Shown here: positions 1 through 64,000 of the stretch, in pieces
How positions within the stretch are numbered: position 1 is the stretch's first letter
Layout: each line of letters opens with the position of its first letter
From: Candidatus Liberimonas magnetica
GTDB taxonomy: Bacteria; Elusimicrobiota; Endomicrobiia; Endomicrobiales; JAFGIL01
DNA length: 64,000 bases
Assembly: GCA_020523885.1 (NCBI GenBank)
Contig: JAJAPY010000002.1
Span: 62,001-126,000 of the forward strand
Reading direction: 5' to 3'
The notes under the pieces: model-generated
Databases searched by the model: none
What the model saw: only the letters and a program-made list of their open reading frames with translations
What the model was told of the DNA's origin: nothing
Program-made: the position numbers and the translations under genes

Positions 1-1
1 G

Positions 2-2077
2 GGCGGAGCAGCTGTGGCTGTGGTAGGGGACAGTACGGGAAATACAAATGCCGAAACCCAGTACTGGAACCCGGCGGCACTCGGTCTTCATGCGGGAGTA
101 AGTATTGATTTACCTTTCGGTGTCCAGGTTGAAGCTACCGGCGGTATTTTGGATTCAGCCAAACAGATATCGGACTCTGCCCAGCAGTTTACCGACATAA
201 ATAATGCCCAGGAAAATGGCAGCGCTATAAACCTGCAGCAGATAAAGGCTTTTGCTCAAGGGATACAAAGCCTCCAGAAACTTAATAAAAGCGGGCTTGG
301 CATGCTTTTAGGCGTCAACGGCGGTTTAAACGGCGCTTACGGCACCTGGGGATTATCTGCGAATTATTTTGCTTCAGTCGGTGTGACACCTCATGTAGAA
401 CTGGTCAACCTTTCGCTCGGCACTATAGCTCTCAAAAATGCTCTGCATAAACTCAGGGGTGCCGGCGGTTTAGGAGGGATAAACCTCGGTGATCTTCAAT
501 CACTCTTTGGAACCCAGACTACGCTTACGAACCAGGATATCCAGAACTTGATTTCTGATCCGGGAACTGTTACGCCTTCCGGCTCGAATGTTACTATAGC
601 CGACGGGAGCTTAGCCGCGGCAAGCCAGGACCTGAAAGCCACTGTGGATATACTTGTTAACCAGGCTAATGTGGGTTTGACGTTTAACGGAACGACCTAT
701 ACTACTCAGCAGATAGCCAACGCTCTTGTCAATGTGGCACATAATGAGGGTGTATCAAATGCGGATATTAAATCAACGGTAGATACGATAGTAACTATAC
801 AGCCGCTTTTACAGGATATATTGCAAAGCGGGAACAGTTCAAGTTTTTCCAACAATAATTCAAATGTAACCCTGGCCGGCATAGTCTACGACGAAATAGC
901 GTTGGGCCATGGAATGAATGCTGCATTTATAGACGAGTCACTTAAGAACCTCTATTTGGGGTTTAACCTGAAATATTTGCAGGGCACGGTCGGATATGTT
1001 AGACAATATGTCTTTCAGGGAGATGTTGGAGATTCAAAAGACCTGGTCTCAGACATGACAAAAGACATGGCTACCTCTTCGAGTTTCGGTCTTGACCTAG
1101 GGTTTCTTTATGATATGAAGAAAAATTATAAAACCAGGGTCGGGCTTCTTTTAAGGAACCTGAACAACCCGATGTTCACCCAGCCGCAGTCAGCAATTGA
1201 TGCTGGTGTCACCGACAAATATAAATTAGGCACCCAGGCAAGGGCCGGTATTGCGTTCTGGCCGTTCAGGCCCATGACCCTAGCCCTCGATTACGATCTG
1301 ACCCAAAATGAGACCCCTGTCATAGGTTTTAGCTCAAGGTATGTCAATGCCGGATTAGAATACAATATATTCAATAAATCCTATGCTAACCTGGCCTTAA
1401 GAGGCGGTGTAATGAAGAACCTGGCAAACAGCGCTGCTTCTATGGCCTATACCGGCGGGATAGCCTTGAACCTTATACATTTTGTAATCGATATAACCGG
1501 TGCGATATCTTCGGAGACAGTTGAGATAGACAGCGGGCAGAGTATTCCGTCTTCAGGCGCTGTAAACCTATCGTTAGGGCTGACCTTCGGCGGAGAAAAA
1601 AAAGAACCTAAACAAGAAGAGCCAAAAGAAGAACCAAAAGAGGCTCTCAATGAACCACCGGTAGGAACCGCTAAAAAAGTATCGAGCGGACTGAATTTAG
1701 CCATTACTGATTTTGAAAGCAAGGGCACTTCGGCCTCTGATGCATCTGTAGTAACTGATTTTATCAGGACTGATATGGTGAGCAACGGGTATTACAATGT
1801 ACTTGACCGCTCAAACATGGAAACCCTGCTGGCAGAACAAAAATTCCAGATGTCGGGTTGTACAACCTTGGAATGTGTAGCTAATATGGGTAAGGTCCTT
1901 AACGTACAGGTCGTGTTAACAGGTTCGCTGTCAAAGCTGGCAGAAGATTATTACATAACAGTTTCATTGGTGGACGTTGAAACCGGAAAGGTCACAAAGT
2001 CCGTAGATCAGAAAGCTAAGACGCTGGATGAGTTAAGGGATGTTTGCCGGCAAATTGTGGAAAAGATCACAAAATAG
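2..2077 (+). CDS. Outer-membrane beta-barrel (PorV/TraF-like) with C-terminal CsgG/LpoB-like domain, 5' partial
   Basis: The frame is open to the left edge, so the true start and signal peptide are missing; the GTG at 14 is internal. The first residues (GGAAVAVVGD, then YWNPAAL) are the N-terminal signature of PorV/UPF0164/TraF_2-type outer-membrane barrels. About 510 residues of alternating polar and aromatic strands follow, then a Lys/Glu/Pro-rich linker near residues 525-560 and a C-terminal domain of about 125 residues that resembles the nucleotide-binding-like fold of CsgG/LpoB proteins (LAITDFESKG, NVLDRSNMETLLAEQ, VVLTGSLSKL). I infer a surface barrel carrying a periplasmic assembly or sensing domain; substrate unknown. 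Barrel assignment is from pattern, not alignment. Confidence 0.7.
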   Translation, partial: GGAAVAVVGDSTGNTNAETQYWNPAALGLHAGVSIDLPFGVQVEATGGILDSAKQISDSAQQFTDINNAQENGSAINLQQIKAFAQGIQSLQKLNKSGLGMLLGVNGGLNGAYGTWGLSANYFASVGVTPHVELVNLSLGTIALKNALHKLRGAGGLGGINLGDLQSLFGTQTTLTNQDIQNLISDPGTVTPSGSNVTIADGSLAAASQDLKATVDILVNQANVGLTFNGTTYTTQQIANALVNVAHNEGVSNADIKSTVDTIVTIQPLLQDILQSGNSSSFSNNNSNVTLAGIVYDEIALGHGMNAAFIDESLKNLYLGFNLKYLQGTVGYVRQYVFQGDVGDSKDLVSDMTKDMATSSSFGLDLGFLYDMKKNYKTRVGLLLRNLNNPMFTQPQSAIDAGVTDKYKLGTQARAGIAFWPFRPMTLALDYDLTQNETPVIGFSSRYVNAGLEYNIFNKSYANLALRGGVMKNLANSAASMAYTGGIALNLIHFVIDITGAISSETVEIDSGQSIPSSGAVNLSLGLTFGGEKKEPKQEEPKEEPKEALNEPPVGTAKKVSSGLNLAITDFESKGTSASDASVVTDFIRTDMVSNGYYNVLDRSNMETLLAEQKFQMSGCTTLECVANMGKVLNVQVVLTGSLSKLAEDYYITVSLVDVETGKVTKSVDQKAKTLDELRDVCRQIVEKITK

Positions 2078-2096
2078 ATGGGAGTAAAGTCAATTT

Positions 2097-2280
2097 AGAA
2101 ATTCGAATACCGAAATTCAAAAAGTAAAAGCAATCTCGAACAACCAATTTCGAATTTCGAAAAAATAATCAATAGGCAAAAAGAAAACAGAAAAAATTTG
2201 AATTTATTTGTTGTTAGAATATTTAGTATTGATGTTTTTCGGATTTCGGGATTGATTATTCGAAATTTAAGATTAAATAA
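2097..2280. repeat. Heptad-word intergenic element (CGAATTT-type words)
   Basis: Degenerate 7-bp words such as ATTCGAA, TACCGAA and ATTTCGA repeat at 2097-2175, and complementary words (TTTTTCGGATTTCGGG, ATTCGAAATTT) recur at about 2235-2275. It fills the gap between the barrel gene and the protease gene, and the protease Shine-Dalgarno (GGAGG at 2285) follows directly. The same word family appears at 4693. Confidence 0.7.
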
Positions 2281-2300
2281 ATTATGGAGGTTGTGAGAAA

Positions 2301-3560
2301 ATGAAGAAGACAGTTTTGATAGGTGCGATGATGGTATTTGTGGTTTTGGGCGCGGCGAGGTTCCGGGTTTTTGCGGCAGAGGATAAAACCTATGACCAGT
2401 TAAAACTCCTGGTTGACGTTATGTCTTTGATACAAGATAATTACGTGGAAAATAAGGAATCAAAACAGTTGATAGTAGGCTCGATAAAAGGGATGGTCAA
2501 AACCCTTGACCCGTTCTCTCAGTTCATGGAGCCGGAAGCGTATAAGGAAATGTCTACAGAAACACAGGGGGAGTTCGGAGGGCTTGGAATAAGGCTTTCG
2601 TATAAAGACGGCTGGCCTACAGTCATAACCCCGCTGCCGGGCACACCAGCCTACAGGATAGGGGTGCTTCCAGACGATAAGATTGTCAAGATAGAAGGGA
2701 AATCTACGAAAGACTCCACTTTAGAGGATGTTGTAAATAAACTCCGCGGAAAACCCGGGACAAAGGTGACTATTTCCATAGCAAGGGATAGTTTTAAGGA
2801 GCCTGTCGATTATACGATCGTAAGGCAGATAATAAAAATCGAAACAATAAGAAGCAAGATGCTTGCCAACAATATCGGGTATATCCATCTGTCGGAATTC
2901 AACGCAAATTCAGACAAAGACCTCGATAAAGCTTTAATGAAGCTTAAAGAAGAAGGCATGAAATCTTTGATATTTGACCTGCGCAATAATCCCGGAGGCC
3001 TGCTTGATGTGGCTGTGGACGTCTGCAAGCATTTTTTAGGCGATGATAAACTTATCGTTTATACCCAGGGAAGGAACCCGGATAGCCGCAGGGAATACCG
3101 GTCAAGAGGCAAAGCGGATTACGGGGATATACCTATGGTGGTCCTTGTCAACAGGGGTTCTGCTTCAGGTTCTGAGATAGTTGCAGGGGCGATGCAGGAC
3201 CTCAAAAGAGCGTTGATAGTAGGTGCTACCACTTTCGGAAAAGCAAGCGTTCAGTCGGTATTCCCGGTCGAAGACGGGAATGCTTTAAGGCTTACGACCG
3301 CAAAGTATTATACGCCTTTGGGAAGAGGCATACACAGAGATGAAACAACGGGAAAAGGGGGTATAGCTCCTGATATAATTTTAGAAATACCGAATGAAGT
3401 TGAAGCAAAGTTATATGCCCAGGCAGAAGAAATATTTGCACCGGGTAAAGAGCCTAAACCTGCAGTAAAAGAAACTGAGATCATAAAGGATGTTGTCCTG
3501 GAACGTGCAATAGAACTGTTGAAAGCCAGGGAAATTTTCTTTGCAGCCCCTAAACAATAA
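2301..3560 (+). CDS. ctpA: C-terminal processing peptidase, S41 family (CtpA/Prc-like)
   Basis: Periplasmic serine protease that cleaves C-termini of exported proteins. It has an N-terminal signal peptide or anchor (residues 1-25), a helical segment, a PDZ domain (about 85-165) and the S41 catalytic core. The Ser/Lys dyad is visible: Ser289 in NRGSASGSEI and Lys314 in TTFGKASVQ, with the expected spacing of 25 residues, and Asp300 between them as in E. coli Prc. Length (419 aa) is normal for CtpA. The start has a strong GGAGG site nine bases upstream. The deacetylase gene follows after 8 bp, so the two are probably cotranscribed; in other genomes this protease often sits beside envelope peptidases or amidases. 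Confidence 0.95.
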   Translation: MKKTVLIGAMMVFVVLGAARFRVFAAEDKTYDQLKLLVDVMSLIQDNYVENKESKQLIVGSIKGMVKTLDPFSQFMEPEAYKEMSTETQGEFGGLGIRLSYKDGWPTVITPLPGTPAYRIGVLPDDKIVKIEGKSTKDSTLEDVVNKLRGKPGTKVTISIARDSFKEPVDYTIVRQIIKIETIRSKMLANNIGYIHLSEFNANSDKDLDKALMKLKEEGMKSLIFDLRNNPGGLLDVAVDVCKHFLGDDKLIVYTQGRNPDSRREYRSRGKADYGDIPMVVLVNRGSASGSEIVAGAMQDLKRALIVGATTFGKASVQSVFPVEDGNALRLTTAKYYTPLGRGIHRDETTGKGGIAPDIILEIPNEVEAKLYAQAEEIFAPGKEPKPAVKETEIIKDVVLERAIELLKAREIFFAAPKQ

Positions 3561-3568
3561 AAAACATA

Positions 3569-4687
3569 ATGTTAGATAGCCAGGGCGGTATAATCAGGTT
3601 GTTTTTCGGCATAATACTTGTATTCATTGGAGTGGTCTTATGGTTGTTCTTACAGGGAAAAGCCAAGAACTATTACATGAGAGCCATCAAATTCGATAGC
3701 GGTTTATCAGATGTGCTTGTGGCTAACGGTATAGATGATTCAAACATCGTATCCCAGCAAAGGCTGAAAAAAAAGTCAGGTTTTAACACCTGGATAGAGT
3801 TTAACAAAGAGATAAAATTAAATAATAAAACCGACCTTTCAAAAATAAGGCAGCAAACCGAACTCCTGGCAAAAAAAAGTACTCTAGAGTTTTATCAGCT
3901 GAAGGCTAGTTCGGATGCGGTGACCTTTGAAATAAAGCAAAAAGACAAAGTATTCTCAAGGGTAACCTTCCTTCAAACTCATGGCCCAGGTGTCCTTTTG
4001 GAAAAATCAAAAACACCCTTTAGAAATAAGAAACTAGTAGCTATCGTAATAGATGACGTCGGGTATAAAGAAGATCTTTCGGAATTTTTAAGCCTGGGCA
4101 TACCGGTCAATTTTGCAGTATTGCCGAAAGAAAGATATTCAGCCAGGATAGCGGCCAAACTGAATTCTTTAAAGATGCCTTTTATCATGCATTTGCCTAT
4201 GGAACCAGAGAAATATCCCGCCGAAAACCCCGGAAAATTCGCTCTTCTTTTGAAGATGAACGGCAAAGAGATAGAAAAAATATTTAATGAAGACCTTAAT
4301 TCGCTCAAAGGAGCGGCCGGCGTGAGCAACCATATGGGCTCGGCATTTACTGCGGACAAAGAAAAAATGGGGATATTACTGAATCTTGTAAAAAAAGAGA
4401 ATTTGTTTTTCCTTGATTCATATACTTCTCAAAATTCGAAGGCCAAGAAAACCGCTAATGAAATAGGCCTGAAAAATTTAAGGAACGATATTTTTATTGA
4501 CGTTAAAGATGAACCGGATTCCATAAATAAGCAGCTGGCTGCGGTAATGAAGACAGCTCAAAAATACGGCCAGTGCATAGCTATAGGCCATTTCCATAGA
4601 AAATATGTTATCCCGGCCCTTAAAGAGAATTTAGAGAAGTTTAAAGAAAATAACATTGAATTTGTATATTTAAAAGATCTTTTTTAG
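3569..4687 (+). CDS. Divergent polysaccharide deacetylase (YibQ/DUF610 family)
   Basis: Envelope protein with one N-terminal membrane helix (residues about 7-29), a poorly conserved 120-residue segment and a C-terminal polysaccharide-deacetylase-type barrel of the divergent family (PF04748). Family motifs visible are VAIVIDDVGY (metal-binding Asp pair), MHLPMEP, NHMGSAFT and IAIGHFH. It probably acts on a peptidoglycan or other cell-wall glycan in the periplasm, although activity in this family is rarely shown. It lies 8 bp after the ctpA stop; no clear Shine-Dalgarno precedes the ATG, which suggests translational coupling. Confidence 0.85.
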   Translation: MLDSQGGIIRLFFGIILVFIGVVLWLFLQGKAKNYYMRAIKFDSGLSDVLVANGIDDSNIVSQQRLKKKSGFNTWIEFNKEIKLNNKTDLSKIRQQTELLAKKSTLEFYQLKASSDAVTFEIKQKDKVFSRVTFLQTHGPGVLLEKSKTPFRNKKLVAIVIDDVGYKEDLSEFLSLGIPVNFAVLPKERYSARIAAKLNSLKMPFIMHLPMEPEKYPAENPGKFALLLKMNGKEIEKIFNEDLNSLKGAAGVSNHMGSAFTADKEKMGILLNLVKKENLFFLDSYTSQNSKAKKTANEIGLKNLRNDIFIDVKDEPDSINKQLAAVMKTAQKYGQCIAIGHFHRKYVIPALKENLEKFKENNIEFVYLKDLF

Positions 4688-4692
4688 AAAGG

Positions 4693-4842
4693 CAAAAAAC
4701 AAATCCGAATTTCGAATATCGAAAAAATAATCAATAACCAAAATAGCAGAAAAGAAAAATGTAAGTCGTAAAGTCAATGTTTTTAGAATTTAGATATTTG
4801 ATGTTGCAGTTTTTATCGAATTTCGAAATTGGTTTTTAGGAA
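4693..4842. repeat. Heptad-word intergenic element (CGAATTT-type words)
   Basis: Left arm at 4698-4730 has words ATTTCGA, ATATCGA and AAAAATA. The complementary right arm at about 4815-4832 reads ATCGAATTTCGAAATT. The left arm resembles the element at 2097, including the run TCGAAAAAATAATCAATA. It separates the deacetylase gene from tsaD. Confidence 0.7.
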
Positions 4843-4860
4843 TTGCAATTAAGGTTGCTT

Positions 4861-5901
4861 ATGTTAATTCTTGGTATTGAGACATCTTGCGATGAAACGT
4901 CGATCGCCGTAGTTTCTGACGGAAGAAAAGTAATAGCTAATGCCGTAGCATCCCAGATAAATATACACAGCAGGTATTCAGGAGTAGTACCCGAACTCGC
5001 CAGCCGTGCCCACCTTGAAAATATTAATTTGGTATTTGAAGAAGCATTGAATAATGCAAAGATCAACAAGAAAGACCTGGCTAAGAAGATATCCGCCGTA
5101 TCTTACACTAGAGGACCCGGGCTGGCCGGCGCTCTTTTAGTCGGACAGATAACAGCCCAGACCTTGTCTTTCATATATAAGTTGCCCCTAGTTGATGTAA
5201 ACCATCTGGAAGGGCATTTATATGCAGCCCTTCTGGAGCATAAGGGCCTTAGGCCTCCTTATTTGTGTTTAATAGCATCCGGAGGTCACACAGAACTTGT
5301 AATAGTTAAAGGTTACGGAAAATATAATCTGATCGGAGCTACCAGGGATGATGCCGCAGGCGAAGCTTTTGACAAGGTCTCAAAACTGCTAGGGCTAGGT
5401 TATCCTGGAGGGCCGGTGATAGACAATATCTCAAAAAAAGGAAATAGTTCCAGGATCAGGTTCCCCAGGCCGTTCTTATGGCCAAGCTGGGATTTTTCGT
5501 TCAGCGGGCTTAAAACAGCTGTCGTAAACCATGTTAAATCAGTCTCAGGATATAAAGAGCGGGCCAAAAATTTAAGTAGAAAAGAGAAAGCCGATATATC
5601 CGCATCTTTTCAAGATGCAGTAGTGGAAACTCTGATTGAAAAAACCATAAAAGCCGCAAAAAGATATAAAATGAATACAGTTGTCCTGGGCGGAGGCGTT
5701 TCGGCAAATTCAGAGCTTCGCTCTGCCGTACTTAAAAGATGCAGGAAAGAAGGATTAAAAGCATATTTGCCTTCGCTAGAGCTTTGTACGGATAATGCGG
5801 CCATGATAGCTTGTGCCGGGTATTATAAATTCAAAAGGCTGGGGATTAAAAAAGTTATTGAAACTAAGATAGAACCTAATTTAAAACTACAAAGTTGGTA
5901 G
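4861..5901 (+). CDS. tsaD: tRNA N6-adenosine threonylcarbamoyltransferase TsaD
   Basis: Transfers the threonylcarbamoyl group to A37 of ANN-decoding tRNAs (t6A synthesis), acting in the TsaBDE complex in the cytoplasm. The ATG at 4861 gives MLILGIETSCDET, the standard family N-terminus, and AAGG lies 6 bp upstream; the TTG at 4843 only adds residues read from the flanking repeat. The ASKHA-fold metal site HxxxH is present at His115/His119 (HLEGH). Other family motifs include LIASGGHTELV, DDAAGEAFDK and GGVSANSELR. At 346 aa the length is typical. dusB follows after 8 bp, so this looks like a small tRNA-modification operon. Confidence 0.97.
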   Translation: MLILGIETSCDETSIAVVSDGRKVIANAVASQINIHSRYSGVVPELASRAHLENINLVFEEALNNAKINKKDLAKKISAVSYTRGPGLAGALLVGQITAQTLSFIYKLPLVDVNHLEGHLYAALLEHKGLRPPYLCLIASGGHTELVIVKGYGKYNLIGATRDDAAGEAFDKVSKLLGLGYPGGPVIDNISKKGNSSRIRFPRPFLWPSWDFSFSGLKTAVVNHVKSVSGYKERAKNLSRKEKADISASFQDAVVETLIEKTIKAAKRYKMNTVVLGGGVSANSELRSAVLKRCRKEGLKAYLPSLELCTDNAAMIACAGYYKFKRLGIKKVIETKIEPNLKLQSW

Positions 5902-5909
5902 GATAGAAT

Positions 5910-6908
5910 ATGAATAAAACAGCGGTTTGCACACAGTTGAAAATAGGGAAACTGGAACTTAAGAATAACCTGATGTTGGCTCCCATGGCAGGGGTAACGG
6001 ATTCGGTTTTCCGGTTATTGGCAAAAGAGGGCGGCGCAGGGCTTGTTTGTGCCGAGATGTTATCTTCCAATGCCTTATCCTATAACGATAAAAAGACAAG
6101 GAAGATGCTAAATCTGTCTGAAGAAGAACATCCTGTAAGTGTGCAGATATTCGGGTCAAACCCCGGAGTAATGGCTGAAGCCGCAAAAATAGTCGAAGAC
6201 AGCGGCGCTGCTGTAGTCGATATTAACTTCGGCTGCCCTGTAAATAAAGTTATAAAGACAGGCGCCGGGGCCAGTTTGCTCAAAAATCAAAAATTGATGT
6301 GTGACATCCTTGAAAAGGTAATATCCGTAGTTAAAATACCGGTTACGGTAAAGACTAGGACAGGCAATCTGTTAAATGAAAACCTTGCGCCTCAAATAAT
6401 AAAATTATGCCAGGAAACAGGTGTAAGCGCAGTCATAATTCACGGGCGTGCAGCGGAATTTATGCATTCGGGTGCTCCTGACCTTAAGGCAATAAAAGAA
6501 GCCGTGGCAGTTGCAAAGATACCTATCATAGGGAACGGCGGTATATATGATGAAAAATCGGCCTTTGAGTTCATGGATGCAACAGGGTGCAGCGGTATTA
6601 TGGTGGGCAGGGCAGCTATAGGTGATCCCCATATTTTTAACAGGATAGAATATTATTTTAGAAACGGAGAGGTTCTAAAATCTCCTTCCTGGGAGCTCAG
6701 GGCAGAGTACCTTAAAAGACATGCTAAATTGTCAATGGATTATTATGGCGGAAAAATAGGGATCATCCGTTTAAGAAAGCTGGCGCCATACTATCTTAAA
6801 GGCTTGCCTAACGCCACAAGAATACGCGAAAGGTTCAATCATATCGAGAACCTCTATCAGCTTGACGAATTATTGTCTCACGTATGGAAATCTCCGTACT
6901 TTGAATAG
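5910..6908 (+). CDS. dusB: tRNA-dihydrouridine synthase (DusB-like)
   Basis: FMN-dependent reductase that converts uridine to dihydrouridine in tRNA D-loops. It shows the Dus TIM-barrel motifs APMAGVTDSVFR near the N-terminus, the catalytic Cys109 in NFGCPVNKV, KTRTG, IIHGRA and the phosphate-binding GNGGIYD and GIMVGRAAIG. The C-terminal helical domain is complete (332 aa). The DusB subgroup is the usual one in bacteria with a single Dus, but the exact target positions cannot be read from sequence. It sits 8 bp after tsaD. Confidence 0.95.
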   Translation: MNKTAVCTQLKIGKLELKNNLMLAPMAGVTDSVFRLLAKEGGAGLVCAEMLSSNALSYNDKKTRKMLNLSEEEHPVSVQIFGSNPGVMAEAAKIVEDSGAAVVDINFGCPVNKVIKTGAGASLLKNQKLMCDILEKVISVVKIPVTVKTRTGNLLNENLAPQIIKLCQETGVSAVIIHGRAAEFMHSGAPDLKAIKEAVAVAKIPIIGNGGIYDEKSAFEFMDATGCSGIMVGRAAIGDPHIFNRIEYYFRNGEVLKSPSWELRAEYLKRHAKLSMDYYGGKIGIIRLRKLAPYYLKGLPNATRIRERFNHIENLYQLDELLSHVWKSPYFE

Positions 6909-6920
6909 ATAAAAAAAGTT

Positions 6921-7005
6921 AATGCAAATTGCAAAGTGAAAAATGAAAATTTCAAATTGAAAGTCACAAGCAATGATTGGAAAAGTTAAAATTTGCAATA
7001 AATGA
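6921..7005. repeat. Heptad-word intergenic element (TGCAAAT-type words)
   Basis: Consecutive 7-bp words TGCAAAT, TGCAAAG, TGAAAAA, TGAAAAT, TTCAAAT and TGAAAGT start near 6932; a short complementary stretch AAATTTGCA lies at 6989-6997. Same word class as the elements at 7691, 25617 and 37083. Confidence 0.65.
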
Positions 7006-7030
7006 CGTTCTAGAGAATTAAGGATGAATT

Positions 7031-7690
7031 ATGAAACACAGCCATTATTTCCCTGAACCGGAAAGGTATGAGCGCCAGGGTTTTCCCGAAGCTGTTTATG
7101 CGCCGGGAAAGACCACTGCTCAGATAGTCTCTATAACAAAGACGTTATGCGGAAAAAACGGGCCTGTTCTCATTACAAGGGCTGATAAGACCGTATTTTC
7201 TGCAGTAAAGAAGAGATTTAAAAAAGCCCGGTATTTTGCTGCGGCAAAACTAATTGTGGTAAAATATCCTGATAAATTTCATCCAAACGGCCTAAAAAAG
7301 TATATTTGTGTAGTTACTGCCGGAACCGGAGATATTCCTGCAGCAGAAGAAGCTGCTTTAACTGCCGAGGTTATAGGCGCAAAAGTTGAAAGGATATATG
7401 ATGTAGGCGTATCAGGGATACACAGGCTGTACAAGCACAAGGAAAAACTACTTAATGCTTCATGCGTAGTGGTGTGTGCAGGTATGGAAGGAGCGCTTGC
7501 AAGCGTTGTAGGGGGGTTGGTTAGTTGCCCTGTAATAGGTGTCCCTACCTCTATAGGCTACGGGGTCTCATTTAAAGGTGTTTCCGCGATGCTGACCATG
7601 CTTAATTCCTGTGCGCCAAACGTCAGTGTTGTAAATATCGACGACGGTTTTGGAGCCGGAGTCATCGCGAGCCTTATGTGCAAAGAATAA
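7031..7690 (+). CDS. larB: Nickel-pincer cofactor biosynthesis protein LarB
   Basis: LarB carboxylates and hydrolyses nicotinic acid adenine dinucleotide in the first step of nickel-pincer nucleotide synthesis, the cofactor of lactate racemase-type enzymes. The protein has the N-terminal RxGFPEAVY and GKT segments, then an AIR-carboxylase (PurE)-like core with DVGVSGIHRL, VCAGMEGALASVVGGL, CPVIGVPTSIGYG and MLNSCAPNVSVVNIDDGFGA. At 219 aa it lacks some of the N-terminal extension seen in longer homologues. larC follows after a heptad repeat element. No larE or larA lies in this window. Confidence 0.93.
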   Translation: MKHSHYFPEPERYERQGFPEAVYAPGKTTAQIVSITKTLCGKNGPVLITRADKTVFSAVKKRFKKARYFAAAKLIVVKYPDKFHPNGLKKYICVVTAGTGDIPAAEEAALTAEVIGAKVERIYDVGVSGIHRLYKHKEKLLNASCVVVCAGMEGALASVVGGLVSCPVIGVPTSIGYGVSFKGVSAMLTMLNSCAPNVSVVNIDDGFGAGVIASLMCKE

Positions 7691-7750
7691 TTGCAAAATG
7701 AAAAGTGCAAAATGCAAAATGTGAAATATATATTGTTAAATTTGCAAGGT
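7691..7750. repeat. Heptad-word intergenic element (TGCAAAA words)
   Basis: Words TGCAAAA, TGAAAAG, TGCAAAA, TGCAAAA and TGTGAAA follow each other at 7692-7726, then a short complementary AAATTTGCA at 7738-7746. It fills the larB-larC gap. Confidence 0.7.
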
Positions 7751-7769
7751 TGATTTTAAAGGGATTTAT

Positions 7770-8867
7770 ATGAAAATAGCTTATTTTAATTGTTCAAGCG
7801 GCATAGCAGGCGATATGATACTGGCATCTTTGATAGATGCCGGGTTATCAGTAAAACATTTGGAAAGCGTCATTAAAAATGGGCTAAAACTGGGAAATTG
7901 GAGACTTATAACAAAGGCTACGGATTCTTTATACCATATTCCGCTAAAGCAATTGAAAGTTCAGGGGGAAAAGCATTTCAATTCTCCTGGCAGTATGCTT
8001 GGCTTAATAAAGAACAGCGGACTGTCTTCAAAGGCCAAGGTAGTTAGTTTGAAAATACTTAGTTTGCTGATAAGCGCTGAAGCAAGCGCACATAAGATCA
8101 AGAAAAACCAGGCCCATTTCCATGAATTGAATTCATTAGATACTATGATAGATGTAGTCGGGGTTTCCATAGCTTTAGATCTATTGGGAATTGATGAGGT
8201 GTATTCTTCATTTATAAACATCGGGAAACCGGCGCCGGCATCGTTGGCTATGATAAAAGAAAGAAAACTACCTGTTTATTCAAATAATTCCGTGTTGGAG
8301 CTTGCAACCCCGACCGGGATTGCAATTATTTCCAATATCTCCAAAGGGTTTGGCGACATGCCGTTAATCAGGCTTGAAAGGTCCGGAATGGGAGCAGGGA
8401 CTATTAAAGCAGCTAACAATTATCTTGCGGTAATGATCGGGGAAGCTCAAAATACAAAAAAACAGTTAACTTATTACGGCCAGGATGAAGTAATATTACT
8501 TGACACAAATATAGATGATATGGACCCCAGAATATTTCCATACTTGATAGACAAGCTTTTAACGCTCGGAGCAAAAGATGCCTGGCTTGAACAGGTATTA
8601 ATGAAAAAAGGAAGGCCCGGTATTGTTTTATCCGTAATGTGTGAAAGGGAGAAAGAGAAAACAATAGTCGATACTATATTTAATGAAACCACGACCCTGG
8701 GGATCAGACGGCAGGAAAACAAAAGGTATATATTGAAAAGGAAACGAATTAATGATATAAAAATAGCTTTCCTTAAAAACGGGAAGGTTAAATCAAATCT
8801 TGAGTTTGAAGTAGCCAAAAAAAAGTCTATTGCCAGAAAAATACCTTTAAAAAATATACTTCTATAA
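7770..8867 (+). CDS. larC: Nickel-pincer cofactor biosynthesis protein LarC (nickel insertion)
   Basis: LarC inserts nickel into the pincer nucleotide in a CTP-dependent reaction (cyclometallase). It begins with the family signature YFNCSSGIAGDM and continues with HFHELNSLDTMIDVVG and TPTGIAI, then the C-terminal part with VILLDTNIDDMDPRI and LGIRRQ. In Lactobacillus plantarum larC is split and joined by a programmed frameshift; here it is one uninterrupted frame of 365 aa. It is paired with larB. The likely client, a LarA-type racemase or epimerase, is not in the window. Confidence 0.93.
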   Translation: MKIAYFNCSSGIAGDMILASLIDAGLSVKHLESVIKNGLKLGNWRLITKATDSLYHIPLKQLKVQGEKHFNSPGSMLGLIKNSGLSSKAKVVSLKILSLLISAEASAHKIKKNQAHFHELNSLDTMIDVVGVSIALDLLGIDEVYSSFINIGKPAPASLAMIKERKLPVYSNNSVLELATPTGIAIISNISKGFGDMPLIRLERSGMGAGTIKAANNYLAVMIGEAQNTKKQLTYYGQDEVILLDTNIDDMDPRIFPYLIDKLLTLGAKDAWLEQVLMKKGRPGIVLSVMCEREKEKTIVDTIFNETTTLGIRRQENKRYILKRKRINDIKIAFLKNGKVKSNLEFEVAKKKSIARKIPLKNILL

Positions 8868-8874
8868 GTTCTAC

Positions 8875-8903
8875 TTGACATTTGATATATAATCTGCTAA
8901 AAA
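8875..8903 (+). promoter_or_regulatory. Candidate sigma70-type promoter of the signalling island
   Basis: TTGACA at 8875-8880, a 17-bp spacer, then TAAAAA at 8898-8903. The spacing matches the other promoters seen in this window. The alternative TATAAT at 8888-8893 is only 7 bp from the -35 box and would be too close. A leader of about 90 bases to the ATG at 9003 follows. Confidence 0.55.
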
Positions 8904-9002
8904 AATAGTGTAAACGTGAAGTGTGATGTTTAAGTAATTTTGTTACTCAAATTTCATATAATTTTATAAATTTTGCTGGTAAAATTAGGGGGAGAGGTAA
9001 AA

Positions 9003-9626
9003 ATGATGAAAAAACGTTCAAAAGAATTATTAAAGATTTCTGAAGTATCTAAACTTGCCGGCGTACTTCCCTCAACCGTAAGGTATTATACAGATATCGG
9101 CTTGATCCTGGTGGCAAGCGAAACACAGGGCGGCCACAGGCTTTATGACAAGGAATCCACTCTTACAGCTATCAGTAAGATCCAGTTTTTGAATAAGAAA
9201 GGTATGACTATGGAGGATATTAAAAAGGACATGCTTTCTTCCAAGATAAGAAAGAAAATACTTGTTATTGACGATGAGCCTGAATTCGGCGACCTTGTAA
9301 ATGAACTTATCAACCATCAGTTCCCTGATTACGAAGTGAAGATAGTCTATAACGGGTTCAGCGCCGGAAGGATGCTGAACGAATACCTGCCTGATTTGAT
9401 AATCCTTGACCTGATGCTTCCTGGGGTAAATGGTTTTGAGGTTTGCCAGCAGATACGTTCCAGTGAGTTTTTAAACAGCACCAGGATACTTGCTATAACT
9501 GGCTATGATTCCGAAGAAAACAGAAAAAAAATATTAGACTGCGGTGCCAATGATTACCTGGCAAAACCCATGGATGTGCAGACCTTAAAAGAGAAGATCA
9601 CCTCTATGCTTGAAAAAGCAAGCTAA
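9003..9626 (+). CDS. MerR-type HTH fused to a response-regulator receiver domain
   Basis: Residues about 10-75 form a MerR-like winged helix (LKISEVSKLAGVLPSTVRYY, GGHRLYD), and residues about 82-205 a complete receiver domain (KILVIDDEPEF, phospho-acceptor Asp136 in LIILDLMLPG, TGYD, and Lys in YLAKPM). The DNA-binding part precedes the receiver, the reverse of the usual OmpR or NarL layout, and the normal MerR effector domain is absent. The ATG at 9003 follows a GGGGGAGAGG site; the TTG at 8973 would place that site inside the gene. It heads the signalling island and is followed after 9 bp by a histidine kinase, its most likely partner. I infer a phosphorylation-controlled transcription factor; targets unknown. 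Confidence 0.85.
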   Translation: MMKKRSKELLKISEVSKLAGVLPSTVRYYTDIGLILVASETQGGHRLYDKESTLTAISKIQFLNKKGMTMEDIKKDMLSSKIRKKILVIDDEPEFGDLVNELINHQFPDYEVKIVYNGFSAGRMLNEYLPDLIILDLMLPGVNGFEVCQQIRSSEFLNSTRILAITGYDSEENRKKILDCGANDYLAKPMDVQTLKEKITSMLEKAS

Positions 9627-9635
9627 ATAAAAAAT

Positions 9636-11156
9636 ATGAACAAAATCACAATTAAACTCAGGTTAATTATAACTTTTGCTTTTTTTATTTTACTTATAAT
9701 TTTCATGGGTATCATGCTTGTTTCATTCAGCGTTATGAACAAGAATTTCAGCAGTGAAATAGTGAAAAATTATTCCCAGCTGTATTTATATCAGAATATC
9801 TATCAGGATTACAATTTCCAAACCCAAAGCCTTGATAATTACCGCTCCACGGGACAGCCTGAACATCTCAACAAGTTTTACCTCTATGACTCCTTGATCA
9901 CAAAAAAAATGATCGAATTATCCAACCCTCCGGAATTTGATGAATGGCACGGCCAGTATAAAAGATTGGTTAAGATAGTGACTGACAATAAGGGCCTGCC
10001 TGTCCGGCAATTCGAGGATATTCTTTCCAAAAGACTGGCCTTGTTAAACGGGGATTTGAAATTTAAAATAGAATTATTGATACAGAAACATGCAGATACG
10101 ATCATCAAATTAGATAAAACAATGATGGATATAAATAAATTAAGCATAATATCTTCCTTGGGTATAAGTATTTTATCGGTCTTATTGAGCGGTCTAATGA
10201 GCCTTCTGATCTTTAAGTCCATTATCTATCCTTTAATGGTCTTTCAACAGGGCACTAAGATGATTGGGGATGGTAACCTGGAGTACCGCATCAGGATAAA
10301 TTCCAAGGATGAAATAGCCAAGCTGGCGGAAAGTTTTAACAGCATGATCGAGAATTTGCGGAACTTGCAGCTGCAAATCGTTCAGATGGACAGGATGTCT
10401 TCCATAGGACAGCTTGCCGGTGGGGTCGCTCATGAGATAAATAATCCTTTAACCGGAGTCCTGGGACAGGCTCAATTGCTTCTTGAAAAACTTTCTCCGG
10501 ACAGCCCTTACAGGCGCAATGTGGAACGCATAGAGATAGCCGCTCAAAGATGCCGCACTATAGTTCGGGCATTACTTGATTTTGCAAGGGAAAAGAATTA
10601 CAAGTTCATTCCGACCGATATAAATGAATTAGTAAATGAAACCCTTGAATTCACAAAAAGCGAAATGAATTCCAGAAAAATAGTACTCGAAAAGGATATT
10701 CCCGACCCCATGCCGTATGTTCAGGTCTCTCCGGGACATATCCAGCAGGTCTTTCTAAACATAGTAAATAATGCCATACATGCAATGCCGGACGGCGGTA
10801 AGTTATATATTTCTGCAAGTATGGTTGAAAATAATATCCTGGAAATTGCTTTTGCTGATACAGGTCTAGGCATAAAGAAGGAAAATATAGGCCATGTTTT
10901 TGACCCGTTTTTTACCACAAAGGATATTGGAAAAGGAACGGGGCTCGGCCTGACCATCAGCTATAGCATAGTCAAAAGGCATAACGGAGAGATTCTCGTA
11001 AAAAGTGACGGTGAAAACAAAGGTGCAAGTTTTCTAATAAGGCTCCCCATAAGCCATAACCAGCCGGACGAAAAAGAAAAGGTCACAAAACTCTTTTCTG
11101 AACAGATACCTGAAAAAAAACCATCGGCTGTAGCCGTTGCCAAGGTAAAAACATAA
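9636..11156 (+). CDS. Membrane sensor histidine kinase with HAMP domain
   Basis: Two membrane helices (residues about 8-33 and 170-197) enclose an extracytoplasmic sensor of about 135 residues with no recognised fold. A HAMP linker (about 198-250) follows, then HisKA with phospho-acceptor His266 in GGVAHEINNPL and a HATPase_c domain with NNAIHAMPDGG, DTGLGI, FFTTK and GTGLGLTI. The NtrB-like H-box suits phosphotransfer to separate receivers. It follows the MerR-receiver gene by 9 bp and precedes the coiled-coil gene by 4 bp, so cotranscription is nearly certain. The signal sensed cannot be inferred. Confidence 0.92.
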   Translation: MNKITIKLRLIITFAFFILLIIFMGIMLVSFSVMNKNFSSEIVKNYSQLYLYQNIYQDYNFQTQSLDNYRSTGQPEHLNKFYLYDSLITKKMIELSNPPEFDEWHGQYKRLVKIVTDNKGLPVRQFEDILSKRLALLNGDLKFKIELLIQKHADTIIKLDKTMMDINKLSIISSLGISILSVLLSGLMSLLIFKSIIYPLMVFQQGTKMIGDGNLEYRIRINSKDEIAKLAESFNSMIENLRNLQLQIVQMDRMSSIGQLAGGVAHEINNPLTGVLGQAQLLLEKLSPDSPYRRNVERIEIAAQRCRTIVRALLDFAREKNYKFIPTDINELVNETLEFTKSEMNSRKIVLEKDIPDPMPYVQVSPGHIQQVFLNIVNNAIHAMPDGGKLYISASMVENNILEIAFADTGLGIKKENIGHVFDPFFTTKDIGKGTGLGLTISYSIVKRHNGEILVKSDGENKGASFLIRLPISHNQPDEKEKVTKLFSEQIPEKKPSAVAVAKVKT

Positions 11157-11160
11157 TAAA

Positions 11161-12927
11161 ATGAATAAGGAAAATAATAAATTTAATTCCTATCTTGATA
11201 AGCTGGAGTCTCCTAATTTAGATTCTGCTGAAAAGATAGTGAATGACCTGATGCAGGCAGAACAGGATATAGCAAAGGAAACACTGTATCTGCTAAAGAA
11301 AAAATATGAGAAGGAAATAAGGAATTGGGAAACTTTATTTGCACAAAAACAGCAAGAGCTGCTTTCAGTAAAAAGCCAGCTGGCCGAGAATCAGGAACGA
11401 ATAAAACAGCTTCAAGCCCAATTCGATGCGGAGAAACAGGACCAGATGCAGTTGATGAAGGAAAAGATAAAGGAGCTGCGATTAAAAAAACAGGCCGACT
11501 CTGAAAGATGGGAGCAGGTAAGCGATGAGGTTCGTAAGTTCAAGGAAGAAGCGAATTCGGCGCAAAAAAAATATATGCTTGAACAAAGCAGGGCTGGCCA
11601 GGCAAGGAAAACGTTCTATGAACAGATAGAGAAGCTAAAAGAAGAGTTAAACCTTAAAGAAGACGAACTGAATGGAATAAAAGAAACTTATTTAAAAAAA
11701 GAACAGGCCTGGATAACGGAAAAAGCCCATTTCGAAGAAGAATCGAATATATTAAAGGACCAGGTAGCAGGCCTTGAGCAGATAATAAAGGATGAAAGGC
11801 AAAGCTATGACAGGTCAAGCGAAAAAAAAGATGCCAAGTTAAACGGTCTTGAGCAAACATACCAGGACCTTACTTCTCAAATGAACTTAAAGATCCAGAA
11901 AGAGAATGAATTGCAACTGCAGTTGTCACAGCTGAAGGCAAAAATTAAAGAGATAGAAGAAGACAGGGATAGGGTAATAAAAGAAAAAGAAAAAAACAGT
12001 TTTGAATGGAATAAATCTTTGAAGGGGGAAATTGAGAAATTTGAAAAATATAAAATGGAAGCAGATGCAAGAGAAGCTTCAATGACAAAAGATGCCGGGC
12101 AGCAGCTCTCGAACCTTCAGGAATCGTTTAAAATAATAGAACTTCAGCTGCAGGAAGAACAAAAGTCAAAGGCAGAAGTGGAAACCGCACTGGGGAAAAA
12201 AGAACAGGAGATAGCGCGTTTGATTTCCCAGAGAGACGAGCTTGTAAGCGAATGGAAAAAAGTGGTCGCAGATGAGCAAAATAATTTTAAAAAACGGCAG
12301 TCTGAGATATTAGCGGAGTTTAACCGCGTCAGCCAGCTTAAGGATGACGAAATAATAAGATTACAAAGAAGCACCAATGAAATATCAACTGCTTTAGCAG
12401 AACAAAAAAGGCTTTTACAGGTAGAAAAGGAGAAAACCCATCAAGACAGCCAGCGATTGCAGTATCTTGAAGAAGACAAAAAGAAGCTTATGGAACAGCT
12501 GTCTTTAAAGGAAAAGGACTGGCAAATAGTATTGCAGAATGAACAGGAGTTCCTAAAGAAACAGATCGAGGACGTGAAATCAAAATCCGACAGCCAGGTC
12601 CAGTCAAGGGAAAATGAAATAATAAGATTAAAAAAAGAAACTGACATTTTAAACGGACAAATATCAGAACTCCAAAACAAATATCATGTAGAAAAGAATG
12701 AATCTTCAGGCAGGCTTGAAAATATAAAAGAGCTGGAAAATCATATAAAGATACTGGAAGATAAATATGAAAGAGCGAACTTAGAATGGCAGAAAAAACA
12801 TCAATTCTTGCAATTGGAAAAGGAAAAACTTAACGACCAGCTGCACAAAGAAATACAGCTGCGCCAGAGCCTTGAGAAAAAGAACAAGAAGTCAATAGAA
12901 TCAAATAAGCCGCAAAAAGAATTATAA
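11161..12927 (+). CDS. Long coiled-coil protein in the signalling operon
   Basis: 588 residues, almost all predicted coiled coil by eye: heptads rich in Glu, Lys, Gln and Leu run from about residue 20 to 575. There is no signal peptide, membrane segment or catalytic motif. Several stretches reuse the phrase ENEIIRLKKET or DDEIIRLQRST, and others the pattern SEWKK or LEWQKK at intervals, hinting at an internal repeat. Proteins of this kind act as filaments, spacers or scaffolds. Its position between two kinase genes suggests a scaffold for the signalling proteins, but this is inference. I do not recognise a named family. Confidence 0.75.
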   Translation: MNKENNKFNSYLDKLESPNLDSAEKIVNDLMQAEQDIAKETLYLLKKKYEKEIRNWETLFAQKQQELLSVKSQLAENQERIKQLQAQFDAEKQDQMQLMKEKIKELRLKKQADSERWEQVSDEVRKFKEEANSAQKKYMLEQSRAGQARKTFYEQIEKLKEELNLKEDELNGIKETYLKKEQAWITEKAHFEEESNILKDQVAGLEQIIKDERQSYDRSSEKKDAKLNGLEQTYQDLTSQMNLKIQKENELQLQLSQLKAKIKEIEEDRDRVIKEKEKNSFEWNKSLKGEIEKFEKYKMEADAREASMTKDAGQQLSNLQESFKIIELQLQEEQKSKAEVETALGKKEQEIARLISQRDELVSEWKKVVADEQNNFKKRQSEILAEFNRVSQLKDDEIIRLQRSTNEISTALAEQKRLLQVEKEKTHQDSQRLQYLEEDKKKLMEQLSLKEKDWQIVLQNEQEFLKKQIEDVKSKSDSQVQSRENEIIRLKKETDILNGQISELQNKYHVEKNESSGRLENIKELENHIKILEDKYERANLEWQKKHQFLQLEKEKLNDQLHKEIQLRQSLEKKNKKSIESNKPQKEL

Positions 12928-12989
12928 ATCAATCAAATGAATAAACGGTTTTAAAGAGTTTAGTTAAAATACCTGAAACCATTGTAATC

Positions 12990-13009
12990 AAGGCCGATGA
13001 GGCTTTTTT
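12990..13009 (+). terminator. Candidate intrinsic terminator after the coiled-coil gene
   Basis: AAGGCC, loop GATGA, then GGCTTTTTT: a six-pair stem with one G-U, followed by a T-run. It lies in the 118-bp gap before the receiver-GAF-kinase gene. The stem is short, so termination may be partial. Confidence 0.45.
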
Positions 13010-13045
13010 CGGTGGTCTCAAATTGACTAGAATAAACGGATATTT

Positions 13046-14644
13046 ATGGAAAAGATATTGGTAGTAGACGACGAGCCTGGAATTCTTGAGCTTTGCAGGA
13101 AAGTGCTGGTAAGGGAAAAATATATTGTTTTTTTGGTATCAAGCGGGGAAGAAGCGCTGAAGCTTATTCCTGAAGGAATGTTCGACCTTGTCTTAACCGA
13201 TCTGAAATTAGGCGAGTTGTCCGGGTTAGATATAATAACCAACATAAAATCCTTATACCCAAATACTGAAGTTTTAGTTATGACAGGCCAGGCAACTATT
13301 GAAACTGCAATCGAGTGTTTGAAAAGAGGTGCCTATGACTATATAACAAAGCCGTTTAACATTTATGAACTTGTTGATTCGGTAAAGAAAGCCCTTGACC
13401 ACGCTCAACTGAAAAGAAAAGAAAACATTTCTCGTGAAATAATATACTTTTATAAGCACTCCCAGGAAGTGACAAAACAGCTTACTGAAGAAAATCTGGC
13501 TAATTTAGTATTGGAAAGCGCTATTAAAGGCTTAAAATGTGATTCAGGTTCTATCTTTGTTTTTAAGCGTGATGAGAATAAACTGTTCCCTCTGGCTATT
13601 GTCGGGCCCGTAGCCGATAAAGGTATAGATGATGGCGGGAAAATCCTAAGCTGGGTAGCTGAAAAAAAAGAACCGCTGCTTATTCAAAACGGCTTAGATA
13701 ACTTGCCCCAATTCAAAGACTTGCCGAAAAGAAAAGAAATAGTTTCTTCTATGGTAGTTCCGTTAATTGATCAGGGGATGATATTAGGTGTGCTTAGTTT
13801 AAACCGTTTTGTGCAAGGTACCAAATACCAATTCAATTCTCATGACCTTGAATCCCTTCAAACATTTGCTTTCCATGCCACTATGATGCTGTCAGCGACA
13901 AGGCATAATCAGGCTTTAAGGGAGCTTGACAAATTAAAATCTGAATTTGTGGCCAAAGTTTCTCATGAACTTAGAACGCCGTTAATGGCTATAAGCGGTG
14001 CCGTAGAACTGTTACAAAGCTACATGTCAGGGTCAACCAGCAAAAAAACGGACGATATAATGGAACTTATGGCAAGAAATACCGTGAGGATGAATTATCT
14101 TATTAATGAAGTGCTTAATTTTTCAACTATGGAGGCCAAACAATCAAAGCTGAGCTTATTAAAATTTTCACTGCGAAAGTTAATGGATGAGACTGTATCG
14201 GACTTTGCTTTTAAAGCAAAAGAAAAAGGTATTTCCTTGGGATTTGAGAATATAGACAAAACCGAAGAAATCATGATGACAGCGGACAGAGAAAAAGTCA
14301 AGCAGATTTTATCCAACCTTCTTGCAAACGCCGTGACGTTTACTCCGAAAAAAGGCTGGGTAAGGCTTGGATACAGGCTTGAAAACAAAGACAGCGTCCT
14401 TATCACTGTGGCGGATTCAGGTATAGGCATACCAGAGGATAAACAAAAAAATATTTTTGATCAATTTTATCAGGTTGACGGTTCCATGTCAAGGGAATAT
14501 CCGGGTTTTGGCCTAGGCCTTTCAATAGTCAGGTCTTCTGTACTTGCGCATAACGGGAAAATCTGGGTTGAATCAATGCCCGGAAAAGGCGCAAAGTTCT
14601 TTGTTGTTCTGCCCCTTAAGACCGTTGAAGAAAAAAAGATTTAA
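13046..14644 (+). CDS. Hybrid histidine kinase: receiver-GAF-HisKA-HATPase
   Basis: Soluble protein of 532 aa. The N-terminal receiver (residues 1-120) has DDE at 8-10, phospho-acceptor Asp52 and Lys in YITKPF. A GAF domain occupies about 150-285, HisKA contains His307 in KVSHELRTPL, and HATPase_c has NLLANAVTF, DSGIGIPED and GFGLGLSIV. With the receiver first, it can take phosphate from another kinase and change its own output. It follows a candidate terminator and starts a second signalling unit whose next gene, a lone receiver, lies 3 bp downstream. The GAF ligand is not evident. Confidence 0.92.
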   Translation: MEKILVVDDEPGILELCRKVLVREKYIVFLVSSGEEALKLIPEGMFDLVLTDLKLGELSGLDIITNIKSLYPNTEVLVMTGQATIETAIECLKRGAYDYITKPFNIYELVDSVKKALDHAQLKRKENISREIIYFYKHSQEVTKQLTEENLANLVLESAIKGLKCDSGSIFVFKRDENKLFPLAIVGPVADKGIDDGGKILSWVAEKKEPLLIQNGLDNLPQFKDLPKRKEIVSSMVVPLIDQGMILGVLSLNRFVQGTKYQFNSHDLESLQTFAFHATMMLSATRHNQALRELDKLKSEFVAKVSHELRTPLMAISGAVELLQSYMSGSTSKKTDDIMELMARNTVRMNYLINEVLNFSTMEAKQSKLSLLKFSLRKLMDETVSDFAFKAKEKGISLGFENIDKTEEIMMTADREKVKQILSNLLANAVTFTPKKGWVRLGYRLENKDSVLITVADSGIGIPEDKQKNIFDQFYQVDGSMSREYPGFGLGLSIVRSSVLAHNGKIWVESMPGKGAKFFVVLPLKTVEEKKI

Positions 14645-14647
14645 AAA

Positions 14648-15019
14648 ATGAATAATAAAAAGAAAATACTGGTAGTTGACGATGATCCGGATATACTCGG
14701 AGTTTTGGGTGATTTTTTAGCCGACGAAGGACACGAAGTAGTTTGTGTCAATAACGGCACAGAGGCCTTATCAAAATTTTGTGAAACGGACTATGACTTA
14801 TCAATTCTTGATATCTCTATGCCGATTTTAAGCGGGATCGATGTCTTAGAAAAGATGAGGGAATTTAAACCCGGAACGAAAGCGATCATGGTAACGGCTT
14901 ATCACAATCCCGAGGTCATTAAGAAGGTTTATAAAACCGGAGCTTTGAATTGTATTTTTAAGCCTTTTGACCTTAAAGATTTAAGAACAGCAATTAACGA
15001 TATATTTAACAAGACATAG
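14648..15019 (+). CDS. Single-domain response regulator (CheY-like)
   Basis: 123 residues, all receiver: acidic triad DDD at 11-13, phospho-acceptor Asp55 in SILDISMP, Thr83 in MVTAY and Lys105 in FKPF. No output domain. It starts 3 bp after the hybrid kinase gene and probably receives phosphate from it. It is similar to the receiver at 15257 (both end in IFKPFDLK, then LR), suggesting a tandem duplication. Confidence 0.9.
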   Translation: MNNKKKILVVDDDPDILGVLGDFLADEGHEVVCVNNGTEALSKFCETDYDLSILDISMPILSGIDVLEKMREFKPGTKAIMVTAYHNPEVIKKVYKTGALNCIFKPFDLKDLRTAINDIFNKT

Positions 15020-15040
15020 CTTTAATCAAAATAGAACGTT

Positions 15041-15241
15041 TCGACGGACAACCTGAACCTGAGCGAAGGCGCGACAAAATAAAGTTTTAATCCTATTAGG
15101 AAGGGATGACAGTTCCGATAAAATCGGGACGCCAGAAGGGAAACCTTAGGTTTCCCTATGGGGAGCGTTTCGGCGAAGCAGATTCCGCTCGAAGCCGAAA
15201 CAATCCCGCCATGGCGGGATAAGCCTGAGCGAAGGCGCGAC
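15041..15241. repeat. Composite GC-rich palindromic repeat cluster between two receiver genes
   Basis: The 18-bp direct repeat CCTGAGCGAAGGCGCGAC occurs at 15058-15075 and 15224-15241. Between the copies lie a palindrome AGGGAAACC/GGTTTCCCT (15137-15157) and the perfect 18-bp palindrome ATCCCGCCATGGCGGGAT (15203-15220). Base composition is clearly more GC-rich than the flanking genes. It is a typical REP-like or decayed mobile insert. It separates the two paralogous receivers and ends just before the Shine-Dalgarno site of the second. Confidence 0.7.
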
Positions 15242-15256
15242 GATAAGGAGGTGAAA

Positions 15257-15631
15257 ATGAAAAACGGTAAAAAAAGCCAGATACTCATAGTTGACGATGA
15301 ACCTGATATATTGCTTATTTTGGGAGAGTTTCTGAGCAATGAGGGGTTCAGGGTCTTGACTGCCAAGAATGGCAAGCAGGCAGTCGAGAAAGTGAAAGAA
15401 TATCCCGTTGATCTGATACTCCTTGACATGGCTATGCCGGAATTAAACGGCATAGAGGCTTTAAAGCAGGTAAAGGCAATAAAACCCGAACTGCCAGCTA
15501 TCATGATCACTGCGTACCGTGATGCAGAAAAAGTTGTTGAAGCCTTCAGGCTCGGTGCCTATGATTGCATTTTCAAACCCTTTGACCTTAAATATTTAAG
15601 AAAATCCATTTTAGCTCAATTGATGGAATAA
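15257..15631 (+). CDS. Single-domain response regulator (CheY-like)
   Basis: 124 residues, receiver only, with DDE at 13-15, phospho-acceptor Asp57 in LILLDMAMPELNG, MITAY and Lys in IFKPFDLKYLR. The start is set by AAGGAGGTG at 15245-15253; an upstream ATG in the same frame lies inside the GC-rich repeat and is unlikely. It is a close paralogue of the receiver at 14648. No output domain, so it probably signals by protein contact or relays phosphate. Confidence 0.9.
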   Translation: MKNGKKSQILIVDDEPDILLILGEFLSNEGFRVLTAKNGKQAVEKVKEYPVDLILLDMAMPELNGIEALKQVKAIKPELPAIMITAYRDAEKVVEAFRLGAYDCIFKPFDLKYLRKSILAQLME

Positions 15632-16010
15632 GTTTGCGCCAAAAAGAAACAATTGGCTTTGTCCGCCATACTCTAAATCATCCCGCCTTACAGAAAGCCT
15701 CTCCATCTTAGGCAGATAGAAGCCAAAAAGACAAGAAAATTTGAAAATTCGCCAATTATTAGCGGCAAAGAATGTATCCTGGAGCCATTAGCGCTAATAT
15801 TTAGCGGTTTTAAACTCAAGGCAGGCCCAGAATCTGCCGCTCCTCGGCTTGCGCCAGCAGGGGCTAATACAATAAAACTCAATGCATCACTTTAGGTTTC
15901 AGCTTAAAAATATAGGTTTTATTATTAAGCAAAATAAAAAAATGAATTAAGGCGCAAATAATAACAAGAAGCAAATTTTTGACATTACGCTATTTTAAAC
16001 AGGAGGTTTT
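15632..16010. other. 379-bp intergenic region, no gene seen
   Basis: Contains the perfect palindrome ATTAGCGCTAAT at 15787-15798 and a Gly/Ala/Pro-rich minus-strand open frame (15688-15882) that looks like repeat sequence, not a gene. TTGACA at 15979 lies only 27 bp before the next ATG with no suitable -10, so I do not call it a promoter. An excellent Shine-Dalgarno (AGGAGG, 16001-16006) precedes the next gene. Confidence 0.6.
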
Positions 16011-16391
16011 ATGGGTCTAAAAAAAATCCTTATTATTGAGGATGAAAAGGATATAGTAACTGTTCTTAAATTAGCTTTGGAGAGTAACGGGTTTAAGGTT
16101 TCCGAAGCATATGACGGCCTTAGCGCAATTGATATGATTGAAAAAGAAAAATATGACCTGATAGTGCTTGATATAATGATACCGAAGTTTGACGGAAATT
16201 CTGTGAATATGAGGCTAAAAAGTAGTCCCCAAACTGCGGATATACCGGTTATTATCATGACAGGAAAAGATATTGCAAAAAATCAGGCCGATAGAATAAT
16301 AGATGAATTAAAAATAAATGCATATTTAGAAAAGCCGTTTTCAGTTTCATTGATCGTAAATAAAATCAAAGAGATACTTAAAAACAAATAA
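16011..16391 (+). CDS. Single-domain response regulator (CheY-like)
   Basis: 126 residues forming one receiver domain: acidic EDE at 10-12, phospho-acceptor Asp54 in LIVLDIMIPKFDG, Thr in IIMTGKD and Lys in YLEKPF. An AGGAGG site lies 5 bp before the ATG. It is less similar to the two preceding receivers than they are to each other. It may serve the PAS kinase downstream or the membrane HEAT-like protein next to it; no output domain is present. Confidence 0.9.
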   Translation: MGLKKILIIEDEKDIVTVLKLALESNGFKVSEAYDGLSAIDMIEKEKYDLIVLDIMIPKFDGNSVNMRLKSSPQTADIPVIIMTGKDIAKNQADRIIDELKINAYLEKPFSVSLIVNKIKEILKNK

Positions 16392-16414
16392 ATTAATTTT
16401 TATTTGCGATACAT

Positions 16415-16512
16415 ACGGTTTATGATCCGGTTTAAAACCTCCCAAATGCCAGATAGGCGTCCGTAGTCCCGCAATGGGGAGCTGCGCTTTCCAGGCTGGA
16501 TCGTAATAAGGT
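16415..16512 (+). ncRNA. Possible structured leader RNA
   Basis: GATCCGG at about 16435 can pair with CTGGATC at about 16496 (seven pairs, one G-U), enclosing CTCCC/GGGGAG and a short GCC...GGC hairpin. The region precedes the membrane HEAT-like gene. I could not match it to a known riboswitch consensus (cobalamin, c-di-GMP and SAH were considered). It may equally be a decayed GC-rich repeat. Confidence 0.25.
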
Positions 16513-16517
16513 TTATA

Positions 16518-17546
16518 ATGAAATTTAACTATTTTCTGAAATTACTGTTATTTGTGTGTATAGTACTATTAGTGTTGTATAAACCATGTTCTTGTGTTAA
16601 TAACAACTCAGAATTTGAAAGAAACAGCAGTGGAAAAAACGTCCCCGCCTTCATTAAAAAAGATACGGTTAAGCCAATTGAACATCAGGCCCAAACCGTT
16701 GAGCAAAACTCTTCGTGGCAAATCAGTCAGGAAATAAGTAAAAGAGCACTGTTTTTTATTCTACTTATAACTCTAATGTGGTCGCTAGTAACAACCGTGT
16801 TATTTGTAAGATATTTTTTTTATTATAAGAAAGAAAAGATAAAGCTCGTTCACGCAAAAGACTTGCTTAACGAAGCCAAGGAAAATAGCCGGAAAATAAG
16901 AGATGAAAGGGATGAGTTTTATAAAGGCTTTGAGAAAAACAAGGAACTGCTTGGTTACGAACACAACACCGTAGAACAACTTCGCAATGCGCTCAGTGAT
17001 TTAAAAAAGCGGGAATTTGAAGAGATGCGCGCAGAACTGGATATACGTACAAAATATTTAGAACAGAAGCTAAGGGCTGAGATGCTCAATAAACAAGAAG
17101 GAGAATTTAATTTCAAAGAAACCATGTTTAAACACGGACAGGAGGAACTTTCAAATAATATAATACAAGGAATAAGTGTGGAAGAAGTGACATCACCTGC
17201 TGTTAATGCCTTAAGAGATTGGGTATCATTGATGGCGGTGAACCTTTATGAAAGCGCCCCGGATTCAGTAATGGATTTTCTTGTCAAATTTTCAAACGAT
17301 AATAATCCTTTGATAAGGATGAATGTCATACCTGTACTTGACAGGATAGCGTCTGATGAGACTGTGGCTATTTTATTGAAGCTTTACCATGATACGGATA
17401 ACAGAGTGCAAAGAGAAGTTTTAAAAAGCCTTCTTGAGCTTGAAAAAAAGATAGTAAACGGCGAAGTTAAATTACAAAAAGATAAAGTTGACCAAGTAAA
17501 TATGATTTTAAAAAATGAGAGATCCGGCGGTGAATGGATATTTTAA
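16518..17546 (+). CDS. Membrane-anchored protein with coiled coil and HEAT-like repeats
   Basis: 342 residues. A hydrophobic N-terminal segment (about 5-24) may be a signal peptide and a second helix (about 77-100) spans the membrane, leaving a short extracytoplasmic loop. A charged coiled coil (about 105-190) follows, then a helical region near 235-320 where FSNDNNPLIRMNVIPVLDRI and YHDTDNRVQREVLKSLLEL look like two HEAT or Armadillo-type repeats. No enzyme motif is visible. It sits inside the signalling island between a receiver and a PAS kinase, so a role as membrane docking partner is plausible but unproven. Confidence 0.7.
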   Translation: MKFNYFLKLLLFVCIVLLVLYKPCSCVNNNSEFERNSSGKNVPAFIKKDTVKPIEHQAQTVEQNSSWQISQEISKRALFFILLITLMWSLVTTVLFVRYFFYYKKEKIKLVHAKDLLNEAKENSRKIRDERDEFYKGFEKNKELLGYEHNTVEQLRNALSDLKKREFEEMRAELDIRTKYLEQKLRAEMLNKQEGEFNFKETMFKHGQEELSNNIIQGISVEEVTSPAVNALRDWVSLMAVNLYESAPDSVMDFLVKFSNDNNPLIRMNVIPVLDRIASDETVAILLKLYHDTDNRVQREVLKSLLELEKKIVNGEVKLQKDKVDQVNMILKNERSGGEWIF

Positions 17547-17590
17547 TTATTTTAAAAGATCAGGTACCAGTCAATTGATGGGACAATAGT

Positions 17591-20014
17591 ATGGGCAAAA
17601 AAACTGAAGACAACCGCACGAAAGAAGATATTGAAACTTCTGAAGTCCGTTACCGCAGGCTTTTTGAGTCTGCAAAGGAATCAGAAGAAAAGTTATCTAA
17701 ACAGAATATCCTTTTACAATCTATAATCAATAGCCAAAAAAACATGTTAATATTTGCACTTGATAAGAATTACTGCTATATAGCTTTTAATGAAAACCAT
17801 AGCAATGAAATGAAAAAAGTATATAACGCTGACATAGAAATCGGGAAATGCATACTGGATTACCTGACCATTCCGGAACTAAAACGGCTTGCTAAAGCAA
17901 GTTTTGACCGTGCCCTCAAAGGAAAAAACTTTATTGAGCAGCAGTTCCAGCAAAATACCGGCATATACTATGAAATCATTTGGGGTCCGATTAAAACGCC
18001 GGAAGGGAAAATTGCAGGGATAAATGTTTTGGCCCGGGATATCACTGAGAAAATGAAAGTGGTAGAGTCACTGCGGGATAATGAGATCAAGTACCGCAAA
18101 ATCATTGACCAGGCAAGTGACTCCATCATGCTTCTAGAATTGACGGATGAAGGGATTCCTATCATCAGGGATGCCAATGCTACGGTTATGCTGATGCATG
18201 GCTATTCGCGGGAAGAAATCATCGGCAAGCCCATTTCATTTCTTGATGCAGATAGCACACCATTTTTGATTAGTAAAAGTGCCGGCAGGATAGCTGGTGA
18301 CAAGAAATATATCTTTGAGGCCAGGCACCGCCGTAAGGATGGATCGGTTTTTGATTTAGAAGTATCGGTGAAAGAAATTGAGATCGAAGGCAAGAGTCTG
18401 TTGATTGATATTTCGCGCGACATCACGCAACGCAAACGGATGCAGGAGATTCAGGAATTCAAAAATGTAATTCTTCGCACTCAACAGGAAGCTTCGATCG
18501 ATGGAATAGTTATGCTGAATGAAGCTGGTGGCATTATATCATACAACCACAGGTTTGCTGAGATATGGGGTATTCCTTCTGAGGCAAGAGAATCCAGATA
18601 TTATGAACAAGCTTTTCAATTAGTACAAGATAAATTAGTAAGCCCTGGAGAATTTATCAGCAAGATAAATTATTTGTACCAAAACCGGAATGAAACAAGC
18701 CGTGAGAATATCAATCTTAAAGATGGCAGGATCTTAGACCGTTATTCAGCTCCTATGTTAGGCAGTGATAATAAATACTATGGCAGGGTATGGTACTTCC
18801 GTGATATTACTGAGCAGAAACATTTAGAAGAACAGCTCCGGCAAACCTATAAAATGGATGCCATAGGTTCCTTAGCAGGCGGAATAGCGCATGATTTCAA
18901 TAACTTGTTAACCGTTATTTCCGGTAATACAAATCTTATAATGGGTGAAGTCGATAAGACAAGTAATACCTACATAGACCTTAAGGAAATAAGTTTAGCT
19001 GCGGAGAAAGCTGCATCTCTTACCATGCAGTTATTGCTTTATAGCAGAAAACAACCTATGGGTTTTTACCCTTTAAATATAAATAAAACAATAAACGACA
19101 TTTTGCAAATGCTGAAAAGGCTGATTGGTGAAGATATTACAGTGAATTTGGAATTAGAACCTGATATTGAGATCATCAAAGCTGATTTATCCAACATTGA
19201 ACAGGTAGTTATAAATATCTGTATCAATGCAAGAGATGCGCTGCCTAAAGGCGGAACAATAACAATAAGGACAGAAAGTATAATTTTAAACGAAGATCAA
19301 AGCAGGGCGCTTGAAGGCTCACAGCCTGGAAAATATATCCGGCTTTCTATAGCAGATAACGGCGTAGGGATGGATAAAGAAACGCTAAAACATGTTTTTG
19401 AGCCGTTTTTTACTACAAAAGGACTTGGAAAAGGAAGTGGGATGGGGTTGCCCGTAGTTTACGGAATTGTAAAAGCACACAATGGATGGATAAATGTTTA
19501 TAGCGAACCTGCCGATGGAACAGTTTTTAAAATTTATCTTCCTGTTATAAAAGCAGAAGAAGCTTTTAAAGAAAAAGATAGAGAAAAAGATAGAGAAAAA
19601 GATAGAGAAAAAGATAAAGCCTTTAAATTAAAAGGCAAAAGTGAACATGTTCTGGTTGTTGAAGATGATGAACAAGTTCTTCGATATATAGTAAGTATAC
19701 TAGAGAGAAATAACTATCATATTTTTAATGCAGCAAATTCAAAAAATGCAATTGAAATTTTTGGGCAAAACAGTAAAAGTATTGATTTAGTCATAACTGA
19801 TATGATATTATCCGATGGAAACGGGTTAGAAACTATTGAACGATTAAAACTAATCAAAAAAAATATCGGTGTAATAGTTTGCAGCGGTTATCTTGATGAT
19901 AAATCCCGGTTTTCTGAAATACAGGAAAAAGGGTATAGATTCCTTCAAAAACCATTTAGTAAAATAGAGTTATTGAAAATAGTAAGAGAAATAATAGAGA
20001 ACAATAATGGATGA
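17591..20014 (+). CDS. PAS-domain hybrid histidine kinase with C-terminal receiver
   Basis: 807-residue soluble kinase. Three PAS domains are suggested at about 40-150, 155-285 and 290-415 (each ends in a phrase like ARDITEK, SRDITQR or FRDITEQ). HisKA carries His434 in GGIAHDFNNLL and HATPase_c has NARDALPKGG, DNGVGMD, FFTTKGLGKGSGMGL. A linker of repeated DREK units (about 660-678, from a 12-bp tandem repeat) leads to a receiver with phospho-acceptor Asp737 in LVITDMILSDGNG. The C-terminal receiver suggests a phosphorelay or feedback control. It closes the signalling island. Confidence 0.92.
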   Translation: MGKKTEDNRTKEDIETSEVRYRRLFESAKESEEKLSKQNILLQSIINSQKNMLIFALDKNYCYIAFNENHSNEMKKVYNADIEIGKCILDYLTIPELKRLAKASFDRALKGKNFIEQQFQQNTGIYYEIIWGPIKTPEGKIAGINVLARDITEKMKVVESLRDNEIKYRKIIDQASDSIMLLELTDEGIPIIRDANATVMLMHGYSREEIIGKPISFLDADSTPFLISKSAGRIAGDKKYIFEARHRRKDGSVFDLEVSVKEIEIEGKSLLIDISRDITQRKRMQEIQEFKNVILRTQQEASIDGIVMLNEAGGIISYNHRFAEIWGIPSEARESRYYEQAFQLVQDKLVSPGEFISKINYLYQNRNETSRENINLKDGRILDRYSAPMLGSDNKYYGRVWYFRDITEQKHLEEQLRQTYKMDAIGSLAGGIAHDFNNLLTVISGNTNLIMGEVDKTSNTYIDLKEISLAAEKAASLTMQLLLYSRKQPMGFYPLNINKTINDILQMLKRLIGEDITVNLELEPDIEIIKADLSNIEQVVINICINARDALPKGGTITIRTESIILNEDQSRALEGSQPGKYIRLSIADNGVGMDKETLKHVFEPFFTTKGLGKGSGMGLPVVYGIVKAHNGWINVYSEPADGTVFKIYLPVIKAEEAFKEKDREKDREKDREKDKAFKLKGKSEHVLVVEDDEQVLRYIVSILERNNYHIFNAANSKNAIEIFGQNSKSIDLVITDMILSDGNGLETIERLKLIKKNIGVIVCSGYLDDKSRFSEIQEKGYRFLQKPFSKIELLKIVREIIENNNG
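19569..19617 (+). repeat. 12-bp in-frame tandem repeat in the kinase linker
   Basis: The unit GAAAAAGATAGA repeats about four times and encodes EKDR. It forms the flexible charged linker between the ATPase and receiver domains of the PAS kinase. Its length is likely to vary between strains because the copies are identical and in frame. Confidence 0.85.
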
Positions 20015-20023
20015 TTTACTTCA

Positions 20024-20052
20024 TTGACTTTTTTAAGCTTGTTTAGTAAAAT
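20024..20052 (+). promoter_or_regulatory. Sigma70-type promoter for trxA-trxB
   Basis: TTGACT at 20024-20029, 17-bp spacer, TAAAAT at 20047-20052. It lies 81 bp before trxA. The leader carries a GTCCCGC/GCGGGAC hairpin at 20096-20114, a GC-rich repeat of the type scattered through the window. Confidence 0.7.
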
Positions 20053-20095
20053 ACGTAAAAATAAATACAGTTTTTTAATATTAGAAGGAATGACA

Positions 20096-20114
20096 GTCCC
20101 GCCTAAAGCGGGAC
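20096..20114. repeat. Small GC-rich palindrome in the trxA leader
   Basis: GTCCCGC, loop CTAAA, GCGGGAC: seven perfect pairs. Same GTCCCGC word as in the palindromes at 15203, 30128 and 36241. It ends 18 bp before the trxA start, close to its GGAGG site. Confidence 0.65.
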
Positions 20115-20132
20115 GCGACATCGGAGGATAAT

Positions 20133-20456
20133 ATGGCAGATATGGTCATTAATGAACAGAATTTTGACGCAGAAGTATTAAATTCACAGGTTCCTGTGTT
20201 AGTAGATTTTTGGGCGCCATGGTGCGGCCCGTGCAAGATGATAGGCCCGGTAGTAGAAGAAATAGCCAAAGAATATGCCGGAAAACTGAAAGTAGGGAAA
20301 ATCAATACGGACGAAAACCTCGGTGTTGCAAGCAAATATCAAATAACTTCTATACCCTGCCTCCTTTTCTTTAAAGCCGGGAAAGTTGTGGAAAGAATCG
20401 TAGGTTTTAGATCAAAGAATGACCTGAAAAAAATAGTAGATAAGGTAATAGCCTAA
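20133..20456 (+). CDS. trxA: Thioredoxin
   Basis: Cytoplasmic dithiol reductant of 107 aa. The active site WCGPCK is present with Cys31 and Cys34, together with the buried FWAPW segment, the cis-Pro in TSIPCLLFF and a C-terminal amphipathic helix. GGAGG precedes the ATG. It has its own promoter and is followed 22 bp later by thioredoxin reductase, so the pair forms a complete thioredoxin system. Confidence 0.97.
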   Translation: MADMVINEQNFDAEVLNSQVPVLVDFWAPWCGPCKMIGPVVEEIAKEYAGKLKVGKINTDENLGVASKYQITSIPCLLFFKAGKVVERIVGFRSKNDLKKIVDKVIA

Positions 20457-20478
20457 ACCAGCCTGTACATCTTTTAAA

Positions 20479-21426
20479 ATGAGCGACAATATTTATGACG
20501 TTATAATCATAGGCGGAGGCCCTGCTGGCCTGACTGCAGCTATATATACGACCCGTTCAAAATTAAAGACACTCCTCATAGAAAAAATGGGGTGCGGCGG
20601 GCAGGTTATAATTACGGACAACATTGAAAACTATCCTGGATTTCCAGAAGGGATAAGCGGTTTTGAACTTTCGGCAAAATTTGAAGAACAGGCAAGGAAG
20701 TTCGGCGTTGAAATAATAAACGACGAAGTAACCGGCTTAATAATAGAAAAAACTGATAACCTGAAAACCGTAAAAACCCAAAACTCTTCATTTAAAACAT
20801 TAACTGTAATAATATCTTCTGGAGCTAACCCTAAAAAGCTTCAAGTGCCCGGTGAAGAGGAGTTTTTAGGAAAGGGAGTTTCCTACTGTGCAACCTGTGA
20901 CGGCCCGTTTTTTAAAGCAAAAGACATTATAGTGGTGGGTGGGGGCGATTCTGCGGTAGAGGAAGCCATTTATCTTACAAGATTTGCAAAAAAGGTAACT
21001 CTCATACACAGAAGGGACAGGCTGCGCGCGGCAAAGCTAATACAAGACAGGGCCTTTAATAATCCTAAAATGGTTATTGTTTTAAACTCTATAGTAACAA
21101 AAATAACAGGCGACGAAAATGTGAAGGGCGTATTAATCAAAAATGTAGTGGATGGAAAGGAAAAACAGACAGATGCTTCGGGTGTCTTTATTTTTGCAGG
21201 CTATGTGCCAAACACTATGTTCCTGAAAGATACGCTTAAATTAGATGAAAGATGTTACGTTTTAACGGATAATGATATGAAGACTTCTGTGCCTGGTATA
21301 TTTGCCTGCGGAGACGTGAGAAACAAGATGTTAAAACAGGTAGTAACTGCCGTAGGGGACGGCGCAGCCGCTGCTTTCTCAGCACAAGAATATGTAGACG
21401 AATTAAAAGGAACATCGTACAAATAA
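20479..21426 (+). CDS. trxB: Thioredoxin reductase
   Basis: FAD- and NADPH-dependent enzyme that reduces thioredoxin. Residues 7-20 contain the FAD-binding GGGPAGLTAA, the redox-active CATC (Cys137, Cys140) precedes DG, VGGGDSAVEEA is the NADPH site, and the C-terminal GIFACGDVRNK with QVVTAVGDGAAAA binds FAD. The length of 315 aa is standard for the low-molecular-weight type. It lies directly downstream of trxA in the same operon. Confidence 0.97.
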   Translation: MSDNIYDVIIIGGGPAGLTAAIYTTRSKLKTLLIEKMGCGGQVIITDNIENYPGFPEGISGFELSAKFEEQARKFGVEIINDEVTGLIIEKTDNLKTVKTQNSSFKTLTVIISSGANPKKLQVPGEEEFLGKGVSYCATCDGPFFKAKDIIVVGGGDSAVEEAIYLTRFAKKVTLIHRRDRLRAAKLIQDRAFNNPKMVIVLNSIVTKITGDENVKGVLIKNVVDGKEKQTDASGVFIFAGYVPNTMFLKDTLKLDERCYVLTDNDMKTSVPGIFACGDVRNKMLKQVVTAVGDGAAAAFSAQEYVDELKGTSYK

Positions 21427-21431
21427 ATCAA

Positions 21432-21460
21432 TTGAAACAGCAGTCAATATTTGCTAAAAT
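21432..21460 (+). promoter_or_regulatory. Sigma70-type promoter of the toxin-antitoxin pair
   Basis: TTGAAA at 21432-21437, 17-bp spacer, TAAAAT at 21455-21460, 46 bp before the antitoxin start. Confidence 0.6.
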
Positions 21461-21506
21461 CATATAGCAAGATTTTCTGATATAGAAGAGTTAAGGGAGA
21501 GGTGTT

Positions 21507-21728
21507 ATGAACGCAAATGCAAAAAAAATTATTGAAAAAGCATTAGATTTACCTCCGATTGAGCGAGCAGAACTGGTTGAATATATTTTTGAGAGTTTTA
21601 ATAAAGAATTCCGCAAAGAAGTTGATAAGCAGTGGATCAAGGAATCGGAAGATAGGATTAATGCTTATGACCAAGGGAAGTTGAAAGCTATTCCTGCAAA
21701 AGACGTTTTCAAAAGAATAGATAAATAA
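21507..21728 (+). CDS. Antitoxin of addiction-module family PF09720
   Basis: 73-residue acidic/basic helical protein. The sequence ALDLPPIERAELVEYIFESF is the signature of the small 'putative addiction module component' antitoxins that pair with ParE/RelE-type toxins. It has an AGGGAGAGG Shine-Dalgarno and its own promoter, and the toxin gene begins 7 bp downstream. Antitoxins of this class bind and neutralise the toxin and usually repress their operon. Confidence 0.85.
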   Translation: MNANAKKIIEKALDLPPIERAELVEYIFESFNKEFRKEVDKQWIKESEDRINAYDQGKLKAIPAKDVFKRIDK

Positions 21729-21735
21729 ACCTATA

Positions 21736-22035
21736 ATGGAAATCAAATTCTTAGAGATAGCAGAAATAGAATTCAAAGACGCTTGTGCATATTATAATCA
21801 ACAAAGCGAAGGCCTCGGTTACGAATTTGCAGCAGAAGTAGGAAGAACTCTTGAAAGAATTGAAAGCTATAATGAAGCCTGGGCGCCTCTTTCTGCACGA
21901 ACACGGAGATGTCGCACAAACCGGTTCCCTTATGGTATTATTTATCAAATAAGAACGGATATGATTTTGATAGTGGCGATAATGCACATGCATAAACATC
22001 CCTATTCATGGAAATCAAGATTAAAACAGAAATAA
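21736..22035 (+). CDS. ParE/RelE-superfamily toxin
   Basis: 99-residue protein with the RelE/ParE fold pattern: MEIKFLEIAEIEFKDACAYYNQQ at the start, LGYEFAAEVGRTLERI in the middle, and the closing strands FPYGIIYQIRTDMILIVAIMH with the conserved end of basic residues. It lies 7 bp after its antitoxin. ParE types inhibit gyrase and RelE types cleave mRNA; the sequence alone does not decide which. A likely terminator follows at 22115. Confidence 0.85.
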   Translation: MEIKFLEIAEIEFKDACAYYNQQSEGLGYEFAAEVGRTLERIESYNEAWAPLSARTRRCRTNRFPYGIIYQIRTDMILIVAIMHMHKHPYSWKSRLKQK

Positions 22036-22893
22036 CTCTTTTCAATTGTAGATATAAAAACCCAGAACCTGAAATAATTCTTGGCCACTTATCCCAAGAG
22101 TTATACAAAATGTGAAACCATGCTTGCATCAAAGAAGTATGGTTTTTTGTTTGTAAAAGTGCTAAAGTAACGTTTTACAAAAGGAAAGTATCCAAGTATT
22201 TGCGATTGCTCTAAGAACAGTTAGTGGTGTATTTGAAGCATTCAGAGATTTCCTTTTCGCTAATAATGCATTCATTCGTATTTTTCAGGTGGCTGCGGAA
22301 CTCGGTCTTCAGCTTCGCCAGGAATGACCTCAGACAGTCCTCGCCAACTTCTTCCTGAAAAACACTCATTCATAGTTGCATTAAACCCGCTCAAAGAAAA
22401 TCCCTGAATGCTTCTGTGCGTGGGGGGAATAGTTACACTGCAAGGGTTCGTGGTTCGACTTCGCTCACCACTCACCAAAGCCCGCTAAAAGCGTGCTTAA
22501 TTGCCCTCCAGCAATACTTGCAGTGTGAAAATCTGAAAAAAGATACAATAAGACTACAAGAAGGAGAACCACTTACGTTTATTAGTTAGGTTCGTCCCCA
22601 AATGCAGGTTCGCAATATGTAGCAAAATGGGAAAATAGAGAAACTTAATTTGTCTATTTGACTACGTCCCCAAGAATGCCGGGGTAGTCGGCGAGGACTG
22701 TCCTTCTTCGCTAAAGCTACGAAGGATAAATCTGAGCCCCAACTTATTAAAACAAAGTAGAGTGAAAGGATTGCTTGTCCTCTGTAGCCTTGGCGAAAGA
22801 GGAGGCGGGCAAAGAAAATGGACTCGGTGGTGCAGGGGTGGAACAGCCCCGCGAAGTTGTCTTTATATATTTAAAATATTGAAAAATAATAAA
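22036..22893. other. 858-bp non-coding region with nested inverted repeats
   Basis: No gene seen. After the terminator at 22115, the segment 22235-22410 is a long imperfect inverted repeat (GCATTCAGAGATTT against AAATCCCTGAATGC; GCATTCATTCGTATTTTTCAGG against CCTGAAAAACACTCATTCAT). A second pair ACACTGCAAG/CTTGCAGTGT lies at 22435-22444 and 22517-22526, enclosing smaller hairpins. A third hairpin GACTAC...GTAGTC is near 22660-22690, and TCCTTC/GAAGGA near 22700-22726. It looks like accumulated MITE or REP debris. Confidence 0.6.
22115..22148 (+). terminator. Intrinsic terminator after the toxin gene
   Basis: AAACCAT followed by a CTT-containing loop region, AAG and ATGGTTTTTT: seven perfect pairs extended by CTT/AAG, then a T-run. 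It would end the toxin-antitoxin transcript. Confidence 0.6.
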
Positions 22894-25611
22894 ATGTCTA
22901 AACTTTATCTTATCGACGGCAATGCTTATATCCACAGGGCTTATCATGCTCTTCCACCCTTGACTACATCAAAGGGAGAAATGGTAAACGCCGTGTATGG
23001 GTTTATAAGAATGGTTTTAAAAGTTGTAAACTCAAAAAAACCGGAATACCTCGTTGTGTGTTTCGATTACCCCGCAAAAACCTTCAGGCATAAAGAGTAC
23101 CCTCTTTATAAGGCTCATAGAAAAGTGATTGACGATGAATTAAAAAGCCAGATGCCACTTGCAAGAGAGGCTATTAAGGCGCTTAATATCGTTTTGTTGG
23201 AGAAAGAAGGCTATGAGGGTGATGATATTATAGCTACCCTTGCCCAGAACGCTAAAAATGACGGGGCAGAGGTAATCATTATCACCGGAGACAAGGATGC
23301 GCTTCAACTGGTGGATGAAAAGATAAATGTCTGGAACGAACAGAAAGATGTTTTATATACGGAAGAAAAGGTAAAGGAAAAGTATGGAGTAGAACCATCA
23401 CAGCTTGTTGAAATGTTTGCTCTTATGGGGGATTCAAGCGACAATGTGCCTGGAGTAAAAGGGATTGGCGAGAAAACTGCTACAAAGCTTATACAGGAGT
23501 ATGGCTCTCTTAACGGTGTATATGAAAACCTTGACTCTGTTAAGGGGAAAACAAAAGAGCTTTTGGCAAATTCAAAGGAAGATGCTCTAAAAAGCAGATC
23601 CCTTGTAACCTTAGACAGGAAAGTCCAGGTAGGGCTTGATTGGCATGACGCTAAGCTTAAAGAAATAAACGCGGAAAAGGCAACAGAGTTTTTTAAACGG
23701 CTTGAATTTCATACCCTGGTAAAAGAATTCTCTCATCCAGCCCCTGCATCCTTTGACAGTGCAGCCCTTAACCCTGTGCCTGCCGATCCTGTTTTAAAAG
23801 AGCAGGATAAGGTAATTTCCAATACCATATTTTCTCAAAAAGACCTTGATTTATTAGTTAAAAAGATGAGAAAAGAAGGACTGGTTTCATTAGATTTGGA
23901 GACTGATGACGTAAACCCGTTTAAGGCAAAAATAGTAGGGTTGTCTTTTGCCTGTGACAGTTCACAAGGGTATTATATTCCGGTCGGCCATGATTATCTT
24001 GGTTCTCAGGAGCAGATGGAATTAAAGCAAGTTCTTAATACACTAAAAGATATTCTTGAAGATAAGAATATTAAAAAATACGGCCAGAACATAAAATACG
24101 ACCTCATTGTTTTAAAAAATAACGGTATCAGCCTTTACGGTATATATTTTGATACTATGGTGGCCTCTTACTGCCTTAACCCTTCACGCACGAACCATGG
24201 ACTGAAAGACATTGTGCTTGATTATCTCGGAATTCAGATGACAAGGATTGAAGAACTGATTGGCGAAGGCAAGAACCAGACAACCATGGATAAGGTTGAG
24301 GTACAAAAAGCAGCAGAATATGCCTGCGCCGATGCTGTGATGGTGTTTAGATTAGCTCAAGCTTTTAAAGAAATGCTGACCGACAAAAAACTTGATAAGC
24401 TGTTCAATGACGTTGAAATGCCTTTAGTTGAAATACTTGCTTCCATGGAAGAAAACGGCATAAAAATTGATGACAGCCATTTTAAAAAGCTTTCAAAAGA
24501 GTTTAGTGTAATAGCTGGAGAACTTGAAAAAGAAATATATAAAATTGCAGGCCAGGAATTTAACCCTAATTCGCCGAAACAGCTTTCTTTTATTTTATTT
24601 GAGAAACTGAAGTTGCCCACTGTCCGAAAGACAAAAACAGGGTTTTCTACTGACGAGGAGGTTTTAAAAATACTTTCAAGCCAGCATGAACTCCCTAAAA
24701 AACTGATAGAGTACCGCGAGATACAGAAACTTAAATCTACTTATATCGATTCGCTTATAGAGCTTTCAGAGAAAGAGACGAACAGGGTCCATACTTCGTT
24801 TAACCAGACAATTACTTCGACCGGCAGGCTGTCTAGCTCAAACCCTAACCTGCAGAATATCCCAGTGAAATCGGATTACGGCAAAATGATACGCAGGGGG
24901 TTTATCTGTGAACCCGATAACATCCTTCTTTCAGCGGACTATTCGCAGATAGATTTAAGGGTTTTGGCACATATTACACAGGATCAAGCTCTTATGAGCG
25001 CTTTTAAAAACAATGAAGATGTACACTCTACTACTGCAAGAGAGGTTTTTGGAAAAGCAGACCCTGATTTAAGAAGGATAGCAAAAACCATAAATTTCGG
25101 GATAGTTTACGGACAATCGGCATTCAGCCTTGCCCAACAGCTGGGCATACCGAACCACCAGGCAAAAGAGTATATCGACAACTATTTTATAAGGTATAAG
25201 GGCGTGAAAGAATGGATGGAATGCATAGTAAAAGAAGCGCAAAAGAACGGTTATGTGTCTACTCTTCTTGGCAGGATACGCTATATCCCTGAGATAAATG
25301 CAAAGAACGGACAAATCAGGGCTGGTGCAGAAAGGATAGCTTTAAATACTCCTATACAGGGGACATCAGCTGATATAATCAAAGTTGCCATGGTAGAGAT
25401 TGAGAAGAAGATAGGCAGAGATAGAGATAAAGAAAAAACAAAGATGCTTCTGCAGGTCCATGATGAATTGTTGTTTGAACTGACAAAAGGCCGGCTCAAA
25501 CACGATGCTCAGATAATAAAAAAAATAATGGAAACGGCAGTAAAGCTCGATGTCCCTGTAACGGTTGACCTGAAAGCAGGTCCCAACTGGATGGATATGG
25601 AAAAAATATGA
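22894..25611 (+). CDS. polA: DNA polymerase I
   Basis: Repair and Okazaki-fragment polymerase, 905 aa. The ATG at 22894 gives MSKLYLIDGNAYIHRAYHAL, the canonical start; the longer frame from 22762 adds only intergenic sequence. Domains are a 5'-3' exonuclease (1-290, with GYEGDDIIATLA and GDSSDNVPGVKGIGEKTA), a 3'-5' exonuclease (about 310-490) that keeps Asp334 and Glu336 in LDLETD, NIKYD and the YACAD motif so proofreading looks intact, and the polymerase domain with Asp682 in DYSQIDLR, the O-helix KTINFGIVYG, and Asp857/Glu858 in VHDE. The stop overlaps the first possible coaE start (ATGA). Confidence 0.97.
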   Translation: MSKLYLIDGNAYIHRAYHALPPLTTSKGEMVNAVYGFIRMVLKVVNSKKPEYLVVCFDYPAKTFRHKEYPLYKAHRKVIDDELKSQMPLAREAIKALNIVLLEKEGYEGDDIIATLAQNAKNDGAEVIIITGDKDALQLVDEKINVWNEQKDVLYTEEKVKEKYGVEPSQLVEMFALMGDSSDNVPGVKGIGEKTATKLIQEYGSLNGVYENLDSVKGKTKELLANSKEDALKSRSLVTLDRKVQVGLDWHDAKLKEINAEKATEFFKRLEFHTLVKEFSHPAPASFDSAALNPVPADPVLKEQDKVISNTIFSQKDLDLLVKKMRKEGLVSLDLETDDVNPFKAKIVGLSFACDSSQGYYIPVGHDYLGSQEQMELKQVLNTLKDILEDKNIKKYGQNIKYDLIVLKNNGISLYGIYFDTMVASYCLNPSRTNHGLKDIVLDYLGIQMTRIEELIGEGKNQTTMDKVEVQKAAEYACADAVMVFRLAQAFKEMLTDKKLDKLFNDVEMPLVEILASMEENGIKIDDSHFKKLSKEFSVIAGELEKEIYKIAGQEFNPNSPKQLSFILFEKLKLPTVRKTKTGFSTDEEVLKILSSQHELPKKLIEYREIQKLKSTYIDSLIELSEKETNRVHTSFNQTITSTGRLSSSNPNLQNIPVKSDYGKMIRRGFICEPDNILLSADYSQIDLRVLAHITQDQALMSAFKNNEDVHSTTAREVFGKADPDLRRIAKTINFGIVYGQSAFSLAQQLGIPNHQAKEYIDNYFIRYKGVKEWMECIVKEAQKNGYVSTLLGRIRYIPEINAKNGQIRAGAERIALNTPIQGTSADIIKVAMVEIEKKIGRDRDKEKTKMLLQVHDELLFELTKGRLKHDAQIIKKIMETAVKLDVPVTVDLKAGPNWMDMEKI

Positions 25612-26291
25612 TAAAACCGAATGCAAAATGTAAACTGCAAAATGCAAATTGCAAAATTAACAACAAACTAAGAATTAACAAAAACAAAGGGGTGTTTTTA
25701 GTAGGATTGACTGGCGGATTTGGTACCGGAAAAACCACTGTTGCAAAAGAATTTGCAAGGCTTGGCGCAAAGGTCATTGATGTTGATAAGATAGCAAGGG
25801 ATATAACGAAACCCGGTTTTGATGCATATAGGGATATAGTAAGGGAATTTGGCACGGCTATATTAAAAAAGAACAAGGAAATAGACAGGAAAAAATTGGC
25901 AGACATAGTTTTTAACGATAATAAGAAAAGAAAGATACTGGAACACATATCCCACCCAAGAATAATAGGTATAGTAAATAAGCAGATAAGGTCTTTAGGC
26001 AAGCCCAAAAAACATTTTGTTATCCTTGAAGCTCCGCTCCTTTATGAAGTCGGTCTTGACAGGTATATGGATAAAAATATAGTTGTCTGGGTCCCTTTTA
26101 AAGTGCAGGTGTCTCGCATAAAAAAAAGGGATAAACTAAACAGACCTGAGATATTAGCCAGGATAAAAGCCCAGATTCCTTTAAATAAAAAGCTGAAGCT
26201 TGCAGATCACAAAATAAATAATTCGTTAGCCGGCCAAAAAATAAAAGAACAGGTAAAAAATATTTGGGAGGGCTTGACAAAAAATAAGTAA
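25608..26291 (+). CDS. coaE: Dephospho-CoA kinase
   Basis: Last step of CoA synthesis: phosphorylates the ribose 3'-OH of dephospho-CoA. P-loop GLTGGFGTGKTTVA, DVDKIARD, the lid-region HPRI and EAPLLYEVGL are present. The ATG at 25608 overlaps the polA stop, but residues 3-28 are read from an A-rich heptad-word repeat and are not family sequence. A GTG at 25692 (VFLVGLTGG) would give the usual start but lacks a well-spaced Shine-Dalgarno. I therefore keep 25608 and mark the start as uncertain. The rho promoter begins inside the 3' end of this gene. Confidence 0.9.
   Translation: MIKPNAKCKLQNANCKINNKLRINKNKGVFLVGLTGGFGTGKTTVAKEFARLGAKVIDVDKIARDITKPGFDAYRDIVREFGTAILKKNKEIDRKKLADIVFNDNKKRKILEHISHPRIIGIVNKQIRSLGKPKKHFVILEAPLLYEVGLDRYMDKNIVVWVPFKVQVSRIKKRDKLNRPEILARIKAQIPLNKKLKLADHKINNSLAGQKIKEQVKNIWEGLTKNK
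25617..25664 (+). repeat. Heptad-word arm read as coaE N-terminus
   Basis: Words TGCAAAA, TGTAAAC, TGCAAAA, TGCAAAT, TGCAAAA run in tandem. Because 7 and 3 are coprime, the protein repeats every seven residues: NAKCKLQ then NANCKIN. No complementary second arm is seen nearby. Confidence 0.7.
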
Positions 26292-26302
26292 TTAGTTATA
26301 AT
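26274..26302 (+). promoter_or_regulatory. Sigma70-type promoter for rho
   Basis: Perfect TTGACA (26274-26279), 17-bp spacer, perfect TATAAT (26297-26302). The -35 box is within the last codons of coaE. The transcript would have a leader of about 280 bases before rho. Confidence 0.8.
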
Positions 26303-26308
26303 TCTTAA

Positions 26309-26591
26309 CAGAGTTACTTTTCTAACATTACTTTTGGCATATCTTACGGGGCTTTCCAGTAAACAAATTTGAATCCAACTATAAAAAAAATGTCCTGCTA
26401 AATAAAATAATCTAAAATACTGTTTTATAAATTTAAACCCTATTTACCCCTTTGAAAATCTTAAATAAACTCATTAAACTAATGCATTTAACTAATTCCC
26501 AACAAACTTTGATACCTTACAGGTTTAACAAATCTTTTTAATGCTTTTAAAATCCAATAAAAATCATAATTAATAACAACGGAGGTTTTAA
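26309..26591 (+). promoter_or_regulatory. Long C-rich, G-poor rho leader (possible rut site)
   Basis: Between 26401 and 26580 I count 31 C and only 7 G on the + strand, with no strong hairpins. This C-over-G bias without structure is what Rho-loading (rut) sites look like. In E. coli rho is autoregulated by Rho-dependent termination in its leader, and the same is inferred here. No small ORF is evident. GGAGG lies 6 bp before the rho ATG. Confidence 0.55.
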
Positions 26592-27857
26592 ATGGAGAAA
26601 TCTATGGACGTTACTGCTCTGGCTAACCGCACTATCCCGGAACTAAACACGCTTGCAAAGGAACTTAAGATCGAGTCAGTGGCGGGTCTTAGAAAACAGG
26701 AGTTGATAGCAAAGATCCTTGAAGCGCAGACCAAGGAGAACAACCTTGTTTATGATGAAGGTGTGCTTGAGGTTTTGCCGGACGGTTTCGGTTTTTTGCG
26801 TTCTCCTAACTATAACTATTTACCGGGCCCTGATGACATATACATTTCTCCTTCCCAGATAAAGAAATTCGCCCTTCGTAAAGGAGATACGGTCGCAGGT
26901 TATGTCCGCCCTCCGAAAGACCAGGAGCGGTTCTTTGCTCTGCTTCAGGTAAAATCCGTTAACGGGCAGGACCTGGAGAATATAAGGGAAAGGATATTGT
27001 TTGATAACCTGACTCCTTTATACCCAAACAAAAGAATAGTGCTTGAAACGGAAAGAAACGAGGTATCTACCCGGGTTTTAGACCTGGTCACGCCGTTGGG
27101 AAAAGGCCAGAGAATGCTTATAAATGCAGCGCCAAGAACAGGAAAAACAGTGTTTTTGCAGAAAATAGCCAATTCCATAACAAAAAATCACTCTGAAATA
27201 GTTTTGATGGTTCTATTGATAGATGAAAGGCCGGAAGAAGTCACGGATATGCAGCGCTCGGTAAAAGGAGAGGTTATATCTTCAACCTTTGATGAACCGG
27301 CAGACCGCCATATTCAGGTAGCTGAAATGGTGATAGAAAAAGCAAAAAGGCTTGTTGAACACGGAAAAGACGTTGTGATCCTTCTTGACTCGATCACGAG
27401 GCTTGCAAGAGCGTATAATACCGTTACTCCGTCAAGTGGAAGAGTGCTTTCCGGAGGCCTTGATTCAAATGCGCTTCAGCGGCCGAAAAGGTTTTTCGGT
27501 GCCGCAAGAAATATTGAAGAAGGCGGAAGCCTTACGATAATAGCCACGGCACTTATTGAAACAGGAAGCCGTATGGATGATGTTATATTTGAAGAATTTA
27601 AAGGAACAGGAAACTGCGAAGTTTACCTTGACAGGAAGCTTGCGGACAGGAGGATATTCCCTGCCATAGATATTGCCCGCTCAGGAACCCGAAAGGAAGA
27701 GCTTCTTTTAAATGAGGAAGAGCTTGCAAAGGTATGGATCTTAAGAAAGGTGATTACGCCGCTTAACCCCATTGAGGCGATGGAGCTTTTAATAGAAAAG
27801 ATATCCGCAACAAAATCAAATAAAGATTTCCTGAAATCAATGGAACTGTCCAGTTAA
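26592..27857 (+). CDS. rho: Transcription termination factor Rho
   Basis: Hexameric RNA helicase, 421 aa. An N-terminal Rho-N helical domain ([21 protein letters not shown]), a cold-shock RNA-binding domain ([26 protein letters not shown]) and the RecA-like motor are in order. Walker A is APRTGKT with Lys185; the Q-loop and R-loop regions and the Walker [14 protein letters not shown] are present. There is no insertion in the N-terminal part, unlike Rho of some Actinobacteria and Bacteroidetes. It has its own promoter and a long leader. Confidence 0.98.
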
Positions 27858-27995
27858 ATACGCATCTGTAGTTTGCGAAAAACAGCTAATTTCTGGTATT
27901 CATTTATAATTAAGTCATCTTACAGATATACTTACCAATGCCTTTTCTACGAACTCATAACCCATAACTCATAATAAGCCCTATTTCTGCACACA

Positions 27996-28024
27996 TTGAC
28001 AGATCAAAGCTAAAGAGATAAAAT
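27996..28024 (+). promoter_or_regulatory. Sigma70-type promoter of the lipoprotein gene
   Basis: TTGACA at 27996-28001, 17-bp spacer, TAAAAT at 28019-28024. The leader contains a small CTGCC/GGCAG hairpin near 28067-28079. AAGGAG precedes the ATG at 28121. Confidence 0.7.
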
Positions 28025-28120
28025 CCTGTTATTATGTGCTTATATCAAGGTGTGGTTTTTTATTTCTGCCTTGGGCAGGAATAAACCGTCGAAATAAAAT
28101 AAATTAAAAAAGGAGTTTAT

Positions 28121-28714
28121 ATGAAAAAATTGCAAGTTGCGGCAGTAAGTATGATGGTTGCATTATTTTTTTTAGGGTGCGGCAATAAAGGGTTTAAACC
28201 GTTTTATGTTTACAAGGACGGCAGGTTACCTATGAATCACTATGTACCGACAGGTGTTATGGGTGATTTCGGTGATATAACTATTATCGAAGATTCTACA
28301 GAGAATCCTCAAGAAGGCCTGTCCTGTATTAAAATAACGTATACCGCCAAAGCTGCAAGCGGCCAGAGATGGGCAGGTGTTTACTGGCAGGAGCCTGCGA
28401 ACAACTGGGCGAAACTTGAAAAAGGCGGTTTTGACCTTACCGGAGCAACAAGGCTTGTTTTCTGGGTACGCGGTGAAAAAGGCGGGGAAACGATATCCGA
28501 ATTCAAAGTAGGCGGAATGCAGGGCGATTTTCCCGATACAGCACTCTACAACATAGGCCCTGTAGTGCTTACAAAAGAATGGAAAGAATATGAGATACCC
28601 TTTGACGTTAATCCAAACCTTAAGCGCTTAGCTGGCGGTTTCTGCTTCGCCGCCTCGCAAAAAGATAATCCACAGGGATTTGTAATATATTTAGATAATA
28701 TCGTTTACAGGTAG
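28121..28714 (+). CDS. Lipoprotein with carbohydrate-binding-like beta-sandwich
   Basis: 197 residues with a lipoprotein signal peptide and lipobox FLGC (lipidated Cys near residue 20). The mature part resembles galactose-binding-like sandwich modules of the CBM11/CIA30 type: GLSCIKITYTA, RWAGVYWQEP, LVFWVRGEKGG, WKEYEIPFD and the closing FVIYLDNIVY. It probably sits in the outer or inner membrane and binds a sugar or organises a complex; no catalytic motif is seen. It has its own promoter. Specific ligand unknown. Confidence 0.75.
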   Translation: MKKLQVAAVSMMVALFFLGCGNKGFKPFYVYKDGRLPMNHYVPTGVMGDFGDITIIEDSTENPQEGLSCIKITYTAKAASGQRWAGVYWQEPANNWAKLEKGGFDLTGATRLVFWVRGEKGGETISEFKVGGMQGDFPDTALYNIGPVVLTKEWKEYEIPFDVNPNLKRLAGGFCFAASQKDNPQGFVIYLDNIVYR

Positions 28715-28725
28715 GTTTCATAGAA

Positions 28726-29066
28726 TTGTATCAAAAAATCAGACATTATATTTCTAATATTCTTGAGTTTAAAAATAGGGATTTTGCTTCTATTGTTGTA
28801 AATAGCGGCATTGTAAGTTTAATCCTTTTTAATGTGATAGTTGTCGTCCTTGAAACAGAAAAAACTATAGCTGTTAGATACTCTGCTCTTTTTCAGTTTG
28901 TAGAGTTGTTTTCTGTCGTTTTATTCTCGATAGAGTACTTATCGGTATTGCCATGTTCGGATTGCCAGCCGGTATTCTTGCTGCCGGCTTTATAGAAGAG
29001 ATGCATAAAACAGGAACAAGTGATACTGTGTGCCCTCATTGCGGGAAGAAAATAGATATAGTCTAA
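28726..29066 (+). pseudogene. Decayed voltage-gated-type potassium channel with internal deletion
   Basis: The first part reads YQKIRHYISNILEF then two hydrophobic helices ending VVLFSIEYL, matching the N-terminus and S1-S2 of bacterial Kv-type channels. In a different frame, directly after, the DNA encodes LIGIAMFGLPAGILAAGF and IEEMHKTG ending in CPHCGKKIDIV, which is the inner pore helix and tail of such channels. The region between (S3 to selectivity filter) is missing and the frames differ, so a deletion has joined the two ends. Total is 341 bp, well under half a normal channel gene. The first frame alone gives an 89-residue product (TTG start at 28726, stop at 28995). Confidence 0.7.
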
Positions 29067-29118
29067 AATAGTTTTAGAAATAGTACTTAAGGTTCTAACT
29101 CGCTTTGAACAGGTAAAA

Positions 29119-29412
29119 ATGATAAAAAAACTAAAAACTATATGTAATGATTTCAAGCGTGAAATAAAGGTATATCAACTGATTTTAAAAGACAGCCGCA
29201 CACCCTTATTATCTAAAATCTTGCTTGGCACAGCGGTTACATATGCGCTTTCTCCGATAGATATCATACCTGATTTTATCCCGGTCATAGGCCACTTGGA
29301 TGACCTAGTTATTGTGCCTCTTCTGATATATATCGCACTTTATCTAATACCTGATGAAGTAATAGAAGACTGCCGCCGTAAAGCGGAAAATCTCGATGTT
29401 GGAGCTAAGTAG
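29119..29412 (+). CDS. DUF1232 (YkvA-like) small membrane protein
   Basis: 97 residues. The core LLSKILLGTAVTYALSPIDIIPDFIPVIGHLDDLVI is diagnostic of the DUF1232 family; the segment forms one or two membrane helices. Function is not established in the family. Start ATG at 29119 is preceded by AGG in AACAGGTAAAA. It lies between a broken channel gene and a possible small RNA. Confidence 0.85.
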   Translation: MIKKLKTICNDFKREIKVYQLILKDSRTPLLSKILLGTAVTYALSPIDIIPDFIPVIGHLDDLVIVPLLIYIALYLIPDEVIEDCRRKAENLDVGAK

Positions 29413-29448
29413 ATTGACTAACGTCTTTAGGTTTTCCCGCAAACTTGC

Positions 29449-29557
29449 TATAATACATTCCTTCCTCTTAATTCCGCAATAGGACATAATCTAAATGCCT
29501 TTTAACATGGACATATGGTATATTGTTATTACGATATGTTTATGAAATATGTCCTAT
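29449..29557 (+). ncRNA. Possible small RNA or MITE-like hairpin
   Basis: An extended -10 (TGCTATAAT, TATAAT at 29449-29454) precedes a perfect 10-bp inverted repeat ATAGGACATA (29479-29488) / TATGTCCTAT (29548-29557) with partly complementary interior (GGACATATGG, GATATGTT). It lies in the 276-bp gap before rpmE. Could be a transcribed small RNA or a miniature element; no family recognised. Confidence 0.3.
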
Positions 29558-29609
29558 CAGGTCTATTTTAAAATAAATGGAAACATTCTCGCATTAATGC
29601 AGAAATAAT

Positions 29610-29638
29610 TTGACTTTTTAGTTAATTTTCTCTATAAT
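29610..29638 (+). promoter_or_regulatory. Sigma70-type promoter for rpmE
   Basis: TTGACT at 29610-29615, 17-bp spacer, perfect TATAAT at 29633-29638, 50 bp before the start codon. Confidence 0.78.
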
Positions 29639-29688
29639 TAGGCTTCAACTTTTTAAAATAAACTGAGACATAGAAAGGAGCATTTGAT

Positions 29689-30042
29689 ATGAAAGAAGGA
29701 ATTCATCCGAAATATGTAGAAGCGACTGTAACCTGCGCGTGCGGCAACACTTTTATTACGAGGTCAACAAAACCAGTGATAAAATTAGAAATATGTTCAG
29801 CCTGTCATCCGTTCTTTACAGGAAAACAGAAGCTTATTGACACTGCGGGAAGAGTAGAAAAATTTAAACAGAGATTTAAAAAAACTGAAGGAAAAACCCT
29901 TGCCAAGGAACCTAAAAAGAGAAGGGTGGAAACAAAGCCAAAGCGAAAGATACTTTCAACGTCTCCCAAAAGAAGAAGCGCAGCAGCCGCACCCAAGAAG
30001 AAAGAAGAAAAGAAAAAGGAAGAAAAAAAAGAAAGTAAGTAG
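29689..30042 (+). CDS. rpmE: Ribosomal protein bL31 with long basic tail
   Basis: Residues 1-70 are bL31: [16 protein letters not shown], four zinc-binding cysteines (Cys16, Cys18, Cys36, Cys39) making it the C+ zinc form, and [20 protein letters not shown]. Beyond residue 70 there is an unusual Lys/Arg/Ala/Glu-rich tail of about 45 residues (KKRR, KPKRK, then [11 protein letters not shown]). Normal bL31 ends near residue 70. The tail is likely disordered and RNA-binding. AAAGGAG precedes the ATG, and a strong terminator follows the gene. Confidence 0.93.
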
Positions 30043-30057
30043 CATAGATAATATTGG

Positions 30058-30099
30058 AAATGACAGAGTTAATAATTTTAGATGACTCTGTCATTTTTA
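30058..30099 (+). terminator. Strong intrinsic terminator after rpmE
   Basis: AAATGACAGAGT and ACTCTGTCATTT form twelve perfect pairs around a 15-base loop and run into TTTTTA. One of the clearest terminators in the window. Confidence 0.85.
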
Positions 30100-30126
30100 T
30101 TTAGGTGGAACCTATCTGGCAGGAGC

Positions 30127-30147
30127 TGTCCCGCCATGGCGGGATGG
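30127..30147. repeat. GC-rich palindrome upstream of prfA
   Basis: TCCCGCCATGGCGGGA is a perfect palindrome, identical to the core of the one at 15203-15220. It lies within the leader of prfA, just after the rpmE terminator. Confidence 0.65.
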
Positions 30148-30167
30148 GACTTAAACGGGCAAAAACT

Positions 30168-31238
30168 ATGATAGAACAAAAACTCGAACTTGTAAATAAA
30201 CGGTTTTTAGAGCTTGAAACACTCTTGAGCGACCCTGCTGTCATGGCTCAGGGAGATAATTACAGGAATTACCTTAAGGAACATTCAAGGCTTTCGCTTG
30301 TCGTAGCTAAGTATGCCCAATATAAGCAGTTAAAAAAGGATATTGAAAACCTCAGCGAGTTAAAGGAATCAAACGATCCAGAAATGAAAGCTATGGCCAT
30401 AACTGAAGGCGAGGAGCTTTTAAAAAAGAAGGAAAGCCTGGAGCAGGAAATTAAGCTGTTTTTAGTTCCTCCTGACCCTAACGATGACAAGAACATCATC
30501 GTGGAAATCCGTGCAGGTACGGGAGGGGAAGAAGCTGCGCTTTTCTGCGGAGATATGTTCAGGATGTATACGCGTTATGCCGAAATAAAAGGCTGGAAAG
30601 TGGAGCTTATGGACAGCCACCCGACAGGGCTTGGCGGGTATAAAGAAGTAATATTCTCTATAAACGGGAAAAATGTATGGAAATATTTCAAATATGAAAG
30701 AGGCATACACAGGGTCCAAAGGGTACCTGAAACCGAGGCGTCCGGAAGGATACACACCTCTGCTATAAGCGTTGCCGTTCTTCCTGAAGCAGAAGAAGTT
30801 GATATAGAAGTAAAGCCGGAAGACTTGAGGATAGATACTTACAGGGCATCTGGAGCTGGCGGCCAGCATGTAAACAAGACCGAATCCGCAATACGGATAA
30901 CCCATATTCCGACAAACTTGGTCATAACATGCCAGGATGAAAGGTCCCAGATGAAAAACCGCGCAAAAGCAATGAAAATATTGCGGTCAAAACTGCTTGA
31001 ACAAAAGCAGATAGCACATGAAAAAGAGATAAAGAGCGACAGGAAAAAACAGGTAGGGTCAGGCGACCGCTCGGAAAAGATAAGGACATATAATTTCCCG
31101 CAGAACAGGATCACGGACCACAGGATAAATTTCAGCCTATACAGGCTGGAGAAGGTATTGGAAGGCGACCTGGACGAGTTGATAGAACAGCTCATGAAAG
31201 CTGATAACGAAGAAAAGCTTAATTCTTTTGAGGCATAA
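30168..31238 (+). CDS. prfA: Peptide chain release factor 1
   Basis: Reads UAA and UAG stop codons and triggers peptidyl-tRNA hydrolysis. ATG at 30168 (MIEQKLELVNKRFLELETLL) matches the family start; the longer frame from 30105 crosses a GC-rich palindrome. The GGQ motif is at residues 231-233, and the codon-recognition loop shows VPETEASGRIHTSA, PxT as in RF1, not the SPF of RF2. It is 356 aa with complete N-terminal domain. prmC, which methylates the GGQ glutamine, starts on the last base of its stop codon. Confidence 0.97.
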   Translation: MIEQKLELVNKRFLELETLLSDPAVMAQGDNYRNYLKEHSRLSLVVAKYAQYKQLKKDIENLSELKESNDPEMKAMAITEGEELLKKKESLEQEIKLFLVPPDPNDDKNIIVEIRAGTGGEEAALFCGDMFRMYTRYAEIKGWKVELMDSHPTGLGGYKEVIFSINGKNVWKYFKYERGIHRVQRVPETEASGRIHTSAISVAVLPEAEEVDIEVKPEDLRIDTYRASGAGGQHVNKTESAIRITHIPTNLVITCQDERSQMKNRAKAMKILRSKLLEQKQIAHEKEIKSDRKKQVGSGDRSEKIRTYNFPQNRITDHRINFSLYRLEKVLEGDLDELIEQLMKADNEEKLNSFEA

Positions 31239-32104
31239 TGAACCCCTGGACGGTACAAACAGTCCTTGACTGGACTACGGATTATTTTAATAAGAGCGAT
31301 ATTTCAAGCGCTAGGCTTGAGGCAGAACTACTTTTAGCACATGTCCTGCAATGCAAACGTTTGGATCTGAATATTCAGAAGGACGATGTTATCCCTGAAA
31401 AAAAACTGGGGGTTTACAGAAATTATATAAAGACAAGAAAGACAAGGAAACCTCTGTCTTACATACTCGGCAGACATGAGTTCATGGGTTTGGAATTTAC
31501 AGTAAATGAAAAAGCGCTTATACCGAGGCCCGAGACCGAGATATTGGTTGAAGAAACCGTAGCTTTGATGAAGCCTCTCAAGAATGCAATTATTTTGGAT
31601 GTTTGTACCGGTTCCGGATGTATCGCAGTAAGTATAGCCAAAATGGCGGATGTTAAAACGGCCTATGCAACGGATATCAGCCTTGAAGCACTTTCTGTCT
31701 GCTGGCAGAACGTTACGGCCCATTGCCTCGCAGGCAAGATATTGATAAAACAGGGAGATCTCTTTGAGGCTGTAAAAAACGAAGGGATCACTAATAGAAT
31801 TGATATAATCGTTTCAAATCCTCCGTATGTAGCTCATGATGAATTTGGCAGCCTTTTACCTGAACTAAGCTATGAGCCGCGGATAGCTCTTGACGGCGGA
31901 AAAGAGGGGCTTGATTTTTATAGGCGCCTTGCTAAAGAGGCAAGGCCGTACCTTAAACCCGGTGGGTATATGGCTGTTGAATTGAACGCGAATAAGAGCT
32001 TAAAAATAGCAGAGATATTTAAAGATGAGGGATTTAAGATAAAAAAAATAAGAAAAGACTACGCAGGGCTGGATAGAGTGCTGATAGTTCAATCGAGCGT
32101 ATAG
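31238..32104 (+). CDS. prmC: Release factor glutamine methyltransferase
   Basis: SAM-dependent methyltransferase that N5-methylates the Gln of the GGQ motif in RF1/RF2. N-terminal helical domain, then the Rossmann fold with LDVCTGSGCIAVSIA, and the NPPY active-site motif at residues 194-197. The gene overlaps the prfA stop by one base, the classic prfA-prmC pairing. Its last codons and stop (Gly-free SSV then TAG) lie in a heptad-word element at 32097, so the C-terminus may have been altered by that insertion. Confidence 0.96.
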   Translation: MNPWTVQTVLDWTTDYFNKSDISSARLEAELLLAHVLQCKRLDLNIQKDDVIPEKKLGVYRNYIKTRKTRKPLSYILGRHEFMGLEFTVNEKALIPRPETEILVEETVALMKPLKNAIILDVCTGSGCIAVSIAKMADVKTAYATDISLEALSVCWQNVTAHCLAGKILIKQGDLFEAVKNEGITNRIDIIVSNPPYVAHDEFGSLLPELSYEPRIALDGGKEGLDFYRRLAKEARPYLKPGGYMAVELNANKSLKIAEIFKDEGFKIKKIRKDYAGLDRVLIVQSSV

Positions 32105-32175
32105 CGGATAGCGTAGAGCGTATAGAAAATCAAAGACTTTAAAGTTCCTATCCGCTAAACGCTGAACGCTCTACG
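32097..32175. repeat. Heptad-word hairpin (GCGTATA words) supplying the prmC stop
   Basis: Left arm words GCGTATA, GCGGATA, GCGTAGA, GCGTATA, then a short spacer and right arm CTATCCG, CTAAACG, CTGAACG, CTCTACG, the reverse complement with mismatches. The prmC stop TAG is inside the left arm. The left arm is repeated without change at 57419. Confidence 0.85.
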
Positions 32176-32190
32176 TTTTAAGTTAACAAC

Positions 32191-33447
32191 ATGGATAAAA
32201 TAATAATTAACGGCGGTAAAAGGTTAAAAGGGAAAATAAGGATTTCAGGGTCAAAGAACGCTGCATTGCCCGTTCTTATTGCCACGCTTTTAACTAACGA
32301 AAAATGTGTCATTTACAATGTCCCTTCTCTGGCAGATATTGATACCACGATAAAACTATTGGAACATATAAACAAAAAAGTAATAAAAAAGGGCAGTACA
32401 GTAACGGTTTATTCAAGCAAACGGTGCATAGTGCCAACGGTCCCGTATGACCTGGTAAGGAAAATGCGCGCAAGCATCCTTGTATCCGGCCCGTTGATAG
32501 CAAGAGTCGGCAAAGTCACTGTTTCTCTTCCGGGCGGATGTGCCATAGGAGCACGGCCCATAGATATCCATCTTGACGGTTTTGCAAAACTCGGAGCCGA
32601 TATTAAACTGGACGGGGGATATATAACTATGACGGCGGACTGCCTAAAGGGAAACCGCATATCGTTCAGGTTTCCGAGCGTCGGTGCCACGGAGAACCTT
32701 CTTCTTGCCAGCGTGCTTGCCCAGGGAAAAACAGTAATAGAGAATGCCGCTAAAGAACCCGAGATAGTTGACCTTGCGGCTATGTTAACAAAGATGGGGG
32801 CTAAAATAACGGGTGCAGGAACAAGTTCTATAGTAGTTGAGGGCGTCAAGGGTCTAAAAGGGTGTAAGCATAAGGTTATTCCCGACCGCATAGAAACCGC
32901 AACATATTTGATAGCCGCAGCGATCACTAAAAGCGATATTACACTGATAAATGCTGATGCGTCTATTTTGGGAATTATTATTGATAAATTAAGAAAAATA
33001 GGATTAAAAATTACTACAAATAAAGACAGGATAAACGCTAAATGGGCAAAGCCTCTAAAGCCCATAAATATTAAAACGGGCGTTTATCCCGGCTTTCCTA
33101 CTGATGTCCAGGCCCAGTGGATGGCTCTTATGTCAATTACAAAAGGCAGTTCATTCATTTTTGAGACTGTTTTTGAAAGCAGGATGTCGCATGTCGGTGA
33201 GCTGCAGAGGCTTGGTGCGGATATAAAGGTCAAAGGCAACAAGGTAATGATCAAAGGAGTTAAAGAACTGTCCGGCGCTCCTGTCATGGTTTCTGACCTT
33301 AGGGCCGGGGCTGCATTGGTTCTTGCCGGGCTTGTGGCAAAAGGAAGGACCGAGATATTGAGGATATACCATCTTGACCGCGGCTATGAAAATCTTGAAA
33401 AAAAACTGAGTAAAATCGGGGCAAAAATTAGACGAATTTCTGATTGA
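32191..33447 (+). CDS. murA: UDP-N-acetylglucosamine 1-carboxyvinyltransferase
   Basis: First committed step of peptidoglycan synthesis: transfers enolpyruvate from PEP to UDP-GlcNAc. The N-terminus IIINGGKRLKGKIRISGSKNAALP, the loop GGCAIGARPIDIHL with catalytic Cys117 (so the fosfomycin-sensitive Cys form), and the C-terminal DLRAGAALVLAGL are all present. At 418 aa the length is normal. It follows the prfA-prmC pair through the heptad hairpin; no distinct promoter is seen. Confidence 0.97.
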   Translation: MDKIIINGGKRLKGKIRISGSKNAALPVLIATLLTNEKCVIYNVPSLADIDTTIKLLEHINKKVIKKGSTVTVYSSKRCIVPTVPYDLVRKMRASILVSGPLIARVGKVTVSLPGGCAIGARPIDIHLDGFAKLGADIKLDGGYITMTADCLKGNRISFRFPSVGATENLLLASVLAQGKTVIENAAKEPEIVDLAAMLTKMGAKITGAGTSSIVVEGVKGLKGCKHKVIPDRIETATYLIAAAITKSDITLINADASILGIIIDKLRKIGLKITTNKDRINAKWAKPLKPINIKTGVYPGFPTDVQAQWMALMSITKGSSFIFETVFESRMSHVGELQRLGADIKVKGNKVMIKGVKELSGAPVMVSDLRAGAALVLAGLVAKGRTEILRIYHLDRGYENLEKKLSKIGAKIRRISD

Positions 33448-33472
33448 TAAATGTATTATATTTTAGTATAAT
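33444..33472 (+). promoter_or_regulatory. Promoter for a probably leaderless hisD transcript
   Basis: TTGATA at 33444-33449, 17-bp spacer, TATAAT at 33467-33472. Only 8 bp separate the -10 box from the hisD ATG at 33481, so transcription would start at or within two bases of it. No Shine-Dalgarno is present. Confidence 0.7.
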
Positions 33473-33480
33473 TTTCATCT

Positions 33481-34653
33481 ATGACAAATACCAAAATAAC
33501 AGATCAAGTAGTTTCAATAATATCCGCTGTTTCTAGGGACGGTGACAAGGCTCTTGAAATGTATTCCTTTAAGTTTGATGGCCTGAAAATAAAGGCAAAT
33601 GAATTTAAAATAAAAAGATCAAGGGTAGAGAGCCCGTTTAAAAACCTTAATCCGTTGCTTAAAGAAACCATAAAAAAAGCAGCTAAAAATGTAAAAGTTT
33701 TTCATTTGAAAGAACTTCAAAAACTTCCCAGGTCTTGGTCAATAAAACAAAAAGGAAGCCGGGTAGGCCAGAACTACAAACCTCTGGAAACTGTGGGGCT
33801 TTATATCCCCGGGGGGAGGTATCCGTATTTGTCCACGATCCTTATGACCGCTATACCGGCAAAAATCGCAGGCGTTAAGAATATAATCCTGGCAACACCC
33901 CCTAAAAACATAACAGATGAATTTCTATTTACGGCAAACTTATGCGGTGCCAAAGATATATACCAGCTCGGCGGAGCTCAGGCAATAGCTGCAATGGCTT
34001 TAGGTACAAAAACCGTGCCAAAGGTTGATTTTATATGCGGCCCGGGGAACGCCTATGTCAATGAAGCGAAAAGGCAGTTATTCGGGAAAGTAGGGATAGA
34101 CTCCCTGGCAGGGCCCAGCGAAGTTGTTATATTGGCAGACCGGAGCGCAAATTTTGAGTTTATGGCAAATGACCTCCTTGCTCAAGCCGAGCATGATACA
34201 AAAGCAAAAGCATATTTATTTACGGATTCTGATCTATTGCTCAAGCATGTCAGGGGATATATACAAAAAAAATATACAGGGCAGATACAACTCATAAAAT
34301 GCTCTTTAGATAAGGCGATTGAGAAAATTAATGAAATAGCGCCGGAACACCTGGAAATAGCCGTTAAAAACCCTAAGAATGTAATTTCAAGGATAAACAA
34401 CGCTGGCGCAGTTTTTGAAGGCAGTTATACCCCGACAGCTGTCGGCGATTATTGGGCAGGCCCGTCTCATGTGCTTCCTACGGGAGGCACGGCGCGTTTT
34501 TCAAGCGGGTTGTCTGTTTTAACTTTCTTAAAAAGAACAAGTTTTATCAGTTATTCGAAAAACAAAATAAAAAGTGATTCAAAGTATATAGCCAGGTTGG
34601 CCCAGGCAGAAGGGTTTTTAAATCACAAGAATTCTATAATGGTAAGGAGCTAA
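33481..34653 (+). CDS. hisD: Histidinol dehydrogenase
   Basis: Final two oxidations of histidine synthesis (histidinol to histidine). Visible active-site elements are the zinc ligands Gln and His in LLAQAEHD, the catalytic pair in IAPEHLEI, Asp in VGDYWAGPSHVLPT and His in GFLNHKN. At 390 aa it is shorter than the E. coli enzyme because about 30-40 N-terminal residues are missing; no upstream in-frame start fits, and the promoter places the mRNA start at this ATG. It begins the his-trp run. Confidence 0.95.
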   Translation: MTNTKITDQVVSIISAVSRDGDKALEMYSFKFDGLKIKANEFKIKRSRVESPFKNLNPLLKETIKKAAKNVKVFHLKELQKLPRSWSIKQKGSRVGQNYKPLETVGLYIPGGRYPYLSTILMTAIPAKIAGVKNIILATPPKNITDEFLFTANLCGAKDIYQLGGAQAIAAMALGTKTVPKVDFICGPGNAYVNEAKRQLFGKVGIDSLAGPSEVVILADRSANFEFMANDLLAQAEHDTKAKAYLFTDSDLLLKHVRGYIQKKYTGQIQLIKCSLDKAIEKINEIAPEHLEIAVKNPKNVISRINNAGAVFEGSYTPTAVGDYWAGPSHVLPTGGTARFSSGLSVLTFLKRTSFISYSKNKIKSDSKYIARLAQAEGFLNHKNSIMVRS

Positions 34654-34704
34654 GAAATGGCAAGAGGTTTAAGCGCAAGAGAATACTGGTTTAAGGAGGC
34701 GCGA

Positions 34705-34908
34705 ATGAATATAGATCTGACTCCACGCGAGATAGAGTTATTGCTGATACTTATAAATGAAGCCGCCCAGGGAGATTTTTCTTTGGACGGTCCTCCTATA
34801 TATTCTATTGAAGAGCTGGCTTTAATAAAAAAGCTGGAGAAGGCGCTTGAAACCATGGATAAACTCGACAAAAAATTTCCGGACCAGATATCAGAGAGCA
34901 AACACTAA
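34705..34908 (+). CDS. Small conserved-looking protein between hisD and hisB
   Basis: 67 residues from an ATG with a strong AAGGAGG site 6 bp upstream; an earlier ATG at 34657 lacks one. The sequence is helical and acidic (LTPREIELLLILINEAAQGD, then ELALIKKLEKALETMDKL) without cysteines or membrane segments. I do not recognise a family. Its position in the his operon and the good ribosome site suggest it is expressed. Confidence 0.55.
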   Translation: MNIDLTPREIELLLILINEAAQGDFSLDGPPIYSIEELALIKKLEKALETMDKLDKKFPDQISESKH

Positions 34909-34914
34909 CGGCAC

Positions 34915-34975
34915 AAGTTCAGAGTTATTAGTCCGGAGTTTTTTAGTTACTACGAACTCCTGACTCCGAACTGTT
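34915..34975. repeat. Heptad-word hairpin (AGTTCAG / CGAACTC words)
   Basis: Left arm AGTTCAG, AGTTATT, AGTCCGG, AGTTTTT; right arm CGAACTC, CTGACTC, CGAACTG. Period seven in both arms, arms inverted. The same word class forms the single arm at 47724 in folC. It ends just before the hisB Shine-Dalgarno. Confidence 0.8.
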
Positions 34976-34990
34976 AAAGAGGAGCATAAT

Positions 34991-35578
34991 TTGAAGAACA
35001 GAAAGGCAAAAATCATAAGAAAGACCAAGGAAACAGATATTAAGATAGAAATAAATATGGATAAACCTAAACCTATTGTTGTTAAAACTTCGATAGGATT
35101 CCTTGACCATATGTTGACCTTGCTTGCTTATCACGGTAATTTCAGCTTGAAAATAAATGCCTGCGGAGATACGCACATAGATAACCATCATTTAGTGGAA
35201 GATATAGGCATATCTTTGGGAATGGCTCTAGATAAAGCTCTGGGTAAACGAACCGGAATAAACAGGTACGGAAGTTTCCTGATACCAATGGATGAGGCTC
35301 TCTCCTATGTATCTTTGGATATTTCAGGAAGGCCTTTTCTTGACTACGATGTAAAGTTCAAAGCCAACAGCGCAGAATTTGATTATAGCCTTTTGGAAGA
35401 TTTTTTCTATTCTTTTGCTATAAATTCAAAAACAACACTCCACATCTCCCTTAAAAAGGGCCGGAGCAACCACCATATCGCCGAGTCGGTATTCAAAGGC
35501 CTTGGCAGGTCCATAGAGCAGGCGGCCGGCGCTGACCCAAAAAAGAAAGGCATTCCTTCTACTAAAGGGAAACTTTAA
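34991..35578 (+). CDS. hisB: Imidazoleglycerol-phosphate dehydratase
   Basis: Sixth step of histidine synthesis. Monofunctional 195-aa type without the N-terminal phosphatase of E. coli. Manganese-binding motifs DNHHLVEDIGISLG and RSNHHIAESVFK are intact, as are FLDHML and LIPMDEAL. The start is TTG, preceded by AGAGGAG at good spacing; no ATG fits the family N-terminus. It lies between the small ORF and hisH. Confidence 0.96.
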   Translation: MKNRKAKIIRKTKETDIKIEINMDKPKPIVVKTSIGFLDHMLTLLAYHGNFSLKINACGDTHIDNHHLVEDIGISLGMALDKALGKRTGINRYGSFLIPMDEALSYVSLDISGRPFLDYDVKFKANSAEFDYSLLEDFFYSFAINSKTTLHISLKKGRSNHHIAESVFKGLGRSIEQAAGADPKKKGIPSTKGKL

Positions 35579-35599
35579 ACAAAATAAAGGAGCCCGTTC

Positions 35600-36235
35600 T
35601 TGAAGAAGCCGTTGATAGCTATCATTGATTATGGGATGGGTAATTTAAGAAGCGTCGGCAAGGCTTTGGAATTTGTCGGAGCAAATGTTGTAGTGACAAA
35701 GAGCCCCAATAGAATATTATATGCTGATGCAGCTGTATTTCCGGGAGTAGGCGCTTTCGGCCAGGCAAGAAAAAATATATACTCTTATAAATTGAACGAT
35801 GTAATAAGAAAAGCGGTCTTTGAGAACAAGCCTTTTTTAGGCCTTTGCCTCGGGTTTCAGCTCCTTTTTGATTTTAGCAGGGAAGACGGGACCCATAAGG
35901 GCTTAGGTGTTATCCAGGGACATGTTGACAGGTTTAATTTTACGAATAAAAAGCTGAAAGTCCCGCATATGGGATGGAACAGGGTAAAAATAAAGAATGA
36001 AACGGCCCAAAATAAAATGTTCAAAGGAATAAAGAATGAATCATATTTTTATTTTGTTCATTCCTATTACGGCAAACCTAAGGAAGATAGCTATATTTCT
36101 TCGACTACGGAATACGGCATAGATTTCTGTTCAAGTATCACAAAAGGCAAGATATGGGCCTGCCAGTTCCACCCGGAAAAAAGCGGGACTAACGGCTTGA
36201 AACTCCTAAAAAATTTTGTGGGGCTCATCTGTTAA
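35600..36235 (+). CDS. hisH: Imidazole glycerol phosphate synthase, glutaminase subunit
   Basis: Class I glutamine amidotransferase that supplies ammonia to HisF. The nucleophile Cys83 lies in GLCLGFQLL, and the His/Glu pair in QFHPEKSG. The start IAIIDYGMGNLRSV is typical. Start codon is TTG with AAAGGAG upstream. HisF, its partner, is encoded 1.6 kb downstream; together they make IGP and AICAR from PRFAR. Confidence 0.96.
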   Translation: MKKPLIAIIDYGMGNLRSVGKALEFVGANVVVTKSPNRILYADAAVFPGVGAFGQARKNIYSYKLNDVIRKAVFENKPFLGLCLGFQLLFDFSREDGTHKGLGVIQGHVDRFNFTNKKLKVPHMGWNRVKIKNETAQNKMFKGIKNESYFYFVHSYYGKPKEDSYISSTTEYGIDFCSSITKGKIWACQFHPEKSGTNGLKLLKNFVGLIC

Positions 36236-36240
36236 GAGCC

Positions 36241-36345
36241 GTCCCGCACTGCGGGACTGTGAATAAAGTAACGTCCCGCCAACATAATATTCCTACTCTG
36301 ATCCCGCAAAGCTGGGAGAGGTTTTTTATGCGGCGGGATAAATGA
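36241..36345. repeat. Nested GC-rich palindromes between hisH and hisA
   Basis: GTCCCGCACTGCGGGAC (36241-36257) is a perfect palindrome; GTCCCGCC at 36273-36280 pairs with GGCGGGA at 36332-36338 as an outer stem. Words match those at 20096 and 30127. It fills the hisH-hisA gap. Confidence 0.7.
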
Positions 36346-36354
36346 GGCGACTGC

Positions 36355-37080
36355 ATGATAGTCATTCCTGCGATTGATATAAGGTCCGGAAATTGCGTGA
36401 GGCTCTCTCAGGGCAAAATTGACGCTGAAACAGTCTATTCCAAAGACCCTGTTTTTATCGCAAAGCTTTGGCAGGCAAAAGGAGCGAAGAGGCTCCATAT
36501 CGTAGACCTTGACGGCGCCTTCGGCGGAGCGGCAAAGAACACGGATATATTGGAAAAAATCCGCAAGGAAGTTACTATACCCATAGAGTTTGGCGGCGGT
36601 ATAAGAAGCATGAACAGTGTAGATATGGTCATGGATATGGGAATAGATTATATTATCCTTGGAACCATAGCTATATATAATCCGGACGTATTAAGGGCTG
36701 CGTTGGAAAAATACGGAACAAAGGTCATGGTAGGGATAGATGCAAGCGATAATAAAGTTGCGATTGGAGGCTGGAAAGAGGTCACTACAGTCGATGCAAT
36801 TGAGCTTGCCCAGAAGATGAAGGAAATGGGTTTAAAAGAAATAATATATACTGACATAAAAAAAGACGGTATGCTTCAGGGCCCGAATATTGAAAGTATA
36901 CGTAAAATGGCAAAGCAAAGTAAATTGAATATCATAGCTTCCGGCGGGATGTCTAACCTGGAAGATATAAAAAAAATAAAGGCTCTGGAAAAAGACGGAG
37001 TTAGCGGAGCAATAATCGGCAGAGCTCTTTACACCGATGCTATCAATCTTGAAGAAGCTATTAAGATAGGAGAGAACTAA
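36355..37080 (+). CDS. hisA: Phosphoribosyl-ProFAR isomerase
   Basis: Fourth step of histidine synthesis (Amadori rearrangement of ProFAR). TIM barrel of 241 aa with catalytic Asp in VIPAIDIRSGNCVRLSQG, LHIVDLDGAFGG, EFGGGIRS, the second Asp in IIYTDIKKDGML and the phosphate loops IIASGGMS and GAIIGRALY. It may also serve in tryptophan synthesis as PriA does, but a separate trpF exists downstream, so this is not needed. Confidence 0.96.
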   Translation: MIVIPAIDIRSGNCVRLSQGKIDAETVYSKDPVFIAKLWQAKGAKRLHIVDLDGAFGGAAKNTDILEKIRKEVTIPIEFGGGIRSMNSVDMVMDMGIDYIILGTIAIYNPDVLRAALEKYGTKVMVGIDASDNKVAIGGWKEVTTVDAIELAQKMKEMGLKEIIYTDIKKDGMLQGPNIESIRKMAKQSKLNIIASGGMSNLEDIKKIKALEKDGVSGAIIGRALYTDAINLEEAIKIGEN

Positions 37081-37082
37081 TA

Positions 37083-37195
37083 ATTGCAAAATGAAAAATG
37101 CAAAATGAAAAATTAACATTAACAAATAAGTCCTCCATAGAATCAGCGGAGGACACAATAATTTTGCATTTTGATATTTGAAATTTGCATTTGAA
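37083..37195. repeat. Heptad-word hairpin (TGCAAAA words) with inner TCCTCC/GGAGGA stem
   Basis: Left arm TGCAAAA, TGAAAAA, TGCAAAA, TGAAAAA; right arm TTGCATT, TTGATAT, TTGAAAT, TTGCATT. Between them TCCTCC (37131-37136) can pair with GGAGGA (37148-37153). It separates hisA and hisF. Confidence 0.8.
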
Positions 37196-37202
37196 GTAAG
37201 TT

Positions 37203-37958
37203 ATGTTATCAGTTAGGATTATTCCATGTTTGGATGTAGACAAAGGCCGGGTAGTTAAAGGTACCAGGTTCACAAACCTGCGTGATGCAGGGGACCCGGT
37301 AGAAGTCGCCAAACGCTATAACAGGGAAATGGCTGACGAGGTAGTTTTCCTTGACATAACAGCTTCAAGTGACAAGCGTTCGATAATGCTCGATGTAGTA
37401 AGGAAAACCGCAGAACAGGTTTTTATACCTTTAACCGTAGGCGGTGGCATAAGGACATTAGAGGACATAAGGACTTTGCTCAAAGCCGGTGCAGATAAGA
37501 TATCTTTAAATACAGCAGCTGTATTAAATCCTGGCCTTGTAAGGGAATCCAGCAAAAAATTCGGGAGCCAGTGCATCGTTGTTGCGATCGATGCAAAAAA
37601 AAATAAACATGAAAGCTGGAGCGTGTATACTTACGGCGGAAGGATAAAAACAAAGCACGACGCGGTAAAATGGGCAAAGAAAGCCGAAAAGCTGGGCGCC
37701 GGCGAGATACTGCTTACAAGTATGGATTGTGACGGCACCAAAGACGGTTATGACTTAAAGCTGATTAAAGCCGTAAGCAGTGCCGTAAATATCCCTGTAA
37801 TAGCATCCGGCGGCGCAGGGAAAAAAGAGCATTTTTACGATGCCTATAAGGCAGGCGCTTCTGCGCTTCTTGCAGCATCGCTTTTTCATTACAGGGAAAT
37901 GTCTATATCAAGCCTAAAGAGTTATCTGAAAAAGAAGAAAATACCGGTAAGGATATGA
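37203..37958 (+). CDS. hisF: Imidazole glycerol phosphate synthase, cyclase subunit
   Basis: Cyclase partner of HisH, fifth step of the pathway. Catalytic Asp in [34 protein letters not shown], the second Asp in [11 protein letters not shown] and the phosphate loop ASGGAG are all present; length 251 aa is normal. The hisI start overlaps its stop region by 4 bp. Confidence 0.97.
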
Positions 37959-38344
37959 AAATGAACTTTATAAAGAAACTTAAATTTGGTCAAAACGGTC
38001 TTATACCCTGTGTGGTACAGGATTACAGGGACGGTACGGTCCTTATGGTCGCATATATGAACAAAGAAGCTGTAAAGCGTACCATAAAGACTAAGAAAGC
38101 CACGTACTGGAGCCGTTCCAGGCAGAAATTCTGGGTGAAAGGAGAACAGTCAGGAAATATCCAGAAAGTAAAACGAATGTATTATGACTGCGACGGAGAC
38201 TGCCTCCTCCTTAAGGTAGACCAGGTAGGCAAAGCTGCGTGCCATACGGGTTACAGGTCATGTTTCTTTAGTGAAGTAAAAAATACCGGAAGTACTAGGG
38301 TAATCGGGAAAAGGATATTTGACCCAACGAAAGTGTATAAATAG
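37955..38344 (+). CDS. hisI: Phosphoribosyl-AMP cyclohydrolase
   Basis: Third step of histidine synthesis; the monofunctional cyclohydrolase of 129 aa without a fused HisE domain. Motifs [24 protein letters not shown], the metal-binding DCDGDCLL and [13 protein letters not shown] are conserved. The ATG overlaps the hisF stop by 4 bp. A separate hisE (pyrophosphohydrolase), hisG and hisC must be elsewhere. Confidence 0.95.
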
Positions 38345-38359
38345 TTTTTTTAAAAATAT

Positions 38360-38899
38360 ATGTATTTTGATTCATTCTTAACACAGCGGTCTTTTGTAAG
38401 GGTAGTAAAATTAGTTTTTTCAGCTGCGATAAGCGCTCTTTTGATCAGAAGTTTCATAGCCGAAGGTATCTATCCGGCATCGGGTTCTATGGAGCCTACG
38501 CTTTTAAAAGATAAGCATTATATTCTTGAAAAGGTGACGATAAAATTTATCCCTCCGAAGAGGTCGGATATAATAGTTTTTCCTTCGCCGGTACAAAAGA
38601 ACCATGACCTCATAAAACGCGTTATCGCAGTTTGCGGCGATAATATAGAGATAAGAAGAAAAAAAGTATTTTTAAATAATGTCCCTTTGGAAGAAAACTA
38701 TGTGCAGTATACAAGGCCGAACGAGCTTTTAAAAGGCGACGACCTGGGCCCTTTGGCGGTTCCAAACGGGAAAGTCTTCGTTATGGGCGATAACAGGGAT
38801 GAATCAGGCGACAGCAGGGACTGGAAGGATCCCGTAACGAAAGAATCAATATATTTTATTGACAATAAAAATGTAAAAGGAAGAATAATAAGGTTTTAG
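38360..38899 (+). CDS. lepB: Signal peptidase I
   Basis: Membrane-bound serine protease that removes signal peptides. One N-terminal membrane helix, nucleophile Ser43 in ASGSMEPTL and general-base Lys86 in DLIKRVIAV, then GDNRDESGDSRDW. At 179 aa it is a small prokaryotic-type enzyme. It sits, unusually, between hisI and trpE with gaps of 15 bp on each side, so it is probably expressed with the amino-acid genes. Confidence 0.95.
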   Translation: MYFDSFLTQRSFVRVVKLVFSAAISALLIRSFIAEGIYPASGSMEPTLLKDKHYILEKVTIKFIPPKRSDIIVFPSPVQKNHDLIKRVIAVCGDNIEIRRKKVFLNNVPLEENYVQYTRPNELLKGDDLGPLAVPNGKVFVMGDNRDESGDSRDWKDPVTKESIYFIDNKNVKGRIIRF

Positions 38900-38913
38900 C
38901 CGGGAAAAGTAAA

Positions 38914-40389
38914 ATGATCATTCCAAGTATTAAAGAATTCACTAGCTATTCCAAAGATGCCAATATCATACCTGTCTACAGGGAGATACTTGCCGATACA
39001 GAGACCCCTGTTTCAACTTTTTTAAAAGTTGCATCAAATGAACCCTATGCCTATCTACTTGAAAGTGTTGAAGGAGGGGAAAGGTGGGGCAGGTATTCAT
39101 TTATTTCCTACAGGCCGAAATTCATATTCGAAAGCAAAAAAGATAAGTTTGCCGTTTACGGATACAAACAAAAGCCTGTCTGGAAAAATACGGCAGACCC
39201 TTTAACAGAACTGAAAAACATAATGTCTGAATTCAAGCCGAAAGAAATAAAAGGACTTCCCATGTTCTGGGGCGGTGCGGTCGGGTTCGTTTCCTATGAC
39301 ATGGTGCGTTTTTTTGAGAAACTGCCGGATATGGACAAAGACGGCCTGGGGCTGTCCGACTCTTTGTTCATGCTTACAGACCATATTATAATATTTGACC
39401 ATCTTAAACATACGGTAAAGATAGTGATCTGTGTTGATTTAAGGGATAATAAAAACAAAATCGATGCATACAAAACTGCCCAAAAAGAGATCGAGAAAAT
39501 AATATCTCTGATAAAGAAGCCTCTTGGCAACAGAGGCCACGGCAAAAGACCTTCGGCAAAAACCAGGTCTAACCTTTCAAAAAGTCAATTCGAAGATAAA
39601 GTAAGGAGAGCCAAAGAATATATAAGGGCAGGGGACATTATACAGGTAGTGCCTTCACAGCGTTTCTTGCGCAAAACAGGAGTCCCGGCCTTTGATATCT
39701 ACAGGAGCCTCAGGCTTATAAACCCGTCACCCTACATGTATTTCCTGAAGCTGAAAGATTTTGAGATAATAGGGTCTTCACCCGAAATACTAGTTAGGAA
39801 AGAAGGTTCTTTGGCTGAAACAAGGCCGATAGCAGGAACCTGCCCGCGAGCTAAAGACGAACAGGAAGAGGTCTCTTTAATATATAAACTCTTAAGCGAC
39901 CCGAAAGAAAAAGCGGAACATATAATGCTTGTTGACCTGGGGAGGAACGACCTGTCAAGGGTATGCCTTCCTTTGTCCGTAAAAGTCCAGACATTGATGG
40001 AGATCGAGAAATATTCTCACGTGATACATATAGCTTCTTCGGTTATAGGAAAGTTAAAACCCGGCATGGATAGTTTTGACCTTTTAAGGGCATGTTTCCC
40101 TGCGGGTACTGTTTCCGGGGCTCCGAAGATAAGGGCTATGGAGATAATAGCGGAGCTTGAGCCGGTTTCACGCGGGCCCTATGCGGGGGCTGTCGGGTAT
40201 TTTTCTTTCTCCGGCAATATGGACATGGCGATAGCTATAAGGACCATTGTTTTAAAGGATAAGACCGCCTATGCGCAGGCAGGAGCCGGCATAGTCGCAG
40301 ACTCAGTCCCAGAAAAAGAATATTTTGAAACTAAAAATAAGGCAAAGGCTTTGTTTGAAGCCATAGACCTTGCAGAGAAAGGCTTATAA
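38914..40389 (+). CDS. trpE: Anthranilate synthase component I
   Basis: Makes anthranilate from chorismate with ammonia from TrpG. 491 aa. The chorismate-binding half has GDIIQVVPSQRF, IIGSSPEIL, TRPIAGT, VDLGRNDLSRV, PAGTVSGAPKIRAM and the C-terminal QAGAGIVADS. The tryptophan-feedback motif in the N-terminal part reads LLESVEGGERWGRYS (LLES). The gene follows lepB by 14 bp and is separated from trpG by a heptad-word hairpin. Confidence 0.97.
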   Translation: MIIPSIKEFTSYSKDANIIPVYREILADTETPVSTFLKVASNEPYAYLLESVEGGERWGRYSFISYRPKFIFESKKDKFAVYGYKQKPVWKNTADPLTELKNIMSEFKPKEIKGLPMFWGGAVGFVSYDMVRFFEKLPDMDKDGLGLSDSLFMLTDHIIIFDHLKHTVKIVICVDLRDNKNKIDAYKTAQKEIEKIISLIKKPLGNRGHGKRPSAKTRSNLSKSQFEDKVRRAKEYIRAGDIIQVVPSQRFLRKTGVPAFDIYRSLRLINPSPYMYFLKLKDFEIIGSSPEILVRKEGSLAETRPIAGTCPRAKDEQEEVSLIYKLLSDPKEKAEHIMLVDLGRNDLSRVCLPLSVKVQTLMEIEKYSHVIHIASSVIGKLKPGMDSFDLLRACFPAGTVSGAPKIRAMEIIAELEPVSRGPYAGAVGYFSFSGNMDMAIAIRTIVLKDKTAYAQAGAGIVADSVPEKEYFETKNKAKALFEAIDLAEKGL

Positions 40390-40393
40390 ATAA

Positions 40394-40469
40394 GTAACCC
40401 GGTACCAGTTACCTGTAACCCGAAAAGGCTTTTTTGCCACTAGCTCCGGGTCACGGGTTACGGGTCACG
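40394..40469. repeat. Heptad-word hairpin (GGGTCAC words)
   Basis: Left arm GTAACCC, GGTACCA, GTTACCT, GTAACCC; right arm GGGTCAC, GGGTTAC, GGGTCAC. Arms are inverted copies with mismatches around a loop holding AAAGGCTTTTTTGCC. It lies between trpE and trpG, and the first 16 codons of a longer trpG frame would be read from it. Confidence 0.85.
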
Positions 40470-40481
40470 AAAGACGGAGAA

Positions 40482-41057
40482 ATGATTTTAGTAATAGACA
40501 ACTACGATTCATTTACGTATAACCTCGTGCAGTATTTGAGCGAGTGGGAAAAGAATCTCCGTGTCTTCAGGAACGATAAAATTACTGCGGACGAAATTGA
40601 GAAACTAAAACCCGACATGATAGTGATCTCGCCGGGCCCAGGTACCCCGGAAGATGCAGGGGTGTCGCTTGAAATAATAAAGAGGTTTACAGGTAAGATT
40701 CCTATCCTCGGTGTATGCCTCGGGCACCAGTGTATAGCTCATGCTTTTGGCGGCAAAGTGGTGCGGGCGAAAAGGCTTATGCATGGCAAAACTTCCAGGA
40801 TACTGCATGATAAAAAGAATATATTCACAGGGCTCTCAAACCCTTTTGAAGCTACGAGGTACCATTCATTGATAGTAGAGAAAAAATCTTTGCCTCAACA
40901 GCTTAAGATAACAGCATGGACAAAAGAAGGCGAGATAATGGGCTTAAGGCATAAAAAATATATCCTTGAAGGCGTGCAGTTCCATCCCGAGTCAATACTG
41001 ACGAAAGAAGGCAAGAAGCTTTTAAATAATTTTGTAAAGATGAGCCGTAAGAAGTAA
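40482..41057 (+). CDS. trpG: Anthranilate synthase component II (glutamine amidotransferase)
   Basis: Supplies ammonia to TrpE; may also serve PabB. The ATG at 40482 gives [19 protein letters not shown], the family start; the earlier ATG at 40434 lies in the repeat. Nucleophile Cys79 is in [15 protein letters not shown], and the His/Glu pair in QFHPESIL. 191 aa. GACGGAG provides a Shine-Dalgarno site. Confidence 0.96.
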
Positions 41058-41091
41058 GTCGTTTTGCTTACAGCTTATCGCTGGAGTTAGG

Positions 41092-42153
41092 ATGATAAAA
41101 GAAGCAATCGCAAAAGTTGTACTAAAACAAGACCTTACAGAGCAGGAAAGCGGCAGCGTTATGGCAGAGATAATGACCGGAGAAGCCACGGAATCGCAGA
41201 TAGCGTCGTTGATAACAGCCCTGAGGATGAAAGGCGAGACCGTTGATGAGATAACGGGTTTTGCAAGGGTAATGAGGAAGTTTGCAACACCTATAAGGGT
41301 ACGCGCAACGGTTGATATAGACAGAGAAGACATCAATATTGACACTGAAACCATAATCGATACCTGCGGTACGGGCGGGGACAGGACCAACACCTTTAAC
41401 ATCTCTACAGCTACCGCCCTTGTTATCTCGGCGTGCGGGTTATCCGTAGCGAAACACGGGAACAGGTCTGTATCAAGCGCCTGCGGGAGTGCGGATGTTT
41501 TAGAGACCCTGGGAGTGAACCTTGATGTAAAACCCGAAAAAGTCGAAGAATGCATAGCAAAGATAGGCATCGGTTTTCTTTTTGCCCCGTCACTTCACGG
41601 CTCTATGAAATATGCGATAGGCCCTAGGCGGCAGATCGGGATAAGGACGGTCTTTAATATCCTGGGGCCTTTGACTAACCCGGCAGGTGCAAATGCCCAG
41701 GTACTCGGGGTTTACAGCCAGGAACTCGTTGAGCTCTTGGCAAACGTGCTGAACAAACTCGGGACCAAAAAAGCCTGGATCGTGCACGGCAAAGACGGGC
41801 TTGATGAGATAACTACGACCGACTCTACAAAAGTTGCTGAATTAAACCTCGGCAGAGTAAAGGTTTTTGCTATTGCGCCGGAAGAGTTCGGCCTTAAACG
41901 TGCTAAAATGGAAGATATCAGGGGCGGAAATAAAGAGGAGAACGCCCGTATCATTACCGATATATTATCAGGAATAAAAGGCCCTAAAAGGGATATAGTC
42001 CTGTTCAATGCCGGGGCATGCCTGTTTGTTGCGGACAATGTTAAAGGTTTGAAGGAAGGCATAAAAAAAGCAGAGGCTGCGATCGATTCAGGAAAAGCAA
42101 AAGAAAAACTTGTTTCGCTTATCAAAATAACAAATGAACCCAGCCCTTCATAA
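41092..42153 (+). CDS. trpD: Anthranilate phosphoribosyltransferase
   Basis: Second step of tryptophan synthesis. The PRPP and anthranilate sites are visible: [42 protein letters not shown] and HGKDGLDE. Length is 353 aa. An insertion in the region around residues 70-82 ([13 protein letters not shown]) is slightly longer than usual. Its last codons form one arm of a 9-bp hairpin AGCCCTTCA/TGAAGGGCT (42142-42177) that ends in the trpC leader. Confidence 0.96.
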
Positions 42154-42177
42154 CTAATATAGAACTTGTGAAGGGCT
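42142..42177. repeat. Hairpin spanning the trpD stop codon
   Basis: AGCCCTTCA (42142-42150) and TGAAGGGCT (42169-42177) are perfect complements; the TAA stop is just after the left arm. No T-run follows, so it is more likely a repeat or processing site than a terminator. Confidence 0.55.
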
Positions 42178-42195
42178 AAGCAAAGGAAGGGCGGG

Positions 42196-42984
42196 GTGAA
42201 TAATATCCTAAATGAAATAATGAGCAGTAAAAAGAAGGAAATCGAGTTTAATAAAAAAAAATTTCCGTTAGAAAAACTGAAAAAGAAGCTCTCTGAAGCA
42301 AATAATAAAAGAGATTTTTATAAGGCTGTTTCAAATAAAAATAAAATAAATATAATAGCAGAAGTAAAAAAAGCGAGCCCGTCTTTAGGTTTGATAAAGC
42401 CCGATTTTGATCATGTAAATATAGCAAAAGAATATGAAGCAGGCGGAGCAGCCGCAATATCCGTTTTAACTGAAAGGGGTTATTTTAAAGGCAAAATAGA
42501 TTATTTGAACGATATAAGGAAAAATGTAGCCCTTCCTGTATTGCGGAAAGATTTTTTATTTGACGCTTATCAGGTCTATGAATCAAAGGCTTTCGGAGCT
42601 GATGCGGTATTATTAATAACAGCATTGCTTGATAAGGACAGCTTAGGCGAGCTTGTAGGCCTTTCAAAAAGCCTGGGCCTTGACGTGCTTGTTGAAGTGC
42701 ATAACGAGGACGAGTTAAAGATAGCACTTGGGGCCGCCGGAGTTGAGATCCTAGGGATAAACAACCGTAATTTAGAAGATTTTACCGTTGATAGATCAAC
42801 TGCGGAAAGGTTGATACCCATAATACCAAAAGGAAAAACTGTGATAGTTGAAAGCGGCATAAAGTCTTTTGAAGATGTAAAGCTGTATAAAAAACTCGGA
42901 GTAAATACTTTTTTGATAGGAGAAAGTCTGATGAAGGCAGATGACATCAAAGCTAAATTAAACGAATTATCAGGAGTGAACTGA
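42196..42984 (+). CDS. trpC: Indole-3-glycerol-phosphate synthase
   Basis: Fourth step of tryptophan synthesis, separate from trpF. TIM barrel of 262 aa with IIAEVKKASPSLGLI, VLTERGYFKG, VLRKDFLFDAYQV, LVEVHNEDEL, GINNRNLEDFTVD and IVESGIKSFEDV. The start is GTG with GGAAGGG upstream. The trpF start lies 2 bp after its stop. Confidence 0.96.
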   Translation: MNNILNEIMSSKKKEIEFNKKKFPLEKLKKKLSEANNKRDFYKAVSNKNKINIIAEVKKASPSLGLIKPDFDHVNIAKEYEAGGAAAISVLTERGYFKGKIDYLNDIRKNVALPVLRKDFLFDAYQVYESKAFGADAVLLITALLDKDSLGELVGLSKSLGLDVLVEVHNEDELKIALGAAGVEILGINNRNLEDFTVDRSTAERLIPIIPKGKTVIVESGIKSFEDVKLYKKLGVNTFLIGESLMKADDIKAKLNELSGVN

Positions 42985-42986
42985 TT

Positions 42987-43625
42987 ATGGCTAAAACAAA
43001 AGTAAAGATATGCGGCGTTACCTACCTGAAAGATGCTGTACTGGTTGCAAGCCTGGGAGCCGATTACATTGGCCTTAATTTTTGCAAAGCAAGCCCGAGG
43101 AAAGTCTCCGTAAAAATGGCAAAGGATATACTTGCAAAGATGCCTCCGTTCATAACTAGTGTTGCGGTTTTCGTAGATGAGGATATAACTGAAGCAGCAA
43201 AGATATTAAAAAAATGCGGGTTTAAAATGATTCAGCTTCATGGCAGTGAATCTGTCGAGTATTGTTCCAATATAAAAGCACAGACAAACCTTCCTGTAAT
43301 AAAAGCTTTCAGGATAGCCGATGAAAACAGTTTAAATGAGATTGCGGCTTACAAAGATTGTGCGGATTATTTTTTACTTGATGCCCATGTGCCGGGAGTT
43401 GCCGGCGGGACAGGAGAGACCTTTAACTGGGATTTTGCATTGAAGGCCAAGGAATTAGGTAAGCCGGTCTTTCTTGCAGGCGGCCTTGCTCCTGACAATG
43501 TTTTAGCTGCGATACAAAAAGTAGATCCGTTTTGTGTAGATACTGCTTCGGGAGTAGAGAGGCTGCCTACAAAAAAGGATTACGATAAAATGAAAGATTT
43601 TATCAGAAAAGGGCATGGATTTTAA
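42987..43625 (+). CDS. trpF: Phosphoribosylanthranilate isomerase
   Basis: Third step of tryptophan synthesis. 212-aa barrel with catalytic Cys in VKICGVTYLKDA, FCKASPRKV, IQLHGSE, the catalytic Asp in FLLDAHVPGVAGGTGETF, LAGGLAPDNV and the phosphate loop VDTASGVE. Immediately follows trpC (2 bp) and is followed by a heptad-word hairpin before kpsF. Confidence 0.96.
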   Translation: MAKTKVKICGVTYLKDAVLVASLGADYIGLNFCKASPRKVSVKMAKDILAKMPPFITSVAVFVDEDITEAAKILKKCGFKMIQLHGSESVEYCSNIKAQTNLPVIKAFRIADENSLNEIAAYKDCADYFLLDAHVPGVAGGTGETFNWDFALKAKELGKPVFLAGGLAPDNVLAAIQKVDPFCVDTASGVERLPTKKDYDKMKDFIRKGHGF

Positions 43626-43633
43626 ATAAAATA

Positions 43634-43716
43634 GGTAGACGGGAAAAGGTAGAAGGTAGACGGATTTCAAAGGTTCAAAAGGCTTTGCAGTAATCGTCTA
43701 CCGTTTACCGTCTACC
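43634..43716. repeat. Heptad-word hairpin (GGTAGAC words)
   Basis: Left arm GGTAGAC, GGGAAAA, GGTAGAA, GGTAGAC; right arm CGTCTAC, CGTTTAC, CGTCTAC. Period seven with inverted arms. Sits between trpF and kpsF. Confidence 0.85.
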
Positions 43717-43741
43717 TTATCCCGATTTTAGGAGTTAATTT

Positions 43742-44707
43742 ATGGCTACTATTATGGAAAGCGCAAGAAAAACTTTGCTTATAGAAGCACAGGCTATTAC
43801 CGGCCAGATAAAACACCTGAATAGTGATTTTTTAAAAGCAGTGGAATTAATAGCAAACTGTCACGGCAGGCTGGTCATAATGGGTATAGGAAAATCAGGG
43901 TTGATAGGAAGAAAGATATCGGCTACGATGTCGTCTCTCGGGACACCTTCCTTTTTTGTCCATCCGAGCGAATGCTTTCACGGGGATATAGGCATGATCA
44001 TGCATGATGATATCGTATTGATACTTTCCTATACAGGTGAATCTGACGAAGTAAAAAAAGTTTTACCTGTATTAAAAAACCTGGGTTTAAAATTGATAGC
44101 TATGACAGGTAAAACCTCTTCAAAAACCTGGTTAAAGGCAGATATCCTGATAAACTGCAAGATCGACAAAGAAGCCTGTCCTTTTAACCTTGCACCTACA
44201 TCGTCTACATCTGCGATGCTTGCTCTGGGGGATGCCCTGGCTATTACGGTCGCACAGAAAAAAGGTTTTAAGAAAGAATCGCTTGCCCGCTTCCACCCCG
44301 GAGGCGGTATCGGAAAAAAGCTTACGGTAAAAGTAAAGGATATAATGAAAAAAGGAAAGGATAACCCTGTGATAAGCGAAAACGCAAGTGTCAACGATGC
44401 TCTTCTTGTCATGACAAAAACAAGGCTTGGCGCTACAAATATAGTAAATGGTTCTGGCCGGTTAGTAGGTTTTTTTACCGATGGAGACTTGAGAAGAAAA
44501 CTTCAGAAAGATAAATTACTGCTTACCCGACCGATTAAAGAAGTTATGACACGGTCTCCTTTGACCATAGCCCCTGACATATTAGCTGCAGAAGCTGCGG
44601 AAATATTAAGAAAACATAAATTTGACAATATCCCGGTCATAAATTCAAAAGGAATGCCGGTAGGCGTACTTGATGAAAGGGATTTGCTGAGCGAAGGGAT
44701 TGTTTAA
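43742..44707 (+). CDS. kpsF: Arabinose-5-phosphate isomerase (KpsF/KdsD family)
   Basis: Converts ribulose-5-P to arabinose-5-P, the precursor of Kdo for LPS or capsule. 321 aa: a SIS domain (about 30-175; VIMGIGKSGLIGRKISATMSSLGTPSFFVHPSECFHGD is split over the sugar site) followed by two CBS domains (about 205-320). The metal and catalytic residues typical of the family are in the conserved GKSG, HGD, SYTGES and HPGG segments. It is inserted between trpF and trpB, flanked on both sides by heptad-word hairpins. Confidence 0.95.
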   Translation: MATIMESARKTLLIEAQAITGQIKHLNSDFLKAVELIANCHGRLVIMGIGKSGLIGRKISATMSSLGTPSFFVHPSECFHGDIGMIMHDDIVLILSYTGESDEVKKVLPVLKNLGLKLIAMTGKTSSKTWLKADILINCKIDKEACPFNLAPTSSTSAMLALGDALAITVAQKKGFKKESLARFHPGGGIGKKLTVKVKDIMKKGKDNPVISENASVNDALLVMTKTRLGATNIVNGSGRLVGFFTDGDLRRKLQKDKLLLTRPIKEVMTRSPLTIAPDILAAEAAEILRKHKFDNIPVINSKGMPVGVLDERDLLSEGIV

Positions 44708-44712
44708 CGGCG

Positions 44713-44786
44713 GTCATGATGAATGTCATGAGTCTTGAGTATTGAGTCATGTGTCAAAACCCAAGACTCAGTACTCATGACCCAGG
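44713..44786. repeat. Heptad-word hairpin (GAGTCAT words)
   Basis: Left arm GAGTCTT, GAGTATT, GAGTCAT; right arm AGACTCA, GTACTCA, TGACCCA. Period seven; the arms are inverted. Between kpsF and trpB. Confidence 0.85.
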
Positions 44787-44798
44787 ACAAGGATTTTT

Positions 44799-45941
44799 AT
44801 GAAACAAGGATATTTTGGAGAATTCGGCGGGCAGTTCATGCCTGAAACTCTTTTTAAACCTTTATCTGACCTTGCTATAGAATATAAAAAGGCTTCAAAA
44901 GACAAGGGTTTTAATGAAGAGTTGAAGTATTACCTTAAGAATTATGCTGGCAGGCCTACACCGTTATATTTTGCCCGTAACCTTACAAAGCTGTTCGGCG
45001 GTGCAAAGATATATATAAAAAGGGAAGACCTTTGCCATACAGGTTCTCATAAGCTAAATAATACCCTCGGGCAGATACTGCTTGCTAAAAGATTGGGCAA
45101 GAAAAGAGTTATCGCAGAAACAGGTGCAGGCCAGCATGGCGTGGCTACTGCAACCGTTGCAGCGCTTTTCGGGTTAAAATGCGATGTTTATATGGGTGAA
45201 GAAGACGTTCACAGGCAGGCATTGAATGTTTTTAGGATGAATCTTCTCGGAACCCGTGTTATAAGCGTAAAAACAGGCTCAAGGACCCTGAAAGATGCTA
45301 TAAACGAAGCATTCAGGGACTGGACAGGGAGTTTTAGAGATACGTTCTATATAATAGGTTCTGTGATGGGAGCGCATCCATACCCGCTGATGGTCAGAGA
45401 TTTTCAATCGGTTATTGGCAGGGAAGCGAAAAGACAGATACTTGATATAGAAGGCAGGCTTCCTGATTATCTGCTTGCCTGTGTAGGAGGAGGGAGCAAT
45501 TCACTCGGGTTATTTCATCCTTTTTATAACGATAAAAAAGTGAAGTTCCTAGGGCTTGAAGCAGCCGGAGCCGCCACGTTGTCAAAAGGAAAAATAGGTA
45601 TATTACACGGCATGAAAACCTACGTTCTTCAGGACAAGAACGGCCAGATATCAGGCACGCACTCGATATCAGCCGGGCTTGATTATCCCGGGGTAGGGCC
45701 TGAACACAGTTTTTATAAAGATTCAAAAAGAGCCCAATATTATCCGATAACGGACAAAGAAGCTTTGGAAGGCTTGAAACTTTTATGCCAAAGTGAAGGC
45801 CTAATACCAGCTCTTGAGTCTGCGCACGCATTCGCCTATCTGCCTAAGCTGGCACCGAAACTCGGCAAGGACAAAATAATCATTGTATGTCTTTCTGGAA
45901 GAGGGGATAAGGATGTAGAGACAATAAAGAACTTAACCTGA
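44799..45941 (+). CDS. trpB: Tryptophan synthase beta chain
   Basis: PLP enzyme that condenses indole with serine. 380 aa, the TrpB1 type. Motifs: [16 protein letters not shown] Lys85 in [21 protein letters not shown], the phosphate-binding GGGSNS, and CLSGRGDKD at the C-terminus. Its partner trpA follows after 112 bp that hold a dispersed repeat. Confidence 0.97.
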
Positions 45942-45965
45942 GGGATAGGGATTTCAATAACAGAG

Positions 45966-46036
45966 AGATTGCTTCGCCTTCAGCTCGCAATGACACCTCT
46001 TTAGTCATTGCGAGAAGCGAAGCGACGAAGCAATCT
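45966..46036. repeat. Dispersed palindromic repeat (CATTGCGAG...GAAGCAATCT type)
   Basis: AGATTGCTTCGCC and CTCGCAATGAC pair with GTCATTGCGAG and GCGACGAAGCAATCT. This motif is found in many unrelated bacterial genomes as a dispersed hairpin. Located between trpB and trpA. Confidence 0.85.
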
Positions 46037-46053
46037 AACTTGATAAAATATAA

Positions 46054-46845
46054 ATGAACAAACTCAAAGATTTGGTATCAAACTATAAAATAAGTGACAA
46101 AAAGGCGTTCGTGGCATGCCTTACGGCAGGTTATCCTGATATTAATTCAACTTTAGAACTTTCCCGTATCCTTGTAGATAACGGCGCAGATATAATTGAA
46201 CTCTGCATACCTTTTTCAGACCCTGTTGCAGACGGGCCTACAATACAGTATTCGTCCGAGATAGCCTTGAAAAAAGGCGCAAGCTTAAAAAAGGTATTTG
46301 TTCTGGCAGATAAAATGAGGAAAGCAGTGAACGTCCCAGTTGTTTTTATGAGTTATTTAAACCCGATCTATAATATGGGGCTTAAAAAGGCTTTTAGAAT
46401 GCTTAAAGGAAGGGCAGACGGGCTCATAATTCCTGATACGGTCCCTGAAGAATCCTCAAAATTTGAAGGTTTTGCAAAGATGAACAATATCTCTCTTATC
46501 CCTCTAGTAGCTCCTAATACCCCGAAAGAAAGGCTTAAATTCATCGATTCAAAAGCAAGTTCTTTTTCATATATAGTTTCACTTACCGGAGTTACAGGAG
46601 AGAGAAAGAACCTGGCAAGCGGTATAAAAGAATATCTATTGCTTACGAAAAACAATATGAAATCTCCGAGATACCTCGGTTTTGGTATTTCAAAACCGGA
46701 ACACGTGCATCAGGTCAAGCCTTATGTCGACGGAATAATTGTAGCGTCTGCGATAATTAATATAATCAAGGAAAGTAAATCAAAAAAAGATAGGAATAAT
46801 AAGGTTTCTAGTTTTGTAGGGAAGATAAGAAAAGCCTTGGATTAG
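46054..46845 (+). CDS. trpA: Tryptophan synthase alpha chain
   Basis: Cleaves indole-3-glycerol phosphate and channels indole to TrpB. 263-aa barrel with catalytic Glu in IIELCIPFSDPVADGPTIQ, the Asp loop in DGLIIPDTVPEES, SLTGVTGER and the phosphate-binding GFGISKPEHV. No Shine-Dalgarno is obvious; the start is placed by family alignment. Completes the trp set E-G-D-C-F-B-A in this window. Confidence 0.96.
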   Translation: MNKLKDLVSNYKISDKKAFVACLTAGYPDINSTLELSRILVDNGADIIELCIPFSDPVADGPTIQYSSEIALKKGASLKKVFVLADKMRKAVNVPVVFMSYLNPIYNMGLKKAFRMLKGRADGLIIPDTVPEESSKFEGFAKMNNISLIPLVAPNTPKERLKFIDSKASSFSYIVSLTGVTGERKNLASGIKEYLLLTKNNMKSPRYLGFGISKPEHVHQVKPYVDGIIVASAIINIIKESKSKKDRNNKVSSFVGKIRKALD

Positions 46846-46864
46846 GATAAAAATAATATGCCTG

Positions 46865-46898
46865 CCTCTCCGGCGGGCCCCGCCTTGGCGGGGGAGGA
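46865..46898. repeat. GC-rich palindrome carrying the accD Shine-Dalgarno
   Basis: CCTCTCC and GGGGAGG pair around CCCCGCC/GGCGGGG. The right arm ends in GGGGGAGGAA, which serves as ribosome-binding site for the accD ATG at 46903, so folding would hide it. Confidence 0.65.
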
Positions 46899-46902
46899 AT
46901 AA

Positions 46903-47700
46903 ATGCCTGTTTCAGAAACAACAAACGGAAAAAAAGAGATCCCGCACGGTGTCTGGACCAAGTGTAAAAAGTGCGAGCAAATAATATACCGCAAAGAGCT
47001 GGAAGAGAATTTAAAAGTCTGCCCGAAATGCGGGTATTATTTCCGTTTAAGCGCGCATGAAAGAATAAAACAGCTGATGGAAAAGAACTCTTTTAAGGAA
47101 TATGACGCAATGCTTACCCCTCTTGACCCGCTAAGTTTCCCTGACTATGAAAAAAGAGCAAAATCATACAATGTAAAAGAGGCTGTTGTAACAGGCGAAG
47201 GCAAGATCGGCACCCATGATACCGTGCTTGCAGTGCTTGACTTCAATTTTATGGGCGGCAGTATGGGGTCGGTCGTGGGTGAAAAAATAGCGCGTGCAGG
47301 CGAGCAGGCCTTAAAGAAAAAATGCCCTTTTGTAATTATCTCTTCAAGCGGCGGCGCAAGGATGCAGGAAGGGATATTGTCTTTAATGCAGATGGCAAAA
47401 ACCAGCGCAACTTTAGCAAAATTAAATAAGAACAAGGTACCGTTTATTTCCATTTTGGCAGATCCGACAACTGGAGGCGTGACAGCATCGTTTGCTATGC
47501 TCGGAGACATTATTATCGCAGAACCAAAGGCGCTGATAGGTTTTGCAGGCCCAAGGGTAATAGAGCAGACTATAAGACAGCAGCTTCCTGACGGGTTTCA
47601 ATTGTCGGAATTCCTGCTTGCCCACGGAATGCTGGATATAATAGTAGAACGCAAGCACCTGAAAGATACATTGATAAAGATATTTAACTTCTTAAAATAG
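46903..47700 (+). CDS. accD: Acetyl-CoA carboxylase carboxyltransferase subunit beta
   Basis: Transfers carboxyl from biotin to acetyl-CoA in fatty-acid synthesis, with AccA. 265 aa: N-terminal zinc ribbon (CKKC at about 23-26 and CPKC at about 42-45) and crotonase-like core with SSGGARMQEG, MAKTSATLAKL and FAGPRVIEQTIRQ. folC follows after 11 bp, an arrangement also known from E. coli. accA is not in the window. Confidence 0.96.
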   Translation: MPVSETTNGKKEIPHGVWTKCKKCEQIIYRKELEENLKVCPKCGYYFRLSAHERIKQLMEKNSFKEYDAMLTPLDPLSFPDYEKRAKSYNVKEAVVTGEGKIGTHDTVLAVLDFNFMGGSMGSVVGEKIARAGEQALKKKCPFVIISSSGGARMQEGILSLMQMAKTSATLAKLNKNKVPFISILADPTTGGVTASFAMLGDIIIAEPKALIGFAGPRVIEQTIRQQLPDGFQLSEFLLAHGMLDIIVERKHLKDTLIKIFNFLK

Positions 47701-47711
47701 TTCTTTTAAAT

Positions 47712-49019
47712 ATGAATACATTAAACTCCGAACTCCGAACTCTGAACTCTGAACTGTCATTATGGCAGTTGAACGAATATACGGAAATGAAACCCGGCCT
47801 TTTAAGGATACGTGATTTTCTTTCACGGGTAGGCGACCCTCAAAAAAGGTTTCGTTCAATACTTATTACCGGTACCAACGGCAAAGGCTCGACCGCAAAG
47901 ATACTTTCTGAGATACTTAAAGCCTCAGGTTATAAAACCGGCCTTTATACTTCTCCGCACCTTGTAGACATTGCCGAAAGGATACAGATAAATTCAGAGA
48001 ATATAATTAGAAGGGACCTGGCTTTCCTTTCAAGGAAGTATTTGCCTCTTGCCAAGAAGCTGGGTTTGACATTTTTTGAATTCATAACGGCTATAGCCTT
48101 TATATATTTTGCAAAGAAAAAAATAGATATAGGTATCCTTGAAATAGGGCTTGGCGGGCGGTTTGACGCTGTTAATGTGATAGATGACCCGGAATTAAGC
48201 ATAATTACGGATGTTGATTTTGACCATTGTAAAGTGCTCGGAAAAACTCTATCAAGCATAGCCTTTGAAAAAGCCGGTATAATAAAAAATAGCGGTATTG
48301 TGATAAGCGGCGTAGAAAAAGAAGCTCCCAAAAAAGTAATTAAAAGGACCGCAAAAGATAGAAAAGCGGAGATCTTTGAGTTTAATAAAGATTTTAGAAT
48401 GAAGCTTGAGAAAGTGGATTGGGAAAAAAGGTATCAGAATTTCTCATACTCTGGATTAGAAGAAAATTATTTCTTAAAGTTATCATTATTGGGTTTTTAT
48501 CAGCTGAAGAACACTTCCCTGGCCCTGGCAGCATCAGAAATATTGAGGAATAAAGGGTACAGTATAACCTATGCAGCCATTGAGCAAGCATTAAAAAACC
48601 TGAAGTGGCCGGCAAGGTTCGATGTAAGGCGATATAAAGATAAAACCATTATTCTTGACGGTTCGCATAACCCGGGAGCGGTAAAGAAGTTTTTGGAGAC
48701 ATTCAAAAAAAGCCCCTGGGGAAAAATAAAACGAACATTTATATTCGGGATGCTGAAAGATAAAGACTATAAAAGCGTTATAAAGAGCTTAATCCCTTAT
48801 GTAAAAAATGTTATTCTTGTTCCGGTAATATCAAAAAGAAGATTATCTTTAAGAACGATGCAAGAGAATTGGCTAGAGTTTTTGCCTAAGAAGAGGGTAC
48901 AATCAGCTGAGTCAGTTATAGATGGCCTTGAAAAGGCGAAAAAAGATAGGATTGTGATCGTTATCGGTTCCCTCTACCTGACGGGCGATATCTTAAGAAA
49001 GGATGGAAAATATGACTAA
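47712..49019 (+). CDS. folC: Folylpolyglutamate/dihydrofolate synthase
   Basis: Adds glutamates to folates. 435 aa. P-loop ITGTNGKGSTAKILSEIL, YTSPHLVDIAERI, the second ATP motif GLGGRFDAVNV, FDHCKVLG and the C-terminal DGSHNPGA are present. The first 16 residues (NTLNSEL then RTLNSEL) are encoded by a heptad-word arm and are not family sequence; no better start lies before the conserved LNEYTEM, so the repeat appears to be translated. The ROK gene start overlaps its end. Confidence 0.94.
   Translation: MNTLNSELRTLNSELSLWQLNEYTEMKPGLLRIRDFLSRVGDPQKRFRSILITGTNGKGSTAKILSEILKASGYKTGLYTSPHLVDIAERIQINSENIIRRDLAFLSRKYLPLAKKLGLTFFEFITAIAFIYFAKKKIDIGILEIGLGGRFDAVNVIDDPELSIITDVDFDHCKVLGKTLSSIAFEKAGIIKNSGIVISGVEKEAPKKVIKRTAKDRKAEIFEFNKDFRMKLEKVDWEKRYQNFSYSGLEENYFLKLSLLGFYQLKNTSLALAASEILRNKGYSITYAAIEQALKNLKWPARFDVRRYKDKTIILDGSHNPGAVKKFLETFKKSPWGKIKRTFIFGMLKDKDYKSVIKSLIPYVKNVILVPVISKRRLSLRTMQENWLEFLPKKRVQSAESVIDGLEKAKKDRIVIVIGSLYLTGDILRKDGKYD
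47724..47756 (+). repeat. Heptad-word arm read as folC N-terminus
   Basis: AACTCCG, AACTCCG, AACTCTG, AACTCTG, AACTG: period seven. It gives the seven-residue protein repeat TLNSEL(R/S). The same word class forms the hairpin at 34915; no complementary arm is nearby. Confidence 0.8.
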
Positions 49020-49947
49020 ACTATTTTTGGGAGTTGATCTCGGCGGCACAGGAGTAAAGCTGGCCATAGTAAACGAAAAAGGCAAAATTATCGAACAAAA
49101 TTCATTTCCGAATTATTGCCCTTCAGATCCCGATGAAGTCGTAGGAGGCATTATTTATCATTTTAATAAGATGAAAAATGTCAAGAAGCTCTGCGGGACC
49201 GGTATAGGTGTAGCAGGAGATATAGACCAGCCAAAGGGTGTGGTAAGGTTCTCTCCAAACCTGGGCTGGAAAAACCTTCCTTTAAAGAACCTCCTTAATC
49301 CGTCCCTGCCGAAACCTCTTATGATAGATAATGATGCAAATGCTGCTGCCTGGGGAGCATACTGGCTTGAGACAAACGGGAAGATAAAAAATGTTATTTG
49401 TGTAACTCTGGGTACAGGCATCGGGGGAGGGTTAATCCTTAACGGCCAGTTATACAGGGGAGTGGAAGGTTCCGCAGGAGAAATAGGGCATATGCCGTTT
49501 GAACCTTATGGTTTAAGGTGTAATTGCGGAAGCCTGGGCTGTGTGGAGAGGTACTTGGGAGCGAATTATTTAAGTATGCAGGCCAAAGAAGCGGTCGAAC
49601 GGGGAGGAAGCAAGATAATATTAAAACTTACTGAAGGTAACATCGATAAGATAACCCCGCAGATACTGACCGAAGCAGCCAATCTCGGAGATGAACTGTC
49701 AAGAGAAATATGGCACCAGGCAGGAGAAAGGCTCGGCATTGTACTGGCGGGAGTTGTGAACCTTCTTAATCCTGAAATGATAGTGCTTGCAGGCGGGGTT
49801 AGCCTGGCCGGGCAGCTTTTGTTAAAACCGTTAAGAGAAACCATTAAGAAACGTGCTTTCAGAACACCGGCAAAAGCATGCCAGATAATCGTATCAAGAT
49901 ACAACCAGAACCTGGGCGTGGTAGGAGCTGCTTTATTGTCAAAATGA
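49012..49947 (+). CDS. ROK-family sugar kinase (glucokinase-like)
   Basis: Probably phosphorylates glucose or another hexose. 311 aa from the ATG at 49012, which is well spaced from AAAGGA; the ATG at 49003 is too close. ASKHA motifs: DLGGTGVKLAIV, DNDANAAAWG (catalytic Asp), VTLGTGIGGGLI and the ROK zinc motif HMPF...CNCGSLGCVE. Substrate could be glucose, allose or an N-acetyl sugar. The start overlaps folC by 8 bp and its stop overlaps the lptD-like start by 4 bp. Confidence 0.9.
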   Translation: MTKLFLGVDLGGTGVKLAIVNEKGKIIEQNSFPNYCPSDPDEVVGGIIYHFNKMKNVKKLCGTGIGVAGDIDQPKGVVRFSPNLGWKNLPLKNLLNPSLPKPLMIDNDANAAAWGAYWLETNGKIKNVICVTLGTGIGGGLILNGQLYRGVEGSAGEIGHMPFEPYGLRCNCGSLGCVERYLGANYLSMQAKEAVERGGSKIILKLTEGNIDKITPQILTEAANLGDELSREIWHQAGERLGIVLAGVVNLLNPEMIVLAGGVSLAGQLLLKPLRETIKKRAFRTPAKACQIIVSRYNQNLGVVGAALLSK

Positions 49948-52001
49948 GAAAAGCATTCTGCTATGTACTTGCGGTACTTATATTATCCCTGTTATCCAAT
50001 TTGCTTCTCTATGCAGAGGAAGTAGAAATAAAATCCGGGTATTTGCAGTACGATGACCAGGATAAATATCTGGTAGCAAGAGACAGCGTAACGCTCACCT
50101 GGAAAAACAAATTACTTAAGGCAGATACGATATATTTCTGGGTAGATGAAGACAAAGTCCGAGCGGACGGATATGTAGTTCTCAGGGACAGCAGTAATGT
50201 TATTTTCGGAGATAGCCTGACGTATGATCTAAAGACAGAGACCGGGACTATAAATAAGTCATCATGTTATTTCAGCCCGTGGGTCGTTCATTCGAATAAC
50301 CTTACAAAAATAAACGATAAGACCTATATTGCCGGTACTTCCAAATTTACAACCTGCGACCTTATAAAACCTCATTACTATATTTATGGCTCAAGGGCTA
50401 AGATATTGACTGGAAAGAGGATATATATCTATAACCCGGTTTTTCTTGTCCGTAATATGCCTGTTTTTTATATGCCTTTGTTTACTCAAGGGCTGGGCAA
50501 AAAAAGGGACAGCCTTGAAATTTACCCAGGATATAATAACCTTGACGGGATCACGGCAAGGGTAATTTACGGGCACCCGCTAACAGAGCACACCTATTCC
50601 AAACTTTATCTGGATTATTTTGCAAAGCGCGGCCTGGGCACTGGCCTTGAATATAACTATGACATACCCGGAAAGATCAGAGGAACTTTCTACGGGTATA
50701 ACATAAAAGAAAAGATCACTGACCCGAACGGACTTACTACGAGCAGCGAAAGGTGGAATTTAAAAGAAGAGCATTGGCAAAAGTTAAGCCCATACTGGAC
50801 TGCGCAGAGTAAACTTGATTTTATCAGCGATGCGTCATTTAACAACCTTTATTACCAGGAAAATTGGATGAGGATAGCAAGAGAGCTTAATTCTTCACTG
50901 GCATTTACAAGGCAGACACCGAAGAGCAGTTTCCGTATGACTACTGCAAGAAGGGATGTTTATGACACAATTATAAACGACTTTAAAGCAGACAATATAT
51001 CGTTCCCGCTTCTGGAATATACCAGGTACCCTAAAAAAACTTTTCTGGGTTTATATTTTACGTATAATACGAACCTTTTAAACCAGTATATAGCCTTAAA
51101 TGATTTTTATACCTGGAGCAGTGCATCAAACTTCAATATATATAAAAACTATAATTTAACAAGAAAATTGACTCTTACGCCAAGCCTGGGTATGAATGAG
51201 ACCTGGAGCGACAGGACGCCGAAACTGAATGCTTCAAATGTTCTTATACCCGGTAACTATGACCTGAATAATATCTTTGTATCAAGGTTTCTTAGCGATT
51301 TTAACTTAAAATACCGTGTTATGAGGGCGATGGACTGGAATCTTTTACACCAGTACAAGTTAAGGACAAAGAAAAACCTTATGGATATAGACACGAACGG
51401 CGATGATTACGGCGAAGAAACTAATCAGGTGGTATTCAGGAATTCCATGTATCTTTCAAGAAGGGTGATAGTCAGGAATTCAGCTACCTATGACTTTAGG
51501 AGGTCCCGCACTATTTTTATAGAAGATTGGCGCCAAAAATTCAGCCCTTTGGTCAACGAGCTAACATGGCAGCCCGCATTCTCGTATACGATTTATGTTA
51601 AGGAAGCCACGAACATCTATCCTCATACACTTAATTCAGTTCAGACATTGTTCATGTACGGGAACAGGGATGATAAATACCTTAATTTAGGTTTATTCTA
51701 CAACGGGCTTACTCCTACGCAGGCTGATTTTAACGTGGGTTTAGGGTTCAACCCTACCGCCAAATGGCGGGTTGAATACAATATTTACAGTACAGAAACA
51801 AGAGATTTCAGGGAAATCAGAACTAACGACCAGGAACTCAAAGTCGCTCGTGACTTGCATTGCTGGATGTTGGGCTTGAGGTTCCTGAGACGGCTTGCCT
51901 ATGAAGAAGTTTATCTTTCAATTGACCTGAAAACATCGTTCAAGAAAAGAAAAGAATTATACAACAGGCCCCACGAGCAGGAATTCTATCCGTGGCGATA
52001 G
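49944..52001 (+). CDS. lptD: LptD-like outer-membrane LPS assembly protein
   Basis: 685 aa from the ATG at 49944 (ATGA overlap with the ROK gene). A signal peptide (residues 1-24, ending LLLYA) precedes an OstA/LptA-like jelly-roll domain (about 28-150, with repeated LVARDSV, KADTI, VRADGYVVL), then the barrel marked by TSKFTTCDLIKPHYYI and PVFYMPLF, which fits LptD proteins. Many aromatic strand ends continue to the C-terminus. It should insert LPS in the outer leaflet with LptE. The sequence is divergent, so the exact role is less sure than the family. Confidence 0.85.
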   Translation: MRKAFCYVLAVLILSLLSNLLLYAEEVEIKSGYLQYDDQDKYLVARDSVTLTWKNKLLKADTIYFWVDEDKVRADGYVVLRDSSNVIFGDSLTYDLKTETGTINKSSCYFSPWVVHSNNLTKINDKTYIAGTSKFTTCDLIKPHYYIYGSRAKILTGKRIYIYNPVFLVRNMPVFYMPLFTQGLGKKRDSLEIYPGYNNLDGITARVIYGHPLTEHTYSKLYLDYFAKRGLGTGLEYNYDIPGKIRGTFYGYNIKEKITDPNGLTTSSERWNLKEEHWQKLSPYWTAQSKLDFISDASFNNLYYQENWMRIARELNSSLAFTRQTPKSSFRMTTARRDVYDTIINDFKADNISFPLLEYTRYPKKTFLGLYFTYNTNLLNQYIALNDFYTWSSASNFNIYKNYNLTRKLTLTPSLGMNETWSDRTPKLNASNVLIPGNYDLNNIFVSRFLSDFNLKYRVMRAMDWNLLHQYKLRTKKNLMDIDTNGDDYGEETNQVVFRNSMYLSRRVIVRNSATYDFRRSRTIFIEDWRQKFSPLVNELTWQPAFSYTIYVKEATNIYPHTLNSVQTLFMYGNRDDKYLNLGLFYNGLTPTQADFNVGLGFNPTAKWRVEYNIYSTETRDFREIRTNDQELKVARDLHCWMLGLRFLRRLAYEEVYLSIDLKTSFKKRKELYNRPHEQEFYPWR

Positions 52002-52034
52002 CGGCACTAATACCTAAAAGTTCAGGCTATAAGT

Positions 52035-53438
52035 ATGGAACAAGAGAAATTAAATAAATTATTAAAGTGGCATAAAAAAAACGAATATTACTATAAATGG
52101 ATCAATAGTATTTTCAAGTTTGCTGTACGTCCAAAGAGCAGAGTCCTGCATGTCGGTTGTGATTTCGGCCATTTATTGGCTGCCGTAAACCCTGATTATG
52201 GTGTTGGTATTGACCAAGACCCGGAAACGATAGAAGCTGCGAAACATCTGTTCCCAAAATACAAATTTTTCACCATGGACCCTCATGATATTAAGCTTAA
52301 TGAAAAATTTGATTACATAATAATCTGCAATTCAATAGGCAAGTGGCATGATATACAAAAAGTGTTTGAGCAAATACATTTATTAGTTAATGAGAAAACG
52401 AGAATAATCATTACATATTACAGCCATTTGTGGGAAGTTGTGCTGGAGTTAGGGTCATTTTTAAAAATGCGCCGCCCTTATTCTTACCACAACTGGCTTT
52501 CGCCTGAAGATATCTCAAATTTACTTAACTTAACGGACTATGACATTGTACGCAATGACTCTTTTATGCTATTGCCTAAATATATACCGGTTATTTCGAA
52601 TATCTGTAATTATGTATTGTCAATTCTTCCAGGTTTTAGTTTTTTCAACCTTATGCATTTGACAATTGCGCGTCCTGTGCCCGTTAGATATAAAGAAAAT
52701 GAGCTGTCTGTTTCCGTGATAGTTCCCTGCAGGAACGAAAAAGGTAATATTAAAAATGCTATCGAACGTATTCCTGATATGGGAAAATTCACCGAAATAA
52801 TCTTCGTTGAAGGGAACAGTAAAGATGATACAGTTAAGGAAATTGAAGAACAAATAAAAAAACACCCGCAAAAAGACATCAGACTGATCTCTCAAGGCGA
52901 AGGAGTCGGAAAAGGAGATGCGGTAAGAAAAGGTTTCGCTGCTGCCAGGGGAGATGTCTTAGTGATACAGGACGCAGATTTGACCGCTCCGCCGGAAGAC
53001 CTGCCAAGGTTTTTCAGAGCTCTTATAGAAGGTAAAGGTGAATATATAAACGGTTCCAGGCTGGTTTATCCTATGGAGAAGCAGTCCATGCGTTTTTTAA
53101 ATTTGCTGGCAAATAAATTTTTTGGGATATTATTCACGTGGCTTTTGGGGCAGAGATTCAGAGATACTCTCTGCGGTACTAAGATGATCAGAAAAAAAGA
53201 TTATGAATTAATCGCGGGTAACCGTTCATATTTCGGCGATTTTGACCCGTTCGGCGATTTCGATTTGATCTTTGGGGCTGTAAAACAAAACTTGAAGATC
53301 GTTGAGGTGCCTATAACATATCGGACAAGGACCTATGGAACGACCAATATCAGCAGGTTTAAGCACGGGTTTTTGCTGTTCAGAATGAGTTGGATCGCGT
53401 TTAAGAAAATTAAATGGCTTGGGTTAAATAGTATTTAA
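52035..53438 (+). CDS. Fusion of class I methyltransferase and GT2 glycosyltransferase
   Basis: 467 aa. Residues about 1-170 have a SAM-type Rossmann fold (RVLHVGCDFGHLLAAV, GVGIDQDPE, FDYIIICNSIGKWHD). Residues about 225-460 are a GT2, dolichol-phosphate-mannose-synthase-like domain (SVIVPCRNEKGNI, FVEGNSKDDT, IQDADLTAPPEDL, GSR, TLCGTKM, and the basic TYRTRTYGTTNISRF). The fusion joins sugar transfer and methylation in one chain; product unknown. It opens the polysaccharide cluster and is followed by two more methyltransferase genes. Confidence 0.88.
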   Translation: MEQEKLNKLLKWHKKNEYYYKWINSIFKFAVRPKSRVLHVGCDFGHLLAAVNPDYGVGIDQDPETIEAAKHLFPKYKFFTMDPHDIKLNEKFDYIIICNSIGKWHDIQKVFEQIHLLVNEKTRIIITYYSHLWEVVLELGSFLKMRRPYSYHNWLSPEDISNLLNLTDYDIVRNDSFMLLPKYIPVISNICNYVLSILPGFSFFNLMHLTIARPVPVRYKENELSVSVIVPCRNEKGNIKNAIERIPDMGKFTEIIFVEGNSKDDTVKEIEEQIKKHPQKDIRLISQGEGVGKGDAVRKGFAAARGDVLVIQDADLTAPPEDLPRFFRALIEGKGEYINGSRLVYPMEKQSMRFLNLLANKFFGILFTWLLGQRFRDTLCGTKMIRKKDYELIAGNRSYFGDFDPFGDFDLIFGAVKQNLKIVEVPITYRTRTYGTTNISRFKHGFLLFRMSWIAFKKIKWLGLNSI

Positions 53439-53450
53439 TAGGATATTATA

Positions 53451-54320
53451 ATGAAAGAATTAATAAATGAATTGCCTTTTACTAAGATCAAATTATTTTT
53501 TGCAAGATTCCTTTATAAATTAACACATCAGATTTACAGGAATGATAAGCAAAGGATAATCCGTGGCGGGATAAATTATGAAGTCGATCTTTCTGAAGGC
53601 ACGGAACTTTCGCTGTTTTTGTTCGGGAATTTTCAGAAGAACGTATCACATAATGAACATATTGATATTCCCAAAGACGGCATTATATTTGATATCGGGG
53701 CAAATACCGGGATCATGACACTGCAATTTGCAAAGTTAGTCCCGTACGGCAAAGTATATTCGTTCGAGCCCACACATTATGCATTTTCAAAGCTTAAAAA
53801 AAACCTGGAACTTAATTCCGAACTGTCAAATCGTGTCATTATTAATCAATGTTTCATATCAGAAAAAACATCCGATAAATATAATGTAAATTCGGTGTAT
53901 GCAAGCTGGAATGTCGGAGGATCGATCATTGGCGGTGAACATAAAATCCATGGCGGAACGCCAAAGTCTACTGAAGGGGTTTGTGCAGTATCCCTGGATG
54001 ATTTTGCAGCAAAAAATGAAATAAAAAGAATTGATTTTATCAAGATTGATACGGACGGCCATGAATTAAAAGTTTTTAAAGGAGCAGTAAACACTATTAA
54101 AAAACATGCCCCGCATATCATCTTTGAGATAGGCCTATATCTTGTAAAAGAGAACGGGTTAGAATTCAAAGACTATGCGGAATATTTTGATTCAATAGGT
54201 TATTCATTGTATGACAGCAATTCTATGAAGAAAATTGATAACACGAATTATTTTAAATATATCCCGTTAAACGGAACAACAGATATATTAGCTATTCCAA
54301 ATTCAAAAACCATAAATTGA
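53451..54320 (+). CDS. FkbM-family methyltransferase
   Basis: 289 aa. FkbM-type SAM methyltransferase: FDIGANTGIMTLQFAKLV, SFEPTHYAFSKLKKNLELN, the central SLDDF, and FIKIDTDGHELKVFKGA with HIIFEIG. Members O-methylate sugars or lipids in surface polysaccharides. It starts 12 bp after the fusion gene and its stop overlaps the next possible start, so the three methyltransferase-domain genes are coexpressed. Confidence 0.9.
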   Translation: MKELINELPFTKIKLFFARFLYKLTHQIYRNDKQRIIRGGINYEVDLSEGTELSLFLFGNFQKNVSHNEHIDIPKDGIIFDIGANTGIMTLQFAKLVPYGKVYSFEPTHYAFSKLKKNLELNSELSNRVIINQCFISEKTSDKYNVNSVYASWNVGGSIIGGEHKIHGGTPKSTEGVCAVSLDDFAAKNEIKRIDFIKIDTDGHELKVFKGAVNTIKKHAPHIIFEIGLYLVKENGLEFKDYAEYFDSIGYSLYDSNSMKKIDNTNYFKYIPLNGTTDILAIPNSKTIN

Positions 54321-54328
54321 GCATTGTA

Positions 54329-55096
54329 ATGATGAAATTCCTTAGATTACCGGAATGTGACGAAATAAATGATCTGGACAGTCCTGACGCCACGATCATC
54401 CATTCAAAGATCATCAAAAAGAAGGTGTTTTTAAAGAATCTTTATATTGATTTTTATAGACAAATTGAAAATTCAGTCACTTATAACACTGACAAAATTA
54501 TTGTAGAGATCGGAAGCGGCGGTGGGTTTATTAAAGAGATAATGCCGAATATTGTAACTTCTGACGTAATGGAACTTCCAGGGATCGATAAAGTATTTTC
54601 CGCAGTAAAAATGCCTTTTAAAGAAAATAGTATTGATGCTTTTGTTATGATAAACGTTCTTCATCATATCAGTGATCCAAAAAGTTTTTTTCAGGAAGCG
54701 AGCCGGTGTTTAAAAAATAAAGGTAAGATCCTAATGATAGAACCTGCAAATACTTTAATGGCACGCTTTATTTATAAATATTTTCATCATGAACACTTCG
54801 ATGTAAAGTCTGGGTGGGGTTTTGAAGAAACCGGGCCGTTATCTAATGCTAACGGTGCGATACCCTGGATAATCTTTGACAGGGACAGGAAACAATTTGA
54901 CCAGGATTTTCCTGATCTTAAAATAGTAAAAAAATATAATCATACGCCTTTTCGTTATTTACTGAGCGGCGGGTTTAGTATAGTTCAGCTTGTCCCTTCG
55001 TTTACTTATCCGTTAATAAAGCTAATAGAATACGTACTTAATCCTTTTAATGATCTGCTTGGCATGTTTCAAACAATTGAGATAGAAAAAGTGTAA
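54329..55096 (+). CDS. Class I SAM-dependent methyltransferase
   Basis: 255 aa from the ATG at 54329 (a TTG at 54317 overlaps the previous stop). Methyltransf_11-like: VEIGSGGGFIKEI, VNCL-type region INVLHHISDPKSFFQEASRCLKNKGKILMIEP. The C-terminal 90 residues hold a hydrophobic stretch and resemble those of polysaccharide-cluster methyltransferases. Substrate unknown. Ends the first part of the surface cluster. Confidence 0.85.
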   Translation: MMKFLRLPECDEINDLDSPDATIIHSKIIKKKVFLKNLYIDFYRQIENSVTYNTDKIIVEIGSGGGFIKEIMPNIVTSDVMELPGIDKVFSAVKMPFKENSIDAFVMINVLHHISDPKSFFQEASRCLKNKGKILMIEPANTLMARFIYKYFHHEHFDVKSGWGFEETGPLSNANGAIPWIIFDRDRKQFDQDFPDLKIVKKYNHTPFRYLLSGGFSIVQLVPSFTYPLIKLIEYVLNPFNDLLGMFQTIEIEKV

Positions 55097-55203
55097 TTTA
55101 CATCAAGGCAAAAATATAAAAAAATAGAATGGTGGCAGAGTTTTATTTAGTCAAAAAGCCGTTTCTGTAATCACCATAATCTTGGTGTTTAATCTGTGTA
55201 ATC

Positions 55204-55240
55204 AGAACCATTGTCCTGCAAAGCGGGATTCAATGGTTCT
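55204..55240. repeat. Hairpin upstream of the gmd-like gene
   Basis: AGAACCATTG (55204-55213) and CAATGGTTCT (55231-55240) are perfect 10-bp complements. It lies just before a promoter. It may end the upstream transcript, but no clear T-run follows directly. Confidence 0.6.
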
Positions 55241-55244
55241 AAAT

Positions 55245-55273
55245 TTGATTTTTATCTTGATTTTTTATAAAAT
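55245..55273 (+). promoter_or_regulatory. Sigma70-type promoter for the sugar-nucleotide genes
   Basis: TTGATT at 55245-55250, 17-bp spacer, TAAAAT at 55268-55273, 38 bp before the gmd-like start. Confidence 0.55.
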
Positions 55274-55310
55274 CATTGAAATTAGAATAAAAATATAGTT
55301 AAGAAAGGAA

Positions 55311-56354
55311 ATGAAAATGAAAAAGGCTATTATTACAGGTATTCGCGGGCAGGATGGAGCTTATTTGGCAAAATTACTGCTGGATAAAGGGTATGAAGTT
55401 TACGGAGTGGACAGGAGAAGCGGGGATTCTGGCAGGGTGCGGTTGCGGGAAATTGGAGTTGACAAACTTATCAAGCATATATATATGGACCTGCTCGAAT
55501 TAACAAATATCATGACTGTTATCAGGGATGTAAAACCGGATGAAGTATATAACCTCGCAGCCCAGAGTTTTGTGAAAGCATCTTTCGACCAGCCGCTTTT
55601 AACAGCAGATATCGACGCTATGGGTGTCCTAAGACTCCTTGAAGCTTTAAGGTATTATAAACCTGATGCAAAGTTTTACCAGGCTTCTACAAGCGAGATG
55701 TTCGGCCTTGTACAGGCAGTCCCTCAAAATGAAAAAACGCCTTTTTACCCGAGAAGCCCGTACAGCGTATCAAAGCTTTTTGCCCACTGGATGACTGTGA
55801 ATTACAGGGAATCATACAATATGTTTGCTTGTTCAGGGATACTTTTTAATCACGAATCGCCTTTCAGGGGGTTGGAGTTTATAACAAAAAAAATAACAGA
55901 CTCGGTTGCAAGAATAAAATTCGGACTGCAGGATAAAATAATAGTAGGAGATATAAGTTCAAAACGGGATTGGGGTTATGCAAAAGAATATGTTGAGGCC
56001 ATGTGGCTTATGCTCCAGCAGGATAAACCTGACGATTATGTGATTGCAACTAATGAAACTCATTCGGTAAAAGAATTCATAGATGTTGCGTTCAAACACA
56101 TCGGTATAGAACTTAAATGGGAAGGAGAAGGAGTAAACGAAGAAGCAAGAGACAAAAAAAGCGGCAAGGAATATGTGAGCATATCTCCTGAATATTACAG
56201 GCCGGCTGAAGTAAGCATGTTGATAGGCGATTATTCTAAGGCCAAGAAAAAGCTTGGGTGGGAGCCAAAGACAAAGTTCGTGGAACTCGTTAAAATTATG
56301 ATGGATTATGATCTAAGAAAGATAGAAAAAGAACTAAAAGAGGGGCTGAAATGA
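55311..56354 (+). CDS. gmd: GDP-mannose 4,6-dehydratase-like
   Basis: 347 aa SDR enzyme making GDP-4-keto-6-deoxy-mannose, precursor of GDP-fucose or rhamnose. Motifs GIRGQDGAYLAKLL, VYGVDRR, VYNLAAQSFVKASF, the catalytic TSE in ASTSEMFG and YSVSK, ILFNHESPFRG. These are the classic Gmd signatures. Start is the ATG at 55311 or 55317, after AAAGGA. The nucleotidyltransferase gene overlaps its stop by 4 bp. Confidence 0.93.
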   Translation: MKMKKAIITGIRGQDGAYLAKLLLDKGYEVYGVDRRSGDSGRVRLREIGVDKLIKHIYMDLLELTNIMTVIRDVKPDEVYNLAAQSFVKASFDQPLLTADIDAMGVLRLLEALRYYKPDAKFYQASTSEMFGLVQAVPQNEKTPFYPRSPYSVSKLFAHWMTVNYRESYNMFACSGILFNHESPFRGLEFITKKITDSVARIKFGLQDKIIVGDISSKRDWGYAKEYVEAMWLMLQQDKPDDYVIATNETHSVKEFIDVAFKHIGIELKWEGEGVNEEARDKKSGKEYVSISPEYYRPAEVSMLIGDYSKAKKKLGWEPKTKFVELVKIMMDYDLRKIEKELKEGLK

Positions 56355-57412
56355 AGGCACTGGTTTTATCAGGCGGGAAAGGTACGAGGCTTCGTCCGAT
56401 CACTCACACTTCAGCAAAACAGCTTGTTCCGGTTGCTAACAAACCAATTTTGTTTTACGGCCTTGAAGCTATAAGCGCAAGCGGAATAAAAGAAGTAGGC
56501 ATAATAGTCGGCGATACAAAAGATGAGATCAGGGAAGCCGTAAAAGACGGTTCTAAATGGGGCATAAAAGTAACCTATATTGAACAGGAAGCACCTCTTG
56601 GGCTTGCTCATGCGGTAAAAATCGCCCGGCCTTTCATAGGCGATGAAGATTTTATAATGTATCTGGGCGATAACCTTATTAAGGAAGGCGTGCCTGCACT
56701 TGTTGAAGAGTTCAAATCAAAAAAGCCCAATGCGCAGATACTCCTTACGAAAGTCCCTCACCCGGAAAATTTCGGAGTAGCTGAGCTGAAGAACGGTAAA
56801 GTTGTCAGGCTTGAAGAAAAGCCCAAAAAACCAAAAAGCGACCTTGCCCTGGTGGGAGTTTATATATTTGACAAAAATATATTTGAGGCGGTAAATAATA
56901 TAAAGCCTTCGGCCAGAAATGAACTTGAAATAACCGATGCCATACAGTATCTTATAGATAAAAAATACGTAGTTACGCCCCATATAGTCAAAGGCTGGTG
57001 GAAAGATACGGGTAAATTAGATGACATGCTTGAAGCTAACAGGTTGATACTTGAATCCCAGAAAGCCGATACCGCAGGCTCAGTTGATACGCAATCTCAG
57101 ATCGAAGGCAATGTTGTCATAGCCAAGACCGCCAAAATAGTTAAAAGCACAATAAGGGGTCCTGTTATAATCGGAGAGAACACGAAGATAATTAATTCGT
57201 ACATCGGGCCGTTTACTTCGATCTATAATAATGTAAATATAGAAAACAGCGAGATAGAACATTCAATCATCCTTGAAGGAACAAAGATAACCGATGTAAA
57301 ACGTCTTGAGGATTCGCTGATTGGCCAGAACGTGGAAATATGCAAAACCTGCAAAAAGCCAGATGCATACCGGATAATGGTAGGCGATTCGTCTAAAGTT
57401 GAAGTGATATAA
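56351..57412 (+). CDS. Glucose-1-phosphate thymidylyltransferase, long type
   Basis: 353 aa nucleotidyltransferase. LSGGKGTRLRPITHTSAKQLVPVANKPI, YIEQEAPLGLAHAV, MYLGDNLI and the C-terminal left-handed beta-helix (VIAKTAKIVKSTIRGPVIIGENT) are typical of the long RmlA-like archaeal/bacterial type that makes dTDP-glucose. RmlB and RmlD are encoded downstream; no rmlC was found in the window. Start overlaps gmd by 4 bp. Confidence 0.9.
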   Translation: MKALVLSGGKGTRLRPITHTSAKQLVPVANKPILFYGLEAISASGIKEVGIIVGDTKDEIREAVKDGSKWGIKVTYIEQEAPLGLAHAVKIARPFIGDEDFIMYLGDNLIKEGVPALVEEFKSKKPNAQILLTKVPHPENFGVAELKNGKVVRLEEKPKKPKSDLALVGVYIFDKNIFEAVNNIKPSARNELEITDAIQYLIDKKYVVTPHIVKGWWKDTGKLDDMLEANRLILESQKADTAGSVDTQSQIEGNVVIAKTAKIVKSTIRGPVIIGENTKIINSYIGPFTSIYNNVNIENSEIEHSIILEGTKITDVKRLEDSLIGQNVEICKTCKKPDAYRIMVGDSSKVEVI

Positions 57413-57418
57413 TAAACA

Positions 57419-57492
57419 GCGTATAGCGGATAGCGTAGAGCGTATAGAAAGACCTTGAAGTTTATATCCGCTATACGCTCCACGCTCTACGC
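57419..57492. repeat. Heptad-word hairpin (GCGTATA words), second copy
   Basis: Left arm GCGTATA, GCGGATA, GCGTAGA, GCGTATA is identical to the arm at 32097; right arm TATCCG, CTATACG, CTCCACG, CTCTACG differs at a few bases. The loop differs. Located between rmlA-like and the epimerase gene. Confidence 0.88.
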
Positions 57493-57508
57493 TAAGAGAA
57501 GAGGTTTT

Positions 57509-58438
57509 ATGAAGTTTCTTGTAACAGGCGGGGCAGGTTTCATCGGCTCTAATATCGTAGGAGAACTTGTCAGGAGAAGATATAAGGTAAGGGTACTGGA
57601 TAACTTCTTGACGGGAAAAATTGAAAATATAAAACCTTTCTTGAACAAAATAGAGCTTGTGAAGGGCGACATAAGAAACGACAAGGATCTAATAAAAGCG
57701 CTTAAAGGTATTGACTATGTTTTGCATCAGGCGGCTCTTCGCTCTGTCCCCAGGTCGGTGGATGACCCATTAAGCACAAATAACGTAAATATCACCGGCA
57801 CCTTAAAACTTTTAATGACCGCAAGAGAAATGAAGGTTAAACGGGTGGTTTACGCGTCTTCTTCATCTCTTTACGGAGATAATAAAACTCCTCAGGTGGA
57901 AAGCATGGTCCCGTCACCGCTTTCACCGTACGCAGTTTCAAAGCTAGCAGCCGAGCATTACTGCAGTATATATGCTAAGACTTTCGGGCTTGAAACGGTT
58001 TCTTTAAGGTATTTTAACGTATTCGGCCCAAACCAGGACCCAAATTCGAAATATGCAGCTGTTATACCTATCTTTATACGCTGTGCGCTTAATGACCGGG
58101 AAGCCGAGGTGCATGGCGACGGTAAACAATCAAGGGATTTTTCTTATATCGACAATGTAGTAAGTGCAAATATCCTAGCCGCTTTAACTCCTGGGATCTC
58201 CGGTGAGTATTTTAATATCGCATGCCATGCCAGCAATTCTTTACTGGATATAATAAGGATAATTGAAAATTTAACCAAAAAGAAAATGAAAGTCAAACAT
58301 ACTACTCCCAGAAAAGGAGATGTAAGAAAAACGTGGGCTGATATCTCTAAAGCCAAAAAATTAATGAAATATAAACCTCTGGTGAGTTTTGAAGAGGGTA
58401 TGGTTAAAACCTTTAATTGGATAAAGGAACACAATTAG
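57509..58438 (+). CDS. NAD-dependent sugar epimerase (WbpP/GalE-like)
   Basis: 309-aa SDR epimerase. [45 protein letters not shown], the catalytic YAVSK and YFNVFGPNQDP. The phrase RSVPRSV fits UDP-GlcNAc 4-epimerases (WbpP type). ATG at 57509 follows AGAAGAGG; the longer frame reads the heptad hairpin. It lies within the sugar-nucleotide cluster, and rmlB follows after 15 bp. Confidence 0.87.
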   Translation: MKFLVTGGAGFIGSNIVGELVRRRYKVRVLDNFLTGKIENIKPFLNKIELVKGDIRNDKDLIKALKGIDYVLHQAALRSVPRSVDDPLSTNNVNITGTLKLLMTAREMKVKRVVYASSSSLYGDNKTPQVESMVPSPLSPYAVSKLAAEHYCSIYAKTFGLETVSLRYFNVFGPNQDPNSKYAAVIPIFIRCALNDREAEVHGDGKQSRDFSYIDNVVSANILAALTPGISGEYFNIACHASNSLLDIIRIIENLTKKKMKVKHTTPRKGDVRKTWADISKAKKLMKYKPLVSFEEGMVKTFNWIKEHN

Positions 58439-58453
58439 GATAAGGGTATAGGA

Positions 58454-59470
58454 ATGAAATTATTGGTGACTGGTGGCGCTGGGTTTATTGGTTCAAATTT
58501 TATAAGGCACATTCTTAACAAATACAAGAATTATTCCATTATAAACCTTGATAAACTTACCTATGCTGGAAACCTTGACAATCTAAAAGACCTTGAAAAA
58601 AATGGGCGCCATAAGTTCATAAAAGGCGACATCTGTGATGTTAAGACGATAGATAAACTTATCCCCAGTGTTGATGTTGTGATAAATTTTGCCGCAGAAA
58701 CACATGTCGATCGTTCCATTCACGAGCCGGGTTCTTTTATAAAGACGGACGTTTTCGGAACCTATGTGCTTCTTGAAGTAGTAAAGAAATATAAAATAAA
58801 AAGGTATATCCAGATAAGCACGGATGAGGTTTACGGAAGCATTTCCCGCGGGTCTTTCAATGAAAATAGCCAGATAAAACCTAACAGCCCCTATTCTGCT
58901 TCAAAAGCAAGCGCAGACATGCTGGTGCGCTCATATTTTATTACGTATAAACTGCCCGTTATAATTACCAGGTCATCAAACAATTTCGGGCCCTACCAGT
59001 ACCCTGAAAAGGTAATCCCTTTGTTCGTAACAAATGCCATAGAGAACAAACCGCTTCCTTTATACGGTGACGGAAAAAATGTCCGTGATTGGCTCTACGT
59101 TTTGGATAATTGTAAAGCGATAGATAAAGTTCTTCATAAAGGTAAAGACGGCGGAATTTATAATATCGGCGGAGGAAATGAGATAAACAATTTGATGCTT
59201 ACGGGTATGATACTTAATATACTGAAAAAGCCGAAAAGCCTGATAAAAAAAGTTACGGACAGGCCGGGTCATGATAGGCGTTATTCTTTAAGCTGCATAA
59301 AAATAAAAAAGGAATTGAATTGGAAGCCTGAAGCGAATTTCAGGGATGCCATGGAAGATACGGTTAACTGGTATGTTAATAATATAGACTGGTGGAAAAA
59401 GGTAAAAAACAAAAGTTTTGAAAAATACTATAAGAAACAGTATACCTTAACCCTTACCCCTTCTACCTGA
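58454..59470 (+). CDS. rmlB: dTDP-glucose 4,6-dehydratase
   Basis: Second step of dTDP-rhamnose synthesis. 338 aa: [39 protein letters not shown], the catalytic STDEVYGS and YSASKAS, and RSSNNFGPYQYPEK, LYGDGKNVRDWLYV. Its last residues (YTLTLTPST) are read from a heptad-word run at 59442-59467, beyond the normal end of the family. rmlD follows after 16 bp. Confidence 0.96.
   Translation: MKLLVTGGAGFIGSNFIRHILNKYKNYSIINLDKLTYAGNLDNLKDLEKNGRHKFIKGDICDVKTIDKLIPSVDVVINFAAETHVDRSIHEPGSFIKTDVFGTYVLLEVVKKYKIKRYIQISTDEVYGSISRGSFNENSQIKPNSPYSASKASADMLVRSYFITYKLPVIITRSSNNFGPYQYPEKVIPLFVTNAIENKPLPLYGDGKNVRDWLYVLDNCKAIDKVLHKGKDGGIYNIGGGNEINNLMLTGMILNILKKPKSLIKKVTDRPGHDRRYSLSCIKIKKELNWKPEANFRDAMEDTVNWYVNNIDWWKKVKNKSFEKYYKKQYTLTLTPST
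59442..59467 (+). repeat. Heptad-word run forming the RmlB tail
   Basis: CCTTAAC, CCTTACC, CCTTCTA, CC. Period seven, no clear second arm next to it; a weak inverted match (AGGATAA, GGGTATA, GG) lies before rmlB at 58438. Confidence 0.5.
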
Positions 59471-59486
59471 TTTTTAGGAGTTTTCA

Positions 59487-60389
59487 GTGAAAGTATTAAT
59501 TGTCGGAATTAACGGGATGCTGGGAAAAGAATTAACTAATGTTTTGGCAAAAAAACATGAAGTTATAGGTATTGACTCTAACCCTGCTGCTTCCATACCC
59601 GGTATAGATATACAAAAAGCGGATATATGTGACCAGAAATCGATTTATGAAAAAATAACAAAAATTAATCCTGATATAGTTATCCTTACCGCCGCATTAA
59701 CCGATGTTGACTTGTGTGAAACAGAGCAAGACCTGGCTTATAAAGTAAATGCTCTGGGCCCAAGGAATGTTGCCCTTGCCTGCCAGAGATTTGATACCCA
59801 GATGCTTTATATATCCACGGATTATGTTTTTCCGGGAGATAATAAAAAAGATAAAGAAGGGTATAAGGAATTTGATAAGACAGGCCCTGTCAGCTATTAC
59901 GGGAAATCAAAGCTCTACGGCGAATGGTTCGTAAAAAATCTTTTAAACAAGTTTTATATAGTCCGTACAGCTTGGCTATTTGGCAAAGACAGGATGAATT
60001 TTATTGATGGTAATGCCCAGGCGCTTCAAAAAGGCCAAAAGATAAGGTCCTGCACTGACATGATAGGCTGCCCTACAAACGTATTGGATCTTTCAATAGC
60101 TATAGAACAATTGATTGAGAGCGGGCTTTACGGCATATATCACGTGACCAACTCAGGGTTTGCCAGCCGTTATGAAATATCAGTAAAAATAGCTGATATT
60201 ATAGGTTCTCAGAAATCATTGATTGAAAAGGTCATACAAAAGGACTTGAAGTTAAAAGCTTTAAGGCCTGAGTTTTGTCCGCTTATAGGTTACAACTGGA
60301 AAATGTCCGGATTTAAACCTCTAAGAAGCTGGCAAGACTCCGTAGAAGATTATTTAAGAAAATATTTGAATAGTAGCAATCCAAATTAG
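59487..60389 (+). CDS. rmlD: dTDP-4-dehydrorhamnose reductase
   Basis: Last step of dTDP-L-rhamnose synthesis. 300 aa SDR: VGINGMLGKEL, DICDQKSI, TAALTDVDLCE, YISTDYVFPGD, YYGKSKLYGE and IVRTAWLFG. Start is GTG after AGGAG. rmlC (epimerase) was not found in the window. A TGTCAT-bounded repeat follows. Confidence 0.94.
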   Translation: MKVLIVGINGMLGKELTNVLAKKHEVIGIDSNPAASIPGIDIQKADICDQKSIYEKITKINPDIVILTAALTDVDLCETEQDLAYKVNALGPRNVALACQRFDTQMLYISTDYVFPGDNKKDKEGYKEFDKTGPVSYYGKSKLYGEWFVKNLLNKFYIVRTAWLFGKDRMNFIDGNAQALQKGQKIRSCTDMIGCPTNVLDLSIAIEQLIESGLYGIYHVTNSGFASRYEISVKIADIIGSQKSLIEKVIQKDLKLKALRPEFCPLIGYNWKMSGFKPLRSWQDSVEDYLRKYLNSSNPN

Positions 60390-60390
60390 C

Positions 60391-60469
60391 TGTCATGCCC
60401 CGATTTAATCGGGGCATCCAGGATTTCATAAGCCGTCGAGATTGGATTCTCGCTTTGCGGGAATGACAT
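60391..60469. repeat. Dispersed palindromic repeat (TGTCATGCCCCG type)
   Basis: TGTCATGCCCCGATTT and AATCGGGGCAT form an inner hairpin; the element is bounded by TGTCAT and ATGACA. Similar TGTCATTCCCGC elements are found in many bacteria. Located between rmlD and ugd. Confidence 0.8.
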
Positions 60470-60484
60470 AGTGAGTGGGGTTAT

Positions 60485-61783
60485 ATGCGTAAAATATGCG
60501 TTATCGGTACAGGTTATGTGGGTTTAGTTACTGGAACATGCCTTTCTGAATTGGGCAATAAAGTTATCTGCATAGATAATGATACAAAGAAAATAGCTGC
60601 TCTAAAAAAGTTCAAGATGCCTATTTTTGAAGAAGGACTGCTTGATCTTGTTAAAAAGAATGTTAAAAACAAAAGATTGTCTTTCAGCTCGGATATAGAT
60701 GATGGTATAAAAAGTTCAGAAGTTATATTTATTGCAGTCGGCACACCGCCCAGGGAAGACGGCTCGGCCGACCTTTCGTATGTCGAAGCAGTAGCCAGGG
60801 AAATAGCTGTAAATATGAACAGCTATAAACTGATAATTGATAAATCGACCGTGCCTGTTGAAACGGGGAATCAGGTTGAGCTGACCATACAAAGGAATTT
60901 GAAGAAGGATATCCCGTTCGACGTGGCATCTAACCCCGAATTTCTGCGCGAAGGTTCCGCTGTTTATGACACTTTTAACCCGGACAGAATAGTTATAGGA
61001 GTCAAGTCAAAGCGCGCTGAAACCATTTTAAGAGAGATATATTCTCCCATAAAAGCGCCGGTCCTGGTTACAGATATAAAAAGCGCAGAAATAATAAAAC
61101 ACGCTTCAAATTCATTCTTGGCTACAAAGATATCTTTTATCAATGCTGTAGCTAACATATGCGAAAGGGCCGGGGCGGATATTACGAAAGTAGCAGAAGG
61201 CATGGGTTATGATAAAAGGATAGGAAGGGCATTCTTAAATGCGGGCATTGGATTTGGCGGTTTTTGTTTCCCGAAAGACCTGGAAGCTTTTTCCTGGATA
61301 TCCAGGAAACTGGGTTATGATTTTAATCTGTTAAAAGAAGTAATGAAAATAAATGACGGACAGAGAAAACTTCTGGTAAAGAAGATTGAAGATGCATTAT
61401 GGGTATTAAAAAGTAAGGTTATCGGAGTTTTAGGGCTTTCTTTTAAGGCAGATACCGACGATATGAGGTTTGCACCTTCGATCGACATAATAAAAATGCT
61501 TCAGGAACAAGGTGCAAACATCAAGGCTTATGACCCCCAGTCAATGGATAAAGCAAAAGAAATATTAAAAGACGTTAAATACGAGAAAACCCCCTATGCC
61601 ATAGCCAAGGGTTCGGATTGCCTGGTTATCCTTACGGAATGGAAAGAATTCAAGAACATGGATTTAGCTAAGATAAAGAAACTTTTAAAACATCCTATAA
61701 TAATTGACGGCAGGAACATATTTGACCCTGATAAGATGAAAAAACTGGGTTTTGTCTATGTGGGAATAGGTATAAAGGAATAG
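60485..61783 (+). CDS. ugd: UDP-glucose 6-dehydrogenase
   Basis: Oxidises UDP-glucose to UDP-glucuronate using NAD. 432 aa: GTGYVGLVTGTCLSE, VGTPPREDGSADLSYV, KSTVPVETG, SNPEFLREGSAV, catalytic Cys261 in GFGGFCFPKDL, and GLSFKADTDDMRFAPS. The next gene uses its product to make UDP-xylose. A heptad-word hairpin begins at its stop codon. Confidence 0.96.
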   Translation: MRKICVIGTGYVGLVTGTCLSELGNKVICIDNDTKKIAALKKFKMPIFEEGLLDLVKKNVKNKRLSFSSDIDDGIKSSEVIFIAVGTPPREDGSADLSYVEAVAREIAVNMNSYKLIIDKSTVPVETGNQVELTIQRNLKKDIPFDVASNPEFLREGSAVYDTFNPDRIVIGVKSKRAETILREIYSPIKAPVLVTDIKSAEIIKHASNSFLATKISFINAVANICERAGADITKVAEGMGYDKRIGRAFLNAGIGFGGFCFPKDLEAFSWISRKLGYDFNLLKEVMKINDGQRKLLVKKIEDALWVLKSKVIGVLGLSFKADTDDMRFAPSIDIIKMLQEQGANIKAYDPQSMDKAKEILKDVKYEKTPYAIAKGSDCLVILTEWKEFKNMDLAKIKKLLKHPIIIDGRNIFDPDKMKKLGFVYVGIGIKE

Positions 61784-61857
61784 TAGATAGGCTCTAGTAG
61801 CCAGTAATTAGGAAGTTTTTTCCCTAGCTAGCAACTACTGACTACTAGCTACTTGCC
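61781..61857. repeat. Heptad-word hairpin (CTAGTAG words)
   Basis: Left arm TAGATAG, GCTCTAG, TAGCCAG, TAATTAG; right arm CTACTGA, CTACTAG, CTACTTG. Period seven, inverted arms. It includes the ugd stop codon and ends in the leader of the UDP-xylose synthase gene. Confidence 0.75.
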
Positions 61858-61871
61858 AAGGGGTTTTATAA

Positions 61872-62807
61872 ATGAGAATTTTAATTACAGGCGGGGCGGG
61901 GTTTATTGGTTCACATTTAAGCGAATATTTACTGGATAAAGGCCATAAAGTAATAGTTATGGATAACCTAATAACAGGGGATATTAAGAATATTCAGCAT
62001 CTTTTTGGAAATAATAAATTCTCTTTTGTTAAGCAAAATGTGGTTGATTTTATGCATGTTTCAGGAAAACTTGATGCAGTGCTTCATTTTGCCTCGCCTG
62101 CCAGCCCTATTGATTACCTGCAACACCCGATACCAACTTTAAAGGTTGGAGCTCTTGGGACTCATAAGGCTCTCGGTCTTGCTAAAGAAAAAAAGGCGAT
62201 ATTTATGATAGCTTCAACAAGCGAGGTTTATGGCGACCCGCTAATTAACCCGCAGCCCGAAAGTTATTGGGGGAATGTTAATCCTATTGGCCCAAGGGGT
62301 GTATATGATGAAGCAAAAAGGTTTGCTGAAGCCATGACTATGGCATATCACAATTACCATAAGATGCCTGTACGTATAGTAAGGATATTTAACACCTATG
62401 GACCAAGGATGAGAAGGCATGATGGAAGGGCTGTCCCTGAGTTTATAAACCAAGCCATTAACAATAAACCTGTCACTGTTTTTGGCAAAGGCACGCAGAC
62501 AAGGTCATTTTGTTATGTTTCAGACCTTGTTGATGGGCTTTACAGGTTATTAATATCAAAGAATACAGGCCCCATAAATATAGGCAATCCAAACGAAATT
62601 ACACTTAATACTTTAGCAAAGACAATAATAAAGCTTTCTCATAGCAAATCAAAGATTGTATATAAAACTCTACCAATTGATGACCCCAAAGTCAGGCGGC
62701 CTGATATATCCCTGGCTAAAAAAACACTTGGCTGGACTCCCAAAGTACCTCTTGAAGAAGGCCTTATCAAGACAATCCATTGGTTTAAGACCGGTAAGAT
62801 AGCATAA
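61872..62807 (+). CDS. uxs: UDP-glucuronate decarboxylase (UDP-xylose synthase)
   Basis: 311 aa SDR enzyme. [41 protein letters not shown], the catalytic STSEVYGDP and [25 protein letters not shown]. The ASPASP and [11 protein letters not shown] phrases are the UXS signatures. Together with ugd it makes UDP-xylose, pointing to a xylose-containing or pentose-derived surface glycan. Confidence 0.95.
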
Positions 62808-62826
62808 ATTAAATTATTATAATGTA

Positions 62827-62855
62827 TTGACAAACAAACAGAATTTAGTTATAAT
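62827..62855 (+). promoter_or_regulatory. Sigma70-type promoter of the EPS regulator
   Basis: Perfect TTGACA (62827-62832), 17-bp spacer, perfect TATAAT (62850-62855). Inverted repeats follow directly at the expected start site. Confidence 0.82.
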
Positions 62856-62883
62856 GTTCAATAATTGAACAACATAAGTTGTT
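62856..62883. promoter_or_regulatory. Operator-like palindromes at the regulator's start site
   Basis: GTTCAATAATTGAAC (62856-62870) is a perfect 7+1+7 palindrome starting next to the -10 box, over the expected +1. AACAAC/GTTGTT (62868-62883) follows and runs into T's. Placement suits repression by the wHTH protein encoded next, or attenuation. Confidence 0.55.
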
Positions 62884-62899
62884 TTTTGTTGGATAACAA

Positions 62900-63397
62900 A
62901 TGGAAATATCGGAAAAAGAATTAGCAGTAATAAACCAAATAGCTAATAATCATATGCCTGATCAACGAAGTATTGCTACGAATACAGGTATTTCACTTGG
63001 TTTGACCAACCTTATTATTAAGAAGCTTATAAATAAGGGGTGTATCAAAGCAAAACAACTAAGCTCAAAAAAAATACAGTATCTTTTAACCCCGCAGGGT
63101 TTCAGCGAGAAAGCAAAAAAATCCTACAATTTCACGGTTCAAACCATCAGTAGCCTAAAATCAATGCGAGAAAAGATCCAGCGGCTCATAATTACAGAGT
63201 GTCAAAAAGGCATAACAGAATTTATCATTTCAGGTGACGGGGAAGTGTCGGATGTGGTCGAATTGGCTTTCAAGAATATAAAAAACACAAACTTTAATTA
63301 TTCAAAAGTTAACGGACAGGACAAGGTTGTTCTAATTGTAAAAAACAATAACGACAAAAGAGAAATAGATGTGGTCTCTTATTTGTCGGAGTCATGA
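62900..63397 (+). CDS. MarR-like winged-helix regulator, EPS-associated type
   Basis: 165 aa. Residues about 1-70 are a winged helix resembling the EPS-associated MarR family (ELAVINQIANNHMPDQRSIATNTGISLGLTNL is the recognition region; YLLTPQGFSEKAKKS the wing end). The C-terminal 75 residues (ECQKGITEFIISGDGEVSDVVELAF) form a second, unrecognised alpha/beta domain that may bind a ligand. It lies immediately upstream of a Wza-type export gene, so it likely controls polysaccharide export and itself. Confidence 0.75.
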   Translation: MEISEKELAVINQIANNHMPDQRSIATNTGISLGLTNLIIKKLINKGCIKAKQLSSKKIQYLLTPQGFSEKAKKSYNFTVQTISSLKSMREKIQRLIITECQKGITEFIISGDGEVSDVVELAFKNIKNTNFNYSKVNGQDKVVLIVKNNNDKREIDVVSYLSES

Positions 63398-63424
63398 TTA
63401 ACTTGTTAAAAGAGGAGCTGATAA

Positions 63425-64000
63425 ATGAAAAGAAATTTAATATTGTTTGCTGCCATTTTAACCTGTTTTGCGGCCGCTGTCTTTAGCCAGAATGAACCTG
63501 ATAATTCGCAAAATAGTTTTATTAGGATGAATTCAGACCTGAGTAGGATAGGTTACAGTGATTTTAAAAACCTTGTAGTTGCGACAGTTAAAACAGAGAT
63601 TTACCGTATGGATGATGATTTTAAGCTCGGGGTTGGAGATTCTGTTGTAATAAACCTGTCAGGAAAGTTACAGGAAACAGACAAAGCAATGATCGATAAA
63701 GACGGTAAGATCGTTATACCTTCTATTGGTGAGATCTATTTATTGGGATTAAACATAAAAGAATCTAAAAACTTGATCCAAAAAGAGATCAACAAAAAAT
63801 ATGCAAATGTGGAAGTCAGCTTTAATATAGTAGGAGTACAGCCTATCAGGGTTACGGTTTTAGGCCAGGTTGAAAAACCCGGTGTGTATGTGCTCAGCCC
63901 GTTTTCCAAGATAGTAGAAGCTCTTTCCAATGCCGGAGGCCCTAACAGTAAGGGGTCGTTGATAAACATAAAACTTATCAGAAAAGGCAAGGAAGTTATA
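63425..64000 (+). CDS. Polysaccharide export outer-membrane protein (Wza-like), 3' partial
   Basis: 192 codons before the window ends with no stop. A signal peptide (residues about 1-20) precedes a Poly_export domain (about 65-150; LGVGDSVVINLSG, IDKDGKIVIPSIGEI, GLNIKESKNLIQKEI) and the start of an SLBB domain (RVTVLGQVEKPGVYVL, ALSNAGGPN). Such proteins form the outer-membrane channel for capsule or EPS. GAGGAG lies upstream of the ATG. It follows the regulator by 27 bp and probably heads the rest of an export operon. Confidence 0.9.
   Translation, partial: MKRNLILFAAILTCFAAAVFSQNEPDNSQNSFIRMNSDLSRIGYSDFKNLVVATVKTEIYRMDDDFKLGVGDSVVINLSGKLQETDKAMIDKDGKIVIPSIGEIYLLGLNIKESKNLIQKEINKKYANVEVSFNIVGVQPIRVTVLGQVEKPGVYVLSPFSKIVEALSNAGGPNSKGSLINIKLIRKGKEVI

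Follow-up and report, generated by a model that had tools for sequence, protein, structure and literature searches.

Two out-of-frame ends of a six-helix channel gene between rho and rpmE: a probable deletion pseudogene

The locus and its neighbors

Within the window, namely the whole stretch of 64,000 nucleotides analyzed here, the gene order around the locus is rho, a lipoprotein gene, the channel remnant, a DUF1232 gene, rpmE, and prfA. The genes labeled rho, prfA, and lipoprotein are presumed to be such; ribosomal protein L31, encoded by rpmE, and DUF1232 were named by Pfam. The relevant coordinates are provided in Table 1.

Table 1. Features of the channel remnant and of the segment that surrounds it
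Feature	Position	Strand	Remarks
Segment of 1.8 kb flanked by rho (26592-27857) and rpmE (29689-30042)	27858..29688	+	Lineage-specific among the genomes compared
Likely lipoprotein, open frame	28121..28714	+	Signal and cysteine read by eye; sub-cut-off CBM_4_9 match
5' remnant of the six-helix channel gene	28726..28941	+	72 codons from TTG; cytoplasmic N-terminus, S1, S2; profile positions 8-85 of 272, E 1.9e-14
Deletion junction	28938..28944	+	Seven bases, CTTATCG, assignable to either side; derived from both frames and from the spacing in 76 relatives
3' remnant, end of S6 and CPHCGK zinc-ribbon-like tail, stop TAA	28938..29066	+	Profile positions 232-271 of 272, E 5.2e-15
Out-of-frame continuation of the 89-codon frame, with stop	28942..28995	+	Last 17 residues frameshifted
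DUF1232 protein, open frame	29119..29412	+	PF06803, E 1.2e-14, over the cut-off

The frames were read directly. The 89-codon frame opens with a TTG, which is preceded by an AGG and lies 11 nucleotides past the stop of the upstream gene. Two hydrophobic stretches are contained in it. Its channel-like portion comprises approximately the first 72 residues, is S1-S2-like, and ends in ...FSIEYL (LFSVVLFSIEYL). The 3' piece lies in a different frame and extends from 28938 to 29063 as LIGIAMFGLPAGIL...CPHCGKKIDIV (in full, LIGIAMFGLPAGILAAGFIEEMHKTGTSDTVCPHCGKKIDIV), after which comes the TAA at 29064-29066. The two frames overlap around 28938-28995, and neither piece contains an internal stop. Base shuffling of the locus left a frame of 72 codons open in 16 of 5000 trials, and one of 42 codons in 201 of 5000. 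Note that the labels S1 to S6 attached to the pieces are presumed from general channel anatomy rather than computed.

The surroundings of rpmE were compared with those of the best 29 of 84 further matches, all from class relatives. At four of these 29 loci rho was in view (G001, from the same family, together with G005, G014, and G075), and there it lies ∼85-220 bp from rpmE with none of the three segment genes in between. Relatives of the channel, the lipoprotein, or the DUF1232 protein at E≤1e-3 were found at none of the 29 loci, some of which are cut by contig ends. With rho and rpmE adjacent in the four relatives, the 1.8 kb segment is particular to the lineage of the window among the loci seen.

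Relatives of the DUF1232 protein occur in 20 of 95 class genomes, that of the window included. The protein was considered as a partner of the channel and set aside: a relative at E≤0.01 accompanies none of 82 channel loci among the matches listed, with flanks of up to 2.5 kb on each side, or less at contig ends. Lipoprotein relatives are present in 52 of 340 phylum genomes, again including that of the window, which carries a second copy at G000:C15; in several genomes neighboring copies lie on one contig (for example, G034:C93, G017:C13, and G014:C1). The ribosomal protein L31 consists of 117 amino acids and has a long lysine-rich tail, and the open frames listed for its relatives are mostly longer than 100 residues. 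A scan for promoters and terminators returned no terminator and 11 promoter-like sites against a shuffle mean of 6.6 (sd 2.7), which is not informative.

Identification of the two pieces

The comparison set consisted of 85 channel loci among the matches listed: three from phylum genomes, 80 (of 104) from the genome_contigs search, and two from viral contigs. From 70 of these, picked by length and an exclusion list, a channel profile of 272 positions was built in which the window sequence was not included. Most members, however, had been fetched via an alignment containing both window pieces. When the profile was run against the six-frame translation of the whole window, taken as 1728 open stretches with a minimum length of 20 residues, two matches at E≤1 were returned, both at this locus. 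These fall within the stretches 28699-28992 (5' piece) and 28878-29063 (3' piece), with the E values given in Table 1. The best matches of the 3' piece to intact channels are 50-57.5% identical over 39-40 residues, and intact proteins from the same phylum align at both ends of the remnant. Additionally, a translated search of a plasmid collection with the pieces joined gave 12 records at E≤1. In ten of them one piece alone is matched, and in the other two (Halorussus caseinilyticus and Deinococcus ficus) both pieces lie in one gene, an "ion transporter," with the middle between them.

General family libraries were less informative. Scans of the 89-residue frame against Pfam and NCBIfam assigned it to no family, a joined 53-residue query gave only sub-cut-off Pfam matches, mostly to zinc ribbons (best E 0.0027), and a search of the PDB sequences gave only weak matches, to voltage-gated channels (eight sequences, best E 0.13). 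The identification therefore rests on the relatives. As a single query against genome_contigs, the 89-residue frame yielded 142 pattern-matching stretches and no confirmed relative.

On the basis of the profile and the relatives, positions 28726-29066 are confirmed, at the level of sequence, as the two ends of a six-helix gene of the voltage-gated potassium-channel type ("ion transporter") from which the middle is missing. The S1-S2 portion of a voltage-sensor domain was recognized in the 5' piece, and the end of S6 with the CPxCG tail of the subgroup in the 3' piece. The profile search of the window gave no match to the positions of S3-S4 with the S4 arginines, and S5, the pore helix, and the T(T/S)(V/I)GYGD filter are absent at the locus by profile. 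By sequence, both ends match the six-helix "ion transporter" found in bacteria and archaea, which is of the Ion_trans type (PF00520) and has a TTVGYGD filter and a CPHCG tail. In contrast to that protein, the remnant lacks S4, S5, pore helix, and filter, and its ends lie in different frames, so that no channel is possible. The original prediction of an S1-S2 portion joined out of frame to the inner-pore-helix end with its CPHC tail is thus borne out, the two frames and the two profile matches being in agreement. That the first frame still encodes an 89-residue membrane peptide holds in part: the frame is open, but just ∼72 of its residues are channel-derived, and the final 17 are out of frame.

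The genome that holds the window (G000) is a draft assembly of 3,394,123 bases in 29 contigs and is 97.8% complete. One match to PF07885 was found in it, a two-helix TrkA-type channel of 335 residues on another contig (G000:C1:195189-195410). The single PF00520 match was below the cut-off and at the same place, and no intact six-helix channel was found in the assembly. The missing middle, taken from the class relative G041 and searched against this genome with a limit of E 10, matched the two-helix channel alone (E 0.0037). The pore of the two-helix protein is the single PF07885 potassium-channel pore located in this assembly; the protein belongs, however, to another family by its layout, has an open frame, and is not the source of the missing middle.

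Judged by the matches found, few genomes of the phylum carry the channel, and these are scattered. A search of 38 further genomes from this family and order with the S1-S2 piece alone gave no match at E≤0.001. Matches to the 3' piece at E≤0.01 occur in five of 340 phylum genomes, of which one is that of the window and one (G106) is unconfirmed; the latter match is weak (E 0.0028) and was dropped, as it has no profile match at E≤0.1. Two PF07885 matches in G001 are differently built proteins and not orthologues. Over their last 260 residues, the channels of G262 (a member of the phylum) and G041 (a member of the class) agree with their counterparts in named Elusimicrobia MAGs, so that an elusimicrobial origin is most likely for the genome of the window.

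Extent and position of the missing middle

A locus was accepted as intact if its 5' match scored at least 60 and a filter motif was recognizable, and 76 of the 85 loci passed. The nine that failed are L069, L084, L101, L112, L123, L130, L131, L132, and L133. Among them, the spacing is 153 residues in L101 and L123 and 151 in L112, and L130 and L133 sit at the start of the available DNA. Two pairs (L015/L053 and L008/L055) agree over the last 260 residues, which leaves 74 of the 76 distinct. The CPxCG motif is present in 75 of the 76, although a CPHCGK pattern had served in part to find the loci.

In the 76 relatives, the two breakpoints of the window are separated by 149-155 residues, with a median of 152. 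The remnants are thus colinear with the intact gene apart from one internal gap. From the frames and this spacing, the lost DNA amounts to 3n+1 bases, between 451 and 469, with a median estimate of 460 bp. The alignment gap begins just past S2 and ends inside S6, and with it have gone S3, the arginine-rich S4, S5, the pore helix, the filter, which carries the TT(V/I)GYGD motif, and the start of S6. The loss of S3-S5 and of the selectivity filter had been foreseen, and the comparison with intact relatives that had been proposed as a check adds the start of S6 to the list. With a loss of 3n+1 bases and the filter gone, the frame is broken and no product with the essential parts of the family can result.

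The junction, which had been placed near 28937-28950, was narrowed to about 28938-28944. Because CTTATCG fits both sides, it cannot be placed more finely, and a microhomology of at most 7 bp may possibly have existed there. The second residue past the EY(L/V/I) site is an arginine in nearly all listed relatives and a valine in the window.

Origin and age of the remnant

It is highly probable that a once complete channel gene suffered a deletion of ∼460 bp, most simply a single one, and that the locus is a deletion pseudogene. The ancestor would have been a six-helix gene of the voltage-gated potassium-channel type (an Ion_trans-type "ion transporter" with a CPHCG zinc-ribbon-like tail). The loss of ∼460 bp, most simply in one event, would have taken with it everything from S3 to the first part of S6 and put the two ends out of frame, as comparison with the relatives shows. 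A probable mechanism is slippage during replication or an illegitimate join between very short shared stretches, CTTATCG at most. The deletion is read from one assembly, and the microhomology is inferred. The product, if made, would be an 89-residue S1-S2 hairpin without pore and without S4, and for want of both the gene is presumably dead as a channel.

A different origin for the gap would be an error of assembly or consensus, whereby the organism carries the whole gene and ∼460 bp were dropped, or a minority deletion variant was merged. The source is indeed a single draft assembly in 29 contigs, both pieces are free of stops of their own, and the junction is flanked by an imperfect direct repeat of 17 nucleotides (82%, 28853-28869 and 29126-29142), the one such repeat with copies on either side of the junction in a search of 27700-29800; neither copy reaches the junction. 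Misjoins in assemblies arise mostly at repeats close to the k-mer in length, and with no repeat across the junction a repeat-driven misassembly is unlikely. The 401 bp spanning the junction have a single full-length occurrence, and the 28 other matches listed at E≤10 are short (the longest covers 42 query bases at 76% identity), none of them running across it. Searches did not find the missing piece on another contig, and the neighboring genes have open frames. An assembly error is thus unlikely. Of the two explanations first offered, deletion pseudogene or assembly error, the real deletion is favored by the single-copy stretch, the lack of a repeat at the junction, the failure to find the middle elsewhere, and the open neighbors.

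It could also be asked whether the remnant has a use of its own. An open frame with a TTG start 11 nucleotides past the upstream stop, an AGG ahead of it, and two hydrophobic stretches speak for a small protein. The S1-S2 hairpin, or a product of the 3' piece translated from an internal start, might then act, for instance by pairing with some other membrane protein or by inhibiting it. Such a role is very unlikely. The joined form is found in no relative among the matches listed (80 of 104 loci kept in the genome_contigs search), the last 17 residues are frameshifted, and no intact six-helix channel over the Ion_trans cut-off was found in the genome as a partner, the sole PF07885 match being the two-helix TrkA-type protein. 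Equally doubtful is the notion that the deletion made a gene for an S1-S2 membrane peptide, translated from the TTG behind the lipoprotein gene and kept for a role of its own. For a working 89-residue peptide, the analysis provided no support, nor any sign of upkeep by selection. Were it true, a small membrane protein would have been born from the deletion of a channel gene; nothing found points there. The overlap of the frames around 28938-28995 might likewise suggest a programmed frameshift that joins them into one protein. The joined product would still lack S3-S5, pore, and filter, where 76 relatives encode 149-155 residues; the missing filter excludes such a frameshift as a way to make a channel, and we give this reading next to no credence.

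Our verdict, accordingly, is that the channel family is a known one and the remnant an ordinary pseudogene of it, produced by deletion. Deletion pseudogenes that arise at short direct repeats are a known kind in bacteria. Shared with these are an internal deletion that is not a multiple of three, the retention of both ends, and the single copy; the difference is that the shared junction bases, at most seven, are here a deduction. The result matters for little more than annotation: a gene without function need not be entered among the potassium channels of the organism, and the locus provides an example of a patchily distributed channel gene being lost. Among the papers listed in literature searches, none concerns this channel gene by title.

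With respect to the age of the break, residues conserved in 90% or more of the family are retained at six of six positions in the 5' piece and at 11 of 13 in the 3' piece. For intact relatives the median at this threshold is 100% in both pieces, with nine of 70 falling below the window in the 5' piece and none of 70 in the 3' piece. At a threshold of at least 70%, the window keeps eight of 12 (5') and 15 of 19 (3'), and five and two of the 70 relatives are lower; at 50% or above, it keeps 17 of 28 and 18 of 25, and 11 and two are lower. With most family-conserved residues retained and no stops, the deletion may be of fairly recent date. This dating is not firm, however: conservation lies at the lower limit of the intact range, and the gene may have decayed somewhat or belong to a divergent lineage. 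The residues retained thus fit either a break of fairly recent date in a divergent gene or a certain amount of decay after the break.

Other damaged copies were encountered in the comparison set. Two loci of the same channel type (L069 and L132) are split by one in-frame stop, and at two more (L084 and L131) a search at E≤0.1 of stretches no shorter than 20 residues recovered the 3' part alone, despite the presence of DNA upstream. The copy in the window is thus not the sole broken one of the family in draft genomes.
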